This document shows, piece by piece, positions 1 through 32,823 of a DNA stretch of 32,823 nt. This DNA is from an uncultured Flammeovirgaceae bacterium (GTDB lineage: Bacteria > Bacteroidota > Bacteroidia > Cytophagales > Cyclobacteriaceae): the NCBI GenBank assembly GCA_913050055.1, contig CAJXAT010000017.1:1-32823 (forward strand), in the 5' to 3' direction. The position numbers were made by a program, and so were the translations under genes. Every line of letters begins with the position of its first letter. The first letter of the stretch is position 1. The notes below the pieces were generated by a model. That model was not told where the DNA came from, made no database searches, and saw only the letters and a list, made by a program, of their open reading frames with translations.

Positions 1-319
1 TGGTTCGGCCGTGGCAGATAAAAAATTGTGAGCCCCCGGTGTTTTTTCCAGCATGAGCCATCGAAAGAACACCTTTATCATGATATTGATTATTTCCTAA
101 CAACTCACAATTAATGACATATCCTGGTCCTCCGGCACCAGTTCCGTCTGGACATCCACCCTGAATGACAAAATTGGGAATGACACGATGAAAAGTAAGA
201 CCATCATAAAACCCTTTCTCGGCTAGATCGATAAAATTTTGTACCGTTTTTGGTGCATCTTGCTCGTAAAACTCAATTTTCATTATACCCTTTTGGGTAT
301 GGATTTCTGCTTTTTTCAT
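1..319 (-). CDS. Cyclophilin-type peptidyl-prolyl cis-trans isomerase, 3' end outside window
   Basis: Read on the minus strand from an ATG at 319, the frame stays open to the window edge (about 106 codons) and gives the N-terminal two thirds of a cyclophilin. Visible family blocks are [19 protein letters not shown], the active-site segment [13 protein letters not shown] (about residues 43-55) with the conserved Phe and Arg, the glycine-rich [11 protein letters not shown], and [10 protein letters not shown] near the edge. Cyclophilins catalyse cis-trans isomerisation of Xaa-Pro bonds during folding. No signal peptide is seen, so a cytoplasmic form is likely. The gene is divergent from the transglycosylase gene, with a 79-base shared spacer. 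The family call is secure; the substrate and the C-terminus are unknown. Confidence 0.93.
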
Positions 320-376
320 ATTGTTTAATTTACACTGATCATTTCTTTAATGATGATTAAAAAATCATTTTATTTG

Positions 377-384
377 CAAAAATA
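377..384 (-). promoter_or_regulatory. Candidate Bacteroidota -7 element for the cyclophilin gene
   Basis: On the minus strand this reads TATTTTTG followed by C, which fits TAnnTTTG, the -7 consensus of the Bacteroidota primary sigma factor. It lies about 58 bases before the cyclophilin ATG, so the leader would be roughly 50 bases. No clear TTTG -33 box is present; TTTC lies at about the right distance. A near match (TTTTATTTG) for the divergent gene overlaps the same spacer on the plus strand. Sequence match only. Confidence 0.4.
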
Positions 385-398
385 ACATTAAAAACACC

Positions 399-1361
399 AT
401 GGAAAGAATTAGTTGTTTTATGATTTGTCTTTGGGTCCTATTTTTTAAAACTCTTGGTCAGATAGACGAAAATAAGGTTACCCGTTTTGTTTTAAATTAC
501 TCAAAAACTCAGGACGTGAGAGCGGAAGCCGTAAGATCGATCTTAGACAGTGCGCAGTATATTCCAGAAATTATTGAACGCATCAGCCGACCAGCAGAGG
601 GCATTTCTTGGAAAAGGTATAGAAAGATATTTCTTACCAACGAAAGAATAACTAAAGGCGTAAATTTTTGGAATGATCATGAAAGCGCTTTGAATGCGGT
701 CAGTAAGGATACGGGTGTCGAAATCGAATATTTGATTGCCATTCTAGGGGTTGAAACCTATTATGGTGAGAAAAAAGGAGCTTATAAGGTATTGGATGCT
801 TTGTATACCTTGGCGTTCGCATATCCCAAAAGAGCGAATTTTTTTACCAAAGAATTGGATGAATTCATTACCTTGTCCATTACGCAAAATTTAGATTTAT
901 ATAACGCCGAAGGTTCCTATGCAGGCGCCATTGGGTATTGTCAATTCATGCCGAGTAGCTACCGGGCCTATGCCAAAAGTTTTGATGGATCTAAAGATTG
1001 CGACCTGGTCAATAACGTAGACGATGCGATAGCGAGTGCCGCAAATTATTTAAAGATGCACAAATGGAAAAAGGGTCAAAAAGTGGCCCTTCCAGTTAAT
1101 AAAATGACTAAAGATATCAGCTCAAGTCAGCTATACACCAAGCCTAAAAATACCATTGAGTACTATAGAGCCAAGGGCTATCAAGTAGAGGGCCAAATTC
1201 AGACAGACTTGGTTTCACTCATCGAACTGGATAATGAGATTTCAAAAGAATATTGGATGGGCTTCCATAATTTTTATGTGATTACTCGCTACAATCACAG
1301 CCCACTTTACGCGATGGCGGTACATCAACTGGCGCAAGCAATTCGCACATTAAGGAATTGA
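399..1361 (+). CDS. MltB-family lytic murein transglycosylase
   Basis: A 320-residue protein of the SLT_2/MltB family, which cleaves the MurNAc-GlcNAc bond of peptidoglycan with formation of a 1,6-anhydro end. The N-terminus (about 1-20) is a hydrophobic signal peptide ending near LGQ, with no Cys, so it is probably a periplasmic soluble form and not a lipoprotein. The catalytic glutamate is E119 in ILGVETYYG. The usual downstream blocks follow: VLDALYTLAFAYPKRANFF, then GSYAGAIGYCQFMPSSYR (about 177-194), then DDAIASAANYLKMHKWKKG. Length and block order fit the family and no peptidoglycan-binding tail domain is seen. The ATG at 399 is the only start that keeps the whole signal peptide. The next gene is 169 bases downstream, so this may be a single-gene unit. 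Probably used for wall turnover or insertion of envelope machines. Confidence 0.93.
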   Translation: MERISCFMICLWVLFFKTLGQIDENKVTRFVLNYSKTQDVRAEAVRSILDSAQYIPEIIERISRPAEGISWKRYRKIFLTNERITKGVNFWNDHESALNAVSKDTGVEIEYLIAILGVETYYGEKKGAYKVLDALYTLAFAYPKRANFFTKELDEFITLSITQNLDLYNAEGSYAGAIGYCQFMPSSYRAYAKSFDGSKDCDLVNNVDDAIASAANYLKMHKWKKGQKVALPVNKMTKDISSSQLYTKPKNTIEYYRAKGYQVEGQIQTDLVSLIELDNEISKEYWMGFHNFYVITRYNHSPLYAMAVHQLAQAIRTLRN

Positions 1362-1530
1362 CTTTTCGATCCATGATTCATAAGATAGACCAAAAAGGAC
1401 CTACTAATTTATCAAAGTCCTACTGAAACACTAAACAGAAATAACGAAAAATAATTAAGGTCAACATTTGAATAGAAAATATTTTTTATTGATCTTTCCA
1501 TCACCATGCGAATATCTCTAGTATTAATTC

Positions 1531-2379
1531 ATGACTGACACAATGGAAAAAATAGGATTAATAATCTTTTCAATCTTTTTTTTGATTGATCTTAACGCCC
1601 AAAAAAATGAAACTGTGACCCTAACCTCAGAACAGCTTAAACAAATAAAAGCCAAGGCAACAGAATTGTATCAAGCGTTAGATCGTGTGACACCCGGGGA
1701 GGGGAGCGCACCACCTTCAGATGCCTTCGTTCTGTTTGACGGGTCTTCGTTGGATCCATGGCAAAAGCCATTTTTTGAGTACAGTGGAAGTATGGCGGAG
1801 TACGCTGAGTGGTTACCTGCGCTAAAAAGAGGCCCCTATAATACACGTCCAGCAGATTGGCAATTGGAAAAAGGTGAAATGGTGGCTGTACCCGGGGCGG
1901 GCCACTTGGTGACCAAAGAACTTTTTGGAGATGTTCAATTTCATATTGAATGGTTGGCTCCAGAGAATACCACTAAAAAAGGTCAGGATTACAGCAACAG
2001 TGGAATTTTTTTTATGGGACTTTACGAAGTTCAAATACTGAATTCCTTTGATAATGAAACTTACAGTAATGGTCAAGCGGGCGCCATTTATAAGCAACAT
2101 ACCCCCTTAGTAAACACCACAAAACCGCCGGGTAACTGGCAGCGGTATGATATTATTTTCAGCACACCGAAGTTTTCTGAAAAGGGAGATTTGCTTAGTT
2201 CAGCAAGAATGACCGTCTTTCATAACGGGGTATTGATTCAAAATAACGTTTCGTTATTGGGCCCCACCTGTTATATCGGTCAAGCGCATTATATTAAACA
2301 TCCCGAAGAATTACCTATTCTATTACAAGATCATGGAAACCCAGTGAGATTCCGCAATATTTGGGCGAGGAAGTTATAG
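1531..2379 (+). CDS. Secreted DUF1080 (3-keto-disaccharide hydrolase-like) protein
   Basis: A 282-residue exported protein with one DUF1080 domain, a concanavalin-like beta-sandwich common in Bacteroidota and Planctomycetota and linked in some members to 3-keto-glycoside hydrolysis. A signal peptide ends near LNAQ. Two ATGs are possible, 1531 and 1543; the second gives the cleaner signal sequence (MEKIGLIIFSIFFL). The domain begins at FVLFDGSSLDPW (about 67-78) and continues through LFGDVQFHIEWLAP, the characteristic SNSGIFFMGLYEVQIL (about 155-170), GAIYKQHTPLVN, WQRYDIIF and a late MTVFHNGVLIQNN. Length is normal for a single-domain member. The neighbours are other exported proteins, not sugar oxidoreductases, so the substrate cannot be read from context. 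Family is secure; enzymatic activity is inferred from relatives. Confidence 0.88.
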   Translation: MTDTMEKIGLIIFSIFFLIDLNAQKNETVTLTSEQLKQIKAKATELYQALDRVTPGEGSAPPSDAFVLFDGSSLDPWQKPFFEYSGSMAEYAEWLPALKRGPYNTRPADWQLEKGEMVAVPGAGHLVTKELFGDVQFHIEWLAPENTTKKGQDYSNSGIFFMGLYEVQILNSFDNETYSNGQAGAIYKQHTPLVNTTKPPGNWQRYDIIFSTPKFSEKGDLLSSARMTVFHNGVLIQNNVSLLGPTCYIGQAHYIKHPEELPILLQDHGNPVRFRNIWARKL

Positions 2380-2570
2380 CCCTTACCACCTATTTTTATT
2401 TATGTAATTCATCATAAAGTGCCACGCAATGTGTGTATCTTATCAGGATCTTACCCACTTAAGCTGGTATGCCTTACCGTTTATATAAGTTAAAAAGGGA
2501 TTTCAATGGGCGCTCATTAAATTAGACTTTACATAGTGGCGTTAACTTCTCATACTTTTAAATAATCAGC

Positions 2571-5201
2571 ATGCTAAAAAACACATTTTCAATATTTGGA
2601 CTTTTGGTATTTTTCCTGTCCAATGCACAACCAGATGTTGTGGATAAGCAACGGTTTTCATTTGAGCCAGAGCTAGAAATCAATGAAAAAATACCCAGTC
2701 CGAAAACATATTTAAACTATGATTTAGGTGCTTCTTTTACGCTATATGCCGACGTAGAAGCTTACTTTAAGGCCCTTTCAGCCTCTTCTGGACGTGTTTT
2801 ATACCATGAGTATGGACAGACTTACGAGGGTCGACCTTTGATTAATTTAGTTATCTCCTCCGAAGAGAACATAAAAAACATAGATGAAATTAAATCAAAG
2901 CACATGCAATTCTTGCAAGGAGCTGAGGCGGACAAAGCAGTTTTGAAAGGTCAACCTACTTTTACTTCTTTTAGTTACAACATTCATGGTAATGAAGCAT
3001 CATCGACTGAAGCGGCGATGCAGGTAGCCTACCGCATGGCGGCAGCTCAAGACGATGAAACGGAGGTAGTACTCAAAAACTCAGTAATCATCATGTATAT
3101 CTGTATTAATCCTGATGGTCGTGATCGATACGTGTATTGGTATAAATCTATGAAAAGATTAAAAAGGCCAAGTAACGAGCCGCAGGACATCGAGCATATG
3201 GAAGGTTGGCCAGGTGGGAGAACTAATCATTATTGGTTTGATGTCAATAGAGATTGGGTCTGGCAAGTACACCCAGAGGCAAGGGGACTATCCGAAGAGT
3301 ATCAAAAATGGCTGCCACAAGTACATGTTGATTATCATGAGCAAGGTTATAATAACAATTATTTCACGGCACCCGGCACCACGCCGAGAAATCAATTGCT
3401 TCCAGATACTTATGAAGGATGGGCCAAAGTTTTTGGAGATGCAAACATCGCACAATTTGATAAGTATCAGATCAATTATTTTACAAGGGATCGGTTTGAT
3501 TTCTTTTATCCAGGATATGGTTCAAGTTATCCGAGTGTTATGGGCGCGATCGGGATGTTAACCGAACAGGGTGGTGGATCTGCAGGGGGGCGAATTGTAA
3601 AGACTGAAGACGGGGTGAATCTCACCCTTAGACAAAGGATATTTGATCACTACACGACCTCTGTTGCAACCATCAAAACCTCGGTTTTGCACCGTGAACG
3701 ATTGCTTGATTACAGCAAGAGAGCATTGAACCCCGACAATAGTAAATCTAAGATCAAAGCTTATTTTTTTAGTGATCATGAAGTTTACAGTAATGACCTG
3801 GTCAATATATTGATCCGAAATGGGATCAAAGTAGAACAGGCCCTTGATGATTTTCAGATCACAGCTGCCCAAGACTATCGTTCAGGACGCACCCTAAAAA
3901 AAAACTTTAATCAAGGGATTTATATTGTAACCACTCAACAGCCGAAACATTTGTTAATCAATACGATTATGGCCCGTAATTTGGAGATTGAAGATTCGGT
4001 GATGTATGATATGGCCACTTGGTCAGCTCCTTTGGCTTATAATTTAGATGCATATTCCACAACGGGAGGGTATACGGTCAAGACCAAACAGTTGAGTCAA
4101 GAAGTTGCGTTCAACGGATCAGTGATCAACAACGAGGCTCAATATGCTTACGTGATAGACTGGAGTCAGCGGAATGCGCCCCAAGCATTGGCACAGTTAT
4201 GGGCTAAAAAATACAATGTACGTTCTGCATTTGAACCTTTTTATGTAGGTGATCAATCATTTCCTGCAGGTACCCTTATTGTGCTGCGAGGTAGAAATTT
4301 GGAGCACAAAGATGTAATGAATCAGGAGATCAAAGCAATAGCTCAAAACCTAGGAGTTGAGATTATTGGATTGAACAGTGGTCGTGTGATGAAAGGCATG
4401 GATTTGGCCAATGGTAGAAATGTCCCCATTAAGCAACCGAAGGTGGCCTTACTGGTAGAACCTCCCTTTAGCACTTATACTGCTGGGCAAATTTATTTTT
4501 TATTTGATTGGCAAACGGGTCTGCCTATCGATCGCATTAAAGCGACGGCACTGCAGCAAAGCAGCAGCCCAAAATTTGGAGGTAGATCAAGAAGCGTTGA
4601 TTTGAAAGATTATGATGTGCTCATTTTACCTGATGGAGGAAATGGTTTACCTGAGCTGTTCAAAGAAGAAGCATTGGGCCAGATCAAGGATTGGGTAAAT
4701 GAAGGGGGAACGCTCATCGCCACAGAGGGAGCTGCATCATTTTTCACCAGGGAGTTGTCCGACTTCACGGAGATATTACTTAAAGAATATCCAAAAGATT
4801 CGAGTCTAATGGCACGATCGCTGCCCTATGATCAGCGAACCGCTTACGAAGGTAAAAAAAGGATACCTGGGACGGCTTTGAATGCTAAAATAGACATTAC
4901 CCATCCCCTTGCCTTTGGCCTTAAGGCCGAGCTCTATACTTTGAAATTTGGTACCGACGCATTGGTGCCAAATGTAGGATTGGAAACCGTAGGTAGTTAT
5001 GAGAAGTTGAATCAACTTAATGCAGCCGGTTATGCTTCCCCGGACAATCTCAGCCATTTGGCTGAGAATACTTTTGCTGGAGTGGTGAGTCTGGGTAGGG
5101 GAAAAGTGGTGTATTTGATTGATAATACACAATATCGTATGTTTTGGATGGGTCCTTCCAGAATGATGCAAAATGCAGTCATGCAAATACCCGGCTATTG
5201 A
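2571..5201 (+). CDS. Secreted M14-family zinc carboxypeptidase with C-terminal GATase-like domain
   Basis: An 876-residue exported metallopeptidase. The signal peptide is about residues 1-19, ending in SNAQ. The M14 domain (about 55-400) keeps the zinc and catalytic residues: the HxxE motif at H139/E142 in NIHGNEASS, the DVNRDW substrate-binding block (R227, equivalent to NR in classical carboxypeptidases), the third zinc ligand H256 in VDYHEQG, and the catalytic glutamate probably E332 in MLTEQGGGS. The region around 640-760, with YDVLILPDGGNGLPELF and GTLIATEGAASFF, resembles a class I glutamine amidotransferase-like fold, usual in this Bacteroidota subfamily. The residues suggest an active peptidase working outside the cytoplasm. 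The downstream sortilin-like gene starts 31 bases after the stop, so the two are probably one operon. Confidence 0.92.
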   Translation: MLKNTFSIFGLLVFFLSNAQPDVVDKQRFSFEPELEINEKIPSPKTYLNYDLGASFTLYADVEAYFKALSASSGRVLYHEYGQTYEGRPLINLVISSEENIKNIDEIKSKHMQFLQGAEADKAVLKGQPTFTSFSYNIHGNEASSTEAAMQVAYRMAAAQDDETEVVLKNSVIIMYICINPDGRDRYVYWYKSMKRLKRPSNEPQDIEHMEGWPGGRTNHYWFDVNRDWVWQVHPEARGLSEEYQKWLPQVHVDYHEQGYNNNYFTAPGTTPRNQLLPDTYEGWAKVFGDANIAQFDKYQINYFTRDRFDFFYPGYGSSYPSVMGAIGMLTEQGGGSAGGRIVKTEDGVNLTLRQRIFDHYTTSVATIKTSVLHRERLLDYSKRALNPDNSKSKIKAYFFSDHEVYSNDLVNILIRNGIKVEQALDDFQITAAQDYRSGRTLKKNFNQGIYIVTTQQPKHLLINTIMARNLEIEDSVMYDMATWSAPLAYNLDAYSTTGGYTVKTKQLSQEVAFNGSVINNEAQYAYVIDWSQRNAPQALAQLWAKKYNVRSAFEPFYVGDQSFPAGTLIVLRGRNLEHKDVMNQEIKAIAQNLGVEIIGLNSGRVMKGMDLANGRNVPIKQPKVALLVEPPFSTYTAGQIYFLFDWQTGLPIDRIKATALQQSSSPKFGGRSRSVDLKDYDVLILPDGGNGLPELFKEEALGQIKDWVNEGGTLIATEGAASFFTRELSDFTEILLKEYPKDSSLMARSLPYDQRTAYEGKKRIPGTALNAKIDITHPLAFGLKAELYTLKFGTDALVPNVGLETVGSYEKLNQLNAAGYASPDNLSHLAENTFAGVVSLGRGKVVYLIDNTQYRMFWMGPSRMMQNAVMQIPGY

Positions 5202-5231
5202 AACCATTTTTTAAAAAAAAGTAATATTACA

Positions 5232-8200
5232 ATGAACAACCTTCGATTAATTTTTTTAACGTGTCTTGTGCTGCCGCTCATGGTTTTTGCTCAAAAAAAT
5301 AAAAAAGCTTCTCAGGTTGCTGAAAGTCTTGTTGAGGCTGAATTATTTTCGGGTTTAAAATGGAGAAATATAGGTCCTTTTCGAGGAGGAAGGAGTGTCA
5401 CTTCTTCCGGCGTAGTTGGAGACCCCATGACTTATTACATGGGCAACACTGGAGGAGGGGTTTGGAAAACCTCTGATGCCGGCCAAACATGGAAGAATAT
5501 TTCGGACGGTTTTTTTGAATTGGGTTCTGTGGGAGCCATAGGTGTGTCAGAGTCAGATCCAAATGTGATTTATGTAGGCATGGGTGAGCACGCGGTCAGA
5601 GGAGTCATGACTTCTCATGGCAATGGCGTATACAAGTCTAACGATGCCGGGAAAAATTGGGATCATATGGGATTAGTGGGAACCATGACAATTTCAGATG
5701 TCATCATTCATCCTACCAATCCAGACATTGTATTCATTGCCGCGCAAGGGGCTCAGCATGGACCTACAAAGGAAAGGGGTATTTATAAATCCATAGATGG
5801 TGGGAAAAATTGGGTGAAAAAACTTTTTGTTGCTGAGGACGTTGGAGCGTCATCTCTGACTATGGATATGAATAATCCCCGCATACTCTATGCCAGTATG
5901 TGGCAGCATACGAGGTATCCTTGGACGATGAAATCGGGAGGTGCTGGATCCGGTTTGTATAAGTCGACAGATATGGGGGAGACTTGGGACCCCATGAGTG
6001 AAGGACTCCCAGAAGAATTTGGAAAATCAGGGATCTCTGTTTCAAGAGCCAATGGTAATCTGGTCTTTGCCATAATTGAAGCCAAGGGAACTAAAGGAGG
6101 GGTTTATCGATCGGACAATGCAGGTAAAAGCTGGAAACAAACCAGTACAGACCGGGTGACCATAGCAAGATCTTGGTATTATATGGAAATATTTGCAGAT
6201 CCTTCCAATGAGAACGTCGTTTATGTCTTGAACGCTCCCGTTCTCAAATCCATTGATAAAGGAAAGACATTTCAACAGATATCTGTTCCTCACGGAGATA
6301 ATCATCATTTATGGATCAACCCTATGGACTCTAAAAATATGATTAACTCCAATGATGGCGGGACCAATATTACCTTCAACGGAGGTGAGAGTTGGACGCG
6401 GCAAGACCAACAGCCCACCGCTCAATTCTATCGGGTCATTACGGACAATAAGGTACCCTATCATGTGTACGGTGGGCAACAAGATAATTCTGCTATTGGA
6501 ATTGCAAGTAGAACGAATGGTCGGGGAATCACATGGAAAGATTGGTATTCGGTTGCTGGATGTGAAAGCGCTTATTTGGCTTTTGATCCGGATGATCCCA
6601 AAACTATTTTTGGAGGCTGTTATCAAGGGATTATCGATCGTTGGTCAAGATCAACGGCGGTATCAAAATCAATAAAGGAATATCCAGAACTGAGCTTGGG
6701 GAATGTACCTAAAGATTTTAAATATAGGTTCAATTGGAACGCACCCATTATAAGTTCTCCCCATGATCGGTCGGTCATTTACCATGCAGGAAATGTAGTA
6801 TTTAAAACCCTTGATGGGGGTATTAATTGGGAGGTAATCAGTCCTGATTTAACAAGGAATGATAAAGCACATCAAGGGCCTGGTGGGGGTCCTTACACCA
6901 ATGAGGCTGCGGGTGGAGAAAATTACAATACAATTATGTATTTGACAGAATCACCACATGATAAAGGCGTTTTATGGGCAGGTTCTGATGATGGATTGGT
7001 TCATCTTACGCGTGACGGAGGTATGAATTGGGCGAATGTTACACCTAAAGACTTGCCCGAGGCTATTATAAATTCGATTGAGGTATCTCCCCATGATCCT
7101 GCAACAGCTTACATAACAGTTATGGCATATAAATTCAATAATTTGAAGCCAATGGTTTACAAAACTATGGATTATGGTGTGAGCTGGGTGAAACGGATTT
7201 CTGGCATTGATGACCAAATAATTGTAAGGGTAGTAAGGGAAGATAAGAAAGTAAAGGGATTACTTTATGCAGGAACCGAGGCAGGATTATATATCTCGTT
7301 CAATGGAGGCGTATTTTGGCAAAAAATACAGCTCAACTTACCCATTGTACCTATCAACGATTTGACCATCCAAGACAATGATTTGGTTGCAGCGACGGCG
7401 GGTCGGTCTTTTTGGATTTTAGATGATTTAGGAGCTTTTCAGGGCTCAAAAGGGAAGTTTGAACAGGAACTAATGCTATTTCAACCAAAAAAAACATATC
7501 GACTATTCGGAGGGTCGACAGATGAACCAAGACCCGGTCTAGGTCAAAACCCAAAATCAGGGGTTCTGATAGATTATTATCTTTCAGAAAAAAAGGACAG
7601 CGCTTTTTTGCGGTTAAAAGTGATCAATAGTGATGGAAAAACGATAAGAAGTCTTTCAAATGAGCGCACAGACACATTCGAAAGTTGGCCTGGAGGACCG
7701 AAAAAGCCTGTATTATTAACTGCCGATCGGGGTATAAATAGAGTTGTATGGGACTTCACAAGGACACCGCTTCCATCCATTGATAAAGTCTTTGTTTATG
7801 GAAATTATTCTGGCGGTCATGTAGCTCCCGGAACCTATACCTTGAGATTGATATTGGATCAAGATTCGGTAGAGACCACCGTTGAAATATTGGCAGATCC
7901 GCGAGTTCAAGCCACCCTCAATGATTATGTTTCACAACAAGAGATGATGATTTCAATTGAACAGGCCATCAAAGAGATCCATGAAGCGGTCAATGACATG
8001 CGTTCAGTGAAATCTCAAATCGAGCATTATCAGTCGATGTTTGAGGAAAGCGCCGTCGCCCCAGAAATTATCGAATTGGGAAGAGACATTATCGCTCAGA
8101 TTGGGGCATGGGAAGTTGCATTGATCCAATCGGATCAAAAGACGTTCCAAGATGTTATTAATTTTCACAATCAGTTAAATGCGCAATGGATGAATTTGAA

Positions 8201-8384
8201 GGATTATGTAGACAGTGCAGATCCCATATTGACAGCTGGTGCCAAAGAGCGATTCAATGATCTTGAAGAGCAATGGGCTTTGTTTCAGCAAACAAAAAAT
8301 CAAATCATCAATGAGGAGATGGAGAAATTCAATCAATTGTACAAAGCGCTAGACTTACCGATGATTATGATTCCGAATCGATAA
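5232..8384 (+). CDS. Secreted sortilin/VPS10-like BNR-repeat beta-propeller protein
   Basis: A 1050-residue exported protein. A signal peptide covers about residues 1-20 (ends MVFAQ). It carries many Asp-box/BNR repeats of the form S-x-D-x-G-x-T-W: [71 protein letters not shown] and SFNGGVFW, spread over about 75-700. This is the ten-bladed type of propeller found in sortilin-like (PF15902) proteins. Around 750-890 is a beta-rich region with [15 protein letters not shown] and [11 protein letters not shown], followed by a helical, charged tail (about 895-1050). It has no transmembrane anchor and no evident type IX secretion tail. Such proteins are often annotated as glycosyl hydrolases, but no catalytic residues can be assigned, so a binding or scaffold role is as likely. 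It is probably co-transcribed with the M14 peptidase. Confidence 0.88.
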
Positions 8385-8447
8385 ACATAGCTTCCATTAT
8401 AATTATTAATTGTCAAGAAAATCCTATATTCATATTTAAATTAACCT

Positions 8448-8741
8448 ATGAACGAGATTCAAGATTTAATTAAATCGGGCGCAACTATTATAGATGTACG
8501 TTCCAGGGAAGAGTTTGAGCAAGGTCATGTGACCTCTTCCTTAAATATTCCACTCAATGAAGTAGTGGCGAGAATTGATGAGTTTAAAAGTATTAAACAA
8601 CCTTTTTTAGTATGCTGTTTGAGTGGGGGACGCAGTGCGCAAGCTACCGAGTATTTTCAATCTATGGAAATAAAATGTGTGAATGCGGGGGGCTGGCAAC
8701 AACTGCAAGGTTGGCTGAGTGACCCGTCGGAGTTAGGCTAA
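8448..8741 (+). CDS. Single-domain rhodanese-like protein
   Basis: A 97-residue protein made of one rhodanese domain without signal peptide. Conserved parts are IIDVRSREEFEQGHVTSSLN (about 14-33), and the active-site loop CCLSGGRS with C57 as the expected persulfide cysteine and R62 closing the loop, followed by VNAGGWQQLQGW. Rhodaneses of this size carry sulfane sulfur between partners in the cytoplasm. It starts 63 bases after the sortilin-like gene and converges with the Crp-family gene. No sulfur-metabolism gene is nearby, so the partner is unknown. Confidence 0.9.
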   Translation: MNEIQDLIKSGATIIDVRSREEFEQGHVTSSLNIPLNEVVARIDEFKSIKQPFLVCCLSGGRSAQATEYFQSMEIKCVNAGGWQQLQGWLSDPSELG

Positions 8742-8797
8742 GGATACCGATGCAACTCTCATTCATGTCTAGGAGGGGCAATACTAAGGGACAAGAA

Positions 8798-9439
8798 TTA
8801 TAGTAATTCTACTTGATTCCGTTGTTGATGAATTTGTCGATTGCCAGATAAATGTTTCATGAGTCTTGAAATGACCACACGAGAGGTATTCAACTCAATG
8901 GCTATTTGCTGATGACTTTTAGTGATGGTCGAAGAACCTGAGGCACGCTTTAAATCGACTAAATACTTATACAATCTATCGCCCATCTTCATAAATGAGA
9001 TGCTATCAAATGTGGATAAAAGATCCTCAATTTTATCATTCGTATTTAGGAAAATAAATTTCCTGAAATTGGGGTACTTGACAATCCATTGATCGACTTT
9101 AGTACCAGGAATCATCCAAATTTCTGCAGATTTTTCAACAATAGAGCCGATACCTGATGGTTTCTGATTGATAATGGAATTGATAGCAAAGGAACAAGTT
9201 TCTCCACTTCCTGTATAAAAAAGGGTGATTTCATGACCTTCATCGTCACTGCGATACGCCCTGAGTCTTCCGGAAAGAATGAGAGGGAAATATTCTATCA
9301 TCATACCTGCACTAAGCAGATATGAGCCTTTTTCAGCTTTTTTTAATCGCCCGCAAACAAGAATTTCTTCAATTAATTGTGCTTCGAAATATTTTTCTTT
9401 GAGTAGATTTTTTAATCTGATTTGATGAGTGGGTAACAA
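8798..9439 (-). CDS. Crp/Fnr-family transcriptional regulator
   Basis: A 213-residue regulator. The N-terminal cyclic-nucleotide-binding-like beta-barrel covers about 20-125, including ILSGRLRAYRSDDEGHEITL and the segment after it. The C-terminal winged helix has a clear helix-turn-helix, SHQQIAIELNTSRVVISRLM (about 170-189). There is no Fnr-type cysteine set and the cAMP-contacting R-S pair is not evident, so the ligand is unknown. The start is odd: the only usable codon that keeps the whole domain is TTG at 9439; no in-frame ATG exists upstream before the stop. It is convergent with the rhodanese gene and faces a 261-base AT-rich spacer. The target genes cannot be told from context. Confidence 0.88.
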   Translation of the reverse strand: MLPTHQIRLKNLLKEKYFEAQLIEEILVCGRLKKAEKGSYLLSAGMMIEYFPLILSGRLRAYRSDDEGHEITLFYTGSGETCSFAINSIINQKPSGIGSIVEKSAEIWMIPGTKVDQWIVKYPNFRKFIFLNTNDKIEDLLSTFDSISFMKMGDRLYKYLVDLKRASGSSTITKSHQQIAIELNTSRVVISRLMKHLSGNRQIHQQRNQVELL

Positions 9440-9700
9440 CTTTTGTCTAACTTTTGAGGTGTTTGTTCAACAATAAGGCAAGTAAAAATATAAAAGAATG
9501 AACAAAAAAAAAATTTTTTTTGTTTTTATATGTACATTTATTTTAAGAGTTAACTATTTCCTGAAATGTCAACATAGTTTAATCATTTATGAAGCATCAA
9601 AAAGGGACATGCAATTAACCAACTAATTGAAAAGAGTGAAGTTGATTAAGGAGATATATAAGGTCACCATTAAGCACCTTGTATAGGTACAGAGGAGTGA
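9440..9700. other. AT-rich spacer upstream of the Crp-family gene
   Basis: No coding frame is visible. It probably holds the promoter of the minus-strand regulator and is the left edge of the sortilin-like remnant. At 9502-9523 an A-run of ten followed by a T-run of eight is flanked by AC and GT, a perfect inverted repeat and probably a bent, rigid tract. No clear -7/-33 pair was found. Confidence 0.5.
9502..9523. repeat. A-tract/T-tract inverted repeat
   Basis: ACAAAAAAAA and TTTTTTTTGT form perfect arms separated by two A residues, about 60-80 bases upstream of the TTG start of the Crp-family gene. It could be an upstream promoter element or an intrinsic bend. It has no GC stem, so a terminator role is unlikely. 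Confidence 0.45.
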
Positions 9701-10740
9701 GTGATTTCGAAAGGGTTCCCTTTGCTTTATAAGCCCAGTTATCCCATGGGTTTGCCCGGACAATCGTTTCAACTGGACAGTTATTACCGTGGGGAAAACC
9801 TACCGTCTGTGGCGATGTTTACTTACTATATCAAAGACGACATTCAATCGATACAGGAGCAGCGCCGTGAACGAGAAAAAAAACAACAAAAAGAAGGTCT
9901 GAATGCAATTTACCCGAGTTATGAAGTACTCAAAGCTGAACGTGCCGAAAAGGCACCTCAAATTGTTTTTACGGTGACCAATGCCCAAGGAAATGTAGTT
10001 AGAAAAATAATGACGGCTCCCAAGAAAGGCATTCATCGGATGTACTGGGATATGCGTTATGCGGATACAGACCCTATTAATTTGAAGACCAGTGCTTTTA
10101 TAACCCTTGGTCAGACAGTGGTAAAGTTATTTGAGTGGCTCCCGGAGCCTATCATGTAAGTATGTCAAAAATAGTTATAGGTGAGGTGATCGCTTCTGGA
10201 GATCGCATAGATTTTATGATAAAAGCGCTCGATAACAGATCCCTACCTGTACTGACCGAATGATATTAGATGGCTTCAATCGCAAGTTACTCAAGTTATC
10301 AGGTACTGTAAGCGCTGCTATTCAAACCTTGCGGGAAGTAGAAAATCAATTAAAGTATATTGACGCTGCTTTGCTAAAGGCAGAGATTCCATCAGATCAT
10401 ATTCCTATCAGTTAGCCAATCAAATGGGCCAAAAAGTAGTGGAGTTAAATACGGCATTGGGGCGAGATGCCGTAGCGTGTACCTTAGATTTAGATCAACC
10501 TCCGAGCTTGGGAAGTAGGATTGGTAGGTTGGTTTATATGATGTTTTCATCCACTTCAGAACCGACACAAACGAGTCTTGATGGGTATGCGCCATTGTGC
10601 TGGCTTCATTTAAACCATTATTAGCTGAAATAGAAATGCTCGTTAATAATGATTTAAAGGCATTACATGAGCAGTTGGCGTTGGTAGGGGTACCCAATAT
10701 CCCTAATGCGTTACCAAAAGTGCCTATATTTGACCATTAG
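9701..10740 (+). pseudogene. Decayed C-terminal remnant of a second sortilin-like BNR protein
   Basis: Joining frames along this stretch rebuilds about 345 residues of the C-terminal part of a sortilin-like protein, of a different subtype from the intact one at 5232-8384. Recognisable pieces in order are YYIKDDIQSIQEQR and APQIVFTVTNAQGNVVRK, KGIHRMYWDMRYAD (frame to 10159), VAPGAYHVSMSK (new frame from 10135), FNRKLLKLSGTVSAAIQTLR (frame from 10260), SRIGRLVYMMFSSTSEPTQT (frame from 10424) and LLAEIEMLVNNDLKALHEQL running to the natural stop at 10738. At least four frame changes are needed, and the whole N-terminal propeller (perhaps 700 residues) is missing at the left boundary. No translation product of use is expected. 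The next gene begins 20 bases after the relic's stop. Confidence 0.85.
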
Positions 10741-10759
10741 AATAAAAAAGAATAGCGAA

Positions 10760-11620
10760 ATGAAGATAAATATGATATGGGCCATTTTTTTTATGCCCAC
10801 GTTGCTGAACGCACAATCAGGAAGGGTATTTGATCAATTGACACTACCGAGCAAAATACTTAAAATGGAGCGAAAGTATGCTGTATATCTACCGCCGGAC
10901 TATGAGACTTCTCAGCGAGATTATCCCGTCTTGTACCTCCTCCACGGTATATCAGATAATCAGACGGGATGGATCCAATTTGGTGAGGTATTACAGATTA
11001 CAGATGCCGCCATTCGTGCAGGAACAGTTACTCCCATGATCATCATCATGCCAGACGCAGACACGGAAGTGATTGGCTATGTAGATCGGCCCAATGGAGA
11101 ATGGAGTTATGAGCAATTTTTTTTCGAAGAATTTATGCCCTACGTGGAAGCCAATTATCGCATCAAAAAACACAAGCGTTATCGTGCCATAGCAGGCTTG
11201 TCGATGGGTGGTGGAGGTAGTTTTTATTATGCACTGCATCGCCCTGATTTGTTTCAATCTGCCTGTCCACTCAGTGCTTATTGCGGTCCTTTGACGATTG
11301 AAGAAGCACATAAGCATTACGAGTGGAATGGCCTGAGTGAAGTCAGTGAGAAGTACTACGAAGATTTCTATAACAAATACAGTGTGGTACACCTCATAAA
11401 TTCTTTACCCAAGGCCGATATTCAATCAGTGAGGTGGTACATAGATTGTGGAGATGATGATTATTTATTTGAGGGGAGTTCAAGGGTACATATCGCGATG
11501 AGAAACCGCGACATACCCCATGAATATAGGGTGCGAGATGGCGCACATAACTGGACTTATTGGCGCGAAGCCTTGCCTTCCGTACTTACTTTTGTCTCTC
11601 AAGGATTTCATCAATATTAG
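10760..11620 (+). CDS. Secreted esterase of the putative esterase (PF00756, esterase D-like) family
   Basis: A 286-residue alpha/beta hydrolase. I chose the ATG at 10760 and not the upstream in-frame TTG at 10706, because it gives a good signal peptide (MKINMIWAIFFMPTLLNAQ) and because 10706 lies inside the relic of the preceding gene. Family blocks are YLPPDYE, PVLYLLHGISDNQTGW (about 56-71), IIIMPDAD, the nucleophile elbow GLSMGGGG with S148, an acidic residue in CGDDDYLF (232-234), and H263 in DGAHNWTYW, completing a Ser-Asp-His triad. Relatives include feruloyl and acetyl-xylan esterases and S-formylglutathione hydrolases. The signal peptide points to an extracytoplasmic ester substrate. 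It converges with the methyltransferase gene. Substrate unknown. Confidence 0.9.
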   Translation: MKINMIWAIFFMPTLLNAQSGRVFDQLTLPSKILKMERKYAVYLPPDYETSQRDYPVLYLLHGISDNQTGWIQFGEVLQITDAAIRAGTVTPMIIIMPDADTEVIGYVDRPNGEWSYEQFFFEEFMPYVEANYRIKKHKRYRAIAGLSMGGGGSFYYALHRPDLFQSACPLSAYCGPLTIEEAHKHYEWNGLSEVSEKYYEDFYNKYSVVHLINSLPKADIQSVRWYIDCGDDDYLFEGSSRVHIAMRNRDIPHEYRVRDGAHNWTYWREALPSVLTFVSQGFHQY

Positions 11621-11675
11621 GGAAATAAGTACCTCTGAAATCCTTTAAAGCTAGGCTAAAAGGGGCTGAATATCC

Positions 11676-12374
11676 TTAGATCAATTGGAGTTTGGCCAGG
11701 TACTGATCATGCGCATCGGTATGTAATATCTCTAGTTCAAATCCAGCTTCTTGGGCCGCTTTATTTAAATGAGTGGCATCTACGTAGAGCCAATTAAACC
11801 AATCGCCTTGCTCCTTGTCGTATTCATAGCGGTATCGAATTTCTCCATAATAATGCTCAGGCTTCGCAAGTCCATCGGCATAGAGGTAGGCAATGTCCGA
11901 GGAGTCGAGTAGGAACTGACCTCCCGGGTTGAGTAGTGATTTACATTTATTAAAAAAATCAGGAAGCTGATTCAGGCTACCGGCAATACCAATGCCGTTC
12001 ATCAGGAGCAGTAGGGTGTCATAGGTGGCTTGATGTTGACGATAGTCCTGCTGGACCACGTGTTGTACACCTGAGCGCTTCATGGTCTCCACGCAACCCG
12101 AAGAGCTATCTAGGGCGGTGACATTGGCACCAAAACTTTGTAAAAAGAGGGCATGGGTACCCGCAGCGGCACCTATGTCTAGTATGGCACCCCGGCAATG
12201 GCTTAAGGCCATATTTTCGAGATCACTGAAGTCTTCGGCCTCCTTAAAAAAAACATCTAGGGGCATGATGTCGATGGGTCCATAGGAATTATGGAGCTTT
12301 AATCGCGTCGTTCTGTCACCGAGATAATAGGCGAGAATGGCTTTTCCGTGGATATCTTTCTTACTTATGGGCAC
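11676..12374 (-). CDS. Class I SAM-dependent methyltransferase
   Basis: A 232-residue protein with a Rossmann-type methyltransferase core. Motif I, AILDIGAAAGTHALFL (about 63-78), binds S-adenosylmethionine. The acidic end of strand 2 is D89 in VTALDSSS, followed by a motif-II-like VVQQDYR and DTLLLLMNGIGIAGS, and the post-motif CKSLLNPGGQFLLDSSD. The substrate is not evident. The start is a GTG at 12374; no ATG is available in frame. It lies 32 bases downstream of the broken Zn-ribbon gene on the same strand, so the two were probably one unit with the promoter in the spacer above 12765. Confidence 0.88.
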   Translation of the reverse strand: MPISKKDIHGKAILAYYLGDRTTRLKLHNSYGPIDIMPLDVFFKEAEDFSDLENMALSHCRGAILDIGAAAGTHALFLQSFGANVTALDSSSGCVETMKRSGVQHVVQQDYRQHQATYDTLLLLMNGIGIAGSLNQLPDFFNKCKSLLNPGGQFLLDSSDIAYLYADGLAKPEHYYGEIRYRYEYDKEQGDWFNWLYVDATHLNKAAQEAGFELEILHTDAHDQYLAKLQLI

Positions 12375-12406
12375 GTATTTTATGGGAATGAGATGATCAA
12401 AGATAG

Positions 12407-12765
12407 TTAAGACGCATCCCGTGTGACGGTTAAATAAAAATCATTGCCAATATCTTTGTAGCCTTGTTCATAGCAAAACCTGTATTGGTCTCCATTTTTA
12501 GTAGTGTAGATATGCGTAAAATACTCGAAATCAAACCCTTTTTTTAATAACTGATCTCGATGTTTTTTGGCTTTACCACTTGGATTGAAGGCTAGCAAAA
12601 TACGCCTGTTTTTAGCCAATAAATTATTGACATTTCGAATGTAATTGGTGGCGCCGCTTTGTTTTTATTGTTGTAGGCATTGCGACAACCATCTGAGCAA
12701 AACTTTTTATTTACCCGAGCAAAGGCAGGTCTCTCACATTCCAGGCATTTTTTTTGTACTTTCAT
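12407..12765 (-). pseudogene. Small Zn-ribbon protein gene split by a one-base deletion
   Basis: From the ATG at 12765 the minus strand encodes MKVQKKCLECERPAF and KKFCSDGCRNAYNNK, with Cys pairs typical of a small zinc ribbon. The frame then goes wrong near 12660 and stops shortly after. Shifting one frame restores SGATNYIRNVNNLLAKNRR and LLAFNPSGKAKKHRDQLLKK, continuing to FCYEQGYKDIGNDFY and the natural stop at 12407. One missing A in the short A-rich run at about 12660 explains it; with it restored the protein has 119 residues, the usual size for this conserved Bacteroidota family of unknown function. It is either a very recent pseudogene or a sequencing error. The C-terminal half alone (from 12619) would lack the metal site. 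Confidence 0.85.
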
Positions 12766-12956
12766 CTTATTAGTTCTTAGGATCTAAAGTATTGATTTCC
12801 AGTTTTAAAAACAAGTATAAACGTTTACAAACGAATCATAAATGACTACAAATGGGTAATTACCGAGTCCTGCTACCGCTACCTTTCAAATTTGTATTCG
12901 TCAATTGAAAATCACAGTTGACAAACAAAATTATTTTTCATTTAAATTTTATAAGC

Positions 12957-13295
12957 ATGATTACTTTAAGAAATAGTGTACAACTCATCGGAAGATTAGG
13001 AAACGAGCCTGAAATCAAGACTTTTGATACTGGGACCAAAAAAGCCAGCTTTTCGCTTGCCACCAACGAGAATTATTATAATAATAAAGGGGAGAAGGTG
13101 GAGGAAACCCAATGGCATTAGGTGGTAGCCTGGGGCAAGAAGGTCGAGATCACAGAGAGTTACCTCAAAAAGGGAAGTGAAGTGGCCGTACAAGGTAAGC
13201 TCGCCAATCGATCTTATGAGACGCCTACAGGTGAAAAACGCTATGTCAGTGAGATCAGTTTGAATGAGCTATTGATGCTCGGTAAGAAAGATTGA
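12957..13295 (+). pseudogene. ssb: Single-stranded DNA-binding protein gene interrupted by an in-frame amber codon
   Basis: From the ATG at 12957 the frame encodes the short (112-residue) Bacteroidota SSB: MITLRNSVQLIGRLGNEPEI, KKASFSLATNENYYN and EETQWH, then TAG at 13119-13121, then VVAWGKKVEITESYLKKGSE, VAVQGKLANRSYE and ISLNELLMLGKK to TGA at 13293. The reading frame is the same on both sides, so only one codon is affected. In relatives this position (after QWH) is commonly Lys, Gln, Asn or Arg, and AAG or CAG to TAG is one change. The OB-fold is cut after strand 3, so the truncated product should not bind DNA. SSB is essential, so either another ssb exists elsewhere in the genome or the codon is read through. 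An open frame extends upstream to a TTG at 12918, but 12957 matches the family start. Confidence 0.85.
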
Positions 13296-13395
13296 TCAAG
13301 GGTTCTTTAATCCTCAAGACATCTGCCGAATTGGTAGGTGGCTTTTTATATTCTTTTAATGCTTTCAAATGAGTCATTTGAATCGAGCAGGTAAA

Positions 13396-14202
13396 ATGTA
13401 TAGCAATGATAAACGAAAAAAAATTAACAGACTACTTGTCGTACGGGGCCAAAGTAATAATACCATCCGTACTAATTTAGCTTGTAATCATTATTTTAAA
13501 AATTAATTTAAGGGGTTTGAAATAGATCAGCTCACCGAAGATGATATATTGGCTTATTTGTTTCTTTAATCCAAGAAGATTATTCTAAAAGCACGCAAAA
13601 TCAACACATTAATGCTATTAAATTCTATTTTGAAAAATGCTTGGGCAGAAAAAAAGAATATTACCACATTGAAAGGCCTAGACAAGATAAAAAACTACCG
13701 GTAGTCCTGAGTAAACATGAAATACAATCATTGTTTCAGGCCATTCACAATTTAAAACACTTTACTAAATTGGCGGTGATCTACTCAGATGGGTTAAGGG
13801 TTTCTGAAATCATCCATTTGAAAATCAAGGACATTGATAGTCAAAGAATGGTGATCAATATCAGAAAAGCCAAAGGAAATAAAGATAGATAAGTTCAATT
13901 AACAAACTAAATATTAGCATTACTCAGAAGATATTATAAAAAATATCTTCCAGTCAATGAGCTGATTATGGGGCAAAAGGGCGGTCCATATTCGGCCTCA
14001 AGTATTCAGAAAATCATCAAGCGGACTGCACTTAAAGCTAAAATATATAAGTCCATCACACCACGTACTGAGACATAGCTTTGCCACACACCTACTTGAA
14101 AATGGAACAGATATTAGATATATACAATTCATTTTAGGACATAGTGATATCAAGACCACTCAAATTTTTACGTACGTAACTTCGGTCCATTTGAAAACAT
14201 AA
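13396..14202 (+). pseudogene. Degenerate tyrosine recombinase (integrase)
   Basis: Conceptual joining gives a near full-length phage-type tyrosine recombinase. The N-terminal SAM-like core-binding part is FEIDQLTEDDILAYL and EDYSKSTQNQHINAIKFYFE. The catalytic part follows: KKLPVVLSKHEIQSLFQ, DGLRVSEIIHLKIKDID with the first catalytic Arg, KAKGNKDR with the beta-hairpin Lys, [18 protein letters not shown], and the HxxR box in [14 protein letters not shown]. Lesions seen: TAA at 13504, a frameshift near 13560, TAA at 13890 (where KDR is normally followed by Tyr), a further in-frame TAA soon after, and a frameshift before the HxxR box near 14060. At the nucleophile position, relatives read IYTHV whereas here it is IFTYV, so the tyrosine seems replaced by Phe. 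The gene is dead. It may have been a chromosomal or integrated-element recombinase. Confidence 0.9.
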
Positions 14203-14230
14203 AGAATCCTTCTGACGATTTAATTTTTTC

Positions 14231-14238
14231 TATCTTTG
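14231..14238 (+). promoter_or_regulatory. Bacteroidota-type -7 promoter element upstream of the SDR pair
   Basis: TATCTTTG followed by CAC fits TAnnTTTG well. It lies 52 bases before the ATG at 14290, giving a leader of about 45 bases. A good TTTG -33 box at the usual spacing is not seen. The alternative TTG start of the downstream gene (14236) lies inside this element, which supports starting that gene at 14290. Confidence 0.6.
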
Positions 14239-14289
14239 CACATAAGGGAAATAGACGTTTCTAATAAAAATACAAAGGGCCTTAACTAT

Positions 14290-15279
14290 ATGAAAATATT
14301 ACTCACTGGCGCGGATGGCTTGTTAGGTAATAACCTCGCCCGTGAATTATTAAGGAGAAACTATGAAGTAAGTGTAATGCTACTCAACGAGCAACTCCCT
14401 ACTTTGGGACTTAATGGCTTACCTCTCCAAAGGTATTTTGGCAATATTCTTGACAGGTCAGCTGTAGCTGATGCTATATCAGGCCATGATATGGTAATAC
14501 ATGCAGCTGCCGCTACACAAGTCTATCCAACTCGTGATTCAATCATTCATGAGGTGAACGTTACCGGTACGCGCAATGTGGTAGCGGCCTGTTTGGAGTA
14601 TGACGTTAAAAGGTTGATACACATTGGAACGGCCAATTCATTTACACCCGGTAGCAAGCAAAAGCCTGGTGATGAAAACGGCAGCTACATTGGCTACAAA
14701 TATGGCCTTGATTATTTTGACTCTAAATATGAAGCTCAAAAATTAGTAGTTAATGCCGTAACCGAAAAGGGGCTAAATGCTGTAATTGTAAACCCCACTT
14801 TTATGATAGGTCCTTACGACACCAAGCCTAGCTCAGGTGCGCTCATTTTAGCCCTTTATCACAAAAAAATACCCATTTATACAAAAGGGTCAAAAACTTA
14901 TGTAGCAGTTAAAGACGCTGTATTTGCAATAGCTAATTCTTTAACATTAGGAGAAGTAGGCGAATGTTATATACTAGGCAACCACAGCCTGAGCTATAAA
15001 GAGATCTTTGATCTTATTGCCGAAACCATTGGTGTTAAAGCTCCAATATTTTCACCGCCTGCGCAAATGGTTAAATTTTATGGTATTTGTAATTCATGGT
15101 ACGCTAAAACTAGTGGCAGAGTACCATCTGTCACGAAAGAATTAGCATTGCTTTCCTGTGAACATCATTGCTATTCGGGAGAAAAAACACGCCAAAAACT
15201 CGATATGCCCTGCACGGATATGCGTATTGCCGTGAAGGAGTGTTTTGAGTGGTTCCAACAAAACAGATACACCATCTAA
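14290..15279 (+). CDS. Extended-SDR NAD(P)-dependent epimerase/dihydroflavonol-reductase-like protein
   Basis: A 329-residue extended short-chain dehydrogenase/reductase. The cofactor site is at the N-terminus, MKILLTGADGLLGNNLAREL, with GxxGxxG at 7-13. Other family marks are VIHAAAATQV (about 69-78), NVTGTRNVVAACLE, and the catalytic YxxxK, Y142-K146 in DYFDSK. IVNPTFMIGPYDTKPSSG matches the strand-6 region typical of DFR-like and HpnA-like enzymes. The C-terminal part would set substrate choice but is not diagnostic. Start at 14290 is preferred over the upstream TTG because of the signal in the promoter region and the exact family start. The next SDR gene begins 11 bases after the stop, so the two form an operon. 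Sugar, isoprenoid/steroid-like or flavonol-like substrates are all possible; the function is not resolved. Confidence 0.87.
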   Translation: MKILLTGADGLLGNNLARELLRRNYEVSVMLLNEQLPTLGLNGLPLQRYFGNILDRSAVADAISGHDMVIHAAAATQVYPTRDSIIHEVNVTGTRNVVAACLEYDVKRLIHIGTANSFTPGSKQKPGDENGSYIGYKYGLDYFDSKYEAQKLVVNAVTEKGLNAVIVNPTFMIGPYDTKPSSGALILALYHKKIPIYTKGSKTYVAVKDAVFAIANSLTLGEVGECYILGNHSLSYKEIFDLIAETIGVKAPIFSPPAQMVKFYGICNSWYAKTSGRVPSVTKELALLSCEHHCYSGEKTRQKLDMPCTDMRIAVKECFEWFQQNRYTI

Positions 15280-15289
15280 TCAAAATTAT

Positions 15290-16093
15290 ATGTTCAGTAA
15301 CAAAGTGATTATCATCACAGGCTCAACCCAAGGAATAGGTCTGAAAACAGCAGAACTGCTGGTACGTATGGGCGCTCGTCTTGTTATTAATTCGCGGTCC
15401 CAGCAAAAAGTAGAAGCTACACTTTGTTACCTTAAAGAAATTACGCCATACGTAATTGGTATAGCGGGGGATGTGAGCAATTACGAATTCTGTTTAGAGT
15501 TACGCAAGTCTGCGATAAGAAGCTTTGGGCGAATTGATATTCTTATCAATAATGCAGGTGTAGCCGCCAGTGGACTGATGAAGGATATTGTGCCTAATGC
15601 GTTCGAAAAGGTAGTTAATATTAACTTACTGGGGAGTATATATCCAACTTTAGCTTGCATTGACGAGATTCGTCAACGAAAAGGTTCTATACTATTTATC
15701 GCATCTCTGGCAGGAATAGTAGGACTGCCCAACTATTCGGCTTATGCAGCCACCAAGCGGGCCATAGTAAGTTTGGCCGAAAGCCTACGAAGTGAATTGA
15801 CTGATGACGGAGTGTTTGTAGGTATAAATTACCCGGGCTTCACCGAAAACGAAGAGCAGAAAACCATGATCAACGCAAAGGGGGAAGAAGTACTGCTACA
15901 AAAGCGAATGGGTATAAAAGCCCTTAGCCGAGAAAGAATTGCAGAAAAAATCATCGAGCAGTTGCAAAAACGTAAGTTTAGAATGTATTGTTCTTTTTCT
16001 GCAAAAGCAGTCCAATTGATGTATCGCATATTCCCTCAACTTACTTTGAATATTCTGCGGCATTATCGGATGAAAATTAGTTCTATGCAATGA
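15290..16093 (+). CDS. Classical short-chain dehydrogenase/reductase
   Basis: A 267-residue classical SDR. The cofactor motif TGSTQGIG is at 10-17. The other marks are the NNAG motif at 87-90, N111 in VVNINLLGS, the catalytic serine S139 in FIASLAGIVG, and Y152-K156 in YAATK. The ATG at 15290 is chosen; an open frame reaches back to a TTG at 15245 inside the preceding gene. Spacing of 10 bases to the upstream SDR indicates joint transcription. The C-terminal region after 200 is basic with some hydrophobic stretch (AVQLMYRIFPQL), which might help membrane association as in some 3-ketosphinganine-reductase-like enzymes, but this is only a suggestion. The substrate is unknown; it probably performs a redox step coupled to the product of the neighbouring gene. 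Confidence 0.88.
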   Translation: MFSNKVIIITGSTQGIGLKTAELLVRMGARLVINSRSQQKVEATLCYLKEITPYVIGIAGDVSNYEFCLELRKSAIRSFGRIDILINNAGVAASGLMKDIVPNAFEKVVNINLLGSIYPTLACIDEIRQRKGSILFIASLAGIVGLPNYSAYAATKRAIVSLAESLRSELTDDGVFVGINYPGFTENEEQKTMINAKGEEVLLQKRMGIKALSRERIAEKIIEQLQKRKFRMYCSFSAKAVQLMYRIFPQLTLNILRHYRMKISSMQ

Positions 16094-16607
16094 TTTATAC
16101 AAGATTATGATGTCAAATGAAGGAAAGGACGCCTCTTGCATTCACAGTTTCATTAATAAGAGCCAAAACACAAGAAATATAAATAAAGTGTATACAATTT
16201 GACAAAAATTGAGATTCAACCTATTAAAATTAGTTCTATTGTTTTCAATAACCGGTTTATCATGGAATACCTGTAATCATCGTTTCAATGAGATACTTAA
16301 AATAAAATGGAGGTTGATATTAAGTATTGATACTATTATATAGGGGAAATCGATATATTTTTTAGTCAGTTAGCTATTTATTATTTAATAAATAATATCT
16401 GGACAGGGCTTTAGGATGTCCTAATCTCGCTGTAAGCACCAAATATGATTAATATCCTAAAATGTCTAGAAACTTGCCTTTTGTCCTTATTGTGTATACC
16501 GTCAGCAAAAAGTTAACTAATAAGGGTTAAATGATAAGAGAGTGTTTTAAACAGAGAAAACAATTAAATTTTACTATTATCCTCTGTTCAAGTTATTTTA
16601 AATTAGT
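16094..16607. other. Spacer without visible gene
   Basis: About 500 AT-rich bases between the SDR pair and the CIA30 gene. All frames are broken by frequent stops and I recognise no protein remnant. An imperfect palindrome of A and T around 16380-16400 (TTATTTAATAAATAA) is probably chance in such composition. It presumably holds the promoter of the CIA30 gene, but no clear TAnnTTTG element was seen. Confidence 0.5.
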
Positions 16608-17138
16608 ATGAATTTATTCCTTTTTTTTACCATTTTATGTAACTCGATGCAAGCGCAAGTAATTTTCGATTTTAATAAGAAGTCAGATCTTCAAGATTGG
16701 ATTATTGTAAACGATGTAGTCATGGGGGGTCGTTCGTCAAGTACTTTTAAATTAGATGAAGACGGCTTAGGTGTTTTTGAAGGCAATATATCTTTGGAAA
16801 ATAATGGTGGATTTGCATCTTTGCGATATAGGTTTTTAAAAATAACGGTAAAAGAATACACTCATGTTAAAATTACCTTATGTGGGGATGGAAAAAAATA
16901 TCAATTTAGGGTAAAGTCCAATGCAGGTGATTATTATTCCTATATAGCTCCATTTTTGACCTCAGGTGAATGGCAAGAAATCGTCATTCCTTTAGAAGAT
17001 ATGTATCCCTCTTTTCGCGGGAGAAGATTAAATCAACCTAATTTTTCTAATGATTCTATTGAAGAGCTCACCTTTTTGATTGGGAACAAAAAAAACGAAA
17101 AATTTAAGCTCTTGATAGATAAAATAGTACTTGAATAA
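16608..17138 (+). CDS. Exported stand-alone CIA30-domain protein
   Basis: A 176-residue protein consisting of a signal peptide (about 1-17, ending MQAQ) and one CIA30 domain. Diagnostic segments are VIFDFNKKSDLQDW (about 18-31), IVNDVVMGGRSSSTF (the N-D-x-V-M-G-G-x-S signature), ENNGGFASLRYRF, DGKKYQFRVKS, EWQEIVIPLEDMYPSFRGR and IEELTFLIGNK. The family is named after the mitochondrial complex I assembly factor; the beta-sandwich fold resembles carbohydrate-binding modules. In bacteria, stand-alone members are common and of unknown role. The signal peptide argues against a direct part in complex I assembly in the cytoplasm. It is flanked by spacers on both sides, so it is probably a single-gene unit. 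Confidence 0.86.
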   Translation: MNLFLFFTILCNSMQAQVIFDFNKKSDLQDWIIVNDVVMGGRSSSTFKLDEDGLGVFEGNISLENNGGFASLRYRFLKITVKEYTHVKITLCGDGKKYQFRVKSNAGDYYSYIAPFLTSGEWQEIVIPLEDMYPSFRGRRLNQPNFSNDSIEELTFLIGNKKNEKFKLLIDKIVLE

Positions 17139-17328
17139 TATGGATATCTATCTATCAGTAATATGAAATCTTTCTTTATTTTATTTCTGTCCATTTTTAG
17201 ATTCAATAAAAGAGACTTAAAATGAGATCTCTCAGAGTTCTGAGCCTGTTCTTATGTATTGATGAGAAGTTGTGAGTTTAATTTATTTAAAGGATATAGG
17301 ATGAGCAGGAGACTATTGATAAAAGGCA

Positions 17329-18483
17329 TCAATTTATGAGTGGACTCACCCTATGAGGATAGTCTCTTTGGCGGCATTGAAATTTAAGAATGGCTTCTTT
17401 GACTACACTGCCTTGCTCTACATTAATGGCATTTTTGATGGTCAGACTTTGGTCCCAATTTGATCGACCTCTAAAGACAGAGGGTAAATGTACAATCAAT
17501 GCTGCAGAAAGGGATCGGGAAGCACTTTCCCAAAAATAACTGGGGGTGTGGTCTACGGCATAATAATCAATATGATCGATTTCCAGTATGGGTTTGTTAA
17601 AAGTAGTGGGTTGGGCAAAATAAAATCCCATGCCTTCATCGCAACTCACATCAATGATCAATGTGCCTGCCCTCAGACTAGATTTTTCCTCCTCAATGAC
17701 AAAATTAACAGGATCATTAGTGTCTTGCTAGGTACCGTTAATGATGATTTCCGATTTGCTGATTAAATCCAATAAGGGTCACTCGGTTCCATCATGTTCT
17801 ACAATTTTTAATCTAGGTTCATTAAGAGCTCCATTCTTGATACGGACATAGTTTACACCTAAGACCTCTTCTCGGACTTCATGATCAGCTCGCTGGATAC
17901 AAATGGTAATATTTCTAAAGCCATGGGCTTTTAATGCATAAATGGCACCTCTACTGACGGCACCAAAACTAAATATGATTACTTTTCGCTGATTGCCATA
18001 ATGTACATCTTTCCCTTTCAGTTGTAAGGCATGAATGACCGCACAATAACCAGCCATTTCATTGTTCTTATAGAACGTATGTCTTCCGATCTGTTTATTG
18101 GTACTCCAAACAAACATATCTTCAAATGCGATGAGAGTGAGCTTTCGATCTATGGCTGCTTGTGTGACTTGCATTTGTTGTGCGCAATGGTGATAACCCT
18201 AAAGTATGCCCCCTTCTCTTAATTCATTGAAATCTGATAATATCGGTTTGGCGATGATCGCCTTTCCTATATCTGATAATATCTCTGACCTTGTAACCAT
18301 TCTTCCCGTTTGCTTTGCAATTTCATCATCTTCAATATGGAAGGGTTTGCTATATCCTTTTTCAAAAATGAGCTTTTTGCGGATATGTTTAGGAAGTCTA
18401 CGTAAATGCTCAGGATGAATAGGTACGTGTCTTTCATCTTCTTTTTTGGAAGTTCCAATAATACCTATCTTTGATAAATCCAT
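17329..18483 (-). pseudogene. Carboxyethylornithine-synthase-like (alanine dehydrogenase/PNT family) gene with three in-frame stops
   Basis: One unbroken frame of 385 codons runs from ATG 18483 to TGA 17329, interrupted by TAG (18199-18201), TGA (17779-17781) and TAG (17728-17730), with no frameshift. It covers the whole family: N-terminal SKKEDERHVPIHPEHLRRLP and the KLIFEKGYSKPF region, then ITLIAFEDMF-like and NEMAGYCAVIHALQLKGKD, the nucleotide-binding segment IIFSFGAVSRGAIYALKAHG, IIDVSCDEGMGFYFAQ, and YYAVDHTPSYFWESAS. Enzymes annotated this way join pyruvate with an amino acid (ornithine or lysine) reductively; substrate choice here is not provable. The first stop stands where relatives carry Trp (ILWGW), the second where Arg or Trp is usual, so single changes explain them. 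The well-kept sequence between the stops means recent inactivation. Confidence 0.85.
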
Positions 18484-19184
18484 GTAATTTCCTTTTTAGT
18501 TGAAGCCAAACATCGCTACTGAAATGAGCGTGGCCCTGTGATTTTTTTTGTAAATAGATGACTGCTTAGGGATCACGCATTAAGTTGACCTCTAGTGTAT
18601 CAATAATCAGGAAGGCAGAATGAAAAGAGACCTTTAGTTCACTGTAAAAAGGTACAGTGTAAGATTAATATCAACAGATAATTTATGAAGGTAAGATACA
18701 CTAAGTAATAATACCTTTGATGAATAACGAGAAGAACCTCGGATTAACCTTTGATATTGAATCGAGGCATAGTGAGCAAATGATAGAGAAATCTGTGACT
18801 CATTAGAGTTATTCACATGTATTTAAGTGAGGCTGTGCTTTAGATACCTTATTTGGGAGTGGATATTCATTTTTGGGAGTTAATAAATTAAAGTTGAAAT
18901 TCATAGATCCTAAAATAGATTTATGCTTGAGCTCAAATTAAGTATTTTCAGGATCACGTGGGTACTTATTCTAATGACCGCTATTTAGATTAAAAATTAA
19001 ATAAGATCCTATATTATAAGTAGTTGTGAGTTATTGTGAAAGTAAGTCGATGTAAAAATGAGTATTTGTGTAGTCATATTAATGCTTGCAGGTCTCAAAA
19101 AAGATTATTATTGTCTGTACTTTGACCTTAAAACAATTAATGCACATTTTTTATAGAAAATAATCGTCCCATATAACTTAGTCA
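18484..19184. other. 700-base spacer without visible gene
   Basis: No convincing coding frame on either strand; short open frames have no recognisable protein sequence. A small perfect inverted repeat, CACTGTA and TACAGTG with a six-base loop, lies at 18640-18659; it is not followed by a T-run, so it is not an evident terminator. The stretch separates two divergent genes and must hold the promoters of both, but I could not identify them. Confidence 0.5.
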
Positions 19185-20051
19185 ATGAAATATATGAACA
19201 AGATGAAATACAGCCCTAAACTTATCACCGTTTTGTGCGTGCTCATAACCGTCAGTTGTATTCAGTTACGCAGTAGAAATGAACAAATAACCAAAGAATG
19301 GGAAATAGATTTTTTGGATAATTTTGAGCGTTTTAATCCTGAAAATTGGCAGGATCAACGCATTTGGGTAAATAATGAAACGCATTGTTACGTGCCCAAT
19401 AATGAATTTGATACTAGAGAGGTAAGTAATGGGACTTTAAAGATTAAGGTGATTAATATCGGAGCAAAGCGTCCTTGTGATAATTTGGATAAACAGGGTA
19501 AACAACATCCGGACACTGAGTATGTAGCTGGTCGAATCGCATCAAAAAATCTAAAAGAATTTGTAAAAGGTAAATGGACTGCAAGATTGAAATTAGCCAG
19601 TAATGGGGCGCCTAGTATGTTTCCTGCCTGGTGGATCCTCGGAGCACAAAACAATGAATTACCTGTTCAGCAGTCAGATGAGATTATTTGTTGGCCATTA
19701 ACGGGATCTGGAGAAATTGATATCTTCGAACATCACGGAGATCATCAAAAAAATGAGTTCACTACGGGAGCCATTATAAGTCAAGAGGAGTGTGATAAAG
19801 GGGATTGGTGGAGTGGACGTAAAGGAGTGGAGGCAACGCTAAACGAATTCCATGAATATTCAGTTGAATGGCAAGGGAGTGACTTGGTTTATCGACTTGA
19901 TGGCCTTGAAGTCTACCGTAATATAGGGGAGGGAGATAAATATCCAGAGGCGATGTTTGCTATCTTAAACTTTGCGAAAATTACTGACCAGCCTATGACA
20001 GGCATTTGGGTGATGGAAGTGGATTGGGTAAAACACGAAAGAAGAAGTTGA
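19185..20051 (+). CDS. Glycoside hydrolase family 16 beta-glucanase, probable lipoprotein
   Basis: A 288-residue GH16 enzyme (laminarinase/lichenase type). The catalytic signature is GEIDIFEHHG, with nucleophile E177, D179 and acid/base E182. Other family blocks are PENWQDQRIWVNNETHCYV (about 52-70), NGTLKIKVI, EYVAGRIASK, the aromatic APSMFPAWWILG (about 142-153) and FHEYSVEWQGSDLVYRLDG. The N-terminus is basic then hydrophobic and ends with VSC at C25, which could be the lipidated cysteine of a relaxed Bacteroidota lipobox, placing the enzyme on the outer membrane. The start may be 19185 or the ATGs at 19194 or 19203. No SusC/SusD pair or other glycan genes are nearby, so it is not part of a visible utilisation locus. 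Substrate is probably a beta-1,3- or mixed-linkage glucan. Confidence 0.92.
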   Translation: MKYMNKMKYSPKLITVLCVLITVSCIQLRSRNEQITKEWEIDFLDNFERFNPENWQDQRIWVNNETHCYVPNNEFDTREVSNGTLKIKVINIGAKRPCDNLDKQGKQHPDTEYVAGRIASKNLKEFVKGKWTARLKLASNGAPSMFPAWWILGAQNNELPVQQSDEIICWPLTGSGEIDIFEHHGDHQKNEFTTGAIISQEECDKGDWWSGRKGVEATLNEFHEYSVEWQGSDLVYRLDGLEVYRNIGEGDKYPEAMFAILNFAKITDQPMTGIWVMEVDWVKHERRS

Positions 20052-20577
20052 GTTTTGGCGCGGCTGATTGACGCATATTGAGTAGTATTATGAGGATCAA
20101 TAAAATATCTTTTATGAAACGAAAAATAGGTCTTAAGGCCAAAATAACTTAATAATACTGACGAACTAATATTCAATGGTTGCGAGTTATAATCTGATAC
20201 CTGTCATTAAACGCAATTGATCAATATGAGTAGAATCATCTAATAGATATAATTGCGTGAAAAAAGGTGTTTGATTGAGGTAGAATTGCAAAAATAGCGG
20301 AACATAACTTTGATTTACTCTTATTGAAACCTAAATAATAGCTCGTACATAAAACGTAGAAAAGAGATTTGGGAGATATAAATGAAGCAATGATCAGATA
20401 ATTGATCCTCTCGAATAATGAATAAATAGGTCTCATTTGACTTCCGAAATGAAATGAGTGATTAAATATAAAAAATCACTCTTGTTAAGCAGATTTTTAA
20501 TTTCAACCAAATTTATCTAAAGTTAAGGCTCATTAGTCTAAAGCAAGTCACCTGTGCTTTTTTTGTCTTAATTCAAA
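20052..20577. other. Spacer after the GH16 gene
   Basis: No gene recognised in about 525 AT-rich bases; all frames carry many stops. The one structured element seen is the inverted repeat listed at 20456-20481. The end of this stretch (TTTTTTTGTCTTAATTCAAA) leads into the candidate small gene at 20578. Confidence 0.5.
20456..20481. repeat. Inverted repeat GAGTGATT-N10-AATCACTC
   Basis: Perfect eight-base arms around a ten-base A/T spacer, followed by a partly T-rich stretch. It could be a weak terminator or an operator. A second inverted repeat at 21050-21066 shares the GAGTGA/TCACTC half sites. Confidence 0.35.
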
Positions 20578-20906
20578 ATGAATCTAAATGAGGTCGAGAT
20601 AATTAGATCATATCAATTTTCTTTCTTGAAGATGAAGATGCAGAACCCCTCGCTTTAAATCTTTTTTTTCAAAATGCCCTTGGGGCATTATTCCCTAAAA
20701 TAATTTTTATTGAGTCTGAAGATAATATTGACCTTATAAAACTTGGATACAAGTTTATTAAGAGAACAAGAGCCCAAAAACAGCATTTATGTTTTAGATT
20801 AAAAAAAACTGGGTTCAATTTTATCAATAGAATAGATATGAAAGAGTGGGGAGTCTTTTTATTTTTGATTAATATTCAAAGAAAAATCAAATTCTTTCTA
20901 AATTAA
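20578..20906 (+). pseudogene. Candidate small gene with a one-base frameshift, unknown family
   Basis: From the ATG at 20578 a frame reads MNLNEVEIIRSYQFSFL and soon stops. The adjacent frame, open from 20607 for 99 codons to TAA at 20904-20906, continues smoothly as FLEDEDAEPLALNLFFQNAL, GALFPKIIFIESEDNIDLIK, LGYKFIKRTRAQKQHLCFRL and FINRIDMKEWGVF. The open frame has no start codon of its own near the beginning, so standard ORF calling misses it. If one base is missing around 20617-20627, the two parts make a 109-residue protein with coding-like composition. I do not recognise the family. It may be a recently broken gene, a sequencing error or, less likely, chance openness in AT-rich DNA. 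Confidence 0.4.
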
Positions 20907-21261
20907 TTCAAAAAATCAGTTGAGAAAGACTTTGATTGAGATCGTCCTAGCTCCAAATAAAATTTAATAAGAAACAACCAATGGTAAGCAGAGAGCGGCT
21001 TGCTGGGAATAGATATTCCATAGGGTGGTAATAGCAGTCATTCAATAAAGAGTGAGACATTCACTCGGATAAAAATAGGTCTCTGTACTCATAAATAAAG
21101 GGTCATTGGTGACTTATCACAGCTGAGATTAAAAGTAAAGAGGAGTTAAGAAAATAGATTGTAGGAGGCGTATATATTATCGAGTAGTGTCACAATAAAA
21201 TGATAGATGATGTAACTTGATGAGATAAAGCAATGTGGCGAGAGCGAATTCAAGCATTCAG
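20907..21261. other. Spacer upstream of the GMC oxidoreductase gene
   Basis: No coding frame recognised in about 355 bases. It contains the inverted repeat at 21050-21066 and must hold the promoter of the GMC gene. No clear TAnnTTTG was found. Confidence 0.5.
21050..21066. repeat. Inverted repeat GAGTGA-N5-TCACTC
   Basis: Perfect six-base arms with a five-base centre, about 200 bases before the GMC gene. It shares half sites with the repeat at 20456-20481. An operator is possible but not shown. Confidence 0.3.
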
Positions 21262-22860
21262 ATGAATAAATACGATTATATTATCATAGGGGCAGGCTCA
21301 GCAGGTTGCGTTTTAGCCAATCGCCTTTCCAAAAATCCATCGCATCAAATATTACTTATTGAAGCGGGTAAGCCAGACAAAAAACCAGAAATAGGTATCC
21401 CGGGAGGCTATGGTAATTTACATCGATCAAGTGTCGATTGGGGCTTTTCTACGGTTCCGCAACAATATGTAAACAATCGAAGCATCTATTTGCCCCGTGG
21501 CAAAACCTTGGGGGGTTCCAGTTCGACCAATGCCATGGCCTATGTTCGTGGGAATAAGGCTGATTATGATGACTGGTCTGATCTGGGAAATAAAGGATGG
21601 TCATTTGATGAGGTGCTTCCCTATTTTAAAAAATCAGAGCATAACGAAGATTATAACGATTCCCATCATGGTGATGAAGGTCCATTAAATGTAACCCTTG
21701 GTAAGGATTTTCAAACGCCCTATGCACAGGCTTTTCTCGAGGCTTGCCAGCAATCAGGCATACCCAAAAATAAGGATTATAATGGGGCCACTCAATTGGG
21801 GGCAAGTTTATTTCAATTTACCATCAAGGAAGGAAAGCGCCAGAGTACGGCAGTAGCATTTTTAAAACCGGTGATGTATCGACCTAATTTAACGGTGATT
21901 ACCGAGGCTCGGGCTAGTGAAATCATCATAGAATCCGATCGCGCAGTGGGCGTAGCTTATCTCAAGTCTGAAAGTATCCAAAAAGCCTACGCTTCGAAGG
22001 AAGTTATCTTGTCAGCAGGGGCTTTCCAATCCCCTCAGTTACTCATGTTATCAGGTATAGGCCCTCGAGAGGTACTGAAGTGCCATCAAATCTCGGTGAA
22101 AAAAGACTTGCCTGGGGTGGGACAAAACTTACAAGATCATCTTTTTATTAATGTTTCCAGCTTAGCACTTCAGCAAGAAGGGTTTAACCATCATTTCAAG
22201 CCTTTAAATCAAGTAAAAGCCCTGATGAAGTACTTGATTACCCATAAAGGCCCCTTGGCATGCAGTGCCCTGGAAGCAACGGCATTTTTTTCTTCGAATA
22301 CAGGGAAGCAACCCGATCTCCAATTTCATTTTACGCCCTTACATATAGGGAATGATTATGTTCCTGACCTTTACAATACCAAAACTTACCCTACTTACGA
22401 TGGATATACCATTGCACCCACCTTACTGAAACCGGAAAGTAGGGGTTATGTAGGATTGAATTCAAGTGATCCAATGGATGTCCCATTGATTCAACCTAAT
22501 TTCTTATCAGCTGCAGACGATTTAAAAATGCTTATTTTAGGCGTTAAGAGGGCATTAGAAGTTTCGAAAGCGGCCGCTTTTAACACTTTTAGGAAAACTA
22601 TTATCGTACCCAAAGATGAATCAGATACAGGTATAATTGAGCACATCAAAAAGGGATTAGAAACGGTCTATCATCCTGTGGGGACCTGTAAAATGGGTCA
22701 TGATGATTTGGCAGTAGTGAGTGATACCTTGCAGGTACACGGTATAAAGGGACTGCGAGTGGTAGATGCTTCCATCATGCCTACCATTGTTTGTGGAAAT
22801 ACCAACGCCGCGGCCATTATGATTGGGGAGAAGGCAGCGGATATGATTTTGGGTCAGTGA
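21262..22860 (+). CDS. GMC-family FAD-dependent oxidoreductase (choline/alcohol dehydrogenase type)
   Basis: A 532-residue flavoenzyme that oxidises an alcohol to an aldehyde using FAD. The N-terminal dinucleotide motif is YIIIGAGSAGCVLANRLS (about 6-23). GMC signature 1 is GKTLGGSSSTNAMAYVRG (about 83-100) and signature 2 is GAFQSPQLLMLSGIGP (about 253-268). The active-site base is H471 in YHPVGTCKMG, and the second residue is N515 in CGNTNAA, at the spacing expected for choline oxidase-like members. Start: ATG 21262 matches the usual family start; the frame also reaches a GTG at 21235, which adds nine unlikely residues. No signal peptide is seen, so it is cytoplasmic or membrane-associated. 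No betaine aldehyde dehydrogenase is adjacent, so I do not call it betA. The broken aminotransferase gene follows after 61 bases. Confidence 0.92.
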   Translation: MNKYDYIIIGAGSAGCVLANRLSKNPSHQILLIEAGKPDKKPEIGIPGGYGNLHRSSVDWGFSTVPQQYVNNRSIYLPRGKTLGGSSSTNAMAYVRGNKADYDDWSDLGNKGWSFDEVLPYFKKSEHNEDYNDSHHGDEGPLNVTLGKDFQTPYAQAFLEACQQSGIPKNKDYNGATQLGASLFQFTIKEGKRQSTAVAFLKPVMYRPNLTVITEARASEIIIESDRAVGVAYLKSESIQKAYASKEVILSAGAFQSPQLLMLSGIGPREVLKCHQISVKKDLPGVGQNLQDHLFINVSSLALQQEGFNHHFKPLNQVKALMKYLITHKGPLACSALEATAFFSSNTGKQPDLQFHFTPLHIGNDYVPDLYNTKTYPTYDGYTIAPTLLKPESRGYVGLNSSDPMDVPLIQPNFLSAADDLKMLILGVKRALEVSKAAAFNTFRKTIIVPKDESDTGIIEHIKKGLETVYHPVGTCKMGHDDLAVVSDTLQVHGIKGLRVVDASIMPTIVCGNTNAAAIMIGEKAADMILGQ

Positions 22861-22921
22861 AGAGAGTGAGATTGACCATTGAAGACTTAGTCCAATATTT
22901 AAGGCTTAATCAGTAATAAAA

Positions 22922-24256
22922 ATGGATGAAAAGCGGATTAAAAAATTGCTCAGTCTATCAACAAGAGGACATCATTTGGCAACTACACTGAGTCGGATAG
23001 ACCATGCTTTATTCATTGAGGCGAAACAAAACCTTTATGATCCTGAAGATAATCCGTCAGGCTCATTTCCGTTGAATGTAGCCGAAAATCAAGTGATGGT
23101 ACCCGTCATAAAGGCGAAATTGATGACCCTTCTCAAAAACAATGAGATGCCGGATTGGGTTATGGGTTATACGCATTATTTGGGGCATCCTGAGGTAAGA
23201 ATGATGATTGCACGATTTATGGAGCAACACTTATGCGATTGCACCATTCATCCTGATACCTTGGGGCTATCCGCCGGGGCAACAGCCATTGTGGAGGTGA
23301 CTGCTTTTTTATTGGCCAATCCAGGAGATATAGTGGTCATCCCAGCACCTGGTTATCCAATGTATACCAATGATTTTGGTATCAAGGCGGGGATCAGCCG
23401 CTATGATCTTCAAACCCATGATAACCTGCAAGAAATAGGCACAAAGGCACCCGCAACGACTGATTTATTGGAGCGTGCTTGGGCAATATTGAAGGCCGAA
23501 GGTCGGTGCTTTAAAATATTATTGATTTCTTCACCTGATAATCCAAAGGGCTGCAGGTATAGGGAAGATCAATTGCGTGCGCTGGCACGTTGGTGTATCG
23601 AGCATCAGGTGCATATGATTGTCAATGAAATCTATGGACTTTCATTGATTGATACGACTCCTATTGACCATACATTGAGTGCGCATGGTCAAGATGAATA
23701 TGTATCTTTTGCCAAAATAATGGAAGAATTTGCCTCGGACTACCTACATCTCTGATATGCATTTTCCAAAGATTTTGGAATGTCAGGGCTTCGTTGTGGG
23801 GTAGTACATTCATTAAACAAGGGCTTCATAGCCGGGCTCGAAAACATCAATGTGCCACACATGGTATCAAATATGTCTCAATGGATGATCGAAGAAATGC
23901 TCAGTGATGATGAATTTATAAAAAACTATATTGAGCAGAATAAAAAGTAGATTACCCGAAGTTATCAATGGGTAGTAGTTGCTTTGAAATTATTAGATGT
24001 CCCCTTCATTACGATTAGAGGGGGGATATTTGTCTGGATCGACCTTTCTAGTTACTTGGATGCAGATAAAGATGAGGCTGAAATAGTACTTTGGATGAAT
24101 ATCTATAAACAAACGGGTGTACTTTTGACCCCAGGCCTAGAATTTAAGCATTCTAAAAAAGGACTTTTTAGGATGGTTTATACTGCAGTTTCTTTTGATT
24201 ATTTGAAGGTAGCTGTGGAGCGGTTGTCAGCTTATTTAGGGCAGTTTAAAAAATAA
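22922..24256 (+). pseudogene. PLP aminotransferase (ACC-synthase-like, class I/II) with two in-frame stops
   Basis: A single frame of 445 codons from ATG 22922 to TAA 24256 is interrupted by TGA at 23753-23755 and TAG at 23948-23950, without any frameshift. It encodes a fold-type I aminotransferase resembling 1-aminocyclopropane-1-carboxylate synthases: PLNVAENQVM (about 50-59), MGYTHYLGHPEVR, LGLSAGATAIVEVTAFLLAN, PAPGYPMYTNDF, LLISSPDNPKGCRY and IVNEIYGLSL. After the first stop come YAFSKDFGMSGLRCGVVHS with the PLP-binding lysine and, after the second stop, FITIRGGIFVWIDLSSYL and LLTPGLEFKHSKKGLFRMVY. The truncated product would lack the PLP lysine and be inactive. The TGA stands where Trp or a similar residue is plausible. 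Residues between and after the stops are well kept, so loss is recent. The original substrate cannot be told. Confidence 0.87.
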
Positions 24257-24398
24257 GATAAGGGCTTATTTTTTTAGGAAGTAGTGATAGAAAATTATGT
24301 TTAAATTACTCTAGTTTGAATGATTAAAATGAGTGGTTCATGGGTTGATTTTTATACTCGTCAGAACCCTTTCAATTTATAATTTATAAAATTTAGCT

Positions 24399-26813
24399 AT
24401 GAAAAAAATCATATTTAGTTTGATGTTCATTGGAGTGTTGAAAACCTTAGGACAAGAATCTCTCAATTATCAAATACCATCAAAAGAAATTTATGATCTT
24501 GTTGACGTCTCCTTGGCGCCTTCCGTTGTGATGGATGATGCTAAAGATTTCATGATCTTTTTGTATCGAGACACCTATAAAAGTATCGAAGATTTATCGA
24601 GTGAAGAACTGAGATTAGCAGGATTAAGAATTGACCCTAAGACCAATATTGGGAGTAGGATTACCTATTATAATAATCTTAAAATACAAGATTTAAGGAA
24701 TGATCCAGTGAGATTGATTCAGGTCATAGGTCTGCCGAAGAAACCCAAACTGACCAATATAAAATTTTCACCAGATCAAAGTAAAATCGCTATGACCCAT
24801 ACTACTTCCCAGGGAGTAGAAGTCTGGTATGTTGACCTCTCAACCTTTTTAGCTAAGAGGCTTACAGAAGCTAATGCCAATGCCAATTTAGGACAAGTCA
24901 TTCACTGGTTCAAAGACAGTGAGAGGTTATTGGTCAAAATGATTCCTAAAGATAGAGCAGCATTGATCAACCCTAAGTTTGCCATTCCTTCTGGACCTAC
25001 TGTTTCAGTTAGTGATGGCCAAGAAGCACCAAACAGAACCTATCAAGATTTGTTGAAAAATAAAAACGATGAACATAATTTTGAACAATTGGCGCTCTCA
25101 GTGCTGCATAAAGTGTCTTTGAAAGGGTCTTCGTTACCATGGCTTGCAAGCGCTATGTATCAGGACATAAGTTTTTCACCCGATGGTGAATACATCATGA
25201 TTTCTGCTATTAAAAGACCATTTTCTTATTTAGTTCCTAACAGTAGATTTCCCTCTATGCGTATCATTTATACAAAAGAAGGAGAATTGGTGAGTACCGT
25301 AGCGGAGACACCTTTGATGGAAAATTTACCCAAGGGCTTCATGGCTGTACCCTCGGGAAAGAGGAGTTTTAGATGGAGAAATGATCAATCGGCCAGTTTA
25401 GTTTTTGTGAAAGCACTTGATGGGGGTAATCCTGATAGTCTCGTGGCGTTTCGAGATGAAGTTTTTCAGTTAGAAGCACCGTTCGATGAAAGGCCTAGGA
25501 GTATGTTAAAGACTCAAAACAGATTTTCTAGCATTATATGGGGAAATAAAAATTTGGCCATAGCTTATGATTACTGGTGGAATACACGAAATAAAAAAAC
25601 CTATTTATTTAACCCTGCGCTTCCAGATGACGGGGTTGATCTGCTTTTTGACCAAAATTATCAGGATGTATACAATGATCCAGGGAGCTTTATTACGAGA
25701 AAAAATAAACTAGGTCGGAAAGTTTTAGCCCTGAAAGGGAGTCGAGCTTATTTAAAAGGTGATGGCTTTTCTGACGAGGGCCAATTCCCTTTTTTAGATG
25801 AAATAAATCTTAAATCAAAAATAAAAAATAGACTGTATCAATCTGACTATAAAAATAAATTTGAACGATTCATTGATTATGATATTGTGAAAAATCAACT
25901 TTTAGTGCGTTTAGAATCACCCAACGACTATCCCAATTATTTTATTAGAAATTTTGATCAAGGCGATCTTAAACAAATGACCCAATTTGAAAATCCATTT
26001 CTCAGTATAAAGGATATTCATAAAGAAGTGATCTCATATAAGAGAGCCGATGGATTAGAGTTATCAGCTACATTATATCTACCGGTGGGCTACGACAAGG
26101 CGAAAAAAGAAAAAATGCCCATGATACTTTGGGCCTACCCAAGAGAATTCAAAGACCCATCAAGTGCTGCACAAAAAACGAGTAATCCCAATACCTTTAC
26201 ATTTCCCTATTATGGTTCACCGATTTATTGGGTGACCAAAGGATATGTGATTTTGGATAGGGCTTCTTTTCCTATTTTAGGAGTGGGGGACACCGAGCCC
26301 AACGATACATTCATCAACCAATTGGTAAGTAATGCCCAAGCCGCTATAGATGCTGCTGACTTACTGGGCTATATCGATAGAAATCGTGTTGCGGTTGGGG
26401 GGCACAGTTACGGAGCCTTTATGGTCGCTAATTTACTTTCCCATTCTGACCTATTTGCTGCCGGAATCGCTAGAAGTGGAGCTTATAACCGAACATTGAC
26501 GCCTTTTGGCTTTCAAAGTGAGCAACGTAGTTATTGGGAAGCACCTGAAATTTATTACGATATGTCACCTTTTATGCATGCGGATAAAATGAAAACACCC
26601 TTATTGTTGACACATGGTGAGGCAGACAATAATTCGGGCACTTATCCTATGCAAAGTATTAGATATTTCAATGCCCTTAAAGGGCTGGGTGCAGAAGTTC
26701 GTTTGGTCCTTCTGCCCAAGGAAAGTCATGGATACCGTGCTAAAGAGAATATTCTCCATTTGCTTTGGGAACAAGATCAATGGTTGGAAAAATACGTCAA
26801 GAACAAAGATTAG
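24399..26813 (+). CDS. Secreted S9 prolyl-oligopeptidase-family peptidase, glutamyl endopeptidase-like (S9D)
   Basis: An 804-residue exported serine peptidase. The signal peptide is about 1-19 (MKKIIFSLMFIGVLKTLGQ). The N-terminal beta-propeller-like part (about 40-530) includes FSPDQSKIAMTHTTSQGVEV and ISFSPDGEYIMISAIKRPFS. The C-terminal alpha/beta-hydrolase domain (about 540-804) has the nucleophile elbow VGGHSYGAFM with S670, then SGAYNRTLTPFGFQSEQRSY, D743 in THGEADNNSG and H777 in KESHGYRAKE, completing the triad. The elbow and the SGAYNRTLTPFGFQ block closely match the plant chloroplast glutamyl endopeptidase group, so cleavage after Glu is a reasonable but unproven inference. Length is normal and no lesion is seen. 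It is a single-gene unit between two decayed loci. Confidence 0.92.
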   Translation: MKKIIFSLMFIGVLKTLGQESLNYQIPSKEIYDLVDVSLAPSVVMDDAKDFMIFLYRDTYKSIEDLSSEELRLAGLRIDPKTNIGSRITYYNNLKIQDLRNDPVRLIQVIGLPKKPKLTNIKFSPDQSKIAMTHTTSQGVEVWYVDLSTFLAKRLTEANANANLGQVIHWFKDSERLLVKMIPKDRAALINPKFAIPSGPTVSVSDGQEAPNRTYQDLLKNKNDEHNFEQLALSVLHKVSLKGSSLPWLASAMYQDISFSPDGEYIMISAIKRPFSYLVPNSRFPSMRIIYTKEGELVSTVAETPLMENLPKGFMAVPSGKRSFRWRNDQSASLVFVKALDGGNPDSLVAFRDEVFQLEAPFDERPRSMLKTQNRFSSIIWGNKNLAIAYDYWWNTRNKKTYLFNPALPDDGVDLLFDQNYQDVYNDPGSFITRKNKLGRKVLALKGSRAYLKGDGFSDEGQFPFLDEINLKSKIKNRLYQSDYKNKFERFIDYDIVKNQLLVRLESPNDYPNYFIRNFDQGDLKQMTQFENPFLSIKDIHKEVISYKRADGLELSATLYLPVGYDKAKKEKMPMILWAYPREFKDPSSAAQKTSNPNTFTFPYYGSPIYWVTKGYVILDRASFPILGVGDTEPNDTFINQLVSNAQAAIDAADLLGYIDRNRVAVGGHSYGAFMVANLLSHSDLFAAGIARSGAYNRTLTPFGFQSEQRSYWEAPEIYYDMSPFMHADKMKTPLLLTHGEADNNSGTYPMQSIRYFNALKGLGAEVRLVLLPKESHGYRAKENILHLLWEQDQWLEKYVKNKD

Positions 26814-26885
26814 TACTTAGCTTTAGATTGAAGAGAATATGAATATGAAATGATGTTATTTAACTAATTGGGTTTTAAGATGTAA

Positions 26886-27170
26886 TTAATCATTTTTTGG
26901 CCTTATCTCCTCAAGAATGCGTAATGATATTTGAATATTTTCAGCTATTTTTTCATAGGCGAAAGTACCATCTTTATTTTTTGTGAAGAGCTTTGAACCC
27001 ATTCCTACGCAATAAGCACCTGCCTCAAACCATTCTTTGAGATTAGATTGGGAAGGTTCAATACCGCCTGTTGGCATGATGTTTGACCATGGTATAGGAC
27101 CTTTTATAGCTTTGATGAAAGCAGGTCTGCCAACTTGAGCACCAGGGAATATTTTAACTATGTCTGATCC
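26886..27170 (-). pseudogene. Truncated KDPG-type aldolase, C-terminal third only
   Basis: The minus strand encodes the last 94 or so residues of a 2-dehydro-3-deoxyphosphogluconate/4-hydroxy-2-oxoglutarate aldolase: GSDIVKIFPGAQVGRPAF with the Schiff-base lysine, SNIMPTGGIEPSQSNLKEWF, and AGAYCVGMGSKLF, ending at the natural stop at 26886. The family is normally around 210-220 residues; about 120 N-terminal residues, including other active-site positions, are absent. The open frame continues to 27281, but that part is antisense to the bisphosphatase gene and has no aldolase similarity. The homology ends exactly where the opposite-strand fbp gene begins, indicating a rearrangement joint. It has no promoter or start of its own, and the fragment must be inactive. 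Confidence 0.85.
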
Positions 27171-28166
27171 AAATAAAACCCTTGGAGAATTCATTATTGA
27201 AAACCAAAGCGCTTTCAAATATTCCTCTGGAGAGTTATCAAGATTGATTAATGCCATAACTTTAGCTGCAAAGGTGGTCAATCATGAAGTAAACAAAGCG
27301 GGCTTGGTAGATATTTTAGGAGACATAAACCATATCAATACCCAAGGGGAGGAGCAGCAAAAGCTTGACATTTACGCACATAAAATATTTTTACAAACTT
27401 TAACAAATAGGAATATTGTTTGTGGCATTGCCAGTGAAGAAGAAGAGCATTTCATCCGAGTAAATAGTATGGATAAAAAAATCAAAACAAACATGTTGTT
27501 TTGATTGATCCCCTTGATGGTTTTTGTAATATTGATGTGAACGTCTCTGTAGGGACAATCTTTTCAATTTACCGACGTATGACTGCTTTGGGAACCTCTG
27601 TCATTACAGCAGACTTTTTGCAAGCAGGAGATCAGCAGGTGGCGGCGGGATATGTGATCTATGGTACCTCAACCATGTTGGTTTATACTACTGGAAATGG
27701 AGTGAATGGCTTTACCTTAAATCCAGCGTTAGGCACATTTTATTTTTCGCATCCCAATAAGATTTATCCGAAAAATGGATCTATTTATTCTATCAATGAA
27801 GGAAATTATATTCATTTTCCATTGGGTGTAAAAAATTATATTAAGTACTGTCAAATGGAATCAGGAGATCGTCCTTATACCTCGAGATACATTGGTTCTC
27901 TGGTATCAGATTACCATCGTAATATGATTAAGGGAGGTATTTATTTGTATCCGGAAACGGCTAAGAATCCGAGTGGAAAACTTCGTTTACTTTATGAATG
28001 TAATCTGATGGCTTTTATTGCGGAGCAGGCAGGAGGGAAAGCCATTAATGGAGAAAAGCGAATTATGAGTATAAAACCAATATCATTACATCAGCGGGTC
28101 GCTTTTTATTGTGGGAGCCGTAAAATGGTAGAGGAATTGGCAGATTTCATTTTAAAAAATCCTTAA
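27160..28166 (+). pseudogene. fbp: Class I fructose-1,6-bisphosphatase gene with a one-base deletion
   Basis: Two frames together encode a complete class I FBPase, the gluconeogenic enzyme that hydrolyses fructose 1,6-bisphosphate. Frame one (from ATG 27160) has TLGEFIIENQSAFKYSSGEL, LVDILGDINHINTQGEEQQK and GIASEEEEHFIRV with the metal-binding glutamates. Frame two has [67 protein letters not shown] and [20 protein letters not shown]. The switch lies at the run of seven A residues at 27475-27481; eight would restore a 335-residue protein of normal length. Other changes hint at relaxed constraint: the active-site DPLDGSSN of relatives is DPLDGFCN here, and YECNPMAF is YECNLMAF. The start codon abuts the aldolase fragment, so no native promoter is left upstream. 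A sequencing error alone would not explain the substitutions. Confidence 0.88.
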
Positions 28167-28261
28167 TGAGTGATTTTTAAAACCTTTGGCAGAAATAAAA
28201 AGCCTAAACGGTCCTTACGGCATACTAATCCATAAATATTTCAAATCAATGACGATACCGA

Positions 28262-30379
28262 TTAATGAAAAGTACTCCCATCTTTAGCCATTTTAATCAA
28301 AGTCTTGGCAGGAGCGAAGCGTTCACCATAGGTGCTTCTGAAGTCTTCCATACGCGCTACAACAGGAGCCATGCCCCAGGTATCTAATGCTCGAAAGGGT
28401 CCTCCTGTAAAAGGCAAAAATCCAATGCCAAATACAGCACCTAAATCGCCATCTGTGGGATTCGCAATGATCCCTTCTTCTAAGCAAAGTACGGCCTCAT
28501 TTAACATAAGGAAGACCGCCCGATCTTGAATGTCTACTATAGGCAGGGATTGATTCCCTTTTCCTTTAAAGAAGTCGTAGGCAGTTTCATCGACTCCTGT
28601 CTTTTTTCCTTTGACATCATAGCAAAAAAATCCTTTCTTATTTTTACGGCCTTTTCTACCTGCTGTATTCATTTCAATAACCGCTTCAGAAACTTCAAAA
28701 CCTACTCTTCCAGCTACATTTTTCTTCGAACTTTCCGTAACATGTGCAGCAATATCTAAACCCACTTCATCGAGTAGCGAAATGGGGCCAACGGGGAATC
28801 CTTTTTTCTTTAATGATCGATCTACCATTTCGATTTCCAGACCCTCGTCTAACATGAGGAGGCATTCGTTAGTATAGGGTGCCAATATTCGGTTGACATA
28901 AAATCCAGAACCATCCTTGACCACAATACAGGTTTTCCCTTGTTGAATGCCCATATCATAGCAAGAGGCAATGACCCAATCTGCGGTTGTCTCCGTTTTG
29001 ACAATTTCCAATAGGGGCATTTTAGGCACAGGTGAAAAATAATGCATGCCAATCACTTGTGCAGGTTTTTTTGCATATTGGGACATTTCAGTGACAGAGA
29101 GCGAAGAGGTATTGGAGGCGATGATTACATCTTCTTTGCAATGTTTTTGAATATCTTCAATGACTTGCTTCTTGACATCCATCCGTTCAAGTACTGCTTC
29201 GATGACTACATCAACTTTATCAAAGTTGTCATAAGTTAATTGTCCCTGGACCAGACCTATTTGTTGTTCGGCTTGGAGTTTAGTGATGCTTTTAAAACCC
29301 AACTTTTTACTGATGCTTTTCCAAATCTGGCGAGAGGCATTGCTCAGCATATCGGCATTGATATCTTTGAGCAAGACATCAATTCCTCGCGTGGCACTGA
29401 TTTCAGCAATACCAGCACCCATGAAACCAGCACCTATCATCCCTAATTTCTTCAGGGGTTTAGCACCCGTGTAAGGATTTTTTTTATTGTTGGACATACC
29501 AAAAAAGAGGGCACGTAAAGCCGCGCTTTCAGGAGTCAACATTAAACGTTCAAATCCTTCGAGTTCTTTTTCATATCCAGCCTTGAGCCCTTTTTTATAA
29601 CTTGTTTCTACGCAATCTATAATGGCAGGAATAGCAGGATAATTTCCTTGAGACTGCTTTAAGGCCATTTTTCGCGCCTGCTTGAATAATAGACCTCTTC
29701 CTAGGGCACTTTCCAATAGTTTGGAACTTAATGGTAGTTTGGATTTACGTACGATAGGTTGCTGGATGAGTTTTTTTGCCATCACCAAGGCGGCTTGAAG
29801 TAGCTTGCCCTCATCAGTGATCTCATCAATTAGACCTATTTTTTTAGCTCTGAAAGCATTCAAAGTTTTGCCAGTCAGCATCATGTCTAATGCTTTTTGA
29901 ATACCTATCAGGCGGGGCAAGCGCTGGGTACCACCACCACCCGGGAGTAGTCCTATTTGGACTTCAGGTAAGCCCATTTTAGTATGCGTAGCAAGAGTAG
30001 CAATCCGTCCTTGACAAGCCAGGGCGATTTCGGTACCTAAACCGACACAAGCCCCATTAATGGCAGCGATAAAAGGCTTTTTCGAATGTTCAATACGGTT
30101 TAATGAGGCATGACCTTTGGCTTGAAAAGGTCTGAAATCTCCTTCTTTTTCAATTTGAAAAGATTTAATATCAGCCCCTGCCATAAAATCTTTTTTGCCA
30201 CTGATAAAGATGACGGCGTGTATTTGATCATCTTCGATCAGTTGATTCCCCAAGATTTCAAAAATGCCAATGACATCTGGAGAAACAACATTCATTTTTT
30301 CATGTTGATGATCGAGGGTACATACCGCGATGTTTTCTTGAACGTCAACGGTAACAAAATCTTCTAACTTCATAGTCAT
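28262..30379 (-). CDS. fadJ: Fatty acid oxidation multifunctional protein (enoyl-CoA hydratase / 3-hydroxyacyl-CoA dehydrogenase)
   Basis: A 705-residue bifunctional enzyme for two steps of beta-oxidation. The N-terminal crotonase domain (about 8-190) has the oxyanion-hole segment [10 protein letters not shown], the catalytic pair E117 in [10 protein letters not shown] and E139 in [16 protein letters not shown]. The NAD-binding domain begins at [18 protein letters not shown], with GxGxxG at 316-321. The 3-hydroxyacyl-CoA dehydrogenase base is H446 in [19 protein letters not shown]. Two C-terminal 3HCDH dimerisation modules follow, including [14 protein letters not shown]. Length agrees with the FadB/FadJ alpha-subunit. 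The start is ATG 30379, with a second ATG at 30373. The thiolase gene ends 27 bases upstream, so the two form the alpha/beta complex in one operon. The FadJ rather than FadB name rests on pairing with the FadI-type thiolase. Confidence 0.93.
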
Positions 30380-30406
30380 GATATTTTTAATGAGAACGTT
30401 TGAAAT

Positions 30407-31696
30407 TTATGATAAGGTTTTTATGAGCATGGCATGACCATGAGCACCGGCAGCGCAAGCCGCTAGGAGGCCATAAGTTCCTTTTTCATGTTTTAACCTA
30501 TTACATGTGGTCGTTAATAATCTAGCGCCTGTAGCACCAAAAGGATGTCCAATGGATAGCGAACCTCCCCATAGGTTGAACTTTTCCATGGGGACTTCAC
30601 CCAAAGCTTTTTTTAGTCCAAGTTCATTAACGGCAAAATCCTCAGACGCTAAAGCCTTTAAATTAGATAATATTTGACCGGCAAAAGCTTCATGAAATTC
30701 GATCACATCTAGGTCGTTAAAGGTCATTTTTTGACGGTCCAATAATTTTGAAACCGCATAAGCGGGTCCCAAAAGGAGTTCGTCCTCTAAACGTTGTCCT
30801 GTAAATACATAATCCACCACTTCTGCTTTTGGAATAAATCCTAAGGCTTTGGCCTTTTCCTCCGACATTAAGAGTACGGCGCTGGCACCATCTGTGAGAA
30901 ATGAAGAATTTGCCGCAGTGAGTGTTCCGAATTTTTTATCGAAAGCAGGACGTAAACGAGCCAATTTTTCAATTTTACTATCTGCTCTTATTCCATTATC
31001 GGTCTGAATCTCTTTGAATTTTGGTGGAAGCTTTACGCTTACCATTTCCTCAGTCAAAAATCCTTTTTCTTGGGCTTGAGCAGCCATTTGATGGGATCTT
31101 ACTGCATAAGCATCTTGCTCGGCTCTTGGAATTTCAAACCTTGCTGCCATGATATCACAATCGGCACCCATGGCTTTGTTGGTGGTATATTCAGCTATGG
31201 CTGGTCTTTCAGGTATAAAGTCTGAGAAACGCAGGCCGGTTAGAAATTTGAGACCATCGCCCAATCCTTTGAGTTTTTGAGTAAGGAATAATTTTTTACG
31301 CATTTTCCTCGGGAACTGTATGGGCGCATCCGAGGTATGATCAATACCTCCTGCAATCATAATATTCGCTTGCCCGGTCATGATTTCTTGACAGGCGTCT
31401 GCAATCGCTCTATTGGCAGAAATACAGGCTTGAGAAACGGTTCTACAAGGCACTTTTTGGGGTATTCCAGCTACCAATGCAGCTTCTCTAGCGACATTGG
31501 GAGTTTTTACATTGGCAATGACATTACCTAAAACAACTCCGTCTATTAATTGAGGATCGATGCCTGTTTTTTTCAATAAACCCTTGATGGCAAAACCACC
31601 CAATTGATAGGAGAGTAAATCCATATAATCAGTCCCTGAACGGAGAAAGGGTGTTCGGCAACCTTCGATAATAACTACCTTTTGCAGTGGATTCAT
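30407..31696 (-). CDS. fadI: Acetyl-CoA C-acyltransferase (3-ketoacyl-CoA thiolase)
   Basis: A 429-residue thiolase, beta-subunit of the fatty acid oxidation complex, cleaving 3-ketoacyl-CoA to acetyl-CoA and a shortened acyl-CoA. The nucleophilic cysteine is C91 in TVSQACISANRA. The other active-site groups are H335 in EFHEAFAGQ, H384 in SIGHPFGATGAR and C414 in AACAAGAHGHAM. Length and motifs match the longer FadI/HADHB type rather than short biosynthetic thiolases. It begins 49 bases after the acyl-CoA dehydrogenase gene (minus strand) and is followed by fadJ, giving the order dehydrogenase, thiolase, hydratase/dehydrogenase. The protein looks intact, with no lesions. Confidence 0.94.
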   Translation of the reverse strand: MNPLQKVVIIEGCRTPFLRSGTDYMDLLSYQLGGFAIKGLLKKTGIDPQLIDGVVLGNVIANVKTPNVAREAALVAGIPQKVPCRTVSQACISANRAIADACQEIMTGQANIMIAGGIDHTSDAPIQFPRKMRKKLFLTQKLKGLGDGLKFLTGLRFSDFIPERPAIAEYTTNKAMGADCDIMAARFEIPRAEQDAYAVRSHQMAAQAQEKGFLTEEMVSVKLPPKFKEIQTDNGIRADSKIEKLARLRPAFDKKFGTLTAANSSFLTDGASAVLLMSEEKAKALGFIPKAEVVDYVFTGQRLEDELLLGPAYAVSKLLDRQKMTFNDLDVIEFHEAFAGQILSNLKALASEDFAVNELGLKKALGEVPMEKFNLWGGSLSIGHPFGATGARLLTTTCNRLKHEKGTYGLLAACAAGAHGHAMLIKTLS

Positions 31697-31744
31697 GACG
31701 CTAATTTTTTAATTAATTTAAAATAATTCAACTTTTTAAACATA

Positions 31745-32823
31745 TCAGAAGGGATATTTTCTTTGCATTAAAGCATGATCGGTAATTTCTCTACTTAAAG
31801 CTTTTGGATTCTGTAGATAGGGTGGCAGAAGTTTGTCCGCAAAGTAGTTCAAGATACGCTTTTCAAATCCTGAAGCAAAGCTGTCGATGGCTTCTTTGGC
31901 TTCATTTTGTACTTTATTCAGTGATTTATAGAGATAGAGTTGAGCTATTTTTTCTTGAACAGATAAATCAGTAATGTTCTGATTAGCCGAAGCCAACTTT
32001 CGAACTTTTAAATAGACGCTTTCAGCCATATAAGCTTCTGCTAATATCGAAGCGAGGTTTAGGATAATTTCCTGTTCTTTGATTAGGTCTTGTTTTAGCT
32101 TTTTACCAGCAGCCCCTAAGATTAGTAAAAACGTATTTTTTATACCTTTGATCAATCTTTGTTCCCGTTTCCAACGGCCACTCTTGCCCCAACGGAAATG
32201 TTCAGAAAGAACCATGAAGGGTATTTTTTTACCCGCACCATTGAGATCAAGTTCTTTTGTTTTTAATCCTTTTTTAATCAGTTCGGCGACCGAAAGCATA
32301 CCATTGATGTCATTGGTACCCTCGTATATTTTAGTGATTCTAGAATCTCTGTAAGCCATTTCTAAACCTAACTCTGCCGCGTAACCCATTCCACCATGTA
32401 TTTGAATTGCGTCTGTTGTGATTTTCATAGCAGCTTCACTTGCAAATAATTTTGCCATAGCAGCCTCTTTAATAATATCCTGTCCATTATCTTTTTTCCA
32501 CGCTGCATGAAAAGTTAACAATTTTGCAGCTTCAATTTGAGTGGCCATATCTGAAAGTTTAAATCCAATAGATTGAAATTTGTTAATTTCTTTACCAAAG
32601 GCTATACGTTCAGTAGAATATTTTAATGCACGATCATATGCTCCCTGAGCAGTCCCTACCGCTAACGCTGCTATTGAAATCCTACCCCCAGTTAATATTT
32701 TGAGAAATATTTTAAAACCCTCCCCTGGTGTAGCAATCATACTTGATTGATCTATAACCATATTATTGAAAAATAATTGTCTTGTGTCACTTGCCTTCCA
32801 ACCCATCTTCTTTTCTGGTTCAG
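31745..32823 (-). CDS. Acyl-CoA dehydrogenase, 5' end outside window
   Basis: The minus-strand frame runs off the right edge without a start; the residues before the ATG at 32806 read EPEKK and join MGWKASDT, a conserved acyl-CoA dehydrogenase stretch, so the ATG at 32806 is internal. The visible 359 residues include GEGFKIFLKILTGGRISIAA, ALKYSTERIAFGKEINKF (about 79-96 of the visible part) and the C-terminal signature QIHGGMGYAAELGLEMAYRD, then ITKIYEGTNDI with the catalytic-base glutamate. A helical extension of about 150 residues follows, as in the long (around 600-residue) Bacteroidota type related to very-long-chain dehydrogenases. It catalyses the FAD-dependent first step of beta-oxidation. 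It is the upstream gene of the visible operon with fadI and fadJ. Confidence 0.92.
   Translation of the reverse strand, partial: EPEKKMGWKASDTRQLFFNNMVIDQSSMIATPGEGFKIFLKILTGGRISIAALAVGTAQGAYDRALKYSTERIAFGKEINKFQSIGFKLSDMATQIEAAKLLTFHAAWKKDNGQDIIKEAAMAKLFASEAAMKITTDAIQIHGGMGYAAELGLEMAYRDSRITKIYEGTNDINGMLSVAELIKKGLKTKELDLNGAGKKIPFMVLSEHFRWGKSGRWKREQRLIKGIKNTFLLILGAAGKKLKQDLIKEQEIILNLASILAEAYMAESVYLKVRKLASANQNITDLSVQEKIAQLYLYKSLNKVQNEAKEAIDSFASGFEKRILNYFADKLLPPYLQNPKALSREITDHALMQRKYPF

What the first reader, a model, noticed from the sequence alone, without database searches (positions are those of the whole stretch)
26886..27175. Rearrangement joint: aldolase homology ends exactly at the fbp start codon
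The bases 27160-27170 are read both as the start of fbp (MSDP) on the plus strand and as aldolase GSDI on the minus strand. The two homologies meet without a spacer, which fits an end-joining event at a short shared sequence. It removed the aldolase N-terminus and the fbp promoter together.
Basis: partly seen in the sequence, partly recalled or inferred. Interest (0 to 1): 0.5.

Follow-up and report, generated by a model that had tools for sequence, protein, structure and literature searches.

The report
Deletion scar fusing two decaying genes
In a bacterium of a marine group a deletion cut off the front part of a sugar-acid aldolase gene and joined the rest, backwards, to the first codons of a decaying fructose-bisphosphatase gene; it is an ordinary scar of gene loss, though the same spot looks broken in different ways in sister lineages.

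Summary
The joint is in the sequence. Window 26886-27173 (minus strand) is the 3' part of a KDPG/KHG aldolase gene (eda; 131 of 226 residues missing), and fbp begins beside it with no spacer. Sister MAGs show what happened. One version of the locus in G004 has, behind the same S9 peptidase, an intact 226-aa eda followed by a sugar-kinase remnant. G008 and the other G004 version have fbp with its own start (M/I-S-R-P-S-K-T) after a short spacer. Base by base, aldolase sequence runs to 27173 and fbp sequence starts at 27175. The apparent fbp start "MSDPN" is therefore mostly antisense aldolase, and the joint lies in codon 5, not at the start codon. The parents share no exact word longer than 4 bp there in register, so an assembly chimera is unlikely, though no reads were available. 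fbp is a frameshifted pseudogene here; fbp and eda are unfound or broken in most of the genus. G004 has a different joint at this place, and others probably lost the genes separately. I tested whether the joint is the edge of a recombined tract: it is not; against G008 the tract starts about 0.5 kb upstream. Best reading: an illegitimate-recombination deletion in a decaying locus. Real, ordinary, low interest.

The parts
26847..27173 (-). 3' part of eda (KDPG/KHG aldolase; coding 26886-27173) with its 3' flank; 5' part missing
   Evidence: PF01081/NF005499 matches start at profile position 120/132; 94% DNA identity to the stretch that holds an intact 226-aa eda in G004 version B
27174..27174 (.). 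deletion joint: last base that only the aldolase explains is 27173, first base from which only fbp explains the sequence is 27175
   Evidence: base-by-base comparison with G004B eda and G004A/G008 fbp
27160..27174 (+). apparent first five fbp codons ATG TCT GAT CCA AAT (MSDPN), supplied by the antisense strand of eda
   Evidence: native start in G004A is ATG TCA CGC CCC AGT (MSRPS); eda in G004B reads ATT TCT GAA CCC AAT at these bases
27175..28166 (+). fbp (class 1 fructose-bisphosphatase) pseudogene from codon 6 on; frameshift at A-run 27475-27481; DPLDGFCN at 27522-27527 where G004A reads GSSN
24399..26813 (+). intact S9 peptidase, left landmark of the locus; change in relatedness (homologous-recombination crossover) inside at 26649-26717
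26667..31958 (.). low-divergence tract shared with G008 (3% against 11% to the left and 9% to the right); the joint lies inside it
   Evidence: change-point analysis against G008; sliding identity

Best explanation
A deletion by illegitimate recombination in a locus that is being lost. The inferred ancestral order is S9 peptidase > < eda < kdgK-like kinase ... > fbp > < hadhA. In this lineage one event joined the middle of eda to fbp codon 5, removing the eda 5' part, the kinase and the fbp upstream region with its first codons. The antisense strand of eda happened to offer an in-frame ATG (or near-ATG) at the same distance as the lost one. The fbp then, or already before, lost its frame at an A-run, so the joint most likely makes no working product. 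The piece lies within a tract of about 5.3 kb that was exchanged by homologous recombination with a G008-like lineage, so the deletion may have arisen there and been imported, or have happened afterwards. Shown: both parental arrangements in relatives, the joint at base level, the frameshift, the tract edges against G008. Inferred: that kinase and native fbp start were there before the event in this lineage, the order of events, the enzymology.
For: Full eda at the same place in G004 version B, one alignment of 94% DNA identity from 24286 to 27174. Native fbp start in G004A and G008 after a short spacer, without eda. Switch at 27173/27175. An eda-kinase pair is also common further out: of 22 aldolase loci from other genera of the family and order (L023-L045 without L040), 14 show a match to the kinase within the fetched flanks, some of them weak. 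Weaker constraint: eda fragment dN/dS 0.71 (14 differences only) and fbp 0.25-0.50 for pairs with the window, beside 0.08-0.14 for peptidase and hadhA in pairs with the window. Other states at the place: G004B joins a 5'-truncated kinase to fbp from about codon 60; G008/G004A lack eda and kinase; in G001 neither gene was found, the matched blocks of peptidase and hadhA lying 133 bp apart. FBPase was found in 4 of 10 genomes of the genus, glpX in 0 of 10; PF01081 in 3 of 10, of which one is this fragment.
Against: No second genome was seen with this joint: of the 10 genomes of the genus only G000 and G004 match the eda region, and G004 has another joint; in G006 the contig ends inside fbp (at window 27241), so its 5' side cannot be seen. 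No reads were at hand. The full ancestral order with whole kinase and whole fbp was seen in no genome. Base 27162 (G of the ATG) agrees with fbp of G004A and not with eda of G004B, and 27168 and 27171 agree with neither, so the exact cut rests on single bases. fbp dN/dS against G004A is 0.25, not that of a long-dead gene. The other end of the same contig (32407-32823) looks like a chimera, which shows that the contig is not beyond doubt.
Confidence: 0.75

Rival explanations
1. Homology-facilitated illegitimate recombination: incoming fbp-hadhA DNA recombined by homology on the right and was joined to resident eda at a few similar bases on the left, so that the joint is the edge of the imported tract.
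For: Window and G008 differ by 11% left and 3% right of the region; dS 0.49 in peptidase against 0.07 in hadhA. Imperfect in-register similarity of eda and fbp at the joint, 12 of 20, reached at 1 of 1082 positions of the eda-kinase stretch, the joint itself. The mechanism is documented in transformable bacteria (passages of PMC6382021; abstract of PMC3240628). G004A against G008 does have its tract edge at the fbp start (736-789, ATG at 770).
Against: In the window the left edge of the tract is at 26649-26717, about 0.5 kb before the joint: 26667-26846 is 96.7% identical to G008 and 88.9% to G004B, whereas 26300-26666 is 84.5% and 94.8%. The joint lies inside the tract.
Confidence: 0.12
2. 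Assembly chimera of two strains or alleles in the metagenome.
For: G000 has 209 contigs and 85% completeness. Contigs end inside this locus in G003, G004 and G006, and G004 probably has strain alleles there. The right end of this contig looks chimeric.
Against: The longest exact in-register word shared by the two parents at the joint is 4 bp, far below any assembler word. The left junction peptidase-eda is found independently in G004, the right flank fbp-hadhA in G004, G006 and G008.
Confidence: 0.1
3. The window state is ancestral or functional: eda antisense and fbp overlap on purpose (shared regulation), and relatives inserted sequence.
For: The frame from the captured ATG into fbp is open for 114 codons.
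Against: Intact eda in the same context in G004B, native fbp start in two relatives, fbp frameshifted in the window. The promoter scan of 26780-27300 found 0 sites, but it is of the sigma-70 consensus type, which I recall does not fit Bacteroidota, so this counts little.
Confidence: 0.03

Closest known systems
Small variable segments ascribed to illegitimate recombination in bacterial species (PMC2884548, passages read)
   Same: [quoted passage not shown] that paper also considers fragile sites as hot spots.
   Different: Described there for E. coli, S. aureus and Streptococcus pyogenes; here between lineages of a marine genus and between two versions within one MAG, at decaying genes.
Homology-facilitated illegitimate recombination (PMC6382021 passages, PMC3240628 abstract and outline)
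   Same: A recombined tract with a nearby joint of little homology.
   Different: The tract edge in the window does not coincide with the joint.
Gene decay and gene loss by deletion in marine bacteria (general knowledge, no paper read)
   Same: Truncations, frameshifts and absence of the same metabolic genes in sister lineages.
   Different: Nothing in kind.

Membership tests
Deletion joint by illegitimate recombination | two sequences that lie apart in a relative are adjacent, with material between them missing | tested here: met
   G004B has the eda 5' part and a kinase remnant where the window has none; fbp from codon 6 as in G004A/G008
Deletion joint by illegitimate recombination | little or no homology at the joint | tested here: met
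   longest exact in-register word 4 bp; imperfect 12 of 20
Deletion joint by illegitimate recombination | no transposase or integrase gene at the joint | tested here: met
   ORFs of at least 80 aa from 24286 to the contig end are peptidase, eda, fbp, hadhA, thiolase, acyl-CoA dehydrogenase and two short antisense frames (the names of hadhA, thiolase and acyl-CoA dehydrogenase are read from the sequence, not from a family search); small insertion-element relics were not searched for
Ku/LigD end joining | host encodes Ku and LigD | not tested
   no search was made
Homology-facilitated illegitimate recombination | joint coincides with one edge of an imported homologous tract | tested here: not met
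   left edge 26649-26717 against G008, joint 27174
Functional eda (KDPG/KHG aldolase) | complete domain with N-terminal part | tested here: not met
   only profile positions 120-183 of 196 or 132-221 of 223
Functional class 1 FBPase | one open frame over the whole enzyme with the DPLDGSSN motif (motif recalled; present as DPLDGSSN in G004A by its DNA) | tested here: not met
   frame broken at 27475-27481; motif reads DPLDGFCN

The most novel reading that the evidence does not exclude
The interval between the peptidase and hadhA is a deletion hot spot of this genus: three to four different deletions ended in or beside the first third of fbp in sister lineages, and two deletion versions coexist in one population, so that the same genes are being lost repeatedly in parallel at one fragile site while flanking genes are exchanged between lineages.
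Probability: 0.35. Interest if true: 0.4.

Novelty: new member of a known kind. Interest (0 to 1): 0.2.

Why it matters
On its own it is one more scar of gene loss. Its use is as a worked case: a locus where parallel deletions, frameshift decay and gene exchange between sister lineages of a marine genus can be read side by side, and where an apparently normal gene start (MSDP) turns out to be borrowed antisense sequence of a neighbour, a trap for automatic annotation of start sites.

Tried and rejected
Homology-facilitated illegitimate recombination at the joint looked attractive from the jump in divergence, but the change-point test against G008 put the tract edge about 0.5 kb upstream. The idea that G004 carries a tandem duplication of the locus was set aside: among the listed matches, 8 pairs of G004 contig ends overlap end to end (4 at 97-99%, this locus included; the others at 100, 100, 99.7 and 88.6%; one of the four, C5-C7, has a second piece at 79.7%), which fits strain versions of single loci better; duplication is not excluded. 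Whether the A-type spacer keeps a relic of eda: the G008 spacer matches eda over 19 bases (2 of 500 and 4 of 500 shuffles reach the score), the G004A spacer does not clearly (82 of 500 and 31 of 500); left open. The G001 spacer shows no eda remnant (60 of 300 shuffles) and a weak match to the fbp 3' flank (13 of 300 and 9 of 300). A DNA search for another copy of the region in G000 found only the window itself.

Change-point of window against G006 gave a different picture (24709 and 25454), because the fetched G006 contigs leave 25480-27241 uncovered; window against G004A gave 29086 and 31131. These two do not support a tract edge at 26666 by themselves; the claim rests on G008 and on the identities. 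The mismatch lists for the first 60 bases of fbp were computed one base out of register and were not used.

Literature: six searches of the paper library were made and four papers were looked into: PMC8254474, PMC6382021 and PMC2884548 by passages, PMC3240628 by abstract and outline. The search for 'UBA4465' found 2 papers, seen as listing only. I make no claim that this locus is absent from print.

Full report
WHAT IS THERE. Behind an intact S9 peptidase (24399-26813) the minus strand carries 26886-27281 as an open frame whose part from residue 37 on matches KDPG/KHG aldolase (PF01081 positions 120-183 of 196; NF005499 positions 132-221 of 223). The plus strand carries class 1 fructose-bisphosphatase from 27160, in two frames: 27160-27504 and 27501-28166.

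WHERE IT COMES FROM. The window is contig C17 of a genome of 209 contigs, 2.77 Mb, 85% complete. The Fram Strait study used Illumina data assembled with MEGAHIT and PacBio HiFi data assembled with metaFlye (PMC8254474, passages read); which of them gave bin121 I did not establish.

WHAT RELATIVES SHOW. G004 has two versions of the locus. Version B (C11, locus L047): peptidase, then an intact 226-aa aldolase on the minus strand (4539-5219; NF005499 346.7 bits against a cut-off of 275), then a remnant of a sugar kinase (5364-5681; NF041633 positions 428-512 of 580, no Pfam match), then fbp from about codon 60 with stops, then the contig end. The window is 94% identical to it from 24286 to 27174 in one alignment, and again from 27337 to 28204. 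Version A (C12) and G008 have peptidase, a short spacer and fbp, with no aldolase. In G001 the matched blocks of peptidase and hadhA are 133 bp apart with neither gene. The kinase beside eda is common further out: of 22 aldolase loci from other genera (L023-L045 without L040 of G007), 14 show a match in the fetched flanks, several of them weak. In the genus, PF01081 was found in 3 of 10 genomes: complete in G004, distant in G007 (35% identical), and this fragment. PF00316 was found in 4 of 10, without interruption over the domain only in G008, which reads ATA where G004A has ATG; glpX in 0 of 10; PFK in 7 of 10.

THE JOINT BASE BY BASE. Laid against eda of G004B and fbp of G004A and G008 over 27150-27185, the window agrees with eda alone at 27152-27155, 27157, 27165-27167 and 27173, and with fbp alone at 27175-27178 and 27180-27185. 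Exceptions: 27162 agrees with fbp of G004A (the G of ATG) and not with eda; 27168 and 27171 agree with neither. So the cut is at 27174, inside codon 5 of the apparent fbp, and the codons ATG TCT GAT CCA AAT come from the antisense of aldolase codons. The native start is ATG TCA CGC CCC AGT in G004A, and G008 reads ATA TCA CGC CCC AGT. Of the 19 aldolase motifs printed (window and G004B included), 14 carry E at this place and 5 carry D; the window is one of the five (GAC), and the antisense of that codon supplies the G of ATG. Eda and fbp match at 12 of 20 bases in register at the joint, which only the joint itself among 1082 positions of the eda-kinase stretch reaches; over sampled pairs of positions 203 of 103,872 reach it. 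The longest exact in-register word is 4 bp.

IS IT AN ASSEMBLY ERROR? A word-based assembler would not join two sequences over 4 shared bases, and each flank is seen independently in other genomes. No reads were available, and no second genome shows the joint; in G006 the contig ends inside fbp, so it cannot be judged there. A caution comes from the other end of the contig: from 32407 to 32823 the acyl-CoA dehydrogenase continues as a different protein, at most 50% identical to other matches in the genus and spliced at the conserved IHGGMGYA motif, as an assembly chimera at a contig end would.

DECAY. By a simple Nei-Gojobori count dN/dS is 0.71 for the eda fragment against G004B (4 synonymous, 10 nonsynonymous, few data), 0.25, 0.37, 0.40 and 0.50 for fbp of the window against four others, 0.24-1.04 among the other fbp copies, and 0.03-0.14 for peptidase and hadhA. 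fbp in G004A has an extra base as well. So both genes at the joint look less constrained than their neighbours, fbp not by a wide margin in every pair.

RECOMBINATION AROUND IT. Window and G008 differ by 11% up to the 3' end of the peptidase, by 3% from 26666 (2-lnL range 26649-26717) to 31958 (31930-31987), and by 9% beyond (lnL gain 96). Between 26300 and 26666 the window is 94.8% identical to G004B and 84.5% to G008; between 26667 and 26846 it is 88.9% and 96.7%. Elsewhere G000 and G008 are 89%, 91.9% and 95.4% identical, so the genomes are mosaics in general. G004A against G008 shows a similar jump with its left edge at the fbp start (773, range 736-789, ATG at 770). Since the joint is inside the window's tract and not at its edge, it is not explained as the illegitimate end of the import; it was imported with the tract or arose later.

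MECHANISM. Most likely a deletion by illegitimate recombination (polymerase slippage or repair of a broken end at weakly similar sequence) from mid-eda to fbp codon 5. It took with it the eda 5' part and whatever lay between, by analogy with G004B at least a kinase, and the native fbp upstream region. The size of the deletion is unknown because no genome with the whole order was found. The captured ATG is in phase with fbp, but the frameshift 0.3 kb downstream makes a product unlikely.

COMPARED WITH WHAT IS KNOWN. Short variable segments with unlike joints, ascribed to illegitimate recombination, are described as a major type of diversity in E. coli, S. aureus and Streptococcus pyogenes (PMC2884548, passages read). 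This is one of that kind. What is slightly unusual is the crowding: two certain joints (window, G004B), a third probable (A type of G008 and G004A) and perhaps a fourth (G001) between the same two flanking genes in one genus, with two versions in one MAG. In G004, 8 pairs of contig ends overlap, 4 of them at 97-99% including this one, as expected of strain versions. With four informative genomes this is a hint of a hot spot, not proof: repeated loss of genes no longer needed gives the same picture.

VERDICT. Observation confirmed with a correction of the exact point; interpretation partly supported; ordinary gene decay; interest 0.2.

Noticed in passing
window 32407-32823: The acyl-CoA dehydrogenase at the contig end switches at the conserved IHGGMGYA motif to a protein at most 50% identical to other matches in the genus; G008, G006, G004 and G001 continue differently. 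Probably an assembly chimera at the contig end, or a horizontal exchange.
   Followed up: partly
window 24263-24286: Relatives G003 and G004 carry about 1.9 kb here before the peptidase, and G008 has the same stretch beside its peptidase; in G004 and G008 it holds a 472-aa protein that looks like L-serine dehydratase (name from sequence, no family search). The window and G006 have 22-23 bp instead.
   Followed up: partly
window 22922-24256: An aminotransferase is split into two frames (22922-23755 and 23984-24256), another likely pseudogene next to the locus.
   Followed up: no
L048 (G004 C12) and L049 (G008): G004 version A and G008 differ by 13.5% in the peptidase and by 2.1% from the fbp start codon on for about 3.9 kb, so the same stretch from fbp on is of low divergence in several lineages, as if it had spread recently.
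   Followed up: partly
genus-wide: Neither class 1 (PF00316) nor glpX-type (PF03320) FBPase was found in 6 of 10 genomes of the genus, among them G003 (98% complete) and G007 (99%); whether gluconeogenesis is absent or served by another enzyme is open.
   Followed up: partly
window 17779-18483: Two frames (17779-18174 and 18199-18483, minus strand) look by eye like pieces of one dehydrogenase gene, a further possible pseudogene; no family search was made.
   Followed up: no
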